From: Endozoicomonas sp. OPT23
Lineage (GTDB): Bacteria; Pseudomonadota; Gammaproteobacteria; Pseudomonadales; Endozoicomonadaceae
Reading direction: 5' to 3'
Length of the DNA: 64,000 nt
Assembly: GCF_009653635.1 (NCBI RefSeq)
Contig: NZ_PPFD01000002.1
Location: 806,001 to 870,000 of the forward strand
A model generated the notes under the pieces. It was not told where the DNA came from and did not search any database. It saw only the letters and a list, made by a program, of their open reading frames with translations. The position numbers were made by a program, and so were the translations under genes. Position 1 is the first letter of the stretch; each line of letters begins with the position of its first letter. This document shows positions 1 to 64,000 of this stretch, piece by piece.

Positions 1-1
1 A

Positions 2-118
2 CCGTTTGCCTGGGTATTTATTCTGCTTTCTGTGTTCTTTGTTTCTTCCAATATCTGGATGAAACGACGCAGGCAGCAACCACAGTCACCATCATCCCTT
101 CAGGAGGCTAAAACATAA
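2..118 (+). CDS. C-terminal tail of a membrane protein, probably a tripartite tricarboxylate transporter membrane subunit (partial)
   Basis: The window opens inside a reading frame that ends in TAA at 116-118. The 38 visible residues are a hydrophobic stretch (starting PFAWVFILLSVFF) followed by a basic, polar tail (KRRRQQP), as in the last membrane helix and cytoplasmic end of an inner-membrane protein. The next gene encodes a TctC-type binding protein, so this is most likely TctA or TctB of the same transporter. The identity rests on context only, because too little sequence is visible to recognise the family. Confidence 0.5.
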   Translation, partial: PFAWVFILLSVFFVSSNIWMKRRRQQPQSPSSLQEAKT

Positions 119-221
119 CCTGAATGCACATTAAACCTGCGCAGTGACGCTGTCTGATTCAGGCAGCTTCTGCAGAACGCCTAACCATAACCACAACAAT
201 AAAAACACACTTTGGAATTTG

Positions 222-1166
222 ATGATGAAAACACTGAAAACAACCTTAACTGCTATTGCTGCAACTCTGTCTCTCACCATGGCTGCAGGCTCCGCACTGG
301 CGGCATACCCGGAAAAGCCAATCAAGGTGATCGTTCCTTACGGTGCCGGTGGTGATTCCGACCTGACCACCCGCATCTGGGCAGATGCTGTTGAAGATGA
401 ACTGGGCGTACCTGTTGTTGTAATCAACAAACCGGGCGGTGGCGGTATTGTCGGTACCGCTTTTGTAGCCAACTCAAGAAAAGACGGTTACACCCTGATC
501 AATGCTGGTCTGGGTAATATGCTGGTGTCGCCTAACTTCAGCAAGACACCTTATCAGTTTGACAGCTTTACCCCTGTCGTAAAAATGACCTCTGTGCCTC
601 TGGCTGTGGTTGTTGCAAAGGACAGCCCGTACAAGACCTTTGATGATTTTATTGCTGGCGCTAAAAGTCAGAAGGTGACTTTAGGCACCTGGGGCGCTTC
701 TTCTTCCGGTGCAATCCTGGCCGGTATTATTGCTGACCAGGCGGGTTATCAGCCAAAGTATGTTCACGCGAACAGCGGTTCTACTTCCATGGTTTCTGTG
801 GTTGGCGGACATATCGATTCTGCGGTTTCATTTCCGCCAATCTTTGGCCCGCACGTAAAGGCTGATCGTGCCCGTGTTCTGGTTATGAACAAGGAACTGG
901 ATGCTTACAAGAATACCCCGACCTTCGCTGACTATGGCATTAAGGGTAGCTTTGAAGGCTGGTCCGGAATCTTTGCACCAAAGGGTGTTCCTCTGGAAGT
1001 GGTTGAGAAACTGACTGCAGCTACTGACAAGGTGATGAAAGATCCGAAAGTCATCAAGAAGTTTCAGAACATGGGCGCTACGATTGATTACCGTTTCGGT
1101 GAAGATTGGGTAGCGGATATGGAAGTGACCTACGGTGTGATGCAGGCAGCAGCTGCTAAAAAGTAA
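222..1166 (+). CDS. Tripartite tricarboxylate transporter substrate-binding protein (TctC/Bug family)
   Basis: Periplasmic solute-binding protein of a tripartite tricarboxylate transporter, which captures a carboxylate and hands it to a TctA/TctB permease. From ATG 222 the protein is about 314 residues, the usual family size. A signal peptide ends near ALAAYPEKPI. The family hallmarks follow: IKVIVPYGAGG near the mature N-terminus, then INKPGGGG and a DGYTL motif. The frame is open from 144, but the stretch 144-221 encodes a polar leader unlike a signal peptide, so 222 (or the adjacent ATG 225) is preferred. It lies about 100 bp after the membrane subunit tail and ends at a strong terminator. 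The substrate cannot be read from sequence. Confidence 0.9.
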   Translation: MMKTLKTTLTAIAATLSLTMAAGSALAAYPEKPIKVIVPYGAGGDSDLTTRIWADAVEDELGVPVVVINKPGGGGIVGTAFVANSRKDGYTLINAGLGNMLVSPNFSKTPYQFDSFTPVVKMTSVPLAVVVAKDSPYKTFDDFIAGAKSQKVTLGTWGASSSGAILAGIIADQAGYQPKYVHANSGSTSMVSVVGGHIDSAVSFPPIFGPHVKADRARVLVMNKELDAYKNTPTFADYGIKGSFEGWSGIFAPKGVPLEVVEKLTAATDKVMKDPKVIKKFQNMGATIDYRFGEDWVADMEVTYGVMQAAAAKK

Positions 1167-1192
1167 TTTCTAAAAGACTGTAGCCTTGCAGT

Positions 1193-1225
1193 GAAAGCCC
1201 CTTGATTCAGGGGCTTTCGTTTCTC
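1193..1225 (+). terminator. Rho-independent terminator after the TctC-type gene
   Basis: A perfect 9-bp stem (1193-1201 with 1210-1218) has an 8-nt loop and is followed by a T-rich stretch. It also lies just past the stop of the converging gene at 1226-1456, so it may serve both. Confidence 0.85.
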
Positions 1226-1456
1226 TCAGTAAAAAGTATCAATAAAAAGCTCTTCAACCTTCTTTCTGGCCCAATCGGTTTTACGCAAAAACTTGAGGCT
1301 GGATTTAATGGAAGGATCGCTGTTAAAGCAGCGAATGTTGATTCTCTCCCCCAGCTCCCTCCAGCCATAATGTTCCACCAGTTGAGTGACTACCTTCTCA
1401 AGGGTAATTCCGTGCAAAGGATTATTGGGCTGTGCCTGAACCTGGTTGTCGCTCAT
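1226..1456 (-). CDS. VF530-family DNA-binding protein (DUF2132)
   Basis: Small protein of about 76 residues. It matches the conserved VF530/DUF2132 block nearly end to end: [17 protein letters not shown], then [19 protein letters not shown] and [15 protein letters not shown]. The family is named after Vibrio fischeri VF530 and is described as DNA-binding; its cellular role is not defined. The frame is open back to 1555, but the family block begins about ten residues after the ATG at 1456, and the upstream extension has no matching character, so 1456 is chosen. It is divergent from the AIM24-family gene, with a 97-bp gap holding both promoters. Confidence 0.88.
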
Positions 1457-1553
1457 AAAGTTCTCGTTAATAAAAGTCTGGTTGATAAAGTTTGAGTGTT
1501 GCGGCAAGTTTGCTAGTGTATTTTTTTCGATTGCTAACACAAGGAAAATCCCC

Positions 1554-2303
1554 ATGCGTTGCCATGAAGTTGATTATGAAATTCGCGGTCACGATATGCA
1601 GCTGGTGGAAGTGGAACTCGACCCGGGCGAAACGGTTGTAGCCGAAGCAGGTGCCATGACCTTTATGGAAGAAGGTATAAATTTTGAAACCCGTATGGGG
1701 GACGGTTCCGAGCCTGATCAGGGCATTATGGGCAAGCTGTTTTCTGTGGGCAAACGTATGCTGACCGGTGAGTCGGTGTTTACTACTCATTTTTCTAATG
1801 AAGGCTCAGGTAAAAGCAGGGTTGCTTTCTCCGCACCTTATCCCGGTTCAATCGTTCCTCTGGATATGTCCAAACTGGGTGAAAAGGTTGTTTGCCAGAA
1901 AGACAGTTTTCTCTGTGCCGCTCTGGGTACAAAAATAAGCATTACCTTTACCCGCAAGCTGGGTGCAGGCTTCTTTGGCGGCGAAGGTTTTATTCTTCAG
2001 CAACTGGAAGGCGATGGCATGGCATTTATTCATGCTGGCGGTACCGTTGTTGAGCGTGAATTGAACGGTGAGACACTGCGTCTGGATACAGGCTGTCTGG
2101 TTGGATTTGCTGGTGATATTAATTACGATATTCAGGCTGCAGGCGGTCTGAAATCCATGGTATTCGGTGGTGAAGGCCTGTTTATGGCGACTTTAAGTGG
2201 CCATGGAAAGGTATGGATTCAGAGCCTACCATTCTCTCGTCTGGCGGATCGTATTATTGCCAGTTCGCCAGCTCTTGGTCGAAGCATGAAGGGTGAAGAT
2301 TAA
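1554..2303 (+). CDS. TIGR00266/AIM24 family protein
   Basis: 249-residue protein of the AIM24 family (TIGR00266), a beta-rich fold found in bacteria and, as AIM24, in mitochondria. Its biochemical role is unknown. Family features seen are the opening H-V-YEI-G-DMQ-VEVEL-PGE pattern, [23 protein letters not shown] and the late [20 protein letters not shown] block. An AAGGAAAA ribosome binding site sits just before ATG 1554. The frame is open upstream to 1446, but only 1554 has this signal and the family start. No membrane segment or signal peptide is visible. Confidence 0.9.
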
Positions 2304-2367
2304 GCTCCAGAGCTAAAGGTTATTTCTGAGCACTGAAGGTTGTCGATAGGTAACCTTCAGTAGCTTC

Positions 2368-3390
2368 TTAGACAATCGCTTCACTCAGTTGAAGTTCATA
2401 GTTTGTGCCGCCATCACTGTTGCAATGGAAACTTTTGGCTAAGTCAGGCCAGTTATCCCTGATCTTTTCAACCCTACCTGTAAACGCATCACACAGAATG
2501 AATTTGCCCGGAAATCGTTTGAACAGTTCAGGTGTTTGTTTTGGGGATGACGCCATTTTCTTCAACAGCCCTATTTCCTTTGCCTGTTGCAGAGTGTCTG
2601 CATCGCATATCAGATTGAACTGATGATTTACGCTATGAGCGAGCTGCCATGGCTTGCCCTGTTCTTTTTTGGCAGAAGCTGCCTCATGGTTGACCTGAGC
2701 TGTCAGTAATTTGTACTCGCTGGCGGAGCCTTTCTGGGAGGCCATTAATTTACATAAGGCTTCACTGTGTTCGGCGCAATTACCAAGGCGAATGGCTTTC
2801 AACATATTCAGTGTGCTTTGTCTTTGATTCAGTTCGTGCCTGCCATTCATTTTACCTGCTACTTCACTGAGTAGCCTGACCAGAAATGCGTTACTGTCGA
2901 TGAAGTGGTAACGATTCCGCTCTTTAAGAGTGAGCCTGCCAATAGCTACCATCAATTCTTCTTCCTGACCTCTTAATCCAAGTGTGTCGTGCAGCTCCTG
3001 AATATCTGCTCTTCGGTATACAGAGATCAGTTTAAGTTTTGCAACCTGATCAACCATCCATCGAGCAGTCATGGGAATACTTTCGGGGTTGTTATTTTTG
3101 GCCAGAGCTTCCGGACACTGGGCTTCAAGCAATGAAAGATCGCAGCCTTGCAGGCTTGTTTTTAACATGTTTTCCATAGGGGCTTCTTTAATACTTCGAT
3201 CAATCAGCTGCTTTTCAACCAGTTTTACCCCCTCTATCATTACCAGCGAGCTCACGCCAATAGCTGCTCCTGTTGCCAATGCAACAGGTATGGTGCCGCC
3301 GAAAGCAAGAGCGCCGACAACTGCAGTAGGTACCGCAAGGTAAGGGTTGCTTTTGAAGTAGCTGTCTACCAGTGGAAGAGCCTGAAGCAT
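2368..3390 (-). CDS. Unrecognised protein with a possible Cys-His-Asp (papain/transglutaminase-like) triad
   Basis: About 340 residues; I do not recognise the family. ATG 3390 is preferred over GTG 3399 because AAGG lies 8 nt before it. A hydrophobic, Gly/Ala-rich region covers about residues 18-52, enough for one or two membrane segments. The C-terminal half has three spaced motifs: GNCAEHSEAL (Cys205), VNHQFNLI (His256) and FILCDAFTGRV (Asp301). The order GNC-E, then N-H-x-F, then D-x-(F/W), recalls papain-like and transglutaminase-like hydrolases, including bacterial effectors. The fold and activity are inferred from these motifs only. The gene is divergent from the gene at 3444, with a gap of about 50 bp. 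Confidence 0.6.
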   Translation of the reverse strand: MLQALPLVDSYFKSNPYLAVPTAVVGALAFGGTIPVALATGAAIGVSSLVMIEGVKLVEKQLIDRSIKEAPMENMLKTSLQGCDLSLLEAQCPEALAKNNNPESIPMTARWMVDQVAKLKLISVYRRADIQELHDTLGLRGQEEELMVAIGRLTLKERNRYHFIDSNAFLVRLLSEVAGKMNGRHELNQRQSTLNMLKAIRLGNCAEHSEALCKLMASQKGSASEYKLLTAQVNHEAASAKKEQGKPWQLAHSVNHQFNLICDADTLQQAKEIGLLKKMASSPKQTPELFKRFPGKFILCDAFTGRVEKIRDNWPDLAKSFHCNSDGGTNYELQLSEAIV

Positions 3391-3443
3391 GGGGAACACC
3401 TTGGTTGAGTTGAGGTTTTAGTATTTATTATTGTGTTCTGAAA

Positions 3444-3878
3444 ATGACTGACAAAGAGGTTAGAGTTACTGTCAAATACGGGAAAAAACCTGATAACGGT
3501 CGGTTGGTAGAGAATAGAGGTGCGTATAGAGTGAATCCATTGAGCATTGCTGAGTATTACTTCCAGCTATCGAACGACAGCAATTTCGACGCAATCACCA
3601 AACTGTTCTGTGACAGCTCCACATTCCGTTCGGGGAAAGGAGACTTGTTTCTTGGAGTGACGGACATAATGGCTATGCAGAGAAAGCATCACGGTATGTA
3701 TAGCAGCCTGAACTGGTCCGTAAAAAGTATGGAAGAACTCAAACCGGGTGTTGTGCACTTTGAGTTTGATTTTGAAGGTATGACGCAATCCGGTGAAACT
3801 GTTAAATATTCAGGCCTGGAAGATGTTGTGGTGTTTGCAGGGCAGATACAGCATATTCAGGTTGAGATTCTGAAATAA
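3444..3878 (+). CDS. Small NTF2/SnoaL-like domain protein
   Basis: 144 residues. After a polar start the pattern SIAEYYFQLSNDSNFDAITKLF, STFRSGKGDLFLGVTDIMAM and a run of beta-like segments (HFEFDFEG, GLEDVVVFAGQIQHIQVEI) matches the cone-shaped NTF2/SnoaL-like fold. That fold serves enzymes, binding proteins and immunity proteins alike, so no reaction can be given. No signal peptide or membrane segment is seen. There is no clear ribosome binding site before ATG 3444. It ends at the bidirectional terminator shared with the converging gene at 3946. Confidence 0.65.
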   Translation: MTDKEVRVTVKYGKKPDNGRLVENRGAYRVNPLSIAEYYFQLSNDSNFDAITKLFCDSSTFRSGKGDLFLGVTDIMAMQRKHHGMYSSLNWSVKSMEELKPGVVHFEFDFEGMTQSGETVKYSGLEDVVVFAGQIQHIQVEILK

Positions 3879-3879
3879 A

Positions 3880-3915
3880 AAAAGCGGTTGACCCTGTCGT
3901 AGGGACAACCGCTTT
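3880..3915. terminator. Bidirectional terminator between converging genes
   Basis: An 11-bp arm (AAAAGCGGTTG) and its complement enclose a second small stem (CCCT/AGGG). The A-rich left flank and T-rich right flank give a U-run on either transcript. It lies between the stops of the genes ending at 3878 (plus) and 3946 (minus). Confidence 0.85.
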
Positions 3916-3945
3916 TCAAGGTGAGTTTATGTCAATGTCTGGATA

Positions 3946-5913
3946 TTACTCACCGATTACTGAATCCTCACGTGATTTTTCTTTCTTACACTTAAGTTGA
4001 GTATGACCATTCGAGTCAATAACAAACTTCAGTGGGCCAGTATCGTGGTCTGTTGTAATAAGATCACACTGCTTCAGGTCAATCTCATATTTATGATTCT
4101 TATTCTTGTCCACAGTTGATCCAAATCTGCAGGTGATGTCGTAAGTCATCGTGTCCAGATCGACATTTGCTTTATCAACACAGTAATAATCATAATTAGG
4201 TGAAACATTGTTTTTCGGTCGAATAGCACGATCCTTCAAAAGAATCGTGGCGTAAACCATTTGTTTTGTTTCGTATAGCTGCTGAGCTAGCTGCTGAGCA
4301 AGCCTTTGCCCGAAGGCCGCTTCCTGTGCACTTGCCTCGGCTTTAAGTTCAGCTTTTTGTGAGTTAAGGTCCTGCTGCATGGTCTTGATATCTTCAAGAT
4401 ACGCATTGTGTTCCTGTTCCATCTTCGACTTTTCAGCGTTCACAGTGACCAGCTGATCAATACAATCGACAGTTCTGAGACCAAGAGCTTCAAAGGGCAC
4501 ATGTCCAGAGTTACGACATTTGCTTTCCAGCTGTTCAGCCGGAGCCACGTTGAGCTTTTGAGCGTATCCTGTTGATGAGAAAATCGTTTCTATGTTGTTT
4601 TCAGATTTTCGATTAACCATCATGAGGATGTCATCTGGTTGTGGCCTTCCTGGAATAACCAGAGGCTTAAACTTTACGTTGAAAGCGATGACTTTTTTGC
4701 CGTCTTTTGATTTGACGACAGGCTCTACACCATCTTCAGCTAAGACAGGGTTGCTGACCTGATAGGACATGTTGATAATTTCGTCTTTGAGGTCTCTTGG
4801 CAGCTCAAACTTGTTTTCCCCTGCTATGGTACGAACCTGGATTGCCAGATGAGCGAATATATCACTGACAATAAATGGCTCGTGTTCTTTATAACCCATG
4901 TATGACCACATGGAGCTTCCACCATCGCCCTTAACCAGTTTTTTCAGGTTCTGGTCGTCCTGATCACTGAATAGAACAATAAGGCTATTTCTGACAGGCT
5001 CTTCAAAAGAGTTGGTACAGTTATGAAGCTTGCCACTCAAAGGATCCTGCTGGCAAAGCTGATATCTTAGTGTGCTTTGTAGCTTCTGTTTTTTTCCGGA
5101 CCCAGTCGTATGTGTATTAGGCTGGAAGCCTACAGTCAGAGCAAGGTGACCAGCATTGGGGTGTGTATTTTGAATACGGCTTAACAAAACAGCGAGCTGT
5201 GGCAGACCCAGTGAAGAAATTGGGTTACCAGCTTCAAAGTTTTCACCGTCACCAAAAGGAACACTGTAATCATCGTCGGTGTCCAGTTCATCATTCAAGT
5301 CGTCAATGATTGGTTGCCCGAATGAGCCCTGAGTTTTTGTGATGTCCAGGAAGTCGTTAAGGGTGGATCTGAGTTTTACCTCATCATGATCACCACGGTA
5401 ATTAACTACTCCGGAAATAGGTTTAGCTTTGGTTTTAGGTCCTTCGATATACTTAGGTGATTTACCAGATTCGCTGGCAATACCGAGTGGAGTTTTATAT
5501 TGCTCCGGATCAGCGTAGTAGGCCTCTGCTTCAGCAGCCGCTTTGGAGCTGAAGACACTGAACTGGAACCAGGTTTCGTTATTTTCCGGTTTATCCTTAA
5601 CGACAACCTCTTTCTTCATGCTCATGATTATACCGGTACCCAGCTCGATATATTGCCTGATCTTTGAAAAATCACGGTTGGCAAACTCGGGGGCTACTGG
5701 CAGGCGAAGGGCAGGGCCATCATATACTGTTGAATCGCTTGCTGGCTGGTCAGAGTTTTTCTGACTTTCTGTGGTATGTTGAGTGCAGCCATCTGATTCA
5801 ACACAAACATCTTCAACCTGCATTTCAGGCTCAGATGAGGGGGTATTGTCTAGAGCAAATGCCGTACTCACGGAAAATGCCAGAAATGTCATGGCCAGAG
5901 GTTTGAACTTCAT
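3946..5913 (-). CDS. Unrecognised large secreted protein
   Basis: 655 residues; I recognise no family. A signal peptide is clear (MKFKPLAMTFLAFSVSTAFA, cleavage near residue 20), so the protein is exported. The mature N-terminus is acidic and Ser/Thr-rich, a typical flexible linker. About residues 490-555 form a charged, Gln/Ala/Glu-rich probable coiled coil (MEQEHNAYLEDIKTMQQ region). The C-terminal part has paired cysteines (YYCVD, ITCRFG, LKQCD, LKCKK) that could form disulfides in the periplasm or outside the cell. Its ribosome binding site GGAGATAG is complementary to an upstream segment (see the leader feature). It may be a surface or host-facing factor, but nothing proves that. Confidence 0.75.
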   Translation of the reverse strand: MKFKPLAMTFLAFSVSTAFALDNTPSSEPEMQVEDVCVESDGCTQHTTESQKNSDQPASDSTVYDGPALRLPVAPEFANRDFSKIRQYIELGTGIIMSMKKEVVVKDKPENNETWFQFSVFSSKAAAEAEAYYADPEQYKTPLGIASESGKSPKYIEGPKTKAKPISGVVNYRGDHDEVKLRSTLNDFLDITKTQGSFGQPIIDDLNDELDTDDDYSVPFGDGENFEAGNPISSLGLPQLAVLLSRIQNTHPNAGHLALTVGFQPNTHTTGSGKKQKLQSTLRYQLCQQDPLSGKLHNCTNSFEEPVRNSLIVLFSDQDDQNLKKLVKGDGGSSMWSYMGYKEHEPFIVSDIFAHLAIQVRTIAGENKFELPRDLKDEIINMSYQVSNPVLAEDGVEPVVKSKDGKKVIAFNVKFKPLVIPGRPQPDDILMMVNRKSENNIETIFSSTGYAQKLNVAPAEQLESKCRNSGHVPFEALGLRTVDCIDQLVTVNAEKSKMEQEHNAYLEDIKTMQQDLNSQKAELKAEASAQEAAFGQRLAQQLAQQLYETKQMVYATILLKDRAIRPKNNVSPNYDYYCVDKANVDLDTMTYDITCRFGSTVDKNKNHKYEIDLKQCDLITTDHDTGPLKFVIDSNGHTQLKCKKEKSREDSVIGE

Positions 5914-5990
5914 AATCTATCTCCATTAGTTTTTTACTGCGTGCCTGCAGAATCCCGCAAGCGGTTACTAATAAATTGAGATAGATATGT
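5914..5990 (-). promoter_or_regulatory. Structured 5' leader that can hide the ribosome binding site of the 655-residue secreted protein gene
   Basis: Read on the minus strand, 5986-5978 pairs perfectly with 5923-5915 (9 bp), the second arm covering the ribosome binding site. A further 6-bp helix pairs 5972-5967 with 5930-5925. Inside this closing stem lie two small hairpins: 5964-5955 with a CUUG tetraloop and 5950-5937. The layout is a multibranched leader with the start signal in the closing stem. It resembles a translational control element, but matches no riboswitch class I know. Confidence 0.45.
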
Positions 5991-6335
5991 TGTGGAAAAG
6001 TTCAATTTTTATTTATATGAATGTAATTTGATAATTAGATTAATATTTTTCTATTCCATTGCATTATAAAGAGGGAATGAATTACGAGAGGAACTCTGAT
6101 TTCGGCATTAACGACTTTTCCTCTTCCTATGAATCTGTGTAAACTCGAATGAGAATGGATATCTGGCAGACTTATGCGTTATAGATATATGAGAGCAACT
6201 AAATAGATAGTGATGTTGCCGATTCGGGGACAAGGATTTAAAGGTCACCGAAGCATGAGTCTTGAGTAAAACCGCCAATTGCGAGAAATATTCGGTACGC
6301 GAGCAGTGGCCCGAGAGTAATTAATTAAGGAAACA
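5991..6335. other. AT-rich intergenic region before smc
   Basis: About 345 bp with no credible gene. It must hold the promoters for smc (plus) and for the leader of the minus-strand secreted protein gene. The part from 6000 to about 6080 is very AT-rich. I can see no confident promoter hexamers, repeats or RNA gene. It ends with a good ribosome binding site (AAGGAAAC) for smc. Confidence 0.5.
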
Positions 6336-9300
6336 ATGCGTCTAAAGTCGATCAAGCTGGCCGGTTTTAAATCCTTCGTGGACCCGACTACGGTTCATTT
6401 TCCTTCCAACATGTGTGGTGTTGTCGGGCCGAACGGCTGTGGTAAATCAAATATTATTGACGCCGTGCGCTGGGTAATGGGTGAATCTTCCGCCAAGCAC
6501 CTGCGTGGCGAATCCATGACCGACGTTATCTTCAAAGGTTCCAATAGCCGTAAGGCGGCGGGCAAGGCGTCGGTAGAGCTGATCTTTGATAATAATGAAG
6601 GCCGTATCACTGGTGAGTTTGCCGCTTACAGCGAAATCTCCGTTAAACGGATGCTGACCACAGAATCCAAGAACTTCTATTTCCTTAATGGCAGTAAATG
6701 CCGTCGCCGTGATGTGATGGATATTTTTCTGGGTACCGGTCTGGGGCCAAGAAGCTACTCCATCATTTCTCAGGGTATTGTTTCCACCCTGATTGAATCC
6801 AAGCCGGAAGAGTTGCGTGTTTTCATTGAAGAGGCGGCGGGCATTTCCAAATATAAGGAGCGCCGTCGTGAAACTGAAAACCGGATTCGCCGTACCAATG
6901 AAAACCTTGAGCGATTGACCGACCTGCGTGACGAACTGGGTCGCCGTCTTGGTCATCTTGAGCGTCAGGCACAGTCCGCAGAAAAGTACAAAGCCTTTAA
7001 AGAAGAAGAACGTTTAAAGAAAGCCCAGCTTCAGGCTCTGAAATGGCAGGGCATTGATGAAAAGGTTAAGTCTCAGGAACACGTTATAGGTGAGCTGGAA
7101 GTCCAGCTGGAAGCGGCGGTCAGTGACCAGCGTTCTTCCGATGCCGGAATGGAGCAGGACAGAGCCCTGCAGATGGAACTGGGCGACCACTTCCATGAAA
7201 CCCAGGCCAAATACTACGGTACGGGTAATGAGATCACCCGTATTGAACAAACCCTTCGCCATAAAGAAGAACGTTCCAGAGAGTTGAATCACGACCTTCA
7301 GCAGCTGGAACAGGGCTGGAATGAAGCCCGTGAACAGATGGCAGAAGACCAATCTCAAATGGAGATGCTGGAAGCAGAGCAGCTCGAGATTGAGCCTGAA
7401 CTGGAAATGCTGCAGGAGCAGGAACACGGTTCTGCCGAATTGCTGGAAACCGTTGAAGAAGAGATGCACCTGCTGCAGCAGGACTGGGATAATTTCAACC
7501 AGCGTTCCCATGAACCTCAGAAACTGGCAGAAGTTGAACAGTCACGGATTCAGCACGCAGAGTCTGTTCTTGCACGATTGCAAAGCCGTGAGCAGAAGTT
7601 GCGGGAAGAAGCTGCAACGCTTGGCGGTGGTGAAGACACAGACGAACTGGAAGTACTTGCGGAAAAACTCACCGAACTGGAGATGACCCGCGAGACCCAG
7701 GAAATTCGACTGGAAGAAACCCAGTCTGAAATAGAAGAAAACCGTCTTCAGTATGAAGAACTGCAGGAAAACCGCGAAAAGGTTCGTACCGAGCTGAGTA
7801 CCCTGCGTGGCCGTCACGCGTCACTGGAAGCCTTACAACAGGCGGCACTGGGACAGGACACGGGCGTTGCAATCTGGCTGGAACAGAATCGTCTTGAAAA
7901 CACACCGCGACTGGCAGAAAAACTGCAGGTTGAAGCAGGCTGGGAACTGGCGGTAGAGACCGTTCTTGGTAACAGCTTACAGGCGCTCTGTGTTGATGGT
8001 CTCGATTCAGTTGCTGCTCTTTTGGGTTCGTTGGAGCAAGGCGCAGCGGTAATGCTGGATGCCTCTCAGGTAATAGCTGGCAGCAGTGACAAAGGTGCCC
8101 TTAAGGCATTGTCCGGCAAGGTTCAGGCAGGGCAGGAAGCTAACGGCCTGTTGGCTGGAATCTTTGTTGCGGACACGCTTGATCAAGCTCTGGCTGCTCG
8201 TGGTTCCCTTGAAGCTCACGAATCCATTATTACTCAGGATGGTATCTGGCTGTCTGCCAACTGGCTGAGAGTCAGCCGGGATGTCGACAGTAATTCTGGC
8301 GTATTGGAACGACAGCAAGACCTCGAAAAACTGACCGCACGACTACCTGAGCTGGAAGACGATTCCCGTAAGGTTGATGAAGATCTGATCAAGGTTCGGG
8401 AAAAATCGGAACAACTGGATAAGCATCGTCAGGATATTCAGCGACAGTTGTCTGAGTTGAATCGTGCGCAAGGTGAAGTTCGTGCTGATCTCGGCGCTCG
8501 TAAGGTTCGTCTGGAACAGTTCTCTGTCCGTCGCAGCCGTCTGGAGCAGGAGATTGTTGAGTGTAAGGAGCTGAGTCAGGCAGAGCAGGAGAGCATCAGC
8601 GACTCCCGTCTCCGGCTGCAGGAAGCTCTGGACATGATGGAGATGGACAGTGGCCGTAAGGAAGAGCTGCTGGAGCAACGTGAACAGTGTCGTGACAAAC
8701 TGGAACAGGTGCGTCAGCGCTCCAGACACGACAAGGATCGTCTGCATCAGTTAGCGCTGCGTTCACAAACCATCAAGAGTCAGATGATGTCGCTGAAAGC
8801 GGCTATTGAACGACTCAGCCAGCAGTCCACCAAGTTGCGTGAACGCCGTGAGATGATTCAGGCGTCCCTGTTTGAATCTGATTCTCCTGAAGGTGACCTG
8901 AAGGAACAACTGGAAGAACTGTTAACCCGTCGTCTTGAAGAAGAAGAGGCGATGCAGAAAGCGCGCAGTGAGCTGGAAGAAGTAGAACAGCGCATTCAGC
9001 AGATGGAGAAAAGTCGACAGTCTGCTGAACAGAAGGCGACGACCGCCCGTTCAAGGCTGGAAAAACTGCGGATGGACTGGCAGGGCATGCAGGTTCGTCG
9101 TACTACGCTGGCAGAGCAGTTGAGTGAAGACCAGTTTGATCTGGATACCGTTATTGCCAACCTGCCGGAAGAAGCTTCCGAAAGTGACTGGGAGCAGGAT
9201 TTGACAACGATTCAGACCCGGATTGAGCGACTGGGAGCTATTAACCTGGCCGCAATTGAAGAATTTGAAACCCAGATGGAACGAAAAACGTATCTGGATG

Positions 9301-9845
9301 CACAGAACGATGACCTTGAATCTGCACTGGCAACACTGGAAAATGCCATCAGAAAAATTGATAAGGAAACCCGGCAGCGATTCAAGACAACCTACGACAA
9401 GGTTAACTCGGGCTTGCAGGAGTTATTCCCAAGAGTTTTCGGTGGTGGTCAGGCCTATTTGCAGCTAACCGGAGAAGACCTGTTGGATACCGGTGTTGCC
9501 ATTATGGCGCAGCCTCCGGGCAAGAAGAACAGTACCATTCACCTGCTGTCTGGTGGTGAAAAGGCATTGACGGCGATTGCCCTGGTGTTTGCCATCTTCC
9601 AGTTGAACCCGTCACCTTTCTGTATGCTTGATGAGGTGGACGCACCGCTGGACGATGCCAACGTAGGTCGTTACGCAAAAATGGTGTCGGAGATGAGTGA
9701 TAAGGTACAGTTTGTGTTTATCACTCACAATAAGATTGCTATGCAGGCGGCCAGTCAGCTGGTGGGTGTCACCATGCAGGAAGCCGGTGTTTCCAGACCG
9801 GTATCGGTGGATATTGAAGAAGCTGCAGCAATGGCAGAGCTTTAA
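6336..9845 (+). CDS. smc: Chromosome segregation protein SMC
   Basis: 1169-residue SMC ATPase. It dimerises through its hinge and, with ScpA and ScpB, forms the condensin ring that organises and helps segregate the chromosome. The N-terminal head has the Walker A GPNGCGKSN near residue 35. Two long Glu/Gln/Arg-rich coiled coils flank a hinge at roughly residues 500-650. The C-terminal head has the ABC signature LLSGGEKALTAIAL near 1070 and Walker B FCMLDEVDAPLDD near 1099. Length is normal. AAGGAAAC sits just before the ATG. The order smc-zipA-ligA is also found in Pseudomonas. No scpA or scpB is in the window. Confidence 0.98.
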   Translation: MRLKSIKLAGFKSFVDPTTVHFPSNMCGVVGPNGCGKSNIIDAVRWVMGESSAKHLRGESMTDVIFKGSNSRKAAGKASVELIFDNNEGRITGEFAAYSEISVKRMLTTESKNFYFLNGSKCRRRDVMDIFLGTGLGPRSYSIISQGIVSTLIESKPEELRVFIEEAAGISKYKERRRETENRIRRTNENLERLTDLRDELGRRLGHLERQAQSAEKYKAFKEEERLKKAQLQALKWQGIDEKVKSQEHVIGELEVQLEAAVSDQRSSDAGMEQDRALQMELGDHFHETQAKYYGTGNEITRIEQTLRHKEERSRELNHDLQQLEQGWNEAREQMAEDQSQMEMLEAEQLEIEPELEMLQEQEHGSAELLETVEEEMHLLQQDWDNFNQRSHEPQKLAEVEQSRIQHAESVLARLQSREQKLREEAATLGGGEDTDELEVLAEKLTELEMTRETQEIRLEETQSEIEENRLQYEELQENREKVRTELSTLRGRHASLEALQQAALGQDTGVAIWLEQNRLENTPRLAEKLQVEAGWELAVETVLGNSLQALCVDGLDSVAALLGSLEQGAAVMLDASQVIAGSSDKGALKALSGKVQAGQEANGLLAGIFVADTLDQALAARGSLEAHESIITQDGIWLSANWLRVSRDVDSNSGVLERQQDLEKLTARLPELEDDSRKVDEDLIKVREKSEQLDKHRQDIQRQLSELNRAQGEVRADLGARKVRLEQFSVRRSRLEQEIVECKELSQAEQESISDSRLRLQEALDMMEMDSGRKEELLEQREQCRDKLEQVRQRSRHDKDRLHQLALRSQTIKSQMMSLKAAIERLSQQSTKLRERREMIQASLFESDSPEGDLKEQLEELLTRRLEEEEAMQKARSELEEVEQRIQQMEKSRQSAEQKATTARSRLEKLRMDWQGMQVRRTTLAEQLSEDQFDLDTVIANLPEEASESDWEQDLTTIQTRIERLGAINLAAIEEFETQMERKTYLDAQNDDLESALATLENAIRKIDKETRQRFKTTYDKVNSGLQELFPRVFGGGQAYLQLTGEDLLDTGVAIMAQPPGKKNSTIHLLSGGEKALTAIALVFAIFQLNPSPFCMLDEVDAPLDDANVGRYAKMVSEMSDKVQFVFITHNKIAMQAASQLVGVTMQEAGVSRPVSVDIEEAAAMAEL

Positions 9846-10084
9846 GAAGCGGGCATTAATGTCGTATGTACAGGGTCATTACCCATTTTTGTAAAAAAAG
9901 CGCAAATAGACCATGTACGGACTGATAGAATCAGGTAGGGTTCTGACAGAGAATAACTAACAGGGAATAGTTGTTGTAACGTGAATCTTCATCGTTTTTT
10001 TATTGGTTTTTATTTGTTTGTGTTTCAGAGTAAAGTTTCAGGGAGTGCCAGTGGAACTGGCAATCCAGAGCGTATGAAGGCGGC

Positions 10085-11149
10085 ATGGAAATGAGTTTAC
10101 GTGAATGGTTGGTACTGATAGGGATTATCATTATTGCCGGAGTTCTGGCAGATGGTTATCGGCGGATGCGTCTGGCAAAAAAACGCTCGGAAGAGTTGTC
10201 TTTCGGGTTAGAAGACGTAGCCCCTGGTGAAGACAACTACGGTAGTGAGTTGCCCAATGGCGGTGCCAGAAAACTGGCCGGTGACTTTGACGAGTCCTAT
10301 GAAGGTTCGCATGACAGCGCTTATGAAAAGAGCGCTCGACAGCCAATGGAATCTGTCAGGAGCTGGGCTCGTCAGGAAGAGACTGCTCATCTTCAGGTGA
10401 AAGATCGCATTGAGCCGGGGCTGACCGATTTTGATGAGCCTGCTGCAAAACCTGCGCAGCCAGGAAAGAGAGAGCCTGCATCCGGGTACAAAGCGGAAGA
10501 TGATGTACCAACGCTGACTCAGGTGAATGATCCTGTTGAACGTCAGTCTGTCAGCCAGGAAATGTCCATGGTTGAAGAGATTGAACATGCTCAGGACAGA
10601 ATAACCGCCGAGCAAACCACTCGAATGGTTCAGCAGGAGCTGGCCATGGAGCCTACGGCTGTTAAACGTGCCGAGAAAAAAGGCAGCAAGAAACAGGAAA
10701 AGGCATCGAAGCGTCCTTCTGCCAAAGAAGTACTGGTGATTAACCTGCTGGCTAAGGAAGAGGCATTTGAAGGTTCTGTTTTAATGAAGCAGATTCCTGA
10801 TGCAGGGCTGAAATTTGGTGAAATGTCTATCTTTCACCGTCATGCCCGTAAGGATGGAACCGGACAGGTTCTGTTCAGTCTGGCTAATGGTGTGGAACCG
10901 GGAACTTTTAATATTTCCCGTATGGAAAGTTCCAGCACACCGGTGATCAGTTTGTTTATGGGGCTGCCCGGACCAGCTGAGCCACTGAAGGCTTTCACAC
11001 TGATGGCAGAAACAGCTAGGCACCTGGCTCTTGACCTGGGTGCAGAGTTGAAAGACGAAGATATGAGTGTGCTGACTCAGCAGACTCTGGAACATTACCG
11101 TCAGCGTATCAGGGATTTTGAACGTAAATCTCTGACTCAAAAAGCCTGA
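10085..11149 (+). CDS. zipA: Cell division protein ZipA
   Basis: 354 residues. ZipA is an inner-membrane protein that binds the C-terminal tail of FtsZ, tethers the Z ring and helps recruit later division proteins. A single N-terminal membrane anchor (LVLIGIIIIAGVLADGYRRMR) leads into a long charged, Pro/Gln/Glu-rich linker (about 40-215). The globular FtsZ-binding domain runs from about residue 220 to 345 (VLVINLLAKEEAFEG, then FGEMSIFHRH, FNISRMES and FMGLPGPAEPLKAFTLM). It lies between smc and ligA, the order expected in this group. An in-frame ATG at 10091 is an equally possible start. Confidence 0.95.
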   Translation: MEMSLREWLVLIGIIIIAGVLADGYRRMRLAKKRSEELSFGLEDVAPGEDNYGSELPNGGARKLAGDFDESYEGSHDSAYEKSARQPMESVRSWARQEETAHLQVKDRIEPGLTDFDEPAAKPAQPGKREPASGYKAEDDVPTLTQVNDPVERQSVSQEMSMVEEIEHAQDRITAEQTTRMVQQELAMEPTAVKRAEKKGSKKQEKASKRPSAKEVLVINLLAKEEAFEGSVLMKQIPDAGLKFGEMSIFHRHARKDGTGQVLFSLANGVEPGTFNISRMESSSTPVISLFMGLPGPAEPLKAFTLMAETARHLALDLGAELKDEDMSVLTQQTLEHYRQRIRDFERKSLTQKA

Positions 11150-13291
<2,142 letters not shown>

Positions 13292-13294
13292 GAA

Positions 13295-13870
13295 ATGAGA
13301 ATGGGACTGGCGCTGCTGTTAACAGGGTGTTTATTTCTAACGGGTTGTGCCAGCACCTCTCCGCCTTCGAACCCCAATAATCTCTGCAGTATTTTCAAGC
13401 AGAAGAGCAATTGGTATGACTCTGCTTCTGATGCTAACGATAAGTGGGGTACGCCGATCCAGATCATGATGGCGATCATGTATCAGGAATCCAGTTACCG
13501 TCATGATGCTCAGCCGCCAAGGCCATGGTTTCTGTTTATACCGTTGCCAAGAAACTCCTCTGCTTATGGTTATGCACAGGCTCAGGACGGTACCTGGGAT
13601 ATGTACCTGAATGAAACCAGTGGCTGGTTCAGGGATCGGGATGATTTTGAAGACGCCATCGATTTTATCGGCTGGTACACCAACAAGACCCGCAAGGTGA
13701 ACGGCGTTTCACTCTGGCGGGCTGACCTGCAGTACCTTAATTACCATGAAGGTTGGGGCGGCTATAAGCGAGGCTCTCACCGCAGTAAACCCTGGTTGAT
13801 GTCTACGGCGAGAAAAGTGAAAAGCAGGGCGTCCAATTACGGGGAACAGCTGAGACGCTGCAATCTTTAA
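13295..13870 (+). CDS. Transglycosylase SLT-domain lipoprotein
   Basis: 191 residues. Two overlapping lipobox-like sites (LTGC at 9-12 and 15-18) precede CASTSPPSNPN, so it is a predicted lipoprotein, probably outer membrane. The central part resembles the SLT lysozyme fold: PIQIMMAIMYQESSYRHDA with likely catalytic Glu65, then SAYGYAQAQDGTWDMY in place of the usual A-GLMQ motif. Such enzymes cleave the glycan strands of peptidoglycan. It starts 4 nt after the ligA stop and is probably co-transcribed with it. Activity is inferred from the fold motifs. Confidence 0.85.
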   Translation: MRMGLALLLTGCLFLTGCASTSPPSNPNNLCSIFKQKSNWYDSASDANDKWGTPIQIMMAIMYQESSYRHDAQPPRPWFLFIPLPRNSSAYGYAQAQDGTWDMYLNETSGWFRDRDDFEDAIDFIGWYTNKTRKVNGVSLWRADLQYLNYHEGWGGYKRGSHRSKPWLMSTARKVKSRASNYGEQLRRCNL

Positions 13871-13882
13871 CGCATAAACTTT

Positions 13883-14107
13883 TCAGTGACCAAAGGCTGA
13901 TGCTTCAGCCTTTGGTACGATGTTTACACTCTCTGTTTCCGCATCAAAAACAATTACAGCTTCCCCCACTTTCAATTGTTGAACGACTTGCTGGATTCTT
14001 TTCTCCAGAGAAAGGTCATAGCCATTATCCGTGCCATTTCTACTGACAAATTCCGAAACAAGGTTCATCAGGGTGTCCTGCTCGATTTGCTGCCAGGGGA
14101 TAATCAT
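13883..14107 (-). CDS. yheU: YheU family protein (UPF0270)
   Basis: 74 residues, the usual family size. It shows the YheU opening MIIPWQQIEQDTLMNLVSEF, then V-R-GTD-GYDLSLEKRI, and the GEAVIVFDAETESVNIVP ending. The role of the family is unknown. It converges on the lipoprotein gene, with only 12 bp between the stops. Confidence 0.88.
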   Translation of the reverse strand: MIIPWQQIEQDTLMNLVSEFVSRNGTDNGYDLSLEKRIQQVVQQLKVGEAVIVFDAETESVNIVPKAEASAFGH

Positions 14108-14264
14108 TGGTGGTTACCGATTTAAGAGACGAGGTCATTATAAACTCATCCTCTCTGAGTTGGACAAATGTACTAATAAAAGGTTCTTAGCAGCAGGAAT
14201 TAATAAAGAAAAAGTTTAAGAACTGACTATTCTTACTGAGGTGTTGTTTAAGGTAAGAAGTAAT

Positions 14265-15992
14265 ATGAAGCCGCAGCTCCTCTCCTGCTTGAAGTTATTT
14301 CCTATTGCCATCTGTTTTATGGCCAAAGCCAGTTTTTCGTACGCTGGTTTTGAAGAGCATATACTCGAACATGATCCTCGTTGGGACGGAGCACTGCAGG
14401 TACAGCTGCAGGCAAACGGCACCCTACTAGCGAAGGAGGGTGACAGTCTCTGTACCGAGCTTGATGAGCAATCCCGCCTCTGGTTGAAAGTAAGCTTACC
14501 TGCGGACCGGGCTCAAGATGTGAATGTGGCAAAGATTCCTTATGCAGAAGATGCCTGCACTCTGGACGGTTGCCCATGGTCGGATGGTTTTCCTTATGAA
14601 CTGGACGACCTCTATCTCGCAACACCTTCGATGTTAGATGGTTTTAAGCATCAAAAAATTACTACTCATACATCCAATGACGTAGTTCACAGGCTGATAA
14701 AAACAGGCGGTAAACCCTATCAGCGAGTATGCCTGAATAAGCAGGCTGTCCGGTCGAATGAGAATTCGACGTTTGAGTTAACAGGCAAATACGCAGGAAA
14801 ACTGTTAGCGCTCTGGTTGGTCGGAAAGGTAACGAACGATCAGCTTGTTGACTTTAAAAATGGAATGTTCAGTGAAGCAATACAACATTATGGAATGCTG
14901 GAAGCGCATGTCAGTTTTGCTACCGATTCAGTCAAATTTCTCCAGACTCATTTTGATTTTAGCCCTCAGCTCAGTAATTGCCTGGTGGCTGCAACCTATG
15001 GGCTGGGGTACCTGATCAGCCATGGTTCCGTTAATGCCATTGATCCTGGTAATCTGAACTTTAAAAACAGTGCTGACTTTTTTCTACCTGGGGCAATGGT
15101 GGGTGCCGGGATAGAGTGTGCCGATATGTCTATCGTTACGCCTTACATTTCCGAATGGTTCAGTAAGTCTTCGGACAGTCAGCAGTCTGAAATGAGCGCA
15201 CTGATTTCTGAAATTTTTAAAGGGCCAGGGCTTTTGGCGGCCCTCATCACAACGGAAGGTTTCTTTAATCCGGAAGGTATCTCGGTACTGTTGGCCAAAA
15301 CGAGAATCAAAACGTCTATAAACACGAAAGTGTTTATAAATAGATATGCACGTAAGAAATTCACTGATCAAAGAGGGCTTGAATTCCTGGTTGATCTGGT
15401 TGGAGCCATGGCATTTGAAGGAACTGTTGACAGCTTTGGTGGTGCTTCTACATCGATATTCATGGGTGAATACTATAAGCAGATGGGGCAGGATCAGTTT
15501 CGCTGGCAATCTGCAGTTCCTGATGGCGCGAGCTATGTTGATACTGCCTCGTATCTTGTTCTATCGGCTGTAGCATGGCATGTGCTGGAAGGTGTAGTTA
15601 ACTTTCCTGAGAGAGCAAAGCTGATACCTGCGATAGCTGGCATATTTAACAATGCCTCCCCGGTTTTTTTGAGTAGCTTTGCCGGGCGTCTCTGGAGTGA
15701 CATCGGATCTTTGGCAGGTGGAGTAGGAAAAATTGGTTCGTATCTGCACAGCACATTTGTACCTGCAACCCCTTTTGTGAGCAAGTCACTGGGGTTGGGG
15801 GCTGTCACCAACTTTGCCAAGGGAGGAGCCATGTACGTTGGAGTCAACTATTTTGGAAACTATATAGTTGTTCCGCAAGTCACAAGGTTCAATCGTCATC
15901 TAGTCAAAAACACCCAAAGAGGAAGCCTTATGAGGCGCTTCGTTCAGTCGGGTGTGATGTTCACCATTCATTATTCCATGGTTAAAAAGTGA
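14265..15992 (+). CDS. Unrecognised secreted or membrane-associated protein
   Basis: About 575 residues from ATG 14265, which is preceded by a purine-rich AAGGTAAGAAG; the frame is open from 14241. A signal peptide is likely (LLSCLKLFPIAICFMAKASFSYAG). The mature N-terminal third has several cysteines (SLCTEL, DACTLDGCPW) and is acidic. The rest is rich in small hydrophobic stretches (LVAATYGLGYLISHGS, FLPGAMVGAGIECADMS, FAKGGAMYVGVNYFGNY), which may be amphipathic or membrane-inserting helices. I recognise no domain. The gene stands alone between yheU and trmO. Confidence 0.7.
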   Translation: MKPQLLSCLKLFPIAICFMAKASFSYAGFEEHILEHDPRWDGALQVQLQANGTLLAKEGDSLCTELDEQSRLWLKVSLPADRAQDVNVAKIPYAEDACTLDGCPWSDGFPYELDDLYLATPSMLDGFKHQKITTHTSNDVVHRLIKTGGKPYQRVCLNKQAVRSNENSTFELTGKYAGKLLALWLVGKVTNDQLVDFKNGMFSEAIQHYGMLEAHVSFATDSVKFLQTHFDFSPQLSNCLVAATYGLGYLISHGSVNAIDPGNLNFKNSADFFLPGAMVGAGIECADMSIVTPYISEWFSKSSDSQQSEMSALISEIFKGPGLLAALITTEGFFNPEGISVLLAKTRIKTSINTKVFINRYARKKFTDQRGLEFLVDLVGAMAFEGTVDSFGGASTSIFMGEYYKQMGQDQFRWQSAVPDGASYVDTASYLVLSAVAWHVLEGVVNFPERAKLIPAIAGIFNNASPVFLSSFAGRLWSDIGSLAGGVGKIGSYLHSTFVPATPFVSKSLGLGAVTNFAKGGAMYVGVNYFGNYIVVPQVTRFNRHLVKNTQRGSLMRRFVQSGVMFTIHYSMVKK

Positions 15993-16011
15993 CTTAGCAG
16001 AAAAGCTACCG

Positions 16012-16731
16012 TTATGTCTGCTGGTAAGGCTCCAGGTCCATCACAAGGAAGTGATCGCCTTTTGATTCCCAGACTACATTAACATCCCATAAAGCTGATC
16101 CATGACGTCTGTCAGTGGTTTCTCTTAGATACGCTGGTCTTGGATCTTGCCCCAGAACCTGTTTGACCAGTTCTACTAATGACCGGCCAGTTCGCTTCTC
16201 GTAGCTCAGGCATTTAGCCATAGCCTCTTCGGTAAACTCGACTTCTGCCATCACCGCAGGTAAAGGTGCAAAACCTCCTTTTGCTTCAGGCAGTGCATCG
16301 GCATAGGGAAGGTAGGGTTTTATATCGATCACAGGTGTGCCATCCAGCAGGTCAGCCTCAGCCAGCTTCAGAATCAATTTTCCGTTACCGGACTCAATAC
16401 TCTTCAGACGGACAACAGACAACCCCATCGGGTTGGGTCGATGAGTTGAACGGGTAGCAAATACGCCCACCCGCTGTTTGCCACCCAGCCTTGGTGGACG
16501 AATGGTTGGGCGCCAGCCTTCGTCTATGGTCTGGTGAAAGATGAAGTGTACCCAGATATGAGAAAAACCTTCCAATCCTCGAACCAGGTTCTCCTGATTA
16601 TAAGGCGGTAGCAATTCCAGCTCAGCCTCTGCCGCTGTGACAATGCCAGGCTGACGAGGAATTCCGAACTTCTGCCGATAGCAGGAGTGAATGATGCCAA
16701 TCTGGTCAAACTGGAAAGGGCTGTTACTCAC
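16012..16731 (-). CDS. trmO: tRNA (N6-threonylcarbamoyladenosine-37 N6)-methyltransferase TrmO
   Basis: 239 residues, close to the E. coli protein (YaeB/TsaA). TrmO uses S-adenosylmethionine to methylate t6A37 to m6t6A in tRNA-Thr(GGU). The TrmO fold is shown by IGIIHSCYRQKFGIPRQPG, LVRGLEGFSHIWVHFIFH, GVFATRSTHRPNPMGLSVV and the DIKPYLPYAD motif. The C-terminal domain (AKCLSYEKRTGRSLVELVKQ) is also typical. The start is a GTG at 16731. It is transcribed towards the 14265 gene. It modifies the same anticodon loop that the thrS leader hairpins copy, although the two loci are not linked. Confidence 0.93.
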   Translation of the reverse strand: MSNSPFQFDQIGIIHSCYRQKFGIPRQPGIVTAAEAELELLPPYNQENLVRGLEGFSHIWVHFIFHQTIDEGWRPTIRPPRLGGKQRVGVFATRSTHRPNPMGLSVVRLKSIESGNGKLILKLAEADLLDGTPVIDIKPYLPYADALPEAKGGFAPLPAVMAEVEFTEEAMAKCLSYEKRTGRSLVELVKQVLGQDPRPAYLRETTDRRHGSALWDVNVVWESKGDHFLVMDLEPYQQT

Positions 16732-16856
16732 GGGCTGTCCAAACTAAAAAATTGAGTCAGGAATATAAAGGAATCGCCTGCGTGCATAAAGGAGAAGAGG
16801 TCCTGAGTAACAACAGGGTTTTTACTCATTCACCTTGCTCAAGGATGAGGAATCTC

Positions 16857-17963
16857 ATGAAAAGAACAGTGATTTTGTTATTGGGGCTGCTTTTAACAAT
16901 CAAGCTTTCTGCTGCCGGTCATACGGTGCATATTTTGATGAGTGATAAGGCGAGAAGTTTGTTAAACAATGACAGCCTGCAGGAATTGTTGAACGCCAAC
17001 AAAAACTACTGGGTGGTCGGCTCTATCTTGCCTGACGGTGGTTATATCAATCATTACAGTTATGCGGAACCTGCTCATTGGCCTGCTTTTCATGTCTCTT
17101 ACTTCACTTATATTCAGGAACAGTGTTCCGGACAGCTGGAAACTAAAAGGTGTCAGCAGTTGTTTGCCCATATGCTGGGCATGGCAGCGCACGGATTTGA
17201 AGACGAGTGCTATGACATACTGCTGGACGACCGGGCAGCAAGAGTCGATCCGAAAGAGCGGCCCGGACCTTTGTCGGCCAGAGATACAATGGTGGATAAA
17301 TACGCAGTGTATGATTATCAAAATAACTGGAATTTGTTTCCGGTAGCTGTAACGCCAGCAGAGGATGTGTTCAAAGTACTGTCAGAAAGAATGAGGGTCC
17401 CTAACGTGGAGCTTGAACACATCAAAGTGGGCGAGCTAACCATGATTTCAGCCTCTTCGCTGGAGCGAAGTATTGTCGGCGTTGCATCCAATTATACAGA
17501 CAGCATGCTTTATCCATGGTTAAGAAAGACTTATATCACGGGGCCGGGGGGGATAGATTTTTCAGGTAATGCACTGGTCAACCTATGGGGGTTTTACTGG
17601 AATAAGTTTCACGGGGTCTCAACAGCGGCCAGACCGACAGTGTTTCCAGCGGATGGCGGTTACATACTGCCGGATAAAAATGATCCCTGGGGACGTTTTA
17701 CATTTATTTCTGATCGCCCACTGGATACCTGGAGCTTCTATAACAACTATACAGTGGTGCAGGAGCCTTTAGGTATTCCGGTCAAGGGCTGGATTAAACA
17801 GCGTTCAGGTTATGTTGTTAATTTTGTGCCTTCTCAGCCTCTGCAGGTAGGGGAAACCTATAAAGCCGTCATATCCAGTGACGTGGTTGATATCTGGGGC
17901 GAAAAGATTTTTGAAGAAGATTTCAGCTGGACGGTGACGGTTCAACCTGAAGATAGCTGGTGA
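16857..17963 (+). CDS. Secreted zinc-dependent phospholipase C-like protein with a C-terminal Ig-like domain
   Basis: About 368 residues from ATG 16857, which has AGGA 5-6 nt upstream; the frame is open from 16752. A signal peptide ends near LSAAGH. The mature N-terminus resembles zinc-dependent phospholipase C/S1-P1-like folds: GHTVHILMSDKA, then WVVGSILPDGGYINHY, HWPAFHVSYF and HMLGMAAHGFEDE give the spaced His/Asp residues that bind zinc. The last 80 or so residues (RPLDTWSFYNNYTVV, VPSQPLQVGETYKAVIS) resemble a bacterial Ig-like domain (Big_5 type). The likely role is hydrolysis of a lipid or phosphoester outside the cell. The family call is moderate. Confidence 0.6.
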   Translation: MKRTVILLLGLLLTIKLSAAGHTVHILMSDKARSLLNNDSLQELLNANKNYWVVGSILPDGGYINHYSYAEPAHWPAFHVSYFTYIQEQCSGQLETKRCQQLFAHMLGMAAHGFEDECYDILLDDRAARVDPKERPGPLSARDTMVDKYAVYDYQNNWNLFPVAVTPAEDVFKVLSERMRVPNVELEHIKVGELTMISASSLERSIVGVASNYTDSMLYPWLRKTYITGPGGIDFSGNALVNLWGFYWNKFHGVSTAARPTVFPADGGYILPDKNDPWGRFTFISDRPLDTWSFYNNYTVVQEPLGIPVKGWIKQRSGYVVNFVPSQPLQVGETYKAVISSDVVDIWGEKIFEEDFSWTVTVQPEDSW

Positions 17964-18019
17964 TGTTAGCCATACTTGCCGGATTGTTATGAACTTTTTC
18001 GACCATAGCTAATAGAGTG

Positions 18020-18067
18020 CTATTCAACTGTTGCAGAAATGGACAACAACAAAACAGTATTGAATAG
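18020..18067 (+). promoter_or_regulatory. Inverted repeat ending at the ribosome binding site of the 18077 gene
   Basis: The arms CTATTCAA+CTGTT (18020-18032) and AACAG+TTGAATAG (18053-18067) are complementary over 13 bp with a 2-nt bulge. The right arm runs directly into the AGGAG ribosome binding site. It may be a leader hairpin that modulates translation, or an operator. No U-run follows, so it is not a terminator. Confidence 0.4.
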
Positions 18068-18076
18068 GAGTAAACT

Positions 18077-18841
18077 ATGGACAGTTTAATTACAGTGAGA
18101 AACCCTTCAATCTGGGGCGCTCATCCGTCAGAAAGCGTTAATACAAAAAGCTCTGCTGAAAATCGTGTAGATCAGCTGCAGACAGTACCTCCCAGTCTTC
18201 CAAGAACAACATATAGCCAGCAGGGTGAGACTATAGCGACCAGTTTGTTGGAGAGAGCTGTGACTGTTGACGATTACCGCTTACCTTATGAAGCACAGTC
18301 TGCACCAACAACTATTCCAGCGAAAATGAAACGACTGGCATTACAGATAAAAACAGGTCTGTCTGTGTTAGGAACGAATGCCTGGAAAGGTATCAAAAGC
18401 AGTGTCTCTGCCTGTGTGATACTTGTTTCCGGCGTTGCTGGTGGGTTTGGTGCTGCCTCTGGTGGTGTCGCTGCCATGGTCACAATGAGCGGAGGCCTGT
18501 CTATGGGGGCTTTGTTACCGGGTGTGACGATGGGAGCAGCTGCTGCACCATTAGGATGTTTTATTGGAATGGGAACAGCCTTAGCTGTATTAGTTACAGG
18601 AGGTGCTACGTATGGCCTTTATAAAGGGGCTAGATATCTCAGTCAGTCTCCGGAGCAACGCTTTGTAAGCGAATATAAGCAGCTTCAGAGCGCTTATAAA
18701 AAACTGACCGGCAGGCAGAGTGGATTCTGTATGGAAAGCAGGATGGCTAATGCGGCAAAGATTCAACAAGTGAAAGCTGAGCTGGCCAGCATGAATAACG
18801 AGTATGAGCGAATCCTGGTCGCCAGACAGGAGATTGTTTGA
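18077..18841 (+). CDS. Unrecognised protein with a long Gly/Ala-rich hydrophobic core
   Basis: 254 residues with a good AGGAG site before the ATG. There is no signal peptide. Residues 1-80 are polar, Ser/Thr/Pro-rich and look unstructured. Residues about 108-185 are a Gly/Ala-rich hydrophobic region (VILVSGVAGGFGAASGG, TMGAAAAPLGCFIGMG), enough for two or three membrane-inserting helices. A charged helical tail follows (LQSAYKKLTGRQ, KIQQVKAELASMNNEYERI). Disordered N-terminus, hydrophobic hairpin and coiled tail are found in some secreted effectors that insert in host membranes, but also in other proteins. I recognise no family. Confidence 0.65.
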   Translation: MDSLITVRNPSIWGAHPSESVNTKSSAENRVDQLQTVPPSLPRTTYSQQGETIATSLLERAVTVDDYRLPYEAQSAPTTIPAKMKRLALQIKTGLSVLGTNAWKGIKSSVSACVILVSGVAGGFGAASGGVAAMVTMSGGLSMGALLPGVTMGAAAAPLGCFIGMGTALAVLVTGGATYGLYKGARYLSQSPEQRFVSEYKQLQSAYKKLTGRQSGFCMESRMANAAKIQQVKAELASMNNEYERILVARQEIV

Positions 18842-18874
18842 TACTTCTCTGAAATCTGTAAATAAAAGCTGAAG

Positions 18875-20317
18875 TTACCAGCCAAAAGGTCGGCGGTGAC
18901 TTCTGTGAACAGGGTGACGTTTTGCACGGGAATTAAGGTTGAAAGGTTCCGCTCTATCGACCAGCCTTTCGTATTGGTTGTAACTCCGGGTTTTGCCATC
19001 AAGCTTTGCAATTATGCAAAGACTGTTGTGGATAATGCCCACCTCACCATGGGCAAGACAGTAAGCTTCACACTCATCTTCATGAGAGTGAATGATGCTA
19101 GAGTCTCTGACCTGATAGCAGGTTGTCAGTTCATTCACTGAATGGCCTTGAAGGTTGCCTCGCCACTCAAAAACTGAGTAAGGATTTCCTGTCAGTAGCT
19201 GATAGTGGTCAGAAGCGGATGCTTCAGAACTATCATTCAGATAAATACAGCTTCTGGTGTCAGGGTCATATCGGCCAGCTCTGGTTCCAATACGACAGAG
19301 AAAGTTTTCTGTCGAATACTCACCAGTTGCCCGCCACGCACCTTCGGGAATTGTGAGGACTTCTGCTTGCTCCCACTTGAAAGGTATCTTGTCAGTGAAG
19401 CCTTTGGTGCTGTAGATAAAATCCTTGAATTCAGACAACCGCAGGTAGAGTGCTATATCGCCAGACCGGCCACACCGGTCGGCAGGTTTATATATATGAT
19501 TGTGACTGCTGATGCTGTTAATGGAAATACCAATGGCTTCCGGATGGCTGTCTAGCAGCGATTCTGCCAGCCAGATGGGGCTGCCACTGTCTCCGGCGCA
19601 GCCGTCAACGGTCGGCTGTGTAGGGTTCCCCGTCATCAATGTGAAGCGAAAATCATTGTCAGTCAGTTGTTTCTGGGATTGTTGTGGAAATTGATTTAAA
19701 TCCAGACGAGTTAGCAGTGTGGGGGCTCCCCATTTAAGCATCATGGGATCTATGCCATCTTCACGGTAGCCCCAGCCAGCGATAAAAACCTGTCTGCTCT
19801 GTTGACCTGATTCGCTATTGAGCAGCTCTATCTCATCATCACTGATTCTGTTTAAGTTCAGCTGAAGCTTTGGAATGTTTTCAAACGGGTCTTCTGTCTC
19901 CACCAGGGCAATATCAGATTGTTCATCTATCACCGAATTATTTGAATAACCGGGCAGGATATGAATGGATCGAACTCTGCGAAAAGGAAGCTGGTTGCCG
20001 TCGAGCTGTTGCAGTGAGAAGTGTATTTCGCTTGGGGCAAAAGGAATGCCATTACTTTCTCTGACGACACAGTGGCGGGCGGTTAACAACCAGCGGTTAG
20101 CAATGAGTGCTCCGCTGCAGCTTACTGCATGTTTTGCGTGAGGTTTGGTTAAAGCAACCATCCAGGGCAGGTCTGTTTCACTGACACTTTCGCCATGGAC
20201 AACTCTTTTGAAGCGCCTGATGTCATCAGATGAGGAGGCAAGGGAAAATATTGAGAGAAGAAAACTGCCCAGTATCAGAGAAAGAAACGGGGCAGTTATT
20301 TTTGTACTGATGTTCAT
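18875..20317 (-). CDS. Secreted trypsin-like serine protease (S1) with a DM9-like C-terminal region
   Basis: About 480 residues from ATG 20317; the frame is open to 20344. A hydrophobic export signal (FLSLILGSFLLSIFSLASS) is followed by RRFKRVVHGESVSETDLPWMV, which resembles the activation site and start of an S1 domain. The catalytic triad is intact: His82 (LLTARHC), Asp135 (EQSDIALVE) and Ser244 (GCAGDSGSPIW). After the protease, about residues 323-376 (EGAWRATGEYS, FLCRIG, RYDPDTRSCIY and DHYQLLTG) resemble a DM9/DUF3421 repeat, a module with sugar-binding examples in animals. The C-terminus is basic (NSRAKRHPVHRSHRRPF). It lies downstream of the HupE gene on the same strand. Confidence 0.85.
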   Translation of the reverse strand: MNISTKITAPFLSLILGSFLLSIFSLASSSDDIRRFKRVVHGESVSETDLPWMVALTKPHAKHAVSCSGALIANRWLLTARHCVVRESNGIPFAPSEIHFSLQQLDGNQLPFRRVRSIHILPGYSNNSVIDEQSDIALVETEDPFENIPKLQLNLNRISDDEIELLNSESGQQSRQVFIAGWGYREDGIDPMMLKWGAPTLLTRLDLNQFPQQSQKQLTDNDFRFTLMTGNPTQPTVDGCAGDSGSPIWLAESLLDSHPEAIGISINSISSHNHIYKPADRCGRSGDIALYLRLSEFKDFIYSTKGFTDKIPFKWEQAEVLTIPEGAWRATGEYSTENFLCRIGTRAGRYDPDTRSCIYLNDSSEASASDHYQLLTGNPYSVFEWRGNLQGHSVNELTTCYQVRDSSIIHSHEDECEAYCLAHGEVGIIHNSLCIIAKLDGKTRSYNQYERLVDRAEPFNLNSRAKRHPVHRSHRRPFGW

Positions 20318-20382
20318 ACCCACACTCACTGTGTTCAATATCAAACACGGTTTATGAGTGTAGTTCTCGGATCCAGTTTTTG

Positions 20383-21381
20383 CTAACCAGCCAGTAAAGG
20401 CTCAAGGCCCAAACGCTGCCAGAACCATAGTCCAGCTAAGGCACCGCAGGCGTAACTTGGAATCCAGCGCACAAACACCGGCCAGTCGCTTTTAACTTTC
20501 AGCAGCAGCTTCCAGGCGGCAACGAACAGTGCAATCACGGCCAGCTGACCAATCTCGATACCAATATTAAATGCAGCCAGTGCCAGAGGAATATCATTGG
20601 CAGGCAAACCGAACTCGGCCAGTGCTCCGGCAAAACCCATGCCGTGCAATAAACCAAAGCTACCCGACATTAACCATGGACGCTTTTTAAATGGACTGTT
20701 GTCGTCTCTCTTGATCACTTCGGCAGCGGCAACAACGATGCTGAACGCAATGATGGATTCAACCAGCATCACTGGAAAGTCCACATAACCCAGAACCGTC
20801 AGAGACAGGGTTACTGAGTGACCCAGTGTGAACAGAGTAATTGTCCAGAACAGTTGACGACCCCAGCCAACCAGTAACGTCAGCAACAGCACAAAGAGTA
20901 CATGGTCAATGCCGCCTACCAGATGGTCAAAGCCAGACAGCAGATAGGTTTTCATGGTGTCCATGGATTCAGGGGCTGCAGTGATGTTGATGGATGGTTG
21001 TTCACTGCTCAGCATGGTGTGCTGGTTGTGTCCGTCCAGACGCTTCATTCTGAACAGAACGCCTGATGGGCTGCCTTCCAGACCGGAGACCTTAAACTCG
21101 GCATTTTCCAGTTCGATAGCGGAGCAGTTCATGGTCCACTGACTGATCTGACCTGTGCCTTCGATAGTTTGATTGGGTCTGTCTTCTGCATAACAGCCAT
21201 TGGGAAACAGTGGCTGAGCCTTTTCTGCGGTATTTTCTTTCAGTGTTGCTTTCCAGGTCACCAGAAATACACCAGGAGCCTGTTCATTTAATGCCCATAA
21301 ACCGGGAGCCATGGGGTGAGCCTGAGCCTGAGCAGCAAGCAGTGAGAATAGAAAAACAAAAAGAGTCGTCAGCTGTTTCAT
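20383..21381 (-). CDS. HupE/UreJ family membrane protein
   Basis: 332 residues. A signal peptide ends at AQAHP, and the mature protein starts with a periplasmic domain of about 110 residues. The C-terminal half has six or seven membrane helices with the HupE/UreJ pattern: GFDHLVGGIDHVLFVLLL, FTLGHSVTLSLT and GLLHGMGFAGALAE, whose His and Asp residues suggest metal transport. HupE and UreJ are nickel- or cobalt-linked permeases, but no hydrogenase or urease genes are near, so the substrate is open. Its ATG overlaps the stop of the PpiC-like gene by 4 nt, so the two are translationally coupled. Confidence 0.85.
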   Translation of the reverse strand: MKQLTTLFVFLFSLLAAQAQAHPMAPGLWALNEQAPGVFLVTWKATLKENTAEKAQPLFPNGCYAEDRPNQTIEGTGQISQWTMNCSAIELENAEFKVSGLEGSPSGVLFRMKRLDGHNQHTMLSSEQPSINITAAPESMDTMKTYLLSGFDHLVGGIDHVLFVLLLTLLVGWGRQLFWTITLFTLGHSVTLSLTVLGYVDFPVMLVESIIAFSIVVAAAEVIKRDDNSPFKKRPWLMSGSFGLLHGMGFAGALAEFGLPANDIPLALAAFNIGIEIGQLAVIALFVAAWKLLLKVKSDWPVFVRWIPSYACGALAGLWFWQRLGLEPLLAG

Positions 21382-22358
21382 TGTGCTGCCTCCTGCTGCT
21401 GAGTGGCGTTAAGGCTGGTGATTTTCAAAGAAGCAGGTTGTTCTATATCAATCTGATAATCCGCTTTGAACTCGGAGACTTTCTTCGACAGCATTTCAGA
21501 GCGGCTTGTTCTCATCATTGCCGCAACAATCTGTTCTTTAACTTCTGGCAGACTCTTATAGTCGCTGTCCTTGCGCTCGTGAACCATTACCGCATGCCAG
21601 CCATAAACCGACTCAACAGGGCCTGCCCACTGACCGGCTTTCAGCTCATTAAGTTGACGGGAAAAGTTATCGCCAAATCGTTTGGTAAGCTGGCTCTGGC
21701 TCATCAGAGGGAAAGAGTGCCCGCTGAAGAAAACGTCACCCTGTCGTATGGCTTGATCAACAGATTCAGCCGGTGACTGCAGAAACTGTTCGGCTCTCTT
21801 TTTGGATGCTTCCTGCTGGCCGGCAAAGAACACCTGGCTGATTTTGAACAGTGCCGGCTTTTTGTAACTTTCAAGATTCTGCTGATAGTACTGTTCGATA
21901 CTCTCTTGGTCAGGTTGGGCTATAGGGTTTTCAGAAACCAGAATTTCCTGCATGGCACTGACTATATGTTTTCTGGCAACCGGGTCGGTCTGCACCAGTC
22001 CTAACAGTTCTGCCTCCTTAATTTGTGACTCAGGCGTGTCGGCCAGTTTCAGAAAGCTACCGAGTTTTTGCAGGCGCACTCGTACTGAGGGTAATTCCTC
22101 CAGGCCTCTGTCCATTCCCTCCTGAAACAGAATTTCCTGCTCAAGACTGGATTGAACCAGCGATTCGGTTTGTGTCTTATCAGGCCAGTGTCCGGTTTGT
22201 TGATGAAACTGGATTTTCAGGTCCTTGATTTGCTGCGCAGTCATGCTGATGGTCTGAGGAGGTTCCGGTTCTGCAACTAGCCAGAGTAGGGCAATGCCTG
22301 TTATCAGACAGTGCAATAATGGCGAGCGAACCAGTTTGCCCAGGGGGTTGGACGACAT
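21378..22358 (-). CDS. PpiC-type peptidylprolyl isomerase, membrane-anchored
   Basis: 326 residues. A single N-terminal hydrophobic segment (LLHCLITGIALLWLVAEP) anchors it, with the rest predicted periplasmic. The body resembles SurA/PpiD-type foldases: helical N-domain (LVQSSLEQEILFQEGM), then a parvulin-like domain (FKISQVFFAGQQEASKKRAE, VFFSGHSFPLMSQSQL, LNELKAGQWAGPVESVYGWHAVMVHER). Such proteins assist folding of exported proteins. AAGGAAACCTC precedes the ATG. It is the first gene of a two-gene unit with the HupE-like gene and is divergent from the DUF3604 gene, which suggests it serves that exported protein or the permease. Confidence 0.85.
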   Translation of the reverse strand: MSSNPLGKLVRSPLLHCLITGIALLWLVAEPEPPQTISMTAQQIKDLKIQFHQQTGHWPDKTQTESLVQSSLEQEILFQEGMDRGLEELPSVRVRLQKLGSFLKLADTPESQIKEAELLGLVQTDPVARKHIVSAMQEILVSENPIAQPDQESIEQYYQQNLESYKKPALFKISQVFFAGQQEASKKRAEQFLQSPAESVDQAIRQGDVFFSGHSFPLMSQSQLTKRFGDNFSRQLNELKAGQWAGPVESVYGWHAVMVHERKDSDYKSLPEVKEQIVAAMMRTSRSEMLSKKVSEFKADYQIDIEQPASLKITSLNATQQQEAAQ

Positions 22359-22584
22359 GAGGTTTCCTTACATTAATTTTTCAATCGACTGTTTTAATGT
22401 GTTGAAACTTAAAACTTCCGTAATTGCAGAGTCAAGGAATTCAGGTTAAGTCTGTTGTATTAGCACAATTTTTTACCGTTTTTCGACAATCAGCTAAGTT
22501 CTTTCTTGTTTCGTGCATGGTTGTTGGGAGGAGGCTGGGTTTCAATATACACCCCAAAAATCCTAGTGAGCAGAGTCTCGGTCT

Positions 22585-24807
22585 ATGTGGAAAATAATAA
22601 AATGGGGGCTGATTGTTATTGCCTCTCTGGTTCTACTTATAGCAGGTGCAGGCTGGCTGGTAGGTTCCGGTATCCTTTACGATTTGCCTGAAGATAAAAA
22701 ACCGATAGCTGAAGAACGATCAGTCAAAGCGGTCAATGCTGTCACGATACCAGCAGCAATATCTTCAGCCGCTACCTCCTCAACAGCCGCATCCTCAACA
22801 GAAAAGAACAAAGAAATTCTGTTCGGTGACCTGCACGTTCACACAAGTTACTCCCTTGATGCAGCCATCTTCGATACACCGGCGGTTAAAGACACCAGCT
22901 ATAAAACACCGGTCGATGCCTGCGATTATTCCCGGTACTGCTCCGGCCTTGATTTCTGGAGTATTAATGACCACGCGGAAGGAATGACGCCATGGCAATG
23001 GGATGCCACAAAACAGGCGATCAGAGACTGCCAGAGCAGTACCGATCCATTGAGCCCGGATATGGTGTCATTTCTGGGCTGGGAGTGGACGCAGGGTTCT
23101 ACTAACCCTGACCCTGAAAAGCATTACGGGCATAAAAACGTAATGTTCAGGGATATCGAAGAAGGCAAAGTACCTTCCCGCCCTATTTCAGCTAACCCTG
23201 AGCATATCGCCCGTAAGGCCAGCCAGTTTCCTGCGGCTGTTCGAGGTCTGGCGCTACTGGCCATGAGTAAGCTGGATATGGAAGGATATGAGTCGCTGGC
23301 CAAACACCTGAGTACTCTGGCTGATACCGATAACTGCGCTGAAGGCCGATCTCCTGAATTGCCTTCCAACTGTTATGAAACCGCAGAAACGGCTAAGGAA
23401 CTGTTTGAAAAGCTGGATCAGTGGAATATGGATGCTATGGTCATTCCACACGGTCTGGCATGGGGTTATACCAACCCGCAGGGCGCTGATTTCAACTATC
23501 AGATGGATGAACTAAGCGACAAGTATCAAAGACTTCTGGAAGTAAACTCCGGCCATGGTAACTCGGAAGTGTATCGTGACCTGCCGCTTACTGAAGCTGG
23601 TGCAAATGTCTGCGGAGCTCCGGTTGATGGTTATACCCCGTGCTGCTGGCAGGCGGGTGAAATCATCAGGGATCGCTGTGAAGCCAATGGCAATGATACG
23701 GCAACCTGTGACCAGAGAGCTGCCGACACACGGGAACTGTATCTGGCGAGTTTCGACCCGGTAGGCCCTTTGAACTACGGATATTCCGTTGTGCCTGACA
23801 GCAAGCCTGACGAGTGGGGCACCTGTGATCAGCTGGTAGGCGAATTCCAGCCTGCTTCAGGCTATCAGCCAAAACAGTCTGCTCAATACATTTTGACCTT
23901 GGGTGATGAAAGTAATCGTTTCCGTCCGGGCTTTATCGGTTCCAGTGATACCCATTCCGGTCGTGCCGGTAATGGCTTCAAGGAGAAGGGCCGTGTGGGG
24001 GTGACTGATGTTCAGGAGTCCGCGGCAGCTCGCAAGACAGAAAAGGCTTTCTCTACCATTGATATTCCACAGAAAGCCAATGGTGGAATGCTGAGTGATA
24101 AGGAAGACAGAAACGGTTCTTTCTACTTTACTTCCGGCATGGTGGCGGTTCACAGTGAAGCCAAGGATCGGGACAGTATCTGGGATGCGCTGTACCGTAA
24201 AGAGGTTTACGGCACTTCTGGCCCTCGTATCAGCCTGTGGTTCGATATGATGGACGACAAGGATAAGACCTACCCGATGGGCAGCGAGGTATACACCAGC
24301 AGTAACCCAACCTTTAAAATCAAGGCAATGGGCAGCATCAAACAGAAGCCGGGTTGCCCTGATTATGCTGTTGAAGCTCTGGGTGCTGACCGAATTGAAA
24401 ACCTCTGTCTGGGTGAATGCTTTAATCCGGGTAACGAAGCTTACGACATTACTCGTATTGAGATCATCAAGGTATTGCCAAGAATATCTGAGGACGAAAA
24501 AGCCTCTGACCTGATTCTTGATCCATGGAAAGTGGTTGAGTGTCAGCCTGGTCAGTCTTCATGCGAAGCAGAGTTTACCGATCCGGATTTCCAGAAGAAT
24601 GGACGTGAAGCGGCTTACTATGCGCGAGCGGTCCAGGAAGCCACCCCGACCATTCAGGGTGACCCAATGGGTTGTGAATATAACGAAGCCGGAGAATGTG
24701 TAAAAACCAATTACTGCCTGGGTAATGGTGACACTGACGACTGTATTTCTGATGTGGAGCACAGAGCCTGGTCTTCACCGGTGTATCTGATGCCTGTGAA
24801 GAAATAA
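22585..24807 (+). CDS. DUF3604 domain protein, PHP-like metallophosphoesterase fold, membrane-anchored
   Basis: 740 residues. An N-terminal hydrophobic segment (WGLIVIASLVLLIAGAGWLV) and a Ser/Thr/Ala-rich linker place the rest outside the inner membrane. The DUF3604 domain starts with FGDLHVHTSYSLDA (His84, His86), a PHP-like metal-binding motif. It continues with LDFWSINDHAEGMTP, FLGWEWTQGS, HKNVMFRD, MVIPHG, IGSSDTHSGRAGNGFKEKG and YGTSGPRISLWFDMM. The family occurs in marine bacteria; its substrate is unknown. Several Cys pairs in the second half suit an oxidising compartment. It is divergent from the PpiC/HupE pair and ends at a strong terminator. Confidence 0.9.
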   Translation: MWKIIKWGLIVIASLVLLIAGAGWLVGSGILYDLPEDKKPIAEERSVKAVNAVTIPAAISSAATSSTAASSTEKNKEILFGDLHVHTSYSLDAAIFDTPAVKDTSYKTPVDACDYSRYCSGLDFWSINDHAEGMTPWQWDATKQAIRDCQSSTDPLSPDMVSFLGWEWTQGSTNPDPEKHYGHKNVMFRDIEEGKVPSRPISANPEHIARKASQFPAAVRGLALLAMSKLDMEGYESLAKHLSTLADTDNCAEGRSPELPSNCYETAETAKELFEKLDQWNMDAMVIPHGLAWGYTNPQGADFNYQMDELSDKYQRLLEVNSGHGNSEVYRDLPLTEAGANVCGAPVDGYTPCCWQAGEIIRDRCEANGNDTATCDQRAADTRELYLASFDPVGPLNYGYSVVPDSKPDEWGTCDQLVGEFQPASGYQPKQSAQYILTLGDESNRFRPGFIGSSDTHSGRAGNGFKEKGRVGVTDVQESAAARKTEKAFSTIDIPQKANGGMLSDKEDRNGSFYFTSGMVAVHSEAKDRDSIWDALYRKEVYGTSGPRISLWFDMMDDKDKTYPMGSEVYTSSNPTFKIKAMGSIKQKPGCPDYAVEALGADRIENLCLGECFNPGNEAYDITRIEIIKVLPRISEDEKASDLILDPWKVVECQPGQSSCEAEFTDPDFQKNGREAAYYARAVQEATPTIQGDPMGCEYNEAGECVKTNYCLGNGDTDDCISDVEHRAWSSPVYLMPVKK

Positions 24808-24877
24808 CGGGATCGAGCCGATTGGATAGTGGGTTGATTCATAACCTGATATTCAATGAGGTGTGAGAATAGCTATG

Positions 24878-24905
24878 AAGGCGCACTGAATCGTGCGCCT
24901 TTTTA
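24878..24905. terminator. Bidirectional terminator between the DUF3604 gene and the AraC-type gene
   Basis: An 8-bp GC-rich stem (24879-24886 with 24893-24900) and 6-nt loop are followed by TTTT on the plus strand. The stop of the converging AraC-type gene overlaps its right edge. Confidence 0.8.
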
Positions 24906-26036
24906 CATTCCAGATTGTTGCTTTCGATATTCACTAGGAGAAATATTCATGTATTTACTGAAACATCGGGAAAAATACATAGGGCTGACGTAACCTAGCT
25001 CCTCTGCGATAGCAGAAACTTTTTTATGAGTGGTCAGCAATTCTTTACAGGCATTTGCAATACGCCTCTCCTCCCGCCACTGCATGACACTCACACCGTG
25101 ATGCTTCTTGAACTGTATCGCCAGCCCCGATGGTGATAAACAGGCGACCCTGGCAACCTGTTCGATAGTAATCGATTGGCACAGGTTTTCATCGATATAA
25201 CCCATAGCTGCCTGAATTCTTGGGTCAACCTGTTGGCTGACAGCATTTCCCGCAATACGGCCGCATTGTGATAACAGCATGGTGATACCCGCAGCCCGGG
25301 TTTTTATATCCAGTGGATGAGTGGACCAGCCCTGTTGATCAATACACTGAATAATTGCGGATATTCTATTCAGGTCAGACATTTCGGGTACTTTTAAATG
25401 ATAAGTGTCTGGCGCTATTTCAGGCCATTGAAGCTGGCTGATACTGTTTGCGTCGGCTTGGAACATAACCGATTGATAAACCCACTCATCACAGTTATCA
25501 GCTCGTTTGACATCCAGATAAGCCGAGGGGCTTAGCAAAATTATTTCTCCGGGGCTGGTTCTGATGGTATTTCGAATCAGGTTGTATTGACCGGAACCCT
25601 CAAGGGTCAGGTGTAAGGTCCAGCCTGCTTTTAGCTTTGGTCGAATGATATGGAAGTCAGTCCAGGTGTTCTTTTTTCTGGCAGCATTGTTAACAACGTT
25701 CTGATAGGAAAAAAACGGATTATCAACTTCCAGTGCACTGAACAATTGTTTTATGAAGTTATTCGCTTCCGCATCAGAGATACCTGTTTTACGATCAAAT
25801 ATCTCATGCCATTGGTTCAGAATTTTTTTGAAGTCGATGGCCAGCATTAACTCTGAGAAACCGTTTTCCAGAGGAGTGCCTTCAGACGGCTGATCAGCGG
25901 GTTTTCGATAATTGAAGCGAGGATTCTGGGCTGTAATATGCAGGTATTCCATGCTCAGTTTCAGCTGAGCAATATCAGACCTTCCTATAAAGAACAGGTA
26001 AATATTTCGTGCGGCCTTGGCCAGCGAGCTTTCCAT
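24903..26036 (-). CDS. AraC family transcriptional regulator
   Basis: 377 residues. The C-terminal 100 or so residues hold two helix-turn-helix units: SITIEQVARVACLSPSGLAIQFKK and VSAIAEELGYVSPMYFSRCF, ending MNISPSEYRKQ. The middle region (about 130-220, LHLTLEGSGQYNLI, TSPGEIILLSPSAYLDVKR) matches the cupin-like sensor of AraC proteins. The first 120 residues are less common. AAGGAAG lies before the ATG. A probable terminator separates it from ovoA upstream, so it likely has its own promoter in the 122-bp gap. Control of the adjacent ovothiol genes is an inference from position. Confidence 0.9.
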   Translation of the reverse strand: MESSLAKAARNIYLFFIGRSDIAQLKLSMEYLHITAQNPRFNYRKPADQPSEGTPLENGFSELMLAIDFKKILNQWHEIFDRKTGISDAEANNFIKQLFSALEVDNPFFSYQNVVNNAARKKNTWTDFHIIRPKLKAGWTLHLTLEGSGQYNLIRNTIRTSPGEIILLSPSAYLDVKRADNCDEWVYQSVMFQADANSISQLQWPEIAPDTYHLKVPEMSDLNRISAIIQCIDQQGWSTHPLDIKTRAAGITMLLSQCGRIAGNAVSQQVDPRIQAAMGYIDENLCQSITIEQVARVACLSPSGLAIQFKKHHGVSVMQWREERRIANACKELLTTHKKVSAIAEELGYVSPMYFSRCFSKYMNISPSEYRKQQSGM

Positions 26037-26095
26037 AACTGACTTCCTTACAGCTACTGTAATTCGAGGCCAAGACTACCTGACTTATTATTCGT

Positions 26096-26131
26096 AAAAA
26101 AGTCGACCGTCTTATTTCTGTGGTCGGTCAA
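26096..26131 (-). terminator. Probable terminator after ovoA
   Basis: Read on the minus strand, 26131-26125 pairs with 26109-26103 (7 bp, one G-U), then a run of six T follows (complement of 26101-26096). It lies about 30 bp after the ovoA stop and before the AraC-type gene. Confidence 0.65.
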
Positions 26132-26158
26132 TAAATCAAAAGGATGAGTGAACCGAGA

Positions 26159-28291
26159 CTACTTCTTACGCCAGACACTGGCCTGGGCAACCGTATGCTG
26201 ATATTTGCGTGCGGTTTCCCGAATTACAAAAGGCATATCTTCTGGTGGCTGAACCTCTTCAAAGTGTTCTGAAAGAGCTCTGTGCAAACCATCATGGGTT
26301 GTCAGAGCTTCACCGTTCTCCCGAATACCACCCAGCCACTTATCCTTTGACGTGTACTCTTCCAGCCAGGTGTAGGGCGAAGTGATCACCAGCAGACCAT
26401 TGTCGCGAATACGTTCATGCACAGTACCCAGAAACTTCATGGGCTCATTCAGACGATCAATCAGGTTGCCGGCAAAGATCAGGTCGTAGTTGTTGTATTT
26501 AGGTTTCAGGTTGCAGGCGTCCCCTTGAGTGAACAGCACCCGCTCCGGATCAATGCCGTCAGCAAAATCATTCAGCTGAACCTTTTTGTAATCTCCCAGT
26601 TCACCTTCAGTCGGAACAAAGAACTTTATTTTGCCATTGTGCTGCAACTCGGCTGCTGCGGAAATAAAGCGTGCCGAGAAATCAATGCCGTCCACATGCC
26701 GAAACCAGCGGGCCAGCTCAAAGCTGCTGCGGCCGACAGAACAGCCAAGATCCAGAGCTCGGGTCATGGTTTGCCCCTGCATCAGCTGGTGGCAGAACTC
26801 AGCACAGGCCTGTGGATAATTTTTTACACCGAAATATTCATCGCCATAATGGAACTCAAGATACTGTGCGACCAGTGTGTCGGTCTCGTAGGGGTTGGTC
26901 ATGGCTTTTCCTGTGTTGGCAGACTCCACATAGCGGAAACCGGCATGCTGAAAGAAGTGTCTGCGAAACGCGTAGCGGGAATCCTTGATGGCGTAGTTGC
27001 CGGTGGATATCCAGCAGCCGCCTTTAATAAGATTATGCTTGCCATCAAAGGTTGGAGTAGAGAAGTCATCGTAATAGGGGTGCACCCTGAAACCGTCAAA
27101 GCCGTCTATCGGAGTAGACGTCCATTGCCAGGCATTGCCAATAACATCGCAGAAATCACCGTTACGGAACTGATCCACCGGGCAGGACGATGACCAGTAT
27201 TCCAGATTGATATTGCCTGGTGCCTGTTGCCAGTAAGGCTGATCTGTCTCGATAGTGTCTCTCAGGCAATACCACTCGGCTTCAGAAGGAAGTTGAATAG
27301 TTAAACCGGTTTTTTCTGATTTCCACTGACAGAAAGCCATAGCCTCATGACAGTTTACGTCCACTGGCCAGTTCCAGGGCATGTTGATCTCTTCCAGCAT
27401 ACTGCGGTAGCGGTATTCTTTCTCACCGGAAACCCAGAACTCAGGGTGAGTGGCTTTGGCAAACGTTGCCCATGCCCAGCCTTCATCGCTCCAGTAGCTC
27501 TCTTTGTTGTAGCCACCGGCCTCGACAAACTCCAAAAATTCCTGATTGCTGACCAGAAACTCGCTGGCCTTGAACGGCTTTATGGTTTCTTCATGCTGGC
27601 CATACTCATTGTCCCAGCCGTAGAGAGGATCGTCGTAATCTTTTCCCAGGGATTGGTGACCGCCAGGGTGTTCAACGAGTTTGTTCTCTGGTGCCGTTCC
27701 ATAGCTTTGGCAAGGTTGCCAGTACGGATGGGGTTGAACATAGGAAACAGGCAGTTGGCGAATCAGTACCGATGACGTTTCCAGATGAATTCGTTCGTGC
27801 TCAATCCCCATCAATATTAACCAGGCAGGGCTTTCCCAGGTGATGGGGACTTCCATGGGCATGTTTTTAATAAACTGGCAGACCGTGTTGCGAACTTTTC
27901 TGCGGTACGCCTTCATGGCTGATACAGAAGGCCAGTCGTAATTGCTTTCGTCCAGATCATCCCAGGACATCTCATCAACACCGATCGCAACCATAGCTTC
28001 AATATCAGTATCGACCCGCTCTTCTATCAATCGTGCAGCGATCAGTTTATTGATAAAAAAGGAGGCAGTATGACCGTAGTAAAAAATCAGCGGATGCCGA
28101 AGAGAGATCGCTTTGCGATACCAGGCTTCATCGCATCTCAGAGTTTCAAACAGGCGGTCGTAGAGGTCGAAGGTTTCACAGAAGTAGTCGAGCAGTTCCT
28201 GTCGTTTGGTTTCCGGTGCTCCTTCGTTGAGGAGCAGGGTACGACTGGGTGACTGCAGGGATGAGGCTTTATTGTCAGTATGGTTAAGCAC
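26159..28291 (-). CDS. ovoA: 5-histidylcysteine sulfoxide synthase / N-methyltransferase OvoA
   Basis: 710 residues, the full OvoA architecture. OvoA joins cysteine to C5 of histidine using iron and O2, and its C-terminal domain later N-methylates the thiol product to ovothiol A. The DinB-like N-domain has His74 (YYGHTASF) and the iron motif H165-x3-H169-x-E171 (GIEHERIHLE). The FGE-sulfatase domain spans about 220-455 (EFLVSNQEFLEFVEAGGY, LPSEAEWYCLRD, GNAWQWTSTP, AFRRHFF). The methyltransferase spans about 490-705 with SAM motif ALDLGCSVG at 512-520. The start is GTG 28291. It sits downstream of a PatB/MalY-type lyase and a PnuC-like gene; no domain is missing. Confidence 0.95.
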   Translation of the reverse strand: MLNHTDNKASSLQSPSRTLLLNEGAPETKRQELLDYFCETFDLYDRLFETLRCDEAWYRKAISLRHPLIFYYGHTASFFINKLIAARLIEERVDTDIEAMVAIGVDEMSWDDLDESNYDWPSVSAMKAYRRKVRNTVCQFIKNMPMEVPITWESPAWLILMGIEHERIHLETSSVLIRQLPVSYVQPHPYWQPCQSYGTAPENKLVEHPGGHQSLGKDYDDPLYGWDNEYGQHEETIKPFKASEFLVSNQEFLEFVEAGGYNKESYWSDEGWAWATFAKATHPEFWVSGEKEYRYRSMLEEINMPWNWPVDVNCHEAMAFCQWKSEKTGLTIQLPSEAEWYCLRDTIETDQPYWQQAPGNINLEYWSSSCPVDQFRNGDFCDVIGNAWQWTSTPIDGFDGFRVHPYYDDFSTPTFDGKHNLIKGGCWISTGNYAIKDSRYAFRRHFFQHAGFRYVESANTGKAMTNPYETDTLVAQYLEFHYGDEYFGVKNYPQACAEFCHQLMQGQTMTRALDLGCSVGRSSFELARWFRHVDGIDFSARFISAAAELQHNGKIKFFVPTEGELGDYKKVQLNDFADGIDPERVLFTQGDACNLKPKYNNYDLIFAGNLIDRLNEPMKFLGTVHERIRDNGLLVITSPYTWLEEYTSKDKWLGGIRENGEALTTHDGLHRALSEHFEEVQPPEDMPFVIRETARKYQHTVAQASVWRKK

Positions 28292-28362
28292 TGTAGAGCG
28301 TATCCTGTGGTTAGCATGGATGCTGTACAGTCTGGATCAGCGAAAGCAGAGAGTCCGAATCT

Positions 28363-28998
28363 TTATGTTACCTTTTTTCGCCAGTAATGGAATCCAATCA
28401 GTGAGTTCAGCAGGAAAACCAGTTTCAGAATAAATACCGCTACAACATCCGGAGCCAGTGATGCCGCGCCGAACCACATATAGGCCTGTAGAGCATTAAA
28501 GGGTATCCAGAACAGCCACTGTTCCCGGTAAGCAAGCACCATAAGCAGGGTGGCGACAATGGGCAGTACACCAGTTAGCGCATCAAGAAAGGGCATATAG
28601 CCATTCCAGTTTCCTGAAAATGCGTAAATGATGAATACGGCGACTGTCGTAATGCCAAGAACCCATAACAGCTTTGTTACAGGAAGAGAGGCTTCCAGTT
28701 GTCCATGCTCGGCTCGCTTTTGCCAGTTCAGATATCCCCAGATGGACAGAGGCGCCAGCAGTCCGATATTGGTGACGGCGTTGACATAAAAATCCGCTTC
28801 AAAGGAAAGGTACCCCAGTATTGACACAAAGGCTGCGCCAAATAGCTGGGACTCCGGAATGCTGAAGGCGACACCCAATACAAAGAGGATGCCGATGATG
28901 GTCAGTGTCGCGACCGGAACGGGAGCATGGGATATCCAAGTCGCCAGAGCAACCGAAACAATGGCAAAACCTGTCCAGCAACGCTGAAATATATCCAC
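28363..28998 (-). CDS. PnuC-like nicotinamide riboside transporter family protein
   Basis: 211 residues with about seven membrane helices. The pattern VTNIGLLAPLSIWGYLNWQKR, DALTGVLPIVATLLMVLAYREQWLFWIPFNALQAYMWF is that of PnuC (NMN_transporter family), which moves nicotinamide riboside or related vitamins by facilitated diffusion. The start is GTG 28998. Its GGAGG ribosome binding site, 9 nt upstream, is inside a perfect 10-bp hairpin. It lies between the PatB/MalY-type gene (85 bp upstream) and ovoA (71 bp downstream) on the same strand. What it carries for an ovothiol locus is unknown; a thiol precursor or product is a guess. Confidence 0.65.
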   Translation of the reverse strand: MDIFQRCWTGFAIVSVALATWISHAPVPVATLTIIGILFVLGVAFSIPESQLFGAAFVSILGYLSFEADFYVNAVTNIGLLAPLSIWGYLNWQKRAEHGQLEASLPVTKLLWVLGITTVAVFIIYAFSGNWNGYMPFLDALTGVLPIVATLLMVLAYREQWLFWIPFNALQAYMWFGAASLAPDVVAVFILKLVFLLNSLIGFHYWRKKVT

Positions 28999-29029
28999 AA
29001 GGCAGAACCTCCAGATTTACTGGAGGTTC
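28999..29029 (-). promoter_or_regulatory. Hairpin covering the ribosome binding site of the PnuC-like gene
   Basis: On the minus strand, 29029-29020 pairs with 29014-29005 in a perfect 10-bp stem with a 5-nt loop (TAAAT). The second arm contains GGAGG, 9 nt from the GTG start. No U-run follows, so it is not a normal terminator. It should block translation unless opened. Confidence 0.6.
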
Positions 29030-29083
29030 AATCTAGTCATTAGAATTTGTTCTGACCAAAATAAAGGTTCATTCACTTCAGCA

Positions 29084-30238
29084 TCAATGAGGAAGTGACT
29101 CGACAGCTGCTTTTATTCGACTGATACCCTGTTCAAGAAGCTCACGGCTGCAACCAAAATTCAGGCGTAGATAATCCTTATCTCCAAACTGGGCACCTGG
29201 AGAGAGGCCAACGCCATGTTCTTCAAAGAACCCATGAGGATCTTTCAGGCCCAGCTCACTGACATTGATCCAGGCCAGATAAGTAGCCTCCAGCGGTTCC
29301 ATGCTCAGGCCTTCAATACTGTTGATCTCCTTCAGCAGGTAATCATGGTTACCGCGCAGGTAGTCCAGCAGACACTGACGCCATGGTTCGCCATGTTGAT
29401 AGGCCGCCTTGGCAGCGGTGTAACCGATCAGCATATTGTCCGGGTCAGGCACTATGCCTTTGCGAACTCTTTGAAAATTCGAACGCAGCTTGTCGTTAGG
29501 AATAATGGCGTAGGCAAAACCAAAACCGGCGACATTGAACGTCTTTGAAGGTGACATCAGGGTGATGGAGTTGTCCCGAGTGAACTCGCTAAGCCCTGCA
29601 TAGGGAATGTGTTCGCAGTTGCGGTCAAGAATCAGGTCACAATGCACTTCATCGGAGCAAACAACAATGTTGTGCTCTTTGCAGACAGCTTCAATAGCTT
29701 CCAGCTCTGATCGAGTCAGCACTCTGCCGTTAGGGTTCTGAGGATTGCAGATGCTCAGCAGTCGAGTGTCGTCGGTAAGACGGGTTTTGAATGATTCGAG
29801 ATCAAGCCGCCACTGGCCATTTTCAAGTACCCAGTCGAGACCAACCATACGACGACCACCCAGTGAAGGTGCAGTCAGAAAAGGATAATAGACAGGAACG
29901 GGAGCTGCTACATACTCACCTTCTCCGGCGACACTTCGGACGGCCAGGTTCAGTGCAGTGACCAGACCGGGTAGCCAGACAATCCACTCTTTCTCGATCT
30001 GCCAGTCGTAGAGGTTGTTCATTCGTTCAACGACCAGGTCTTCAAGGCCTTCATCGGCAACGGTATAGCCAAAGATGCCATGTTCGATGCGTTGATGCAG
30101 AGCTTCAATAATCTCCGGTGCCGATTTGAAGTCCATATCCGCTACCCAGAAAGGCAGGGTATCCTTGTCTTTGTACTTCTCCCATTTCAGGCTGGAAGTA
30201 CCACTGCGGTCAATTAACTGGTCGAAATTGGCTGGCAC
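29084..30238 (-). CDS. PLP-dependent C-S lyase of the MalY/PatB family, candidate OvoB
   Basis: 384 residues of the fold-type I PLP family. MalY/PatB enzymes cleave C-S bonds of cystathionine-like substrates. Seen motifs are LPFWVADMDFKSAPEI near the start, HGIFGYTVADEGL, NPQNPNGRVLT, VVCSDEVHCDLIL and the PLP lysine Lys232 in SPSKTFNVAGFGFAY; the last arginine motif is DYLRLNFGCSRELL. The start is GTG 30238. In ovothiol synthesis a PLP lyase (OvoB) of this broad class cuts the OvoA sulfoxide to release 5-thiohistidine. Placement two genes before ovoA on the same strand makes OvoB the best guess; general cystathionine beta-lyase is the alternative. Confidence 0.85.
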   Translation of the reverse strand: MPANFDQLIDRSGTSSLKWEKYKDKDTLPFWVADMDFKSAPEIIEALHQRIEHGIFGYTVADEGLEDLVVERMNNLYDWQIEKEWIVWLPGLVTALNLAVRSVAGEGEYVAAPVPVYYPFLTAPSLGGRRMVGLDWVLENGQWRLDLESFKTRLTDDTRLLSICNPQNPNGRVLTRSELEAIEAVCKEHNIVVCSDEVHCDLILDRNCEHIPYAGLSEFTRDNSITLMSPSKTFNVAGFGFAYAIIPNDKLRSNFQRVRKGIVPDPDNMLIGYTAAKAAYQHGEPWRQCLLDYLRGNHDYLLKEINSIEGLSMEPLEATYLAWINVSELGLKDPHGFFEEHGVGLSPGAQFGDKDYLRLNFGCSRELLEQGISRIKAAVESLPH

Positions 30239-30465
30239 TTTAGTTTCTCTTTGTAAGTTAGCGGCTGAGTCTTCCTCGAATACTAACCTGAGCCAAAGCT
30301 GTTTTATATGTTCAGTGAACAGATTGCAGATTCTCTTGTCCTATCTCTTGTCCTTTATAAGGCTCGCTGATCAGGAAAACAGCCTTAAACCGGCCAATCT
30401 GCTGGAAGCAGGGGGATCAGTGACCGATTCTCAAGAAAATAAAGCTACTGGAGTTGTATTAGCTT

Positions 30466-31431
30466 ATGTCCAGACGATTTGGCTACCTGTTGTTGTGCTC
30501 AAGCCTGCTGGCCGGTTTTTTAATGCTGCCAGTCATACTTCCAGAGTTGACTGCTGCGGAGCTTACTGCCGGACGTTTTCTTGTTACTTTCCTAACTTGC
30601 CTGCTGATCCTGCCTTTTCGATGTGAGTGCCTTTCATTCCTGAACAGGAATAACGCTTTGCAGTGGTTTCAGAGAAGTCTGTTTGGCGGCGTTCTATTCT
30701 GCCTGTTCCTACTGATCGTAGTGAGAGAGCTGGGTTTACTGGCGGCCTGCCTGTTAATTCTACTGTTACCAGCTTTAACAAGAGTGATTGTTCTTAATAC
30801 TTGGGATAAAAGTACTCTTTCTATTCTTGCCCTTTTGACTGCAGGGCTGATTATTCTGGTCAGTGGCCAGGAATATCAGGTTGCTACCTTGGGGAACACT
30901 ATTGAGGGAACGCTGGCACTGGCACTGGCTATTGTTTGCTGGTTGGTATCAGCGCGATTGCAGATAAAAATGGTGAGAGAGGAGCCGCTGGTTGACTCAT
31001 CGAATCAGTTGCTGTTGACGGGGTTAATGTCACTGCCGGCCTTACTTGTATTGCTGATACTGTCAAACAGTCACTGGTATGAAATGGAGTTGGCACCTGT
31101 TTCATCAGGCCTGTTCGGCTACTGGTACTGGCTGATATTTTCCGGTGTGCTGGTGGGTATTGTCAGCAGAAATATGTGGAAAAAACTGAACGACAGTGAA
31201 GGGCGGTCATCCGGTGATGTTGCCGCTCCGGCAGTAATTATGACTCTGTTTGGTTACTACAGTGTTCAGGGGCTACTGCCTGAATTAAATGAATGGTTGG
31301 TCTTGATAATGATGGCCTGCAGCCTGATTATTGAGTCAGGCTGCAGAAAAGCCAGCTTATCCCGCAGGGATAATAAATATCTTCAGGAAAGTTATTCCCG
31401 TAAAAATCACACCTTGGAAAGCTCAGAGTAA
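30466..31431 (+). CDS. EamA/DMT-type membrane transporter-like protein
   Basis: 321 residues with about nine or ten hydrophobic helices. The opening YLLLCSSLLAGFLMLPVILPELTAAELTAGRFLVTFL and the mid-protein repeat (GTLALALAIVCWLVSARL) follow the pattern of drug/metabolite transporter (EamA) proteins, in which the helix set is duplicated. The RNxxxW and gap details are weak, so the family call is moderate. The substrate is unknown. Its 3' end overlaps mnmH on the opposite strand by 25 bp. It is divergent from the PatB/MalY-type gene, with a gap of about 230 bp. Confidence 0.65.
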   Translation: MSRRFGYLLLCSSLLAGFLMLPVILPELTAAELTAGRFLVTFLTCLLILPFRCECLSFLNRNNALQWFQRSLFGGVLFCLFLLIVVRELGLLAACLLILLLPALTRVIVLNTWDKSTLSILALLTAGLIILVSGQEYQVATLGNTIEGTLALALAIVCWLVSARLQIKMVREEPLVDSSNQLLLTGLMSLPALLVLLILSNSHWYEMELAPVSSGLFGYWYWLIFSGVLVGIVSRNMWKKLNDSEGRSSGDVAAPAVIMTLFGYYSVQGLLPELNEWLVLIMMACSLIIESGCRKASLSRRDNKYLQESYSRKNHTLESSE

Positions 31432-32516
31432 GCAGCCAGAATCTCCTGACGATTACCCTTAAAGATAATCTCGCCTTCTTTCTGGCTCAATTGATATTCG
31501 TACATAGGGTCGTAATAACCCGTCAACAGAGCTTCAATCAAAGGACGGTAGCCATCAATATTATTCTGACTGATGTGCTGACTGAGAGCATTATCAAGAA
31601 TATCGGTTAACTGCTGATAGCGTTCACCGCCCAGTCGGCGTCTGATTCGATGAAGACTGTCTTTCAGACCTTGCTGGAAGTGTTCAAAACCTACTTCATT
31701 ACCAAACTCAGTCTGAAAATCATCCAGATTATCCCGCACGTATTCCTGCAAGCCGACCTCAACACGTTCTTCGATACTTTCTTCCAACAAGATAATAGGT
31801 GCCTGCTGCATCTTGTCCCGGAATGACTGTGACAGGCTGCATCGACCAATCAATTTACTTTCATCTTCCAGTAGTACCGAAGCACTGCCTTTTAAGTGAC
31901 GATGCTTTAGCATGTCGATGGACAGGTTGTTTTCAAAATCAATCTGTCCTGGCTGGCCACCACAGCGACGGCCAAAACTGGAACCACGGTGGTTGGCCAG
32001 CCCTTCCAAATCAACACTGGTATCAATTTGATGAATCAGTCGGGTTTTACCGGTGCCAGTTTTACCGCTCAAAATAATGAACGAGCATTGCTCAATGGAT
32101 GCTTCCAGTTCATCAATCAAATAGCGACGTAGAGCTTTATAGCCACCCTTGATCAGTGGGTAGGGGTAACCGGATTCTTTCAGCCAGGCTTGGGTAATAT
32201 GGGAGCGTTGGCCGCCACGAAAGCAGAACAGATAACCTTCAGGCTGGGCTTTTACAAAGTTCTGCCAGCCAGATAAACGTTCAGCCTTCACTTCATCCGT
32301 TGCCAGCTGGTAACCGAGCTCGACGGCCGCATCAGGGCCTTCCTGCTTGTATTCTGTGCCAATCACTTCCCGTTGCTGGTCATCCAGAATAGGGAGATTG
32401 ACAGCCAAGGGGAAAGAGCCTTTATCGTATTCAACAGGTGCACGGACATCCATCAGTGGCACATCGTTCAGGAACAGAGAGAGGAAATCATCGGTATCCG
32501 GGCGGTTCTGGGTCAT
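31407..32516 (-). CDS. mnmH: tRNA 2-selenouridine/geranyl-2-thiouridine synthase MnmH (SelU)
   Basis: 369 residues from ATG 32516, which has CGGAG 4 nt upstream; the frame is open to 32534. MnmH replaces sulfur by selenium (via a geranylated intermediate) at the wobble 2-thiouridine of tRNA Lys, Glu and Gln. The rhodanese domain has the catalytic Cys98 in YLFCFRGGQRSH. The P-loop domain has LSGKTGTGKTRL (about 150-158) and RGSSFGRRCGGQPGQIDFEN. Length fits E. coli YbbB. SelD, which makes selenophosphate, is not in the window but must be elsewhere if selenation occurs. Confidence 0.95.
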   Translation of the reverse strand: MTQNRPDTDDFLSLFLNDVPLMDVRAPVEYDKGSFPLAVNLPILDDQQREVIGTEYKQEGPDAAVELGYQLATDEVKAERLSGWQNFVKAQPEGYLFCFRGGQRSHITQAWLKESGYPYPLIKGGYKALRRYLIDELEASIEQCSFIILSGKTGTGKTRLIHQIDTSVDLEGLANHRGSSFGRRCGGQPGQIDFENNLSIDMLKHRHLKGSASVLLEDESKLIGRCSLSQSFRDKMQQAPIILLEESIEERVEVGLQEYVRDNLDDFQTEFGNEVGFEHFQQGLKDSLHRIRRRLGGERYQQLTDILDNALSQHISQNNIDGYRPLIEALLTGYYDPMYEYQLSQKEGEIIFKGNRQEILAAYSELSKV

Positions 32517-32624
32517 GGGGCTCCGTGACTGCAATTACAGGCTGAAAACTCAAAGCCCAATAGTTTGGAGCTTGTGCGACTGACAGGCAAGTGGGGTTTG
32601 TTTCTATTCTCAGGGGGATTGGTG

Positions 32625-35282
32625 CTAATCCATCACTTTTTTCAGCTCAATAAGGTAGGGAGCTGTGTCGGCATAGGAATTGAAAAAATCAAAAACAGTC
32701 CCGTTAAACGGTTCAGTTTGATCGTCGTCATGAATAATGCAGTGGTCACCACAGGATTCAATCGTAAAGTAGTGGCCGCCCTGAATGGTTGATCCGGACT
32801 GAGCGACAACACTTTGTACTTCAAAGGGGACGAATTCTTCTTTTTTAGTTGTTAGATTGTAGATGGGCAGTTCATAAACAGGATTGGATCCCAGTAGTGC
32901 TGAGGCATGTCCACTTAATTTATAAATCCGTAGATCCCCTTTGAGAGCTTTCTCCCTGTCAAAGTCAAAGAGCCGTGCATGAATTTTGACTGTTTTCAAG
33001 CTCCCTGGGTTGTCATGCGCCACTCGTTCCATCATTTCACTGTCTAGCAAAACAGGAGTTGCCTGATCAGTCCATTCAACATCCGGTATCTCTTCTTTTC
33101 GGCAGGCTAGAGCCTGGGCCAGATTGAACTTGTCATGAATAATAACCTGATGGTAAACATCGCCATCCTGTAAGAACTGTCTGCTTCTTTCGCCGTTGAC
33201 AGACACCGTCTGTTTGAACGTTTTCAATTCCTGACTATCGTCTCTAAGGCACACCAGTTCAATAAAAGGACCGATAAACTCCTGACTGTCTTGTTGTGGA
33301 TACCCTTCTTTCGGGAGCAGTTTTCTCATCAGGGATTGATAATCCTGATCCTCTTGTGACCAGCTGTCTGAGTCAGCTGCATGAGCAAATGCTCTCAGCT
33401 TCACCATAACATTTTCATGTAATTCTTCGGGTGTTTTTTTGCCTGTAGTGGGTGCCTTTCGCCTGACTCGAATCATTGCATCAGCCAGGTCAGCAAACGC
33501 TATGGCCAACTCTTTGCGTTCCTGAATCAGGTTTTTTGTCGCTTTTTTAATTCGTTCTGGTTGGTCTGGCTCCATACCAATGATGATTTGTTTCAATGCT
33601 GCGTTGGCAAAACAGGTGTTGCCAAAATTCTGGAAGCCGGGGGTAAGAATTGGTTTTACTTGCTGAACAGCAAGCGTTGCTATGGACATCTCTCGGGCAT
33701 AACGATCAACACTATATGTGCCCGTCGGTGATTGAGGGGAAAGGTGTTTCAGTTCGATTATGGATTCTGGTGTCAGGCCTCTGCCAATATAGAGTTCTCG
33801 AAAATGGCAGGCTTCTGTATAGCGAAAGTTATGGGCTTTTTCTGCCAGTAAAGGCAACAGGGTATCCATATGAGCGTAATGAGCCAGCTCGAGGGCATTC
33901 AGTCCACTTGCTGTGCAAGGTTCGCGCAGTTGATTTTCGTTGTAATACTTGATCAGCTGGCAGGCCAGTTTTTCATCGCCAGCTTTAATGGCCAGAACCA
34001 GCGGTGTTTCGTTACCAATGACATTGACTCTGGAAGAAATATTCGGACAGGTTAACAGTGCTTCCAGCTCGGATTGTTGTTTTAAATAATGATAAATAGT
34101 CTGCGCTGCTTCCTTATCCCCTTTGGTCAGAGCTGCGGTCAGTGGTGTATGGCCAATGAAATCGCGGGAAGTTTCCAGAAAAAGCTGTGCCGAATCGTGG
34201 CCTTTCAAAATACTGCTAAGAAATTTCACCCGTTCGAAATTTTTCCCGGGTGATGCTTTGCAATGTTTATAAGCATCAATGATACGAAAGAGCGTATTAC
34301 AGGAAAAGCCGGTTCTGGTTCTAAAATCAAATGGATCTGCCCCCTTTTCCAGCAGGGAGTTAGCTTGAGCCCAGTCAATGTCATTGACTGGGTTGGAAAG
34401 AAGTTCTGTCAGTTCAGTGGTTGCTGTCTGATTATACGTTTGCGGGGTGATAAGGCTTGATTCCGGGCCACTGCCAGAAGTATTGGCCACCAGAGACTGA
34501 GTGACTGATCCAGTTAATCGGGCAGGAGTCGGTTTTACGTTACGTCTGATGCCCACTTGAGCCAATTGCTTCTGGTTGAATCGGCTGAGTTTATTTTTGA
34601 GAAAACCAGCGGAAGAAAGCTGATTGTCATCTGCTGGATCCATTTCTCTGAGTTGTTCCTCCAGCTTGCTCACCCAGAGTTCAGAACAATTAACAAAAGT
34701 CATGCACGAAGATTGCTGATCTTCATCTTCATTACTGGCCAAGGCTGCCTTCAGCTCATCAAAGGAGTCCTGAAATTCTGTTTCCAGCAGATCAGGGTTG
34801 GTGTGGTAGCGGGTATCTCTGGCAACCAGTCGTTTATGTTTTTTCTGAAGCTCCACGTGTAGCTTGACCATAAGGCCGCCAGCAGAACGCTCAAGCTCTG
34901 AGAGTGCCTGTTCGGTTTCTTCAATATTCAGGTTTTTCAGATCTTCCGCTTTATCCTGAATAACGACTTTCCGCTCGGAAATACTGAGTTCTGGATTAGG
35001 GGGAGCTGCACCGGAATGTCTTTCAGATAGTTGTTCATATTGGCAGTCTGATTCTGAAGCCAGGGTATCAGCTGCCATTGCCAGTTGCTGATAGGATTCG
35101 GTCATTGGTGTGATATCACGCCCGATAAACATACCAACCATGGAATAGTGTGTAGTTAACTTGTTACTTTCAACGTAAGGCTTATAAGCACCGTAGCCAT
35201 CTTTTATCAGTTGCTGGCACTGCTCCTTCCAGTATTCACAGGTTTTGAACTGATCAATGGGGGTGTTGCTACTGGGTACCAT
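32625..35282 (-). CDS. Ankyrin-repeat protein with a eukaryotic-type ubiquitin-specific protease (USP/C19) domain
   Basis: 885 residues. Residues 1-290 are mainly helical and unrecognised. About four ankyrin-like repeats span 302-480 (FIGHTPLTAALTKGDKEAA, GNETPLVLAIKAGDEKLACQL, SGLNALELAHYAHMDTLLPLL). A USP domain fills 545-885: Cys box GFQNFGNTCFANAALKQ (Cys557), QQDSQEFIGPFIELV (663-677), His box GGHYFTIES (His837) with an acidic DDD (852-854), and the typical end APYLIELKKV. USPs remove ubiquitin in eukaryotes, so this is a strong candidate secreted effector that acts in a host cell. AAAGGATC precedes the ATG. No N-terminal signal peptide, as for type III/IV effectors. Confidence 0.88.
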   Translation of the reverse strand: MVPSSNTPIDQFKTCEYWKEQCQQLIKDGYGAYKPYVESNKLTTHYSMVGMFIGRDITPMTESYQQLAMAADTLASESDCQYEQLSERHSGAAPPNPELSISERKVVIQDKAEDLKNLNIEETEQALSELERSAGGLMVKLHVELQKKHKRLVARDTRYHTNPDLLETEFQDSFDELKAALASNEDEDQQSSCMTFVNCSELWVSKLEEQLREMDPADDNQLSSAGFLKNKLSRFNQKQLAQVGIRRNVKPTPARLTGSVTQSLVANTSGSGPESSLITPQTYNQTATTELTELLSNPVNDIDWAQANSLLEKGADPFDFRTRTGFSCNTLFRIIDAYKHCKASPGKNFERVKFLSSILKGHDSAQLFLETSRDFIGHTPLTAALTKGDKEAAQTIYHYLKQQSELEALLTCPNISSRVNVIGNETPLVLAIKAGDEKLACQLIKYYNENQLREPCTASGLNALELAHYAHMDTLLPLLAEKAHNFRYTEACHFRELYIGRGLTPESIIELKHLSPQSPTGTYSVDRYAREMSIATLAVQQVKPILTPGFQNFGNTCFANAALKQIIIGMEPDQPERIKKATKNLIQERKELAIAFADLADAMIRVRRKAPTTGKKTPEELHENVMVKLRAFAHAADSDSWSQEDQDYQSLMRKLLPKEGYPQQDSQEFIGPFIELVCLRDDSQELKTFKQTVSVNGERSRQFLQDGDVYHQVIIHDKFNLAQALACRKEEIPDVEWTDQATPVLLDSEMMERVAHDNPGSLKTVKIHARLFDFDREKALKGDLRIYKLSGHASALLGSNPVYELPIYNLTTKKEEFVPFEVQSVVAQSGSTIQGGHYFTIESCGDHCIIHDDDQTEPFNGTVFDFFNSYADTAPYLIELKKVMD

Positions 35283-35335
35283 GGTGCGATCCTTTCACCT
35301 TATTAATAGAAACATCGGCGTTTTCCTGCGGTCGC

Positions 35336-35365
35336 TTGACACATCCCTGTATTGCCACTGAAAAT
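35336..35365 (+). promoter_or_regulatory. Candidate sigma-70 promoter for thrS
   Basis: A consensus -35 TTGACA (35336-35341) is followed after 18 nt by GAAAAT (35360-35365, 4 of 6 matches to the -10). Transcription would begin near 35372 and give a leader of about 195 nt containing all three tRNA-Thr-like hairpins. A degenerate copy of the repeat unit (TTGCCACTGAAAA, 35352-35364) overlaps the promoter. Confidence 0.5.
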
Positions 35366-35416
35366 ATCCCTTTTACTCCCCACGATTTTCATCACCTCAA
35401 CCGTGAGAAAATCCAT

Positions 35417-35512
35417 GCAACCCCTGGTATGGGTTGCCACTGGTAAAACGGCTCACAACCCCTGGTATGGGTTGAATGAGCAAAATAACAAGCAGCCCCC
35501 TGTACGGGTTGC
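35417..35512 (+). promoter_or_regulatory. Three tandem hairpins resembling the tRNA-Thr anticodon arm; candidate thrS translational operator
   Basis: Hairpin 1: 7-bp stem 35417-35423/35431-35437, loop CTGGTAT. Hairpin 2: 6-bp stem 35456-35461/35469-35474, same loop. Hairpin 3: 7-bp stem 35492-35498/35506-35512 (one G-U), loop CCTGTAC. Loop positions 3-5 correspond to anticodon 34-36 and read GGU, GGU and UGU, all threonine anticodons, with A at 37. In E. coli ThrRS represses its own mRNA by binding such anticodon-arm mimics upstream of the ribosome binding site. Here the last hairpin ends about 40 nt before the AGGA of thrS. The repeats are spaced 37-38 nt. Confidence 0.65.
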
Positions 35513-35567
35513 CACTGAAATAGAACTCAGATGCCTATAGCGCATCAAAAAGTAGGAATTTTTTATC

Positions 35568-37490
35568 ATGCCTGTTATTACGCTTCCCGATGGCAGCAAG
35601 CGCGAGTTTGCTGACGCAGTATCTGTTATGGAAGTCGCCATGGACATTGGTCCGGGCCTTGCCAAAGCCACTCTGGCTGGCCGCATTAACGGTGAGCTGG
35701 TGGACGCCAGCACTAAAATTACAGAAGACTCAGAGATGTCGATCATCACCGCCCGTGATGAAGAAGGCGTAGACGTAATCCGTCACTCCACCGCACACTT
35801 GCTGGCAATGGCTACTCAGGACTTGTTTCCTGGTGCTCAGGTCACTATCGGCCCTGTTATCGACAATGGCTTCTACTACGACTTCTCCTACGAGCGTGCT
35901 TTCAATATGGAAGACGTCGAGAAGATCGAAAAGCGCATGGGTGAGCTGGCCAAGCAGGACATTAACATCGAACGTGCGGTGATGAGCCGTAACGAAGCGG
36001 TTGAAGCGTTCAAGGCTCTGGGTGAAGAGTACAAGGTCGAGATCATCAACGACCTGCCTGAAGGCGAAGACATTTCCGTTTACCGTCAGGGTGAGTGGAT
36101 GGACCTGTGTCGTGGTCCTCACGTACCTTCTACCGGCAAACTAAAAGCATTCAAACTGATGCGTGTTGCCGGTGCATACTGGCGTGGTGACTCCAATAAT
36201 GAAATGCTGACCCGTATCTACGGTACTGCGTGGGAAGACAAGAAAGCCCTGAAGGGCTACCTGCATCGTCTGGAAGAAGCGGAAAAGCGTGATCACCGTA
36301 AACTCGGTAAACGCCTTGACCTGTTCCATATGCAGGAAGAAGCACCGGGCATGGTGTTCTGGCATCCAAACGGCTGGGCTATTTACACTGAGCTGGAAAA
36401 GTACATGCGTCAGCAGCAGATTGCCCGTGGTTATCAGGAAATCAAAACACCGCTGCTGGTGGACCGTTCCCTGTGGGAAAAATCCGGTCACTGGGACAAG
36501 TACAGTGATGACATGTTCACCACTAACTCTGAAGATAAGGACATCGCGGTTAAGCCGATGAACTGCCCTTGTCACGTTCAGGTCTTCAATCAGGGCCTGA
36601 AGAGCTACCGTGATCTGCCTCTGCGTCTGGCGGAGTTTGGTGCCTGTCACCGTAATGAAGCATCCGGCGCCCTGCACGGCATCATGCGTGTTCGTGGTTT
36701 TGTTCAGGACGATGCCCATATCTTCGTCACTGAGAGCCAGATTCAGCAGGAAGTGTCCGACTTTATCGACATGCTGCACGATGTTTATGCCGATTTCGGT
36801 TTTGACCGTGAAAATATGCTCTATAAGCTGTCTACCCGTCCGGAAAAACGCGTAGGTTCCGACGAAGTTTGGGATAAAGCCGAAAAAGCATTGGCAGAAG
36901 CGATGGACGCTCAGGGTCTTCCTTGGGAAGAATTACCGGGTGAAGGTGCTTTCTACGGACCTAAAATAGAATTTTCCCTGAAAGACTGTATTGGCCGAGT
37001 ATGGCAATGTGGCACCATGCAGGTAGACTTCTCCATGCCGGGTCGTCTGGGCGCTGAATACGTCGATGAAAATGGCGAGCGTCAGACTCCGGTAATGCTC
37101 CACAGAGCTACTCTGGGTTCCTTTGAACGCTTTATAGGCATCCTGATCGAGCACTTCGAAGGTGCCATGCCGACATGGCTTGCTCCAAAGCAGGTTTCGA
37201 TCCTCAATATTACCGATCGTCAGGGTGAATATGCCCGCGAATTGGAAAAAATATTGACCGAAAACAGCTTTAGAGTGAAAGCGGACTTGAGAAACGAGAA
37301 AATCGGCTTTAAAATCCGCGAGCACACCTTGAATAAGGTGCCTTATCTTATCGTTATCGGTGATAAGGAAATGGAAAACAGAACCGTTGCCGTTCGTACC
37401 CGTACAGGTGAAGATCTGGGTACCATGTCTGTAGAGACATTTGTAGAACGTCTTGCAGCGGATATCAGCAAGCGTGGCCGTACTGCGTAA
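35568..37490 (+). CDS. thrS: Threonyl-tRNA synthetase
   Basis: 640 residues, normal length. ThrRS charges tRNA-Thr and edits mis-made Ser-tRNA-Thr. The TGS domain (1-60, [11 protein letters not shown]) is followed by the editing domain ([10 protein letters not shown] with its His pair), the class II catalytic core ([10 protein letters not shown] motif with zinc Cys, [21 protein letters not shown] motif 2, [13 protein letters not shown] motif 3) and the anticodon-binding domain ([20 protein letters not shown]). AGGA lies ahead of ATG 35568. It heads thrS-infC-rpmI-rplT as in E. coli. The leader hairpins suggest autoregulation by mimicry of tRNA-Thr. Confidence 0.98.
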
Positions 37491-37568
37491 TTAAATCTGT
37501 GTCAGCCTGTTTATCGTAAACGGTGAACAGGCACTTAAGTACAGGCTGCCTTTAGAGGAGATACACCT

Positions 37569-38111
37569 ATCAGACGTAACAGCTTCCGCGATCGTCGTCC
37601 GCAAAAAGCGCCGATCAATGAAAACATCCGTGCCAAAGAAGTTCGACTGATTGGAGCCGACGGTTCCCAGGTAGGGGTGGTCGATACCCGCGATGCTTTG
37701 ACCATGGCCCAGGAAGCAGGGCTGGATCTGGTTGAGATTAACGCAACCAGCGAACCGCCTGTCTGTAAAATCCTTGACTTCGGCAAGCACACGTACGAGA
37801 CAAAGAAGCAGAAAGCCGCGGCCAAGAAAAAACAGGTTCAGATCCAGGTGAAAGAAGTTAAGTTTCGCCCGGGCACTGAAGAAGGGGATTATCAGGTAAA
37901 ACTGCGCAACCTGGTACGTTTCCTGACTGAGGGCAATAAGGCGAAGGTTTCTCTTCGCTTCCGTGGTCGTGAGATGGCTCACCAGCAATTGGGTATGGAA
38001 CTGATGAAGCGGGTTGAAAAAGACCTGGAAGAACTCGGTGTCGTTGAACAATACCCGAAGATGGAAGGTCGTCAATTGATCATGGTTATCGCCCCGAAAA
38101 AGAAGAAGTGA
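37569..38111 (+). CDS. infC: Translation initiation factor IF-3, probable AUC start
   Basis: 180 residues if initiated at ATC 37569, the same length as E. coli IF3. IF3 binds the 30S subunit, blocks premature 50S joining and rejects non-AUG starts. The N-domain begins [20 protein letters not shown] and the C-domain ([34 protein letters not shown]) binds 30S. The first ATG in frame is at 37677 and would delete over a third of the N-domain, so it cannot be the main start. AGAGGAG lies 8 nt before ATC 37569. E. coli infC uses AUU, which lets IF3 repress its own synthesis; AUC would allow the same. It lies 78 bp after thrS. Confidence 0.93.
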
Positions 38112-38125
38112 TTCGATTTTAAGAG

Positions 38126-38166
38126 ACCGGTCGCCTAAGCAGTAGTTGAAAGCGACCGGTTTTTTA
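38126..38166 (+). terminator. Rho-independent terminator between infC and rpmI
   Basis: A perfect 9-bp stem (38126-38134 with 38152-38160) is followed by at least six T. It lies about 15 bp after the infC stop, so rpmI and rplT may depend on readthrough or their own promoter. Confidence 0.85.
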
Positions 38167-38246
38167 TGCCTTGAAAAAGGTGATGGTCTGAGCAGTCAGA
38201 CTATGAAGTAAGATCACTTTATTTTTTAATATCCCGACACCTCCAG

Positions 38247-38283
38247 GCTCACGAAAGTGAGCGTTCCATGAGGAGAGCTCATG
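38247..38283 (+). promoter_or_regulatory. Candidate leader structure of rpmI-rplT
   Basis: Two hairpins precede rpmI. 38247-38252 pairs with 38257-38262 around a GAAA tetraloop. 38267-38272 pairs with 38278-38283 around GAGAG. In E. coli ribosomal protein L20 represses rpmI-rplT through structures in this leader region. The present elements are in the right place, but I cannot show that they bind L20. Confidence 0.4.
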
Positions 38284-38317
38284 AGGATAGGTAGTCGCGA
38301 ATGCGGAGTGCTTTTTC

Positions 38318-38509
38318 ATGCCAAAAATGAAAACCAACAGTGGTGCCGCCAAGCGTTTCAAGAAAACTGCTAGCGGTTACAAGCGTAAGAGTGCGTTCAA
38401 GAGTCACATCCTGACCAAGATGACTACCAAGCGTAAGCGTCAGCTGCGTGGTACCTCTCAGGTATCTGCTGCTGACACTGGTCTCGTTAAGCGTATGCTG
38501 CGCGACTAA
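38318..38509 (+). CDS. rpmI: 50S ribosomal protein bL35
   Basis: 63 residues, the usual size, very basic. The sequence [20 protein letters not shown] opens as bL35 does, with [19 protein letters not shown] in the middle and VKRMLRD at the end. It is part of the large ribosomal subunit. The gap of about 200 bp from infC carries a terminator and hairpins. rplT follows after 51 bp. Confidence 0.98.
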
Positions 38510-38560
38510 AGACCCATTTGGGTCTCGCTTTTTAGATTATTTTTTTCGGAGATATAGCTC

Positions 38561-38917
38561 ATGGCACGTGTAAAACGTGGTGTTATCGCGCGCAAGCGTC
38601 ACAAGAAAGTTCTTAAGGCTGCTAAAGGTTACTACGGAGCGCGTTCACGCATCTTCCGTGTTGCCAAGCAGGCTGTAACCAAAGCAGGTCAGTACGCTTA
38701 CCGTGACCGTCGTCAGCGTAAGCGTCAGTTCCGTGCTCTGTGGATTGCCCGTATCAACGCCGGTGCGCGTATGAGCGGTCTGTCCTACAGCCGTTTCATC
38801 GCTGGTCTGAAGAAGGCTGCGATTGAAATCGACCGTAAGGTTCTGGCTGATATTGCAGTACACGACAAAGCAGTATTTGCTCAGCTGGTTGAAAAGGCTA
38901 AAGCTTCTCTGGCGTAA
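38561..38917 (+). CDS. rplT: 50S ribosomal protein bL20
   Basis: 118 residues, very basic. The opening [36 protein letters not shown] and the C-terminal [21 protein letters not shown] are typical of bL20. It is needed for early 50S assembly, and in E. coli its free form represses rpmI-rplT. It follows rpmI by 51 bp and ends at a very strong terminator. In E. coli the next genes are pheS and pheT; here 6.2 kb of other genes intervene. Confidence 0.98.
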
Positions 38918-38954
38918 GCTGGAAGAGATTTAAGCCTGATTAACATCAGTGTCT

Positions 38955-38992
38955 AAACGGGGTTGTGGTTTATCCACAACCCCGTTTTTTTA
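38955..38992 (+). terminator. Strong Rho-independent terminator after rplT
   Basis: A 12-bp GC-rich stem (38957-38968 with 38974-38985) with a short loop is followed by a run of T. It closes the thrS-to-rplT group. Confidence 0.92.
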
Positions 38993-39016
38993 TGTAATTT
39001 TTTCTTTATTGCCGGT

Positions 39017-39667
39017 TTATGATTTAGATCTTTGATGCTTTTGTATGTGTTGTTCGAGGTGGTCTGCCATAGCTTTGGTCTTTTCGATGGCTTTTCTACT
39101 GAATTCTTTCAATGGAATCGCATAATCATTTACTGTGTCACTGGTAATGTTGTGGTTTTTTCTATTTTCAGGTGTATCTTCGATGAGCTCGAGCCTGCCT
39201 TGCCTGGTGAGTGCTAAATAGACTTCCTGGTCAGGTATTTGTTCAACTTCAGCTTCAAACTTCCGGGCAGTCACTCTTAGTTTTTTCAATAAAGATCTGA
39301 GCTTTTTTATTGAAATCCCCTCTCCACAGCGCTTGTGAACTTCTCCAATGATGGTCGACAGCTCTTCTCCGTATCGAGTTGGGACTAATTTGGTTGAGCA
39401 CTCTATGTCGAAGGCTTGTTTGCTGTAAGTAACGCCAATTTTGATGCGGTCGGAAACAAAGGGGCTAATTGCTTTTCTGGCAGCCTGCCTGACTTTTCTC
39501 CAGCCAGATGGTGTCTCAGGTCGGTTACTGTCTTTCTTCAGGTTGACTAAAAAGCTGTCTAACCCATCCCTTCGGGAAACACGCCATCGTTGCCACAGTC
39601 TGATCAGCAAGCGAACCGGAGATGATCTTTGAATCCGCTGGCTGATTTCTGAGAGTGAAACTTTCAT
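39017..39667 (-). CDS. Unrecognised basic protein
   Basis: 216 residues, no known domain. It is strongly basic, with Arg-rich segments (SSPVRLLIRLWQRWRVSRRDG, RKVRQAARKAISPFVSDRIK) and a helical Lys/Arg-rich centre (GISIKKLRSLLKKLRVTARKFE). No signal peptide or membrane segment is clear. The C-terminus is also charged (RKAIEKTKAMADHLEQHIQK). It might bind nucleic acid or be an exported host-directed protein, but nothing specific supports either. It is the most downstream of a minus-strand run of genes between rplT and pheS. Confidence 0.65.
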   Translation of the reverse strand: MKVSLSEISQRIQRSSPVRLLIRLWQRWRVSRRDGLDSFLVNLKKDSNRPETPSGWRKVRQAARKAISPFVSDRIKIGVTYSKQAFDIECSTKLVPTRYGEELSTIIGEVHKRCGEGISIKKLRSLLKKLRVTARKFEAEVEQIPDQEVYLALTRQGRLELIEDTPENRKNHNITSDTVNDYAIPLKEFSRKAIEKTKAMADHLEQHIQKHQRSKS

Positions 39668-39725
39668 GGTGGTTTCGTCTTCTGGTGTGAGCTATTTATT
39701 GTCTGGCGGCTGAGCGATAGGCTAC

Positions 39726-40757
39726 TTAAGGTTGTTGTTTGTGTGCGACCCTGTTTTTTCTGTCCATAAGAAAAAGCAAGGCAAGACTCAAAGGTAAAAG
39801 CCAGAAGAATTCAAAAGCTGAAGGTATGAACTCTTGTGTTAGCCAGAATAATGCACCACCAAAGCTGATGGCCGTTCCCAGTGCAAGCGCACTGCTAAGG
39901 GCGGGCTTTTGAAGATAGGCATTGAGCTTGACCAGAAAAACAGGGCTCATTGATTGAAGCAGGGCTAAACCCGCAGCCAGCAATGCAAATGAAGCGTACT
40001 GTTCGCTTAGATAGAGCAGGGTCGTCGCCAGCCCCAGTGTCAGGATGCAAATTAATGGCCATCTGGAATGATTGCCCATCCTGCCCCCGGTCAGCTTTCC
40101 AAAGCTGATGATCACGGCCAGTATCACAAGATTGTTAACGGTGACCAACTCTGATCCCTGATAGAAAACCCATGTCAGTGAGCGCAGTGCAATTAAAAAC
40201 AGTAAGACACAAATGATCCAGAAGCTGCCTGGTGCTTCACTGGTATGAGCCTTCCCGGTTTGCATGGGCTCAGGTCGTTTAATGTTTAGGCCAAGGCTGG
40301 CAATGATCATTATGATAAGCAGCCATGAAACTACTTCTAAGTGGATGATTCCGGCAGCCATACCTGAAAGCAGGCCAAGAACGCCGGGAGCAACAAATAC
40401 ACCTGTTTTTGCGCAGCAGTTTCTGGATTCTTGCAGAACTTCTGCTCCGGCACAGACATGGAAAAGGCAGCTAGCTGTTGCAATCAATAGCATGGCGATC
40501 CAAGCCATGTTCTCTGTAACAATCAGTGAGCTGGCTGCCAGCAGCATGGATAAATTAATGTAGATTCGGCGATGCTTTTCAGGAATCAGGCTAGCCAGAG
40601 GCTGGCAGAAAAAGGCAATCAGGTTGTAGCCAAGTAGAAGTAGGAGCGTTTTGTCTGTTGAAAAACTCATCAGCCAGCTACCGGCAAGGAGTCCGGCGCA
40701 GGCATCATTCAGTCCGTGTTGAATGCCTCTCAAGGCAGGCAGATTCATTCTGATCAT
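39726..40757 (-). CDS. Polytopic membrane protein, MFS-like
   Basis: 343 residues with about ten hydrophobic helices in two halves joined by a polar loop (KRPEPMQTGKAHTSEAPGS, about 158-176). The opening RGIQHGLNDACAGLLAGSWL and the A-loop-like LIPEKHRRIYI fit a small MFS-type carrier, although the family is not certain. Its ATG shares one base with the stop of the 109-residue membrane protein upstream, so the two are translationally coupled. It is the third gene of a three-gene operon (41628 down to 39726). The substrate is unknown. Confidence 0.65.
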   Translation of the reverse strand: MIRMNLPALRGIQHGLNDACAGLLAGSWLMSFSTDKTLLLLLGYNLIAFFCQPLASLIPEKHRRIYINLSMLLAASSLIVTENMAWIAMLLIATASCLFHVCAGAEVLQESRNCCAKTGVFVAPGVLGLLSGMAAGIIHLEVVSWLLIIMIIASLGLNIKRPEPMQTGKAHTSEAPGSFWIICVLLFLIALRSLTWVFYQGSELVTVNNLVILAVIISFGKLTGGRMGNHSRWPLICILTLGLATTLLYLSEQYASFALLAAGLALLQSMSPVFLVKLNAYLQKPALSSALALGTAISFGGALFWLTQEFIPSAFEFFWLLPLSLALLFLMDRKNRVAHKQQP

Positions 40758-41086
40758 CAGCTGATGATCCAGAATCCCAGCATTAGAGAGGTCAGATTAG
40801 CAATGAGAACAGCCGGTAAAATGAGTCTGACCCGTGAGCTGAGCCAGCTACTGACCAGCCCTGTTTCCAGACCAACAACCAGAGGTTCGCCAAAAGTAAG
40901 CACCTGCCGGTAAGTCCACCAGTAGTCTGCTACGAACCAGAGCCAGGGCAGGGTAAGGCTGGAGGCGCAGATGCTGGCAAAGACCAGTTTTTGCAGTGGA
41001 GCATGCTGCTGAAGCAGTAGGACCAGTACCGGCACTTCCAGCACCAGTGTGATTAGCCAGGCAGTGATAAATTCGGCAGGGTTCAT
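40757..41086 (-). CDS. Small membrane protein
   Basis: 109 residues with three or four hydrophobic segments (FITAWLITLVLEVPVLVLLL, LVFASICASSLTLPWLWFVADYW, LILPAVLIANLTSLMLGFW). No family is recognised. The acidic and aromatic pattern E-F-I-x4-L-x2-E-x-P in the first helix is unusual. It overlaps the upstream gene by 4 nt (ATGA) and abuts the downstream MFS-like gene, so all three are made together and may form one complex. Confidence 0.7.
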   Translation of the reverse strand: MNPAEFITAWLITLVLEVPVLVLLLQQHAPLQKLVFASICASSLTLPWLWFVADYWWTYRQVLTFGEPLVVGLETGLVSSWLSSRVRLILPAVLIANLTSLMLGFWIIS

Positions 41087-41628
41087 TGTTTTCTGCCCTC
41101 ATCTGCCTGCCCATCTGGCGTAATGATCTCTCCTTTATCCAGGCTCAGACTAATAAAGTCAAAACCACCGATATTAGGGAAGTTAAGGGGGAAGTTAATG
41201 CCTTCATTAACGGATTCACGGTAAGCTTTTTCAGAGAAGTAGTATGCTTCGGCTTCCGTTTCAACTAAAGCTTCGCACTCCGGGGAGTTAAGGCTCTCAG
41301 TCAGCTCTTTGGTTGTTACCAGTGCGTGGCAAACTCCTGGGTATTCGGTGTTCTGGGCAGGGCATAGAAAGGAACGTTCGAATGTGACCTTTCCATATTG
41401 GTGAAAGATGTCGACGAGAACATGGCTTTTGCAGCTGATTGAAAGCTTAAAGTCGGTTCCCAGAGGTTCGGCGAGAGTAGATCGGGTGACGTAAATCTGT
41501 AGATCAATCTGTTCAACACCTGAATCCCGAATATCAGGTTCAAACGGAAGAACAAGGTCTGCATTCACTGAGGCTGTCAGCGCCAGCACAGAGAAAATTT
41601 GTGTGATCTTTTTGGCAAGGTAGAGCAT
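41083..41628 (-). CDS. Unrecognised exported protein, first gene of a three-gene operon
   Basis: 181 residues. A signal peptide is likely (IFSVLALTASVNADLVLPFEPD, cleavage near residue 23). The mature part has alternating beta-like segments (VEQIDLQIYVTRSTL, HVLVDIFHQYGKVTFERSFLC) and four or five cysteines that could pair in the periplasm. AGGAG is placed well before the ATG. The last four bases overlap the next ATG. Exported protein, small membrane protein and MFS-like carrier would suit a small export or uptake device; this is inference from order alone. Confidence 0.7.
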   Translation of the reverse strand: MLYLAKKITQIFSVLALTASVNADLVLPFEPDIRDSGVEQIDLQIYVTRSTLAEPLGTDFKLSISCKSHVLVDIFHQYGKVTFERSFLCPAQNTEYPGVCHALVTTKELTESLNSPECEALVETEAEAYYFSEKAYRESVNEGINFPLNFPNIGGFDFISLSLDKGEIITPDGQADEGRKQ

Positions 41629-41787
41629 GAAGGCTCCTGAGAAAAACAGGTTCTTTCATGCTCTATCGACAGAATCAGGGCATCATTAATTTACAGCTGA
41701 TTGAGATGGGTGTGTATTTCTCTGAGCCAGCTTAATCCGGGTGTGAAAACCAGACAAAGCAGCGGGATGGGATCCCCGCAGATAAGC

Positions 41788-42903
41788 TCAATGACTGTAA
41801 CTGGAATCCCAGTCTTTCCAGACTGCTTCGAGACCTTTGCTTTTTATTGCTTCAGCAACCGCTTCAGGACGACGACCGTCGTCAATGGCAAACTGCTCCA
41901 GTGATGACGGAGTATCTTCAGCATAACCACCTGGCTGGGTTTTTGAGTAGGCGCTCATGGTGGTAATGCCCAGTGGCAGCACGTTATCTCGGAAAGATTC
42001 TGACTCACGGGTAGAGAGAGAAAGTTCTGCTTCCGGTTTAAACAAGCGATAGGCGCAGATCAGTTGCACCAGTTGTCGGTCTGATATTTCCGAAACAGGT
42101 TGAAACTCACCTTCACAGGGACGAAGTCTTGGGAAGGAAAGCGAATAGCGAGTCTGCCAGTAGGTTCTCTCAAGATAGTCGAGGTGCAGGCCTACCATAG
42201 CAGCATCGGTGCGCCAGTCTTCAAGACCAATAAGTGCACCAATACCAATCTTATCGATGCCAGCCTTACCCAGTCTGTCTGCAGTGTCGAGGCGGTAGTC
42301 AAAGTCCATCTTGCTGCCACGCAAGTGTTGCTTTGCGTAGGCTGAACGATGGTAGGTTTCCTGATAAACCAGCACGGCGTCCAGCCCCAGTTCCATCAGT
42401 TCTTCATATTCATGCTGCTCCAGTGGCTGGACTTCCATGGTGATATGGGAAAAATGAGGTTTGAGCTTTTTCACTACATCCTTGAAATACTCAATACCCA
42501 CTGTGCCCTGAGCTTCACCGGTGACCAAAAGGATATGATCGAATCCCATGGCCTTGATAGCCGCTGTTTCATTTTCCAGTTCAGTCATGCTGAGCGTTTT
42601 TCGGCGAATCTTGTTCTCGAGACTGAAACCACAGTAAGTGCAGATGTTTGTGCATTTATTAGATAGGTAAAGAGGCAGGTAAAGCTGAACCGTGTTGCCG
42701 AAACGCTGACGGGTCAGCTGCATGCTCTTCTGTGCCAGCTGCTCTACATAAGGCTCAGCAGCTGGTGAGATCAGTGCCAGAAACTGGTCATGAGTGAGTC
42801 GAGACGCTTTTAGTGCCTGTTCTACATCGTTTGCGCTCTTGCTGTTGATGGTTATCTTCAGCTCATCCCAGTCGGTCTGGTTGAATTGTTCAAGAAACGA
42901 CAT
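41788..42903 (-). CDS. thiH: 2-iminoacetate synthase ThiH
   Basis: 371 residues. ThiH is a radical-SAM enzyme that splits tyrosine into p-cresol and dehydroglycine, which ThiG builds into the thiazole of thiamine. The cluster motif Cys84-x3-Cys88-x2-Cys91 (NKCTNICTYCGF) is intact. Also typical are LLVTGEAQGTVGIEYF, TMEVQPLEQHEYEELMELG and VLVYQETYHRSAYAKQHLRG. Its ATG overlaps the thiG stop. As a ThiH organism it makes thiazole by the anaerobic-type route; there is no thiO here. Confidence 0.97.
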   Translation of the reverse strand: MSFLEQFNQTDWDELKITINSKSANDVEQALKASRLTHDQFLALISPAAEPYVEQLAQKSMQLTRQRFGNTVQLYLPLYLSNKCTNICTYCGFSLENKIRRKTLSMTELENETAAIKAMGFDHILLVTGEAQGTVGIEYFKDVVKKLKPHFSHITMEVQPLEQHEYEELMELGLDAVLVYQETYHRSAYAKQHLRGSKMDFDYRLDTADRLGKAGIDKIGIGALIGLEDWRTDAAMVGLHLDYLERTYWQTRYSLSFPRLRPCEGEFQPVSEISDRQLVQLICAYRLFKPEAELSLSTRESESFRDNVLPLGITTMSAYSKTQPGGYAEDTPSSLEQFAIDDGRRPEAVAEAIKSKGLEAVWKDWDSSYSH

Positions 42904-43670
42904 CAGATGGTATCCAGAAAAGCAGTCAAAGGGCTGCTGGCTTCAGCTTGAAGAGACCGGCTGCCAAGCCCTGCTTCATAAGCTCTTCGTCCGGCAGTAA
43001 CGGCTTCCTTAAAGGCGGTAGCCATTGCTATAGGGTTTCTGGATACGGCAATAGCCGTGTTTACCAATACCGCATCTGCGCCCAATTCCATGGCTTTGGC
43101 AGCATCGCTGGGGCTGCCAATACCTGCATCAACAACAACCGGAACATTACTCTGTTCAATGATAATTTCCAGAAACTCTTTGGTTTTCAGACCAAGATTG
43201 CTGCCAATAGGAGAACCCAGAGGCATAACACAGGCTGCTCCGGCTTCTTCCAGTCGTTTGCAGAGTACTGGGTCGGCATGAACATAAGGCATTACAACAA
43301 AGCCCATTTCACTGAGTTTCTCGGTTGCTTTCAGGGTTTCAATCGGGTCAGGCAGAAGGTATTTCGGGTCCGGATGGATTTCCAGTTTCAGCCAGTTGGT
43401 CTGCAATGCTTCCCGTGCCAGTTGAGCCGCATAAATGGCTTCGTCAGCGTTGCGGGCGCCAGAGGTATTGGGAAGCAGGTTGACGCCAGCGTTGAGTAAC
43501 GGCTCAAGGATATCATCCTGATCGTTGTTCAAGTCGACACGTTTGAGCGCCATGGTGACCAGTTCGCTGGCAGAGGCTGTTATTGCGTCTGCCATTGTCT
43601 GGCGGCTACTGAATTTACCGGTACCGGTGAACAGGCGTGAGGAGAAGGTTTTGTCAGCAATAGTAAGCAT
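42903..43670 (-). CDS. thiG: Thiazole synthase ThiG
   Basis: 255 residues, a TIM barrel. ThiG combines 1-deoxyxylulose 5-phosphate, dehydroglycine and sulfur from ThiS thiocarboxylate into the thiazole phosphate. The Schiff-base lysine is Lys95 in [24 protein letters not shown] near the start, [51 protein letters not shown] and the C-terminal GRRAYEAGL are conserved. The gene lies 66 bp after thiS and is coupled to thiH by a one-base overlap. Confidence 0.98.
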
Positions 43671-43736
43671 ATAAGCCCTGTTGGAGAGAAAGCGTTCGTC
43701 TTGTTGCTTTAATCAGCAGATTATCTGGCAGAAAAA

Positions 43737-43937
43737 TCAGCCACCTGCTGTCGCCTTGATCAGCGTTATCTCATCGCCTTCCAGTAGCGTATGCGCAGAC
43801 CATCGGTTGCGGCTGATAATCTGGCGATTCACCGCCAGTGCCACACCCTTGTCCGGTTGGTTTATCTCTTTCAACAGCTGCTGAAGTGTCAGCGGAGAGC
43901 TGAGCTGAAGCAGCTGGTCATTGACCATGATTTGCAT
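43737..43937 (-). CDS. thiS: Sulfur carrier protein ThiS
   Basis: 66 residues with a ubiquitin-like beta-grasp fold. ThiS ends in the Gly-Gly that is adenylated and converted to a thiocarboxylate to give sulfur to ThiG. Seen are LTLQQLLKEIN, ALAVNRQIISRNRW and GDEITLIKATAGG at the end. It is first in thiS-thiG-thiH. ThiF and ThiI are not in the window. I see no TPP riboswitch in the roughly 220 bp before it. Confidence 0.93.
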   Translation of the reverse strand: MQIMVNDQLLQLSSPLTLQQLLKEINQPDKGVALAVNRQIISRNRWSAHTLLEGDEITLIKATAGG

Positions 43938-44161
43938 AGTTTTTTGAGGGATTTTTATAATTGGCGGAGAGATTCTATAGAAATATTCAGTTTGAGTTAA
44001 CTGTCTTTCAAAAAGATTGCCGGTCTTGGTTTGATCTGAGCATTTGAGTTTGAACTGATGTTTCTATCAAAAGCGGGGTAGGGGCGAGGCTGATTAGAGG
44101 CGCATTTTTCAGTGCAGGCGGGGTGATTTGCTTGCACTGAAATGGCATAGGGAGACTGGAG

Positions 44162-44614
44162 CTATCCGAAGAGTTTACCAAACCAGCTTTTCTTCTTTTC
44201 TTTTTCCTTGGCTTTTTCTGTCGCAGCGTTCAGGTTGGCTTTAACTGTGCCAGAATAATCCTGATCATCGTGCTTGATATGATTGAACAGCCAGGACTCC
44301 AGCGTTTTGACCAATTCTGAAGAAATATCATTACCGTTTTTGAATTCTTTCCAGTAATCGTCAATACGGCGAATAAACAAAACATGAACGCGACTGTGAG
44401 CCTTGACGAAACCGTATCCGGCTTCTTCCATCAGGCTTTCCTCAAACGCAAAGTGGGAACTGGTGTAATCCTTTAGCTCGGTCAGTACGTTTTCAATGGC
44501 GTCTCTATCTTCGCCCTGCTCAGCGATTTGATTGATAAAATCGACAATGCGTTTGTGCTGGGAGTCAATTACGGGAATGCCAAGTTCCCATTCCTTTGAC
44601 CAATTGATCGTCAT
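44162..44614 (-). CDS. Bacteriohemerythrin
   Basis: 150 residues. Hemerythrins bind O2 at a non-heme di-iron site. The ligand set is complete: His20 (DSQHKR), His54 and Glu58 (SHFAFEESLM), His73 and His77 (KAHSRVH), His112 and Asp117 (NHIKHDDQD). A basic Lys/Glu-rich tail and KSWFGKLFG end the chain; the tail is longer than in the simple form and may bind membrane or protein. The gene may serve oxygen sensing, storage or delivery to iron enzymes. It is separate from thiS, 224 bp downstream on the same strand. Confidence 0.95.
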   Translation of the reverse strand: MTINWSKEWELGIPVIDSQHKRIVDFINQIAEQGEDRDAIENVLTELKDYTSSHFAFEESLMEEAGYGFVKAHSRVHVLFIRRIDDYWKEFKNGNDISSELVKTLESWLFNHIKHDDQDYSGTVKANLNAATEKAKEKEKKKSWFGKLFG

Positions 44615-46140
<1,526 letters not shown>

Positions 46141-46227
46141 GTCAAATTCAGCAGCAGCCGTTAGTGGGAAATAGCCGTTTATTCAAACGGCTGCACGGTA
46201 AAGAATCGGAATATTTGAGAAAAGATT

Positions 46228-48606
46228 ATGAAATTCAGTGAACAGTGGTTACGCGAGTGGGTCGCCATTGAAGCGGATACTCAGGGACTGGCCGACAAGA
46301 TCACCATGGCTGGCCTGGAAGTGGACGACATTGATCCAGTCGCTGGCGAATTTACCGGCGTTGTTGTCGGTGAAATAGTTGCCTGTGAGCAACATCCGGA
46401 TGCAGACAAACTGCGTGTGACCAAGGTCAGCACAGGTACTGAAGAAATTCAGGTAGTCTGTGGTGCGCCAAACGCACGTGTTGGTATCAAAGTGCCTTTC
46501 GCTACTGTTGGTGCCGTCCTGCCGGGCAACTTCAAAATCAAGAAAGCCAAGCTTCGTGGTGTTGAATCCTTCGGTATGCTTTGTGCAGAAGAAGAGCTGG
46601 GTATGGCCGACTCTTCTGACGGTCTGATGGAACTGCCTGCTGATGCAACGGCCGGTCAGGATATCCGTGAATACCTGAATCTGAACGACAAGATCATTGA
46701 TGTTGACCTGACGCCAAACCGTGGCGACTGTCTGAGCATTGCCGGTCTGGCCCGTGAAGTCAGTGCCAACTTCCTGGCTCAGGTAACTGAGCAGAAGGTT
46801 GTTGATGTTGCGGCAGAGATCGACGATATCTTCCCGGTAAACGTTGTTGCCAAAGAAAGCAGCCCACGTTTTATTACCCGTGTTCTGAAGAACGTTGACG
46901 TGTCTGCTAAAACGCCGCTGTGGATGGTTGAACGTCTGCGTCGTTCCGGTATTCGTTCCATCGATCCTGTGGTAGACGTTACTGCCTATGTAATGCTGGA
47001 ACTGGGTCAGCCAATGCACGGCTACGATCTGGACAAGCTGAACGGCTCCCTGATCGTTCGCATGGCGGAAGAAAAAGAAAAGCTGGTTCTGCTCAACAGT
47101 GAAGAAGTTGAACTGAACAGCAAAACGCTAGTTATTGCCGATGAGCAGAAAACTCTGGGCATTGCCGGTGTTATGGGCGGTAATGACTCCGGCGTTTCTA
47201 CTGAAACACAGAACGTTCTGCTGGAAGCGGCTTTCTTCGATCCGATCACTATTGCCGGTAAAGCTCGTTCCTACGGTCTGCACACTGATGCTTCTCACCG
47301 CTTTGAACGTGGTGTTGATTTCCAGCTGCAGCGTAAAGCGATTGAGCGCGCTACGGCACTGATTCAGGAAATCTGCGGTGGTCAGGCTGGTCCTGTTTCC
47401 GAAGTGGTTTCTGAAGAACTGCTGCCAACACTGGCAACCGTTGCTCTGCGTGCCGACAAGGTTGAATCCCTGCTGGGTATTCGTATCAACAATGACCTGA
47501 TCGAAGGTCTGTTGTCTCGTCTGGGTCTCGAACTGACTGTAACTGGTGAGGGTGAGTGGAACGTTGCGGTACCAGGCTGGCGCTTTGATATCTCCATCGA
47601 AGAAGACCTGATCGAAGAGCTGGGTCGTATCTACGGCTATGAGCGTCTGCCAGAAACCATTCCGATGGCTCTGCTGAAGCTGAAGCAGGTAGATGAGTCC
47701 AAAGTTAAAGAAGCTGATCTGCGTCGTGTACTGGTCGGTCGTGGCTATCAGGAAGCGGTTTCCTTCAGCTTTATTGATCCAAAGCTGCACAAGCAGTTCG
47801 ATCATCAGCGAGAAGCGGTTGCTCTGGCGAACCCTATTTCTGCAGATCTGTCTGTGATGCGTACCAGCCTGCTGCCAGGTCTGGTCAAGACGGTCAGTTA
47901 CAACCTGAACCGCCAGCAGAGCCGCGTGCGTCTGTTTGAAACCGGTCAGACCTTTATTCGCAACGGTGACGAGCTGAAGCAGGAAAACCAGATTGCTGCG
48001 GTGATTACCGGTAATCGTTTCCCTGAAGGCTGGACAGGCAAGAGTGAACCGGTTGACTTCTATGACCTGAAAGGCGATATCGAAGCTCTGCTGGAACTGG
48101 GCGGCGCTGCAGCTGATTTCCACTTCGAGAAAAGCACTCATGACGCCATGCATCCGGGCCAGTGTGCAGCACTGATTCGAGATGGTGAAGTGATTGGCCA
48201 CATTGGTGCGCTGCATCCAACTCTGGCAAAAGAACTGAGTCTGGATGGTGCAGTACTGATGTTTGAAGCCAGACTGAGTTCAGTGATTGCCGGTCAGGTG
48301 ACTGAGTTTGAAACTCTGTCCAAATTCCCTGAAGTGCGTCGTGACCTGGCGTTGATCGTTAAGCAGGATGTTGCTGCGGACAGCATGAATCGTGTGATTC
48401 GTGAAGTCTCCGGTGAACTGCTGACCGATGTTCGCATCTTCGATGTGTACGCCGGTAAGGGTATAGAGGAAGGGCACAAGAGTCTCGCTTTAGGCTTGAC
48501 CTTGCAGCATGCTTCCCGCACTCTTAAGGATGAAGAAGTTAATCAATTGATTGACTCTATCCTGGCGCGACTGGAAACGGATTTTGGAGCCAGTCTGCGA
48601 AGCTGA
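46228..48606 (+). CDS. pheT: Phenylalanyl-tRNA synthetase beta subunit
   Basis: 792 residues. The beta subunit carries the tRNA-binding EMAP/B1 domain (AGEFTGVVVGEIVACEQHPDADKL), the B3/B4 editing module for mis-charged tyrosine (ANFL to GVMGGNDSGVS), B5, a catalytic-like core (ELGRIYGYERLPETIP) and a C-terminal ferredoxin-like anticodon-binding domain (FPEVRRDLALIVKQDV, RTLKDEEVNQLI). Size and domain order are normal. It follows pheS and is followed by ihfA, as in E. coli. Confidence 0.98.
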   Translation: MKFSEQWLREWVAIEADTQGLADKITMAGLEVDDIDPVAGEFTGVVVGEIVACEQHPDADKLRVTKVSTGTEEIQVVCGAPNARVGIKVPFATVGAVLPGNFKIKKAKLRGVESFGMLCAEEELGMADSSDGLMELPADATAGQDIREYLNLNDKIIDVDLTPNRGDCLSIAGLAREVSANFLAQVTEQKVVDVAAEIDDIFPVNVVAKESSPRFITRVLKNVDVSAKTPLWMVERLRRSGIRSIDPVVDVTAYVMLELGQPMHGYDLDKLNGSLIVRMAEEKEKLVLLNSEEVELNSKTLVIADEQKTLGIAGVMGGNDSGVSTETQNVLLEAAFFDPITIAGKARSYGLHTDASHRFERGVDFQLQRKAIERATALIQEICGGQAGPVSEVVSEELLPTLATVALRADKVESLLGIRINNDLIEGLLSRLGLELTVTGEGEWNVAVPGWRFDISIEEDLIEELGRIYGYERLPETIPMALLKLKQVDESKVKEADLRRVLVGRGYQEAVSFSFIDPKLHKQFDHQREAVALANPISADLSVMRTSLLPGLVKTVSYNLNRQQSRVRLFETGQTFIRNGDELKQENQIAAVITGNRFPEGWTGKSEPVDFYDLKGDIEALLELGGAAADFHFEKSTHDAMHPGQCAALIRDGEVIGHIGALHPTLAKELSLDGAVLMFEARLSSVIAGQVTEFETLSKFPEVRRDLALIVKQDVAADSMNRVIREVSGELLTDVRIFDVYAGKGIEEGHKSLALGLTLQHASRTLKDEEVNQLIDSILARLETDFGASLRS

Positions 48607-48647
48607 GTTCAGAAACTATCTGAAGGGCAAGGCCGCCAGCCAGAACT

Positions 48648-48681
48648 GAAAAGCTGCATCTTGAAGCAGCTTTTCTAATAA
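48648..48681 (+). terminator. Terminator-like hairpin after pheT
   Basis: A perfect 10-bp stem (48648-48657 with 48666-48675) with an 8-nt loop ends in TTTTC and TAATA. It may end pheST transcripts or only lower readthrough to ihfA. Confidence 0.6.
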
Positions 48682-48693
48682 AAAAAGCATAAT

Positions 48694-48717
48694 GCCTGTG
48701 CTGATTTCAGCGCAGGC
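48694..48717 (+). promoter_or_regulatory. Hairpin in the ihfA leader
   Basis: 48694-48703 pairs with 48708-48717 in a 10-bp stem (one G-U) capped by ATTT. It ends 24 nt before the ihfA ATG and leaves the ACGGAAG ribosome binding site free. It may protect the mRNA 5' end or stop transcripts weakly; no T-run follows. Confidence 0.4.
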
Positions 48718-48741
48718 AAGCACTGAGAACGGAAGTTATTC

Positions 48742-49053
48742 ATGGGTGCTCTGACGAAAGCTGATATTGCCGATCGTCTTCACTACGAAGTCGGTTTAAA
48801 TAAGCGCGAAGCCAAGGAAATGGTCGAGCAGTTTTTCGAGCAGATCCGTTGGGCTTTAGAGAATAACCAACAGGTGAAATTGTCAGGCTTTGGCAATTTT
48901 GAACTAAGAGATAAAAGTGAACGGCCGGGCAGGAACCCAAAGACAGGAGAAGAGATCCCTATCTCTCCCCGTCGAGTCGTAACCTTCAAACCCGGGCAGA
49001 AACTCAAGGCACGAGTTGAGGCCTATGCAGGAAACAGAGCTCAGGAAGAGTGA
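48742..49053 (+). CDS. ihfA: Integration host factor alpha subunit
   Basis: 103 residues. IHF is a sequence-specific DNA-bending heterodimer used in recombination, replication and regulation. The family pattern is complete: [68 protein letters not shown] and [13 protein letters not shown]. The arm that enters the DNA minor groove has the conserved Arg-Pro-Gly-Arg-Asn-Pro. It follows pheT, as in E. coli. The next gene overlaps its 3' end. Confidence 0.98.
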
Positions 49054-49396
49054 TGACACACTGCCGGTGATTCCCGGCAAACGCTACTTTACCATTGGTG
49101 AGGTGAGTGAACTGTGTCAGGTGAAGTCCCATGTCCTTCGATACTGGGAGCAGGAATTCTCGCAACTCAAACCGGTTCGCAGAGGCAATCGCCGTTACTA
49201 TCGTCGGCAGGATGTACTGTTGATTCGCCAGATTCGCAGTCTTTTATACGACAAGCGTTTTACGATTGATGGTGCCCGGAATCATCTTAAAGGTGATGTG
49301 CAGAAGCTGGATGCCTCTCAATACAAACAGCTGATTCGGCAAACCATTGCCGAGCTGGAAGATGTGATTGATGCTCTGGACGGGATTCCTTCGTGA
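49025..49396 (+). CDS. MerR family transcriptional regulator
   Basis: About 123 residues from ATG 49025 (GAGG 4 nt upstream); a TTG at 49016 is an alternative. The N-terminal winged helix-turn-helix reads [29 protein letters not shown] and [15 protein letters not shown], typical of MerR proteins. The dimerisation helix follows ([17 protein letters not shown]), but there are no metal-binding Cys residues. The start lies within the last 29 bases of ihfA, so they are co-translated. A MerR gene directly after ihfA is common in gammaproteobacteria. Its target is unknown. Confidence 0.93.
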
Positions 49397-49429
49397 CTCA
49401 GGTTTGAGCTATTGAGGTCGTCGCAAATA

Positions 49430-51397
49430 TTAACGACGGCGACCTCGACTGTTAAGTGAATCGATCAGGGTATCCAGCTCCATTGCATCTGCCTGCCAAC
49501 CATCAGCCATATGAAGTCCACTGAAGTCCTGCTTTAATTTTCCTAAGTCAGTCATCAGGTTATTACTCGTTTTTGCTAATAACTCAATATCGGCTTTCAT
49601 TTTTGCCATGCTAGCGGGAGTGAATTCCTTGGTGCCATTGCGATTGACGCTGTAGTCACCCGCGTAAAATGACTTAATTATGCTCTGAGCGGTAACAGCT
49701 GGAGAGGCTTTTGGCTGGGGAGTAACTGGGGAAGAAGCTTTCGGTACGTTGACTGTTGGCCGATGGCCACTACCCGGTGTTATATCTACCTTTTCCAGCA
49801 TTGGAGAAAGTACACTGCCCATATTCTCGTGAAGTGTATTCAGGGTTTGGAGCTGTCCACTGGTCTGGACAAAGTTACTCCTCCTCTGTCTGGCAGTGCT
49901 GATAGTTTCAGTCATATCCGGTGTTGGCTTGCCGGTATTGATCATATCTCTGGTACTTTTGTTGATAGTGATGAAAGTACCGGTTCTACCCACTCCTGCG
50001 TTACAGTTAACGGTGATAGGTTTATCAAATCGGTCACTGACTCTGGGATCTCTACGGAGCTGTTCTGTTAACACGGACAGCCTTGCAAGCCTTACCGGAT
50101 TGCCAGCGGTTTTATCAATCCAGCCCTTATCGTATACCCTGAAACAGGTTTCACCGTTGATAGAAAATTCCTTGACGGTGATATTGCCGTTATCAAAAGT
50201 AGCCTTTCCTTTCAGTTCGACAGTTGTGCCGTCATAGTCAATTGATTCACCAACTTTCTCAGGACCAATTTCAACACCGTAACTTGTCCAGCCAAAGGCT
50301 CCAGCACTGACCGACTTGAGATGACTGCCTTCAACGACAGAGACAGAAACGGGTGACTGGTTGTGAGCCAGCATTTTAAAGTAGGCTGCTTCAGTTTCGG
50401 GAGATGCGGCTTGAGCAGCGATATAGTGATCGTCACCAAAACTGAGTTTGGTCGAATGGTAGGGGGCTCCTGGCGCTGAAGCTGCATGCTGTTTATCCGC
50501 ACTTATATTTCGATAACGAGAATGCGCCTCTTTAAACTCTGGTGATGTGTTGATGGAATTTGGTATCGCTGGTCTTTCCAGTTTTGAAAATGCTTGAGCG
50601 ATAGGCGTATCAGGGGCTGCTTGTGGAGGTAACTCTTTATAGAGGTTTTGAATAGTAGGGTTGGTTGCCTGAAAAGGACGTCGAAGTCTTTCCAGTGAAC
50701 CTTTCAGTGTTCCTTCTGCAAAGTCAGTATCGCCCGTGGCGCCAAGGCGAGCATTTACGCTTTTTTCAATAGCTTGATAGAGTAGTGGGTCATTTGCCTG
50801 ATAGTTCCCAAAATTAGCTTTGATTTCTTTTGGATGAGCTTCGGGGTTTTGAGACAGGTATTCAGCCACCTTGTTATCTGCGTATACATCACGAACAAGG
50901 TCGCTCGCTTTATGACTATCAAGCTCTTTCTGAAAAGCGGAATTTGTTAACAGGGGCTTGATTTGAGCCTGCGACATTTTTGCAAGGCCTTGTTTAAGCA
51001 GGGCAGGAGAGAGCCCTCCTGTTTTGTTGTCATTGAAGCCACCATAACGTAGCGTCTCAACCAGTTTGCTTGCGGCTTCATTAGTTTGTTTTGGGATTGC
51101 TGGCTGCACATCCTGAACAACAGCGGGTTTACGATAACGAATTGGTTTTTTTTCAGGGGCATTCGTCGAATCTATCGTGTGACGAGTAAGGTAAGTATCT
51201 AACTTTCTCCCAAGAGGGTTGGATACATGCCCCTTCAGAGTGCAGACTGCACGAGCCAGGCGTGCGCATTGAACCTTCAGTGCGCTGATATCATATTCTG
51301 AACCACCAACCCTGACTGTTCTTACTTTTTGGGTTGCCTCAAGAGCTTCGGTTTTTTGTGTTTGAACTGGTTTATCTTGAATGGGTGGGGTGCTCAC
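49430..51397 (-). CDS. Protein tyrosine phosphatase-domain protein, candidate secreted effector (YopH/SptP-like)
   Basis: About 655 residues from GTG 51397, which has AGGAG 8 nt upstream; the frame opens at TTG 51430 without such a signal. The phosphatase domain lies at about 285-525: SRYRNI (293-298), a WID loop equivalent to WPD (Trp426-Asp428), the P-loop CNAGVGRTGTF (Cys465, Arg471) and the Q-loop VQTSGQLQTL. All catalytic positions are present, though HC of the usual HCSAG is NC here. The flanks are polar and helical, without signal peptide. Bacterial PTPs of this type, such as YopH and SptP, are injected to dephosphorylate host proteins. Secretion here is inferred. Confidence 0.88.
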   Translation of the reverse strand: MSTPPIQDKPVQTQKTEALEATQKVRTVRVGGSEYDISALKVQCARLARAVCTLKGHVSNPLGRKLDTYLTRHTIDSTNAPEKKPIRYRKPAVVQDVQPAIPKQTNEAASKLVETLRYGGFNDNKTGGLSPALLKQGLAKMSQAQIKPLLTNSAFQKELDSHKASDLVRDVYADNKVAEYLSQNPEAHPKEIKANFGNYQANDPLLYQAIEKSVNARLGATGDTDFAEGTLKGSLERLRRPFQATNPTIQNLYKELPPQAAPDTPIAQAFSKLERPAIPNSINTSPEFKEAHSRYRNISADKQHAASAPGAPYHSTKLSFGDDHYIAAQAASPETEAAYFKMLAHNQSPVSVSVVEGSHLKSVSAGAFGWTSYGVEIGPEKVGESIDYDGTTVELKGKATFDNGNITVKEFSINGETCFRVYDKGWIDKTAGNPVRLARLSVLTEQLRRDPRVSDRFDKPITVNCNAGVGRTGTFITINKSTRDMINTGKPTPDMTETISTARQRRSNFVQTSGQLQTLNTLHENMGSVLSPMLEKVDITPGSGHRPTVNVPKASSPVTPQPKASPAVTAQSIIKSFYAGDYSVNRNGTKEFTPASMAKMKADIELLAKTSNNLMTDLGKLKQDFSGLHMADGWQADAMELDTLIDSLNSRGRRR

Positions 51398-51569
51398 AGC
51401 AGTGACTCCTGAGAAATTGATGATCTTCAATTCAGCATATAAATAGAATTCAACTCTTCTATAAGGCGGTTATGAGTGGTTTAAGAGGTGCGTTAGTGGT
51501 GTCGGCTTGTCATATTTCTGTCACATTGGCTCTTTAGACTCGCGGAAAAATAATTAAGACACAGATTCC

Positions 51570-52907
51570 ATGACTCTAATGACCAGCCTTCGAGCCTGTT
51601 TTCTTTCTATCCTGACTCTTTTTCCTTTGTTGCTTTCATCATCAGCCGTTGCTGAAGAGCAGCTGTTTGCTATTCATGGTTCCAATACTGTGGGTGCAAA
51701 ACTGGCGCCAGCACTAGCAGAAGCCTACCTGTTGAGTGAGGGGGCAGAGAGAGTTTCAATTTACTCGGAGAGCGGAAAAAATGAATCACGGGTGACAGGG
51801 TATTTTCCGGAGCAGGATCGCGTAGCCAGTATCTATATTGCAGCCCACGGCTCGTCCAGTGGCTTTACAGCGCTGCAGACGGGTGAGGCTGATATTGCCG
51901 CAGCATCACGACCGATTAAAAAGTCAGAACAGGCGAAACTGTCTCAGTTGGGTAACTTCAATAATCAGAAATCTGAACATGTTGTTGGTATTGATGGTTT
52001 GGCGATCATTGTTCATCCGGATAATCCTCTGAACCGTCTGGATATAAAAGACATCGCACGCTTGTTCTCTGGAGAGGTTCAGAACTGGCAGCAATTGGGT
52101 GGCAACAATCTTCCGGTAGAGCTTTTTGCGAGAGACGATCATTCTGGCACTTGGGATACCTTTAAATCTCTGGTGCTGGCCAAGAACTATAAGCTCTCTG
52201 ATCGTGCTCTCAGATTTGAATCCAATAGCGAGGTTTCCAAACGGGTTACTGAAACACCTGGCGCTATCGGTTTTGTGAGTTTGAATACAATCGCAGCTGC
52301 CAAGCCATTGATGATCTCTTCAGGCACCAGAGCACTTGAACCTGTCGTTCATAACGTTGCAACGGAGGACTACCTGTTGAGTCGTCGTTTGTTTATGTAT
52401 CTGCCTGAAATAACTAATAATCGCTATGCTGAAGAGTTTTTGGAATTTGTACGAGGAGCTGAAGCGCAAAAAGTGGTTTCTGAAGTAGGTTATGTCAGCC
52501 AGGACGTAAAGCTGATGCCTGTTGATATTGAATCTGCCCCTGAGAGTTATAAAAAACTGGTTTCTGATTATGAAAGGGCTTCAGTCAACTTCCGCTTCTC
52601 TATGGGGCGGGCAAAGCTGGATAACAAGGCGAAAGCAGATATAGAACGACTGGCCGGATTTATTGAAAAGAACCCTTCAGAAATTCGCCTGCTGGGGTTT
52701 GCAGAGCAAAGTTCGGGGGCGTCAAACAGCGACTTGCTGGCAAAGCTTCGAGCAGATGTAGTGAGAAGAGCCTTGATCAAGGCTGGGGTACCAAGAAAGT
52801 GGATTGATCACACGGGTTATGGCCAATATATGGCATTGTCGTCAGAAGAGAGCATGATCAGCAAGGTAAGAAACAGGCGGGTAGAAGTCTGGATTAAGAA
52901 AGGCTGA
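51570..52907 (+). CDS. Periplasmic PstS-like phosphate-binding domain fused to an OmpA-like domain
   Basis: 445 residues. A signal peptide (FLSILTLFPLLLSSSAVAEE) is followed by a PBP-like domain of PstS type (about 30-310: LFAIHGSNTVGAKLAPALAEAY, GEADIAAASRPIKKSEQ, VVGIDGLAIIVHPDNPLNRL, DDHSGTWDTFKSLVL, TPGAIGFVSLN). A C-terminal OmpA domain (about 330-445) holds VNFRFSMGRAKLDNKAKADIERLAGFI and NRRVEVWIKKG, which binds peptidoglycan. It resembles phosphate-binding proteins tied to the cell wall. No pst permease genes follow, so it may sense or scavenge rather than feed an ABC transporter. Confidence 0.9.
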   Translation: MTLMTSLRACFLSILTLFPLLLSSSAVAEEQLFAIHGSNTVGAKLAPALAEAYLLSEGAERVSIYSESGKNESRVTGYFPEQDRVASIYIAAHGSSSGFTALQTGEADIAAASRPIKKSEQAKLSQLGNFNNQKSEHVVGIDGLAIIVHPDNPLNRLDIKDIARLFSGEVQNWQQLGGNNLPVELFARDDHSGTWDTFKSLVLAKNYKLSDRALRFESNSEVSKRVTETPGAIGFVSLNTIAAAKPLMISSGTRALEPVVHNVATEDYLLSRRLFMYLPEITNNRYAEEFLEFVRGAEAQKVVSEVGYVSQDVKLMPVDIESAPESYKKLVSDYERASVNFRFSMGRAKLDNKAKADIERLAGFIEKNPSEIRLLGFAEQSSGASNSDLLAKLRADVVRRALIKAGVPRKWIDHTGYGQYMALSSEESMISKVRNRRVEVWIKKG

Positions 52908-52914
52908 ATTGAAT

Positions 52915-52942
52915 GAATGCGCTGATTACACTCAGCGCATTC
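52915..52942. terminator. Hairpin between converging PstS-OmpA and YecA-like genes
   Basis: A perfect 11-bp stem (52915-52925 with 52932-52942) with a 6-nt loop lies just past both stops. A clear U-run is lacking, so its strength is uncertain. Confidence 0.6.
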
Positions 52943-52951
52943 TCAAACGTA

Positions 52952-53557
52952 TTATTTACGTTTCTTTCTTGGGTGCTTCTTCTGCGGATTGCCCTTCGGC
53001 TTTACAGGAGGTTTGTTACCTTCTTCCGGAGAATTAAACAGCAAGTAGAGTTCCATCAGTACTTCAGGAATCTGGCTGCACATATCTTCAGTAAGCTGTT
53101 CATCAGAAAGAATAGCTTCAAAGTCCGGTTCGTCGTCAAACAGGCCGGAACCGAGCATAACAGGCAGCAGCAATTCGCTGACTTCCTGCTCATTCTCTAC
53201 AAACCACTTTTCTTCACTGAGAATGTGAGCCTGAACAAAGCCACAGCACCAGTCCATCAGGTCTTCGTCGTCAGGGTCGGCAAACTCGTCACAGGACAGT
53301 GAAAAACCTTCCTCTTCGTTAAAGTCCCGGTCAATGATTCTTGCCAGTGCGGTAAGAGCAGCATCGAACTCTTTGGCGTGTTGGTCTGACAGCTTTACTG
53401 GTTGACCGAAGAATATTTCGTTGCGCTCTTCAATAGACTGCTCAAAAGGCACTACGGCCGAAGCGGTCATATAACCGTGAATGGCGTGAAAGGTGAATGC
53501 ATCGTCAGCTGCGTATTGGTCCAGCAGCTGATCAAGCGTAGAACAAATGTCCTGCAT
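52952..53557 (-). CDS. YecA/YgfB family protein (UPF0149)
   Basis: 201 residues. The UPF0149 pattern is seen: FHAIHGYMTASAVVP, EFDAALTALARIIDRDFNEEEGFSLSCD, MDWCCGFVQAHILSEEKW and a C-terminal all-helical end (SQIPEVLMELYLLFNS). It ends in a Lys/Arg/Pro-rich tail (KPKGNPQKKHPRKKRK). The SEC-C zinc motif of longer YecA proteins is absent. The role of the family is not established. Confidence 0.85.
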   Translation of the reverse strand: MQDICSTLDQLLDQYAADDAFTFHAIHGYMTASAVVPFEQSIEERNEIFFGQPVKLSDQHAKEFDAALTALARIIDRDFNEEEGFSLSCDEFADPDDEDLMDWCCGFVQAHILSEEKWFVENEQEVSELLLPVMLGSGLFDDEPDFEAILSDEQLTEDMCSQIPEVLMELYLLFNSPEEGNKPPVKPKGNPQKKHPRKKRK

Positions 53558-53776
53558 TGCGCATGAAGTCCGGTATGAAAATAAACAAAGTGTGAGTGTA
53601 ACCTAACAAGGTGAGAAGCGCATAATGTATCGTGATAGTCACTGTACGTGCTTTCAGGATTCCTGCTATTACTGATGATATACTGATTTCTATCACTGTC
53701 TTATAAACAGCAATTGTCGTGTTTAAAAATGTGACCTAAGTGCTGATTTTAAACCTTCCTGAGAAACCGGACTGAC

Positions 53777-55612
53777 ATGAAAGATACTGCCCTGAATGTT
53801 CTGAAAAACACGTTCGGATACGACACTTTTCGTGGCTTTCAGGGAGAGGTTATTGATGAAGTTTGTCAGGGGCGGGATGCACTGGTTCTGATGCCTACCG
53901 GTGGTGGTAAATCACTCTGCTTTCAAGTGCCAGCACTGGTTATGCCAGGTACAGCGATAGTGGTTTCACCGCTGATAGCCTTGATGGAAGATCAGATTAA
54001 CAACCTTCAACAGATCGGAATCAGGGCAGAGAGCCTGCATTCAGGTGTTCCTTTTGATGAGCAGATGCGGATTGAACAGGAGCTGTTCACAGGACATATT
54101 GATTTACTGTATGTGGCTCCGGAACGGCTTATGACCGAGATGATGCTGCATAAGCTCGATCAGATCAGAGTTTCACTGTTTGCTATTGATGAAGCGCATT
54201 GTGTTTCTCAATGGGGACATGATTTTCGGCCGGAGTACTTGCAGCTTTCAAGGCTCACCCAGCGTTTTCCGGCAGTGCCTCGTATTGCCCTGACAGCAAC
54301 AGCAGATAAACGTACTCGACAGGAAATCGTGGAGCGGCTTGGGCTGCAAAATGCCCGGGTGTTTATTGACAGTTTTAACCGCGCCAATATTTTCTACCGC
54401 ATCAGCCAGAAGAAACAGGGCAAGCAACAGCTGCTTCGGTTTATAGAGAAAGAGCACTCTGAAGATTCAGGCATTGTTTACTGCCTGTCGAGAAAGCGGG
54501 TAGACGATACCGCTGAGTGGCTGAATGCCAATGGCTGTAAAGCCCTTCCCTACCATGCCGGAATGCCTGCCGAGCAGAGAAAACATAATCAACATCGTTT
54601 TATACAGGAAGACAGAGTCATCATTGTTGCGACTCTGGCTTTCGGTATGGGCATCGACAAGCCGGATGTGCGGTTTGTTGCTCATCTGGATTTACCGCGA
54701 AGTATTGAAGCCTATTATCAGGAAACCGGCAGGGCGGGGCGTGATGGCCTGCCTGCAACGGCATGGATGGTGTATGGCTTGCAGGACATTATGTTGCTGC
54801 GCCAGATTCGTTCCAGCTCTAATTTGAGTCAGGAGCTGCAACGAGTCGAACATCAGAAGCTGGAAGCGATGCTGGCGCTTTGTGAAGTGTCCGGCTGTCG
54901 TCGTCAGGTGCTGCTGGAATACTTTGATGAGCCTCTGAAAGAAAAGTGCGGCAACTGCGATCTTTGTGTTGAGCCTGCTCAAACTTGGGATGGCACTGAG
55001 GCCGCTCGAAAAGCTCTCTCGTGCGTTTATAGAACCGGGCAGCTGTTCGGTGTCTCACACCTGATTGATGTGCTGCTGGGTAAACAGACGGCGAAAGTGA
55101 AACAGTTTCACCATGAACAGCTGACGACTTTCGGCATTGGCGCTGATTACAAGCAGGCAGAGTGGCGCTCTGTATTCAGGCAACTGGTGGCCAGAGGTTA
55201 TGTGAATGTTGACCTGGAAGGTCATGGTTCGCTAAAGCTGAACAATCGCTGTCGCCCTTTGTTGAAAGGTGAAGAAAGCATAGAGCTCAGGCAGGACCGA
55301 TACGAGTACGCAACGGTTAAAACGATTAAAGTCACGGCTGCCTCTGCTGAAAAAGGACGCCTTGTAGTGGAAGAAGAGGATAAACCGCTCTGGGAAGCGC
55401 TAAGAGTTCTGCGCAAAGAGCTGGCTGAAGAGCAGGGCGTGCCGGCTTATGTCATCTTCAACGACAGAACATTGCTGGGTATGTTGAAAGCGAAACCGGT
55501 CAGTCATGACGCTATGTCACAGGTATCCGGTGTTGGTGAGTTCAAGCTTGAACAGTATGGCGAAAGGTTCTGTCGTCTGATTTCTGAGTTTGCTGAACAG
55601 GCAGCTGAGTGA
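53777..55612 (+). CDS. recQ: ATP-dependent DNA helicase RecQ
   Basis: 611 residues, the E. coli length. RecQ is a 3'-to-5' helicase in the RecF recombination pathway. The helicase core has MPTGGGKSLCFQVPALV (Walker A), DEAHCVSQWGHDFRPEY (DEAH and aromatic loop) and YYQETGRAGRDGLP (motif VI). The RQC region includes the zinc Cys set with CGNCDLC near 395. A C-terminal HRDC domain (EEQGVPAYVIFNDRTLLGM) ends the chain. No clear ribosome binding site beyond GAGAAA. It is not in a clear operon. Confidence 0.98.
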   Translation: MKDTALNVLKNTFGYDTFRGFQGEVIDEVCQGRDALVLMPTGGGKSLCFQVPALVMPGTAIVVSPLIALMEDQINNLQQIGIRAESLHSGVPFDEQMRIEQELFTGHIDLLYVAPERLMTEMMLHKLDQIRVSLFAIDEAHCVSQWGHDFRPEYLQLSRLTQRFPAVPRIALTATADKRTRQEIVERLGLQNARVFIDSFNRANIFYRISQKKQGKQQLLRFIEKEHSEDSGIVYCLSRKRVDDTAEWLNANGCKALPYHAGMPAEQRKHNQHRFIQEDRVIIVATLAFGMGIDKPDVRFVAHLDLPRSIEAYYQETGRAGRDGLPATAWMVYGLQDIMLLRQIRSSSNLSQELQRVEHQKLEAMLALCEVSGCRRQVLLEYFDEPLKEKCGNCDLCVEPAQTWDGTEAARKALSCVYRTGQLFGVSHLIDVLLGKQTAKVKQFHHEQLTTFGIGADYKQAEWRSVFRQLVARGYVNVDLEGHGSLKLNNRCRPLLKGEESIELRQDRYEYATVKTIKVTAASAEKGRLVVEEEDKPLWEALRVLRKELAEEQGVPAYVIFNDRTLLGMLKAKPVSHDAMSQVSGVGEFKLEQYGERFCRLISEFAEQAAE

Positions 55613-55723
55613 TCAGTTCTCGTCCTTTGATCTGAGAATGCAGAGTACGTATAAAAATGTGAATTTACATTCATATTTGATGGTATGATTCGCTCAAATA
55701 TCAGGCAGTCATCGGATGATCAG

Positions 55724-56713
55724 ATGTACTCGAAGGCGAATAACTATCAGATTGCAAACAGCTTTTTACTCTCATTAGCCGGCAAAATATCTCTCTTTAT
55801 ACTTTTTGCTACCAGTGTCTATGTTCAGGCTGTTTGTAGAGATAGAGGTAACAGTCGCTACTGCATTGAGCAATTGAACGATTTTGAAGTGGTTCAGGGG
55901 AGCAGTTCCTCTGATAGCCTTTCAGGTCAGGATGAATACTGCATTATTTCCAGATCTGGAAATGGCTCTCAGCGTCGTGAGTTTGATGTGCAGGTACGTG
56001 GTCCATTCAGCAATAGCCGCTTTTATTTAAGTAACGGCAGCCAGCAGCTTCCGATAAAACTGTACTGGAAAGGTGGGATGCCTGTGTCGGGAGAGTCCCG
56101 CTGGTATGAAATTACCAGCAATAACCAGATTGTTGATAATCAGCAAGGAGCGCTGAGTTGTCAGGACCAGCCCTACAGTCAGGCCTACTTAAGGGCTGAT
56201 GTCAGACACTCCGATTTTTTGAATGCTACTCCGGGAGCCTATTCCGGTAGGTTCAGCGTTGATCTTGGTAATGGCAGCTCACAGTTTATCAGCCTCCAAA
56301 CTATTACGGTTACGGTGCCTCTGCAGGCAAGAATCAGTAAGCTGCAAGATATCGATCTTACCAATGCCAGAAATGGCAACTGGTATTTTCGGGATGCCGA
56401 CTTCTGTGTGTTTGTCAGTGGCGGGCGCTCCTTTGATTTGGAGGTTACCGGCGAAGTCGATAATGGTCGGCGTTTTGCCATGGCTATTCCCGATACCAGC
56501 CATCGAATCAATTACCGGTTTAATGTTATTCAGGATAATTGGAAAGTACTGAATGGTAATGGGACTCTTCAAGGGTTCACGGGGAGCCCACAACAGGATT
56601 GCGGAGGAGGAACCAATACCAGCCTGCGCATTGACAGTTATTATACAAACGTCATTAACAAGCCATCAGGCCATTACCGGGATGTATTAACGCTTACTGT
56701 CACCCCTAAATAA
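55724..56713 (+). CDS. Secreted protein with spore coat protein U-like beta domains
   Basis: About 329 residues from ATG 55724; ATG 55685 in the same frame is possible. A signal peptide covers about 13-37 (FLLSLAGKISLFILFATSVYVQA). Two similar beta-rich halves follow. Each contains a Cys-flanked start and an alternating strand pattern ending in a strand like FSVDLGNGSSQFISLQTITV or SGHYRDVLTLTVTPK, as in spore coat U (SCPU) domains of Csu-type chaperone-usher pilins. There are no usher or chaperone genes nearby, so it may be an orphan adhesin or matrix protein. Confidence 0.6.
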   Translation: MYSKANNYQIANSFLLSLAGKISLFILFATSVYVQAVCRDRGNSRYCIEQLNDFEVVQGSSSSDSLSGQDEYCIISRSGNGSQRREFDVQVRGPFSNSRFYLSNGSQQLPIKLYWKGGMPVSGESRWYEITSNNQIVDNQQGALSCQDQPYSQAYLRADVRHSDFLNATPGAYSGRFSVDLGNGSSQFISLQTITVTVPLQARISKLQDIDLTNARNGNWYFRDADFCVFVSGGRSFDLEVTGEVDNGRRFAMAIPDTSHRINYRFNVIQDNWKVLNGNGTLQGFTGSPQQDCGGGTNTSLRIDSYYTNVINKPSGHYRDVLTLTVTPK

Positions 56714-56729
56714 TCTCTCAGCTTGCATC

Positions 56730-56763
56730 AAGGCTGCCAGTGTTTAGAATGCCAGCCTTTTCT
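56730..56763 (+). terminator. Probable terminator after the SCPU-like gene
   Basis: A 7-bp stem (56730-56736 with 56753-56759) with a 16-nt loop is followed by TTTCTC. It lies shortly before the methyltransferase gene. Confidence 0.55.
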
Positions 56764-56780
56764 CAAAGTACTTCCCCGTG

Positions 56781-57713
56781 ATGGATGCAATTGCACTGCC
56801 TGTTCTCTACAGGCACCTTCTTGATTTAATTTCCGAGTCACCGAATGAAGCAAGGCGCTTGTTTCATGGTCGTGGCCGTTGCTGGCCCGGACTCGAACAG
56901 CTGACGGTAGACTGGCTCAATGGTCAGCTTCTGGTTTCTCTCTTCAAAGATCAGGAAGAACCTTTTCACACGGCTTTAAAGCAAATGCTGCTTGATCTTG
57001 CCGGGAGCGAGCAGTGGCTAAAACTGAATGCCAGCTCTATCCTTCTCCATCACCGTGATCGTGAAGCTTCTCCGGTAGAAGTGGTTTGGGGAGAGCTGAA
57101 GGATACTCAGCAAATTATCGAGAACGACTTAAAGTATCAGCTGGACCTTGGACGCAAGCAGAACAATGGTTTGTTTCTGGATATGCGATTGGGCCGTGAG
57201 TGGGTTCAGAAGCATGCAGAGGGCAAGAAGGTGTTGAACCTGTTTGCCTACACCTGTGGTTTTTCGGTCGCAGCAATGGCCGGCGGTGCGGATCAAGTGA
57301 TTAACCTGGATATGGCCAGAGCCTCGCTTGAAAGAGGTCGTCTTAATCATAAACTGAATGGCCATGATCTGAATCAGGTGAAGTTTCTGGGGCATGATCT
57401 GTTCAAATCATGGGGCAAAGTACGAAAGTTAGGGCCATATGATTTGATCATCATAGATCCACCCTCGTTTCAAAAAGGCAGCTTTATTCTCTCCAGAGAC
57501 TACAAGAAAATTCTGCGACGATTGCCGGATATGCTGACCGAAGGCGGTGAGGTGCTGGCGTGTCTGAATGATCCAAAGCTGGATACCGGGTTTCTGGTAT
57601 CAGAAATGAAGACGGAAGCGCCCGGGCTGCAGTTTGTTGAACGGCTGCCTAATCCTGAAGAGTTTAAGGATATTGATCCTGAAGCGTCGCTAAAGGTTAT
57701 GCGTTTTCGCTGA
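56781..57713 (+). CDS. Class I SAM-dependent methyltransferase, RlmI/RlmK-like
   Basis: About 310 residues. The C-terminal Rossmann domain holds the features of 23S rRNA cytosine/guanine methyltransferases of COG1092: NNGLFLDMRLGREWVQ, VLNLFAYTCGFSVAAMAGGA (motif I), VINLDMARASLERGRLN and YDLIIIDPPSFQKG (catalytic DPPS). Seen from these, it acts on RNA, probably rRNA. It lacks the PUA domain of RlmI, so the exact target is unknown. A GTG at 56778 precedes ATG 56781. Its end overlaps sprT on the other strand by 17 bp. Confidence 0.85.
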   Translation: MDAIALPVLYRHLLDLISESPNEARRLFHGRGRCWPGLEQLTVDWLNGQLLVSLFKDQEEPFHTALKQMLLDLAGSEQWLKLNASSILLHHRDREASPVEVVWGELKDTQQIIENDLKYQLDLGRKQNNGLFLDMRLGREWVQKHAEGKKVLNLFAYTCGFSVAAMAGGADQVINLDMARASLERGRLNHKLNGHDLNQVKFLGHDLFKSWGKVRKLGPYDLIIIDPPSFQKGSFILSRDYKKILRRLPDMLTEGGEVLACLNDPKLDTGFLVSEMKTEAPGLQFVERLPNPEEFKDIDPEASLKVMRFR

Positions 57714-58233
57714 GAACGTCTTTTGTAACACTTTCCTTGCGAACAAACTGCAGTGGCGCTTTACAACTAGTGCAGAGATAGACCGTTCCTTTACGGGAGC
57801 GGTTATGTCGAATACTGGTCAGCGGAATCAGCTTTTCCGGACACTGGCACTGATACAGATACGGACGCTGAACAGAGCGGGCACGACGAGTATCGTAGCT
57901 GTGGGTTCGCTCTGCTGGCAGGCTGAAAACAACTTCCATAATAAACTGCCACTCTCGGCCGTGAGGTCTGATTTTTCTACCAAACAACTGGTGAGCGACC
58001 AGATGGGCTATCTCATGCCCTATGGTGTGCTTGAAGTAGTGTTCCCGATTTTCAACTAACAGTTGGCTGTTGAGTCTTAACAGGTTTTTCTCTGGCCAGG
58101 CCTGTCCTGCGGTTTCACCTTTCAGGTCAAGCTTGATAGCTGGCCTTGGAAAGCGTTTTAGAAAATGACGCTCGGCAAGACAGTAGAGCTCGGCAACGCG
58201 CTGGTTAACTTCGGGGATAAGGTGTTCAGACAT
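57697..58233 (-). CDS. sprT: SprT-family zinc metallopeptidase-like protein
   Basis: 178 residues. The gluzincin-type motif HEIAHLVAH gives His73, Glu74 and His77, with a third ligand candidate in HGREW (His91). A C-terminal zinc ribbon (QCQCPEK and CTSC) completes the SprT layout. SprT is related to the eukaryotic protease SPRTN, which repairs DNA-protein crosslinks; the bacterial role is not settled. Its 3' end overlaps the methyltransferase gene by 17 bp in tail-to-tail orientation. Confidence 0.92.
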   Translation of the reverse strand: MSEHLIPEVNQRVAELYCLAERHFLKRFPRPAIKLDLKGETAGQAWPEKNLLRLNSQLLVENREHYFKHTIGHEIAHLVAHQLFGRKIRPHGREWQFIMEVVFSLPAERTHSYDTRRARSVQRPYLYQCQCPEKLIPLTSIRHNRSRKGTVYLCTSCKAPLQFVRKESVTKDVLSENA

Positions 58234-58356
58234 GGCACTGTTTGAGAAAAAATCTGCAATCAGGGTAAAGCAGGAAAGAGGGGATGTATAGGCAGGAAAG
58301 TGCTAACAGGTGATACTGCCAAATCACCTGTCACAGATTTATGAATGGATGATGAA

Positions 58357-58968
58357 TCAATAAACCTGAACAAACTCAGGTCCGGCACCCATACCCCAGA
58401 AAATAACGGTAGTTATCATCAGGGTTACAAATACGACAAGGGCAATACAAAGTATTGAACTTGAGTAGATGAAGGCCCGCTCTTTCGGAATTTGCATAAA
58501 TGTGGGTAACCCTGAGTAGAGCAGCCAGGTGGAAACAGACACGGCAACCGTACCGGCAACAATAGCCAACCAGATGGAAGGGTAAAGCCCGCAGACACCG
58601 GCGATAAACATCGGAGCAGCGCAGTAGCTGGTAAAGGCAACGCTCTGGGCAAGAGTTGGTTTACTGCCAAAGGTTTCGGCCATCCATTGAACAAAGCCGC
58701 CAATGACGGCAATGCTGCTGAGCATCGCCAACCAGGTAAGCCCGGCCATGACCATTGCACTGTCTTCTGTTAATTTTACAATCTGGGTATTACCAGGAAG
58801 GCTCCAGCCAGTCTGGGTGGTTCCTATATAGGTGCAGACCGCAGGAATCGCAGCAAGCCAGGCAATTTGCCCCAGGTAAAGCCGGAGTATCGATAGTGGG
58901 TGTTCCCTGATATTGTTCCACTCTTGCGTGGGATGGAATATCAGTCCCCAGAAATGACTAAGTATCAT
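58357..58968 (-). CDS. Yip1 domain integral membrane protein
   Basis: About 203 residues from ATG 58968, where TGGAGG lies 7 nt upstream; the frame is open to 59040. The start ILSHFWGLIFHPTQEWNNIRE is typical of bacterial Yip1 proteins, followed by five membrane helices with QIAWLAAIPAVCTYIG, VMAGLTWLAMLSSIAVIGG, TLAQSVAFTSYCAAPMFIAGV and CIALVVFVTLMITTVIFWG. Function is unknown. It is not in an operon with sprT, which lies 123 bp downstream. Confidence 0.85.
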   Translation of the reverse strand: MILSHFWGLIFHPTQEWNNIREHPLSILRLYLGQIAWLAAIPAVCTYIGTTQTGWSLPGNTQIVKLTEDSAMVMAGLTWLAMLSSIAVIGGFVQWMAETFGSKPTLAQSVAFTSYCAAPMFIAGVCGLYPSIWLAIVAGTVAVSVSTWLLYSGLPTFMQIPKERAFIYSSSILCIALVVFVTLMITTVIFWGMGAGPEFVQVY

Positions 58969-59268
58969 GGTGCAACCTCCATTAAGGGCTGTACACCCGC
59001 CGCTGAAGTTGTTGTTATTAACAGTATAATCAGCGACCAACAGCGGTGTTGAATTTTGTTATTATTATCGACCTGCCTGCATAGGACTGCAGGTCCGCTA
59101 ACTGGCCATACTTTAGTGTTTGCATATTTTAACAGTGATGTAAAGGATTCATCCGTTTAAGTTAAAAAGAACAAGGCCGTTAAACAGCAACCGGCGAACA
59201 GGTTGAAGGCGAAAAATCATAGTGATTGAAAGAGTCATTGAGAACAGGATTGAGGGGTGGTGTAACGA
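58969..59268. other. Intergenic region between the Yip1 gene and the Bax-like gene
   Basis: 300 bp of divergent upstream sequence. A hairpin of 7 bp (59070-59076 with 59089-59095) is present, but without a T-run. No RNA gene or repeat can be supported. It should contain the promoters for both flanking genes. Confidence 0.45.
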
Positions 59269-60099
59269 ATGAATAGCAGAACAGATGTCTACTTTCTTGC
59301 ACTGCTGGCAGGCGTACTGACTTTTTCCAGCTGGTATAACCTGAACAAACCTCCAGTGGAGGAAAAGGCTGAGGAAAAAACGGTTCAGATCAAACCTAAA
59401 GAACCGGAAAAAAAACCTGAACCAAAACCTGTGCCAAGCGATATTCCGGATTTTGCCGGGATTCTGGATGTCAAAAAGAAAAAAGCGGCTTTCTTCAGTT
59501 ACATGAAGACCATGGTTGATCAGGAAAATTATCGTCTTGAACAAGTCCGTGATCGTATTCTGAGATTGCAGCAGGCCGAGAGCCGATCAGAACAGGATAA
59601 TGCCTGGTTGCTGAAAACAGCTCGCAGTTATCGTCTTAAAAGTATAACGATCGTTGATAGCCGACTGTTTGAAGCTCTGTTGAACAGAGTCGATGAGATT
59701 CCTGCCTCCCTGGCGTTGGTTCAGGCTGCGAATGAATCAGCCTGGGGGACGTCCCGCTTTGCCAAGCAAGCTAATAACCTTTACGGACAGTGGTGTTTCA
59801 GTGAAGGGTGTGGAGTGATTCCGGAAGGGCGACCTGAAGGAAAGACTTATGAAGTGAGAAAGTTTAAATCCCCTCTGGCCTCAGTGCGTTCTTATATGTT
59901 CAATCTCAATACCAGTCATCATTACGAAGCGCTGAGAGAGATGAGAGCGGGGAGAAGGGGGATGGGAGAAGCTGTCACTGGCCCTGTTCTGGCTCATGGG
60001 CTCTACGCATATTCTATTCGTGGTTCAGCTTATGTGGATGAGTTGATTGCCATGATTAATAGCAACGATCTGCTGAAGTACGACCTTAACGAGCAGTGA
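59269..60099 (+). CDS. Bax-like glucosaminidase-domain protein
   Basis: 276 residues. An N-terminal membrane anchor (VYFLALLAGVLTFSSWYNL) and a Lys/Pro/Glu-rich spacer (about 28-60) put the enzyme in the periplasm. The glucosaminidase domain has LALVQAANESAWGTSRFAKQ with likely catalytic Glu156, NLYGQWCFSEGCGVIP and YEVRKFKSPLASVRSYMFNLNTS. The family (Bax of E. coli, FlgJ-like) hydrolyses peptidoglycan. Length and layout match Bax. It stands alone, facing the GNAT gene. Confidence 0.88.
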   Translation: MNSRTDVYFLALLAGVLTFSSWYNLNKPPVEEKAEEKTVQIKPKEPEKKPEPKPVPSDIPDFAGILDVKKKKAAFFSYMKTMVDQENYRLEQVRDRILRLQQAESRSEQDNAWLLKTARSYRLKSITIVDSRLFEALLNRVDEIPASLALVQAANESAWGTSRFAKQANNLYGQWCFSEGCGVIPEGRPEGKTYEVRKFKSPLASVRSYMFNLNTSHHYEALREMRAGRRGMGEAVTGPVLAHGLYAYSIRGSAYVDELIAMINSNDLLKYDLNEQ

Positions 60100-60204
60100 G
60101 TTGAGTTCAGTGCAGCTGTAATAGTCAGCTGCACTGACTGTCTTTCTTTACGGATTTATTGACAAAACCAGCCCTGAGCTCAGCCAGCCACAGTGCATCC
60201 TGTT

Positions 60205-60678
60205 TCAAACTGGTTTTTGCATATTATGGCTGACAGTTTGGTAGCCGATGCTGTTGTATAGCTTCAGAGCAGCTGAATTATGGTTGAATACGTGCAGCCC
60301 CAAACTGGTTGCACCCATATCTGCAACCTTTGCCTCGATAGAGGTCAGCGCAGCCTTAGCATGGCCTTTTCTGCGATGAGATTCGTATATTTCTATGTCA
60401 TAGATGAAGGCAGATCGAGTACGTATATTATCTTCAATTTTGACCCAGATATGGCCTACATTCTGTTGATCTTCTTGCTCGATGATATCGAATAAATAGT
60501 TATCTTTGGTTTCCAGCCCTTCAGGCAAAAGGGATTCATGAGCTTTTATAGAGCGCTCTGTTGCCTCGGATGTATCCCACCGTCCAGAATCGATGTTATC
60601 CCTAGCATAGGAGGGTATCGCCATTTCAAGGTAGTCAGAAAATGATTGCTGATCCATTGCTTTCAATAAAACTTGCAT
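60205..60678 (-). CDS. GNAT family N-acetyltransferase
   Basis: 157 residues. Acetyl-CoA binding is shown by AFIYDIEIYESHRRKGHAKAAL (motif A, with R-R-K-G-H-A as the Q-x2-G-x-G/A variant) and the C-terminal LGLHVFNHNSAALKLYNSIGYQ. The N-terminal region (ATERSIKAHESLLPEGLETK) resembles acetyltransferases of the same small group. The substrate is unknown. Confidence 0.88.
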   Translation of the reverse strand: MQVLLKAMDQQSFSDYLEMAIPSYARDNIDSGRWDTSEATERSIKAHESLLPEGLETKDNYLFDIIEQEDQQNVGHIWVKIEDNIRTRSAFIYDIEIYESHRRKGHAKAALTSIEAKVADMGATSLGLHVFNHNSAALKLYNSIGYQTVSHNMQKPV

Positions 60679-60774
60679 GCTTTGTTATTCTCGATCCAAG
60701 TAAATAGTGTTATTTATAGATTCTATGTCGTGTATTTACTGACGGTTAGGTATCTATGTTGTTCAGAACCGACA

Positions 60775-61167
60775 CTAAATAGTATTTAGATCGAGAATCT
60801 TTGCCTTACCACCAAAACCATGTTTATTGCACTTTGCCCGAACGGCTACTTTAGATGTTGATGAGGGAATATTGATGTTGCATTGGGAGCGTGTAAAAGG
60901 CTGCTCATTATCATGGGGGTGGGCAAGTTTGCGGTATCCAAGCTGGTTGCCTTCCAGATCTATAACTTCCCAGCCATCAGCGTAGTGACTCCAGCTTTCA
61001 TCATTATGTCTGACAGAAACACTAAAACACCAGCGATCACTTGATTGTTGAGTGGCTGTAACACCTGCCACCTGGGCGAAATCCAGAGAGTCCGAATACT
61101 CATTGATGTCGAACGCCAAAGCAAACACGGGTGATATCAACATCGATAATAGTAATACTAACTTCAT
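60775..61167 (-). CDS. Small exported protein of unknown function
   Basis: 130 residues. A signal peptide is clear (MKLVLLLSMLISPVFALA, cleavage near residue 18). The mature part has three or four Cys residues, a Trp/Tyr-rich core (SDRWCFSVSVRHNDESWSHYADGWEVIDL) and two histidine clusters (KLAHPHDNE, KCNKHGFGG). No family is recognised. It lies upstream of a GNAT gene with no evident coupling, and a strong palindrome lies about 50 bp above its start. Confidence 0.7.
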   Translation of the reverse strand: MKLVLLLSMLISPVFALAFDINEYSDSLDFAQVAGVTATQQSSDRWCFSVSVRHNDESWSHYADGWEVIDLEGNQLGYRKLAHPHDNEQPFTRSQCNINIPSSTSKVAVRAKCNKHGFGGKAKILDLNTI

Positions 61168-61220
61168 ACAGACTCCCTGTTATTTATAAGTGTGCAGACA
61201 CTCGTAATCGAATATTAGAT

Positions 61221-61253
61221 TGTCATTTCCCCGCCGCAGACGGGGAAATGACA
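61221..61253. repeat. Perfect palindrome resembling dispersed extragenic repeats
   Basis: A 13-bp perfect stem (61221-61233 with 61241-61253) and 7-nt loop, with the core TCATTTCCCCG, lie between genes on the minus strand. Similar palindromes starting GTCATT-CCC are scattered in many bacterial genomes as REP-like elements. It has no flanking T-run, so I take it as a repeat rather than a terminator. Confidence 0.6.
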
Positions 61254-61332
61254 TACGAATTCAAATGTCAGGGTACTTAGTGCGCAGAAGAACTGCTGCA
61301 ACAGTCCCAATGTTCTCTTCACTCACCACTGA

Positions 61333-61956
61333 TTATTTCGATGCACCCGCTAAAATACAGCCAGCACCAATAAAGGTTGAGCCAAAAATTCTACCCAGAA
61401 TCTTACCGGAAACGAGTTGTCGGGTATTGGATTTTGCCCTCTGTGCAAGTACCGCGTAGAAGGATAAACATATAAACGACAACGCCATAAAGGTTGAAAC
61501 CAGTAAGGCAAACTGTGGCAGTAATGGTTCTGTGACAGATATAAATTGTGGAAACAGCGCTGTTGTAAAAACAATTGCCTTAGGGTTTGTCAGGGCAACA
61601 AGAACACCTTGCATGTACAAACGAAAAGAGTGGCTTTCTTTGCCTTGAGAGCTACAGGCTTCCAGTTTTCCTATACCGTTATTCCATAACTTAAGGCCCA
61701 TGTAGATGAGGTAAACTGCGCCCAGAACTTTGATAATGGTAAAGGCTACTGATGAACTCAAAACAACAGCGCTCAAGCCCAGTATTGAGCAACCCGACAT
61801 GATGAAAAGACCGGAAACATTGCCGAGCACTGTAACCAGCGACTTTTTAACACCAACGGATAAACTGTTAACGGACACCAGTAGAGCTGCTGGCCCGGGC
61901 GTAGCTGTAGCCAACAAGGCAATCGAACAAAACGCTATCCAACTATCAAATTGCAC
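61333..61956 (-). CDS. LysE/RhtB family amino acid exporter
   Basis: 207 residues with six membrane helices. The LysE pattern is clear: ALLATATPGPAALLVSVNSLSVGVKKSL at the start, GNVSGLFIMSG, VLGAVYLIYMGLKLW and LYMQGVLVALTNPKAIVFTTALFPQFI. Members export amino acids or homoserine lactones; the substrate is not known here. The start is GTG 61956, with AGGAG 6 nt upstream. Confidence 0.93.
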   Translation of the reverse strand: MQFDSWIAFCSIALLATATPGPAALLVSVNSLSVGVKKSLVTVLGNVSGLFIMSGCSILGLSAVVLSSSVAFTIIKVLGAVYLIYMGLKLWNNGIGKLEACSSQGKESHSFRLYMQGVLVALTNPKAIVFTTALFPQFISVTEPLLPQFALLVSTFMALSFICLSFYAVLAQRAKSNTRQLVSGKILGRIFGSTFIGAGCILAGASK

Positions 61957-62078
61957 CGGATTCTCCTGAGATCGAAGAAGTAAGTCTTAAGGCCTTTGTC
62001 TTCTTGATGTCATTCATAAATACTGCTCTAACTTATATATTACGGTTGGGTGAGTCGAAAACAGTTGTTCCTGCATGA

Positions 62079-62504
62079 CTAATGCAACTGTAAGAGATCC
62101 CATTTATTGCCATAAAGATCCTGAAAGACAACTACAGTGCCATAAGCTTCAATTCTGGGTTCCTCGATGAAGAGAATGTCATTGGCTTTCATCTGTTGGT
62201 AATCTCGCCAGAAGTCATCTGTCTGCAAAAACAGAAATACTCGCCCACCGGTCTGGTTTCCAACGGCATTCAACTGCTCAGGACTTGCTGCCTGAGCTAA
62301 GAGAAGGTTTGTTTCTGTCGCACCTGGTGGTGACACTAAAACCCACCGCTTGCCGTTGCCCAGCGGTGTGTCTTCAATCAGCGTAAACTGCAACTTACGG
62401 GTATAAAACTCAATGGCATCATCATAGTTTTCAACAACCAGAGCTATGGAGCCTATCTTTTGCCGAGTTGAACTCTTCACATCATACTCTTCACGTTGGT
62501 GCAT
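62079..62504 (-). CDS. VOC (glyoxalase/bleomycin resistance) family protein
   Basis: 141 residues. The vicinal oxygen chelate fold is shown by IGSIALVVENYDDAIEFYTRKLQFTLIED at the start and EAYGTVVVFQDLYGNKWDLLQLH at the end, with GGRVFLFLQTDDFWRDYQQMK between. The metal-binding His of glyoxalase I is not present at the usual position, so the reaction is not clear. It lies downstream of the GNAT gene on the same strand. Confidence 0.9.
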   Translation of the reverse strand: MHQREEYDVKSSTRQKIGSIALVVENYDDAIEFYTRKLQFTLIEDTPLGNGKRWVLVSPPGATETNLLLAQAASPEQLNAVGNQTGGRVFLFLQTDDFWRDYQQMKANDILFIEEPRIEAYGTVVVFQDLYGNKWDLLQLH

Positions 62505-62580
62505 TATTCACCAATTTTACACATGATCTTGATCGGTGAAGAGTGACAAGTGAATACAGCCTCTAAGAGACTGACGGTTG

Positions 62581-63090
62581 CTAAGCGATTTGTTTGTAGT
62601 AATAAACGGTTGAATCAAGACCGCCTTCAGAGTTCAAAGCAAACGCTGGAATTTCACCGGCTAAAACGTACCCGATAGATTCATACAGGCTGGATGCTGC
62701 ATCGCCTTTACGAGTGTCCAGAACCAAAAGCGACCGGTCCAGGTTTGCCGCTTTACTCTCAAGCGCAAGCATTAAGGCTCTTCCAGCTCCCTTGCCACGC
62801 GCTTCTGTATGAACCATCAGTTTTTCAACTTCAGCACGATGACGTCCATTATCTTTCTGGCATAATGACAACTGAGCCGTTCCGACTATCTGATCATTTT
62901 CTCGAGCCAGAAACAGGATTTTTGACTGATCAGGTAAGCCATTGGCCACGTTTTTCCAGTAGTTATTTGCTTCAGATTCCATGAGCGGAGCGATAAAACC
63001 AATCGAAGCGCCGTCATCAACGCAATCACATAGAAGTCTGGCAAGCTGATCTTGATACTCTTCTATTCTTTCTACTGCTAAAATCTCCAC
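62581..63090 (-). CDS. GNAT family N-acetyltransferase
   Basis: 169 residues from GTG 63090. The frame is open to GTG 63189, but GGGAG sits 5 nt before GTG 63090 and GNAT proteins of this group start near here (VEILAVERIEEYQDQLARLLCDC, then DGASIGFIAPL). The acetyl-CoA loop is VEKLMVHTEARGKGAGRALM, followed by LLVLDTRKGDAASSLYESIGY. The group includes acetyltransferases of small molecules. The substrate is unknown. Confidence 0.85.
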   Translation of the reverse strand: MEILAVERIEEYQDQLARLLCDCVDDGASIGFIAPLMESEANNYWKNVANGLPDQSKILFLARENDQIVGTAQLSLCQKDNGRHRAEVEKLMVHTEARGKGAGRALMLALESKAANLDRSLLVLDTRKGDAASSLYESIGYVLAGEIPAFALNSEGGLDSTVYYYKQIA

Positions 63091-63205
63091 GACATCTCCC
63101 AAAAGGTTTGATACACAGTCATCTCTACTGAAGGAGCGAGAGTAATACTGTCTCTTGTCTCCGAGCGGAAAGAGAGAAAGTTCTGTCACACAACCAGATT
63201 TTGCT

Positions 63206-63784
63206 CTAAATTTTAGCCAGACTTATTTCTTGCTTATGAGAGAAAGCACCATTTATGTAGGATGTGATGTTCAGACTGATTTCATCATTACTCTTCTCTA
63301 GTGAAATAATATTCTCTATGAGACTTACCCGGTTCTTTCCCATTGCAAGGTAGAGTTTTTCTTCTGTCCGATACGTTGATCCACGTTGTTTGAAATCAAA
63401 CATGGTGTCGCTATTAAAAATATCAATAATTTCACGTCGACTGGTGCCGTCTGATTTTTTGCTTAATCTGAACCGTATGATCTCTCTTGAACCTTTGCCT
63501 ATTTCAGCTTTTACTGTAAATTCGACATTTTTTTCTCTAAGTGCTCGTTGTGCCCCTCTGCAATCGGTGAAAACGGCAGTGCCTTCCCACTCGCCATTAA
63601 TGGACTCATAGAGAGACTTAACCGCCTTTTTTTCAGTTCTACTGAATGTAGCAGGGTGCTTCAAATCGAAATAATCATCACCTTGACTAAGGTAACTTCT
63701 GGACTCTTCATAACAGTCGATTGCGCTGGCGAAGGGTGAAAAAACAGAGACTCCGAGAAGTATAAAGAGTGCTTTCCTATTCAT
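63206..63784 (-). CDS. Small exported protein of unknown function
   Basis: 192 residues from ATG 63784; the frame is open to 63826. A signal peptide (ALFILLGVSVFSPFASA, cleavage near residue 20) precedes a start with one Cys (IDCYEES). The rest is a beta-rich, polar protein (WEGTAVFTDCRG, VEFTVKAEIGKGSREIIRFRLSKK, DEISLNITSYINGAFS). The W-E-G and alternating strand pattern recall lipocalin or META-like barrels, but I cannot assign a family. It lies in an unlinked minus-strand run of small genes. Confidence 0.65.
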   Translation of the reverse strand: MNRKALFILLGVSVFSPFASAIDCYEESRSYLSQGDDYFDLKHPATFSRTEKKAVKSLYESINGEWEGTAVFTDCRGAQRALREKNVEFTVKAEIGKGSREIIRFRLSKKSDGTSRREIIDIFNSDTMFDFKQRGSTYRTEEKLYLAMGKNRVSLIENIISLEKSNDEISLNITSYINGAFSHKQEISLAKI

Positions 63785-64000
63785 GATTTTACGTCTTTTT
63801 GTTGATTGAAATGAATTGTATAACACTGCTTCAAACGAAGCATAAGGTAATAATCTTCACCGATAAAATGAGCTATTGTCTACAGATCTTCGGCAATGTT
63901 AACGTGCCTCACTGCTACACCGGTAACTTGATGTCGGGCGATAAAAGAAATAACAGCAATTTTAGGACTGAATTGATTAGGCTTATATTGTTGTTTAAGG

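Follow-up and report, generated by a model that had tools for sequence, protein, structure and literature searches.

In E. coli, the thrS operator is bound by threonyl-tRNA synthetase (ThrRS) through mimics of the anticodon loop, and ribosome binding is thereby hindered (PMC9976931, PMC3858243). Free ThrRS on two leader hairpins is described as blocking the 30S subunit at a split ribosome site (PMC3858243), and a change of the anticodon-like triplet is reported to switch control to MetRS (PMC9976931). In the window, by which we mean the whole 64-kb stretch of DNA that was analysed, three anticodon-arm-like hairpins stand in tandem in the leader of thrS, and the comparative analysis makes it very probable that this leader is a ThrRS-binding autoregulatory mRNA operator. 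The putative operator is of the E. coli kind in an expanded version, three tandem copies being an unusual form. Given the homology to E. coli set out below, the same ThrRS control should hold here, and we infer binding, repression and an effect of copy number.

All three hairpins lie on the + strand. H1, GCAACCC[CTGGTAT]GGGTTGC (35417-35437), is an anticodon-arm mimic with a 7-bp stem and a GGU triplet; H2, CAACCC[CTGGTAT]GGGTTG (35456-35474), also presents GGU on a stem of 6 bp; and H3, GCAGCCC[CCTGTAC]GGGTTGC (35492-35512), presents UGU on a stem of 7 bp that includes one G.U pair. H1 and H2 share an identical 19-nt stretch, the spacing from hairpin to hairpin is 38 nt (H1 to H2) and 37 nt (H2 to H3), and the linkers separating the units are 7 nt long. 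A sequence-only reading of this DNA had described three tandem hairpins 37-38 nt apart with 7-nt loops and stems of 6-7 bp, the threonine anticodons GGU, GGU and UGU at loop positions 34-36, each followed by A37, and a C at position 33 of the third loop, all of which we confirmed. C33 of H3 deviates from the U-turn base and is a lineage feature, being found in the H3 loops of 17 of the 21 leaders from the two genera with triple units.

The units resemble that of E. coli, gtgatct[TTCGTGT]gggtcac CACTGC, in their location in the thrS leader, the 7-bp stem, the 7-nt NGU loop, the CACTG 3' flank and the outer stem. CACTG follows H1 at 35438-35442 and H3 at 35513-35517 (both +). In its predicted fold the E. 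coli unit consists of the arm and an outer stem, with a bulge of 3 nt (CAC) between them. H1 with its flanks (35413-35443, +) can be written in the same way as CCA-U-[arm]-CAC-UGG, with a possible outer CCA/UGG stem; H3 so written has an outer stem of two pairs (CA/UG), and H2 has a five-pair outer stem, GCTCA/TGAGC (35451-35481, +), with a short 3' bulge.

The array was said to lie between a TTGACA promoter and thrS, and this order is borne out, the promoter being a sigma-70-like site (TTGACA-N18-GAAAAT, 35336-35365, +) recognised by consensus match only (10/12), with 0.6 sites of such quality expected per shuffle. The sequence TTGCCACTGAAA, the end of H3 with its flank, recurs without a hairpin at the promoter-like -10 region (35352-35363). 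A 5' hairpin, GATTTTC...GAAAATC (35384-35413, +), seen in predicted folds and in the sequences of relatives, adjoins H1; it is also present in leaders L017 and L022-L025, has longer loops in L049 of the sister genus and is absent from leaders L020-L021. The interval from H3 to the start codon holds a small hairpin, GATGC[CTATAGC]GCATC (35530-35546, +), which is present in two of four folds and pushes the proximal unit further from thrS, and genus members L022, L023 and L025 have other inserts there. The thrS gene itself (35568-37490, +) encodes a full-length ThrRS of 640 aa in which TGS, SAD, catalytic core and anticodon-binding (HGTP_anticodon) domains were found; it thus has both the N-terminal and the anticodon-binding domains of an E. 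coli-type operator enzyme. Residues 1-636 align with the full-length ThrRS of structure 1qf6, which we take to be the E. coli enzyme. Adjoining thrS is a divergent, eukaryote-like ORF of 885 aa (32625-35282) with a match to ubiquitin carboxyl-terminal hydrolase and an ankyrin match below threshold.

Homology of the units was judged with two models. R1 was built partly from sequences later counted with it, including units of the window's family, and R2, a covariance model built from 26 units without that family and without E. coli, served as the independent check. With R2 the scores were 38.3 bits for H1, 34.2 bits for E. coli domain 2 and 28.8 bits for H3. By sequence and structure alike, H1 and H3 are homologues of E. 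coli domain 2, and H3 is its counterpart by leader order and 3' flank. H2 is not recognised by R2 (9.9 bits, E 1.2), R1 giving it 28.9 bits; as it is identical to H1 over the 19 nt, the best reading is that H2 is a copy of the unit that has diverged. The leader contains NGU anticodon-arm-like hairpins, and where an operator of the E. coli type calls for at least two such arms it has three by sequence. Curated RNA families did not cover the element: in six thrS loci including that of E. coli, searched against Rfam 15 at E<=1, no match overlapped the unit and three matches fell elsewhere in the loci. The unit at 553-588 of L092, like other thrS leaders, has no Rfam 15 overlap despite the wide spread and good covariation of the element. 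A search of the locus against plasmids gave no match.

The arms are not expected from composition. The 285-nt leader has three hairpins whose loop reads NNNGTAN and whose stem has 6 bp or more, whereas among 20,000 dinucleotide shuffles of the leader 19,877 had none, 123 had one and none had two. Both strands of the 64-kb window contain eight hairpins with NNNGTAN loops, three of them in the thrS leader. Stems of 6 bp with any 7-nt loop also number three in the leader, but three or more arose in 86 of 3,000 shuffles, which is not unusual; it is therefore the loop triplet that sets the leader apart, not the 6-bp stems as such.

The occurrence of the unit was followed in four sets of genomes. 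The family set comprised 35 of 37 genomes (G013 and G022 lacked a full-length thrS match). Of 197 leaders in all, the 11 that did not start at a usual start codon were kept. By R1 at E<=0.001, the window's genus (g1) has three units in 10 of 10 leaders and the sister genus (g5) in 8 of 11, the other three having two units and a weak third (E 0.06-0.2). Among the remaining 14 family leaders, L060 has three units, L057, L058, L059, L061 and L063 have two, L062, L064, L173 and L174 have one, and L065, L175, L176 and L177 have none. In L060 (genus g8) the third unit, at 3601-3623, is distant, about 200 nt before thrS. Outside the family, in the 81 order-level genomes used of 107 with a thrS match (the 26 left out being mostly the lowest-scoring, and genomes with two thrS copies being represented by the best copy only), 72 leaders have one unit and 9 have no match (R1, E<=0.001). 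The named set, the best 80 of 584 loci, has the unit in 49 (two copies in L093, which belongs to the window's family, and one in each of the rest) and no match in 31. At class level, with E<=1e-4 and strict filters, 51 of 185 genomes have the unit and 134 have no match, and more than one unit is found at this threshold only in the window's genome. In each of the 50 other class-level genomes with a match, the best match begins 39-51 nt ahead of thrS. Presence before thrS in relatives had been named as a check, and the unit is there throughout the window's genus and not universal beyond it. In a ThrRS tree of 39 rows the 30 family rows group together (support 98/97); the copy numbers marked on this tree include weak units and units seen by sequence alone (L057 and L058 as three, L064 as two). 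The tree is silent on where the array arose because five family leaders (L173-L177), which come from three genera and have at most one unit, were left out.

Searches of whole genomes scored only part of the first-look candidates (150 of 1266-1807 per genome in the genus search, mostly 37 in the class search), so that weak sites elsewhere could be missed. Among the candidates scored, 30 of 31 genus matches at E<=0.002 sit at thrS. The sole exception (G001:C254:7786-7821) is antisense within an unrelated 686-aa ORF and has the loop TTGGCAT, and we judged it a chance match. Weaker genus-level matches are L264 (E 0.10) and L265 (E 0.17). The proposal of an E. coli-type autoregulatory operator in three copies is supported by the R2 homology together with matches at thrS in genus and class.

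No three-arm tandem was seen outside the family in the order, named and class samples, and second arms occur there in some leaders. With filters off, a scan of about 250 nt upstream of thrS in 50 class genomes gave a second arm at E<=0.001 in L382 (G181) and weak second arms in a few more. A plain scan gave tandems of two arms, spaced by 33-36 nt, in L354, L360 and L382, and L186 (G044) has a second unit adjoining the first. Hence second tandem arms arose elsewhere too, two tandem arms outside the family being found in G044 (L186), G181, G188 and G328. The L360 tandem has gcagtct[TGCGTAT]ggactgt upstream of gcggcct[TGCGTAC]aggtcgc CACTG. An upstream NGU hairpin was found in 20 of 110 non-family leaders, 11 of them named Pseudomonas (mean in 100 rounds of shuffling 4.0, maximum 9), a set that may include E. 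coli and the family member L093 and in which many of the 20 are related Pseudomonas leaders and not independent. In Pseudomonas leaders (L149, L156, L160, L166, L169 and others) the upstream NGU hairpin, for example cctgcc[ACTGTGA]ggcagg, precedes the domain-2 loop by about 58 nt and may correspond to E. coli domain 4. One of the order-level genomes, G042, carries a tRNA-Val (GAC) gene (L088 3578-3654) ahead of thrS and in the same orientation.

Operation of the putative operator can be pictured in a few steps. ThrRS in excess over tRNA-Thr would bind the loops via its anticodon-binding domain, and the bound enzyme would exclude the ribosome from the thrS start, either directly or by occupying its docking stretch; tRNA-Thr would compete for ThrRS and so relieve repression. 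Tandem copies would bind the dimeric enzyme with higher avidity or steepen the response. The distance from the beginning of the H3 unit to the start codon is 82 nt, compared with 39-51 nt in the 50 other class-level genomes and 48 nt for the proximal unit of E. coli; in the two genera with triple units the proximal unit starts at 54-96 nt. As the H3 unit is so far upstream, with the small hairpin between, it is uncertain whether the enzyme simply occludes the ribosome site. At this distance the bound enzyme might still block docking, or might work through a standby site or through the stability of the mRNA. ThrRS could accordingly bind the array with mRNA decay or processing as the outcome in place of ribosome exclusion. 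Within the operator reading we give this outcome a minor share and consider it rather unlikely: the long interval favours it, as does the presence of the small hairpin and of the 5' hairpin, but the E. coli ribosome site is itself described as split and as extending upstream of the hairpin (PMC3858243).

Predicted folds raise a further version of ThrRS control. When pairing distance was limited to 45 nt all three hairpins formed, with pair probabilities of 0.87-1.0; under such local pairing the outer-stem pair probabilities were 0.86-1.0 for H2, 0.11-0.44 for H1 and 0.01-0.1 for H3. With unlimited distance the predicted leader fold paired H1 with H3 in a duplex of 18 pairs that includes bases 35-38 of both loops, and this fold (-57.7 versus -53.0 kcal/mol for the local fold) is favoured by 4 to 5 kcal/mol. 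The array might then be a two-state RNA switch, with three arms exposed for ThrRS in one state and, in the other, H1 and H3 exchanging arms such that two of the three sites would be hidden and H2 alone left. All 21 leaders from the two triple-unit genera allow mutual pairing between bases 35-38 of H1 and those of H3. Against the duplex, cross-pairs between H1 and H3 are kept in 263 of 294 cases versus 286 of 294 for local pairs, the duplex appears in the predicted folds of only 7 of the 21 leaders, and arm exchange is possible for any two copies of a palindrome. We regard the switch as improbable.

Covariation argues for a structured RNA. Over 52 units the nine-pair structure has 97.0% of its cells paired versus 82.0% in shuffles and 75 double-change cells versus 20.5, and 0 of 500 shuffles reached the alignment on either measure. 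Among 364 stem cells on the sense strand 57 are G.U and 3 are A.C, and pairing is therefore kept on the RNA (sense) strand. The H2 set taken alone (18 sequences) is weaker: double-change cells number 7 versus 2.9, with 5 of 500 shuffles as high, and two of ten pairs are changed on both sides versus 1.5, with 223 of 500 shuffles showing as many. The loops of alignment A1 were chosen for G35-U36, and loop conservation accordingly rests only on units picked without a loop rule (a 7-nt loop, at least 6 of 7 pairs and CAC after the stem). In distinct units so picked G35 is present in 27/27 from the family, 61/63 from the order and 37/38 from the named genomes, and U36 in 27/27, 60/63 and 37/38; pooled over the three sets, 125 of 128 distinct units have G35 and 124 have U36. 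The four non-NGU rows among the 128 have unlike stems and look like chance hairpins. Threonine identity of the tRNA resides partly in the anticodon (PMC9976931), so the G35-U36 pattern is that expected of a ThrRS target. The comparison alone suggests that loop bases 35 and 36 are read, and not base 34.

These data bear on a DNA-level operator, in which the palindromes would be transcription factor sites near the thrS promoter. Such sites could look like the dyads seen here, which are nearly perfect, recur at intervals of 38 and 37 nt and follow the promoter-like site. However, the G.U excess places the pairing on the RNA, the G35-U36 loops and the nearly fixed 3' CACTG flank are both asymmetric, and the distance before thrS is nearly fixed in all 50 class-level genomes with a match; we consider a DNA operator very unlikely.

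Returning to the RNA operator, the variable base 34 leaves one earlier suggestion unsupported, that the array mimics two isoacceptors and in this differs from E. coli. All four letters (G, T, C and A) occur at base 34 among relatives, with AGU in H3 of L017 and CGU in H2 of the sister genus, and since it drifts freely the UGU of H3 needs no special explanation. The genome has two tRNA-Thr genes found by pattern search, GGU and UGU, and at the sensitivity of that search no tRNA-Thr(CGU) gene was found. The H3 stem is unlike that of the genome's own tRNA-Thr(UGU), ACTGA/TCAGT. E. coli moreover has both CGU (domain 2) and UGU (the upstream hairpin with an 8-nt loop, presumably domain 4). The likeness of ACCC/GGGT to the tRNA-Thr(GGU) stem, CACCC/GGGTG, is real in this leader and is not what is conserved, because the H1 stem of the closest relative is GCAATCC/GGATTGC.

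Control by a leader peptide is very unlikely. An ORF from the ATG at 35415, in the H1 flank, stays open through the array for 41 codons, three of them Thr, and 13 of the 21 leaders from the triple-unit genera have an ATG at this position. Within the window's genus, however, 8 of 10 genomes lack the ORF, and elsewhere its ends differ; its first residues simply read the conserved hairpin, and no terminator-like site was found on the + strand between 35200 and 35700. A T-box or other transcription attenuator was rejected on the same lack of a terminator-like site in that interval and the lack of any Rfam match in the window at the gathering score.

The sequence-only reading had offered a dispersed palindrome family, matching by accident, as its alternative, and this, at the sensitivity of the searches, we reject as scarcely credible: although 142 genome sites match the stem pattern at <=2 mismatches (control pattern 87), exact CAACCC-N7-GGGTTG, searched for across the 4.9-Mb genome as that reading had proposed, occurs at H1 and H2 only and at no unrelated gene, and the model matches lie at thrS (30/31 in the genus at E<=0.002, 50/50 in the class), which argues against a REP-like element that happened to land there.

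In the open-licence papers searched, none on Endozoicomonas thrS was found, and titles and abstracts among the matches listed describe no three-arm thrS operator. As far as these searches reach, the unit is specific to thrS across many Gammaproteobacteria (51/185 genomes at the strict threshold), and it matched no curated RNA family here. Homologous genes preceded by one, two and three operator arms form a natural series in which the dependence of autoregulation, in its strength and its steepness, on copy number and spacing can be tested.

Set beside known systems, the putative operator differs from that of E. coli mainly in layout. E. coli is described as having two unlike domains round a single-stranded stretch (PMC3858243, PMC9976931), whereas here three near-identical units follow one another; the proximal arm is not directly upstream of the Shine-Dalgarno sequence, and the arms are separated by 7-nt linkers and not by a long single-stranded stretch. 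In other Gammaproteobacteria the thrS leaders have the same unit, mostly as one strong copy and in some with a second arm, versus three here. Yeast AspRS and other synthetases likewise are described as binding their own mRNA via an anticodon-like element (PMC9976931, PMC6542539), but the yeast system is eukaryotic and presumably has no sequence relation to this one. The principle is already known from E. coli, and the three-copy tandem form is the unusual part.
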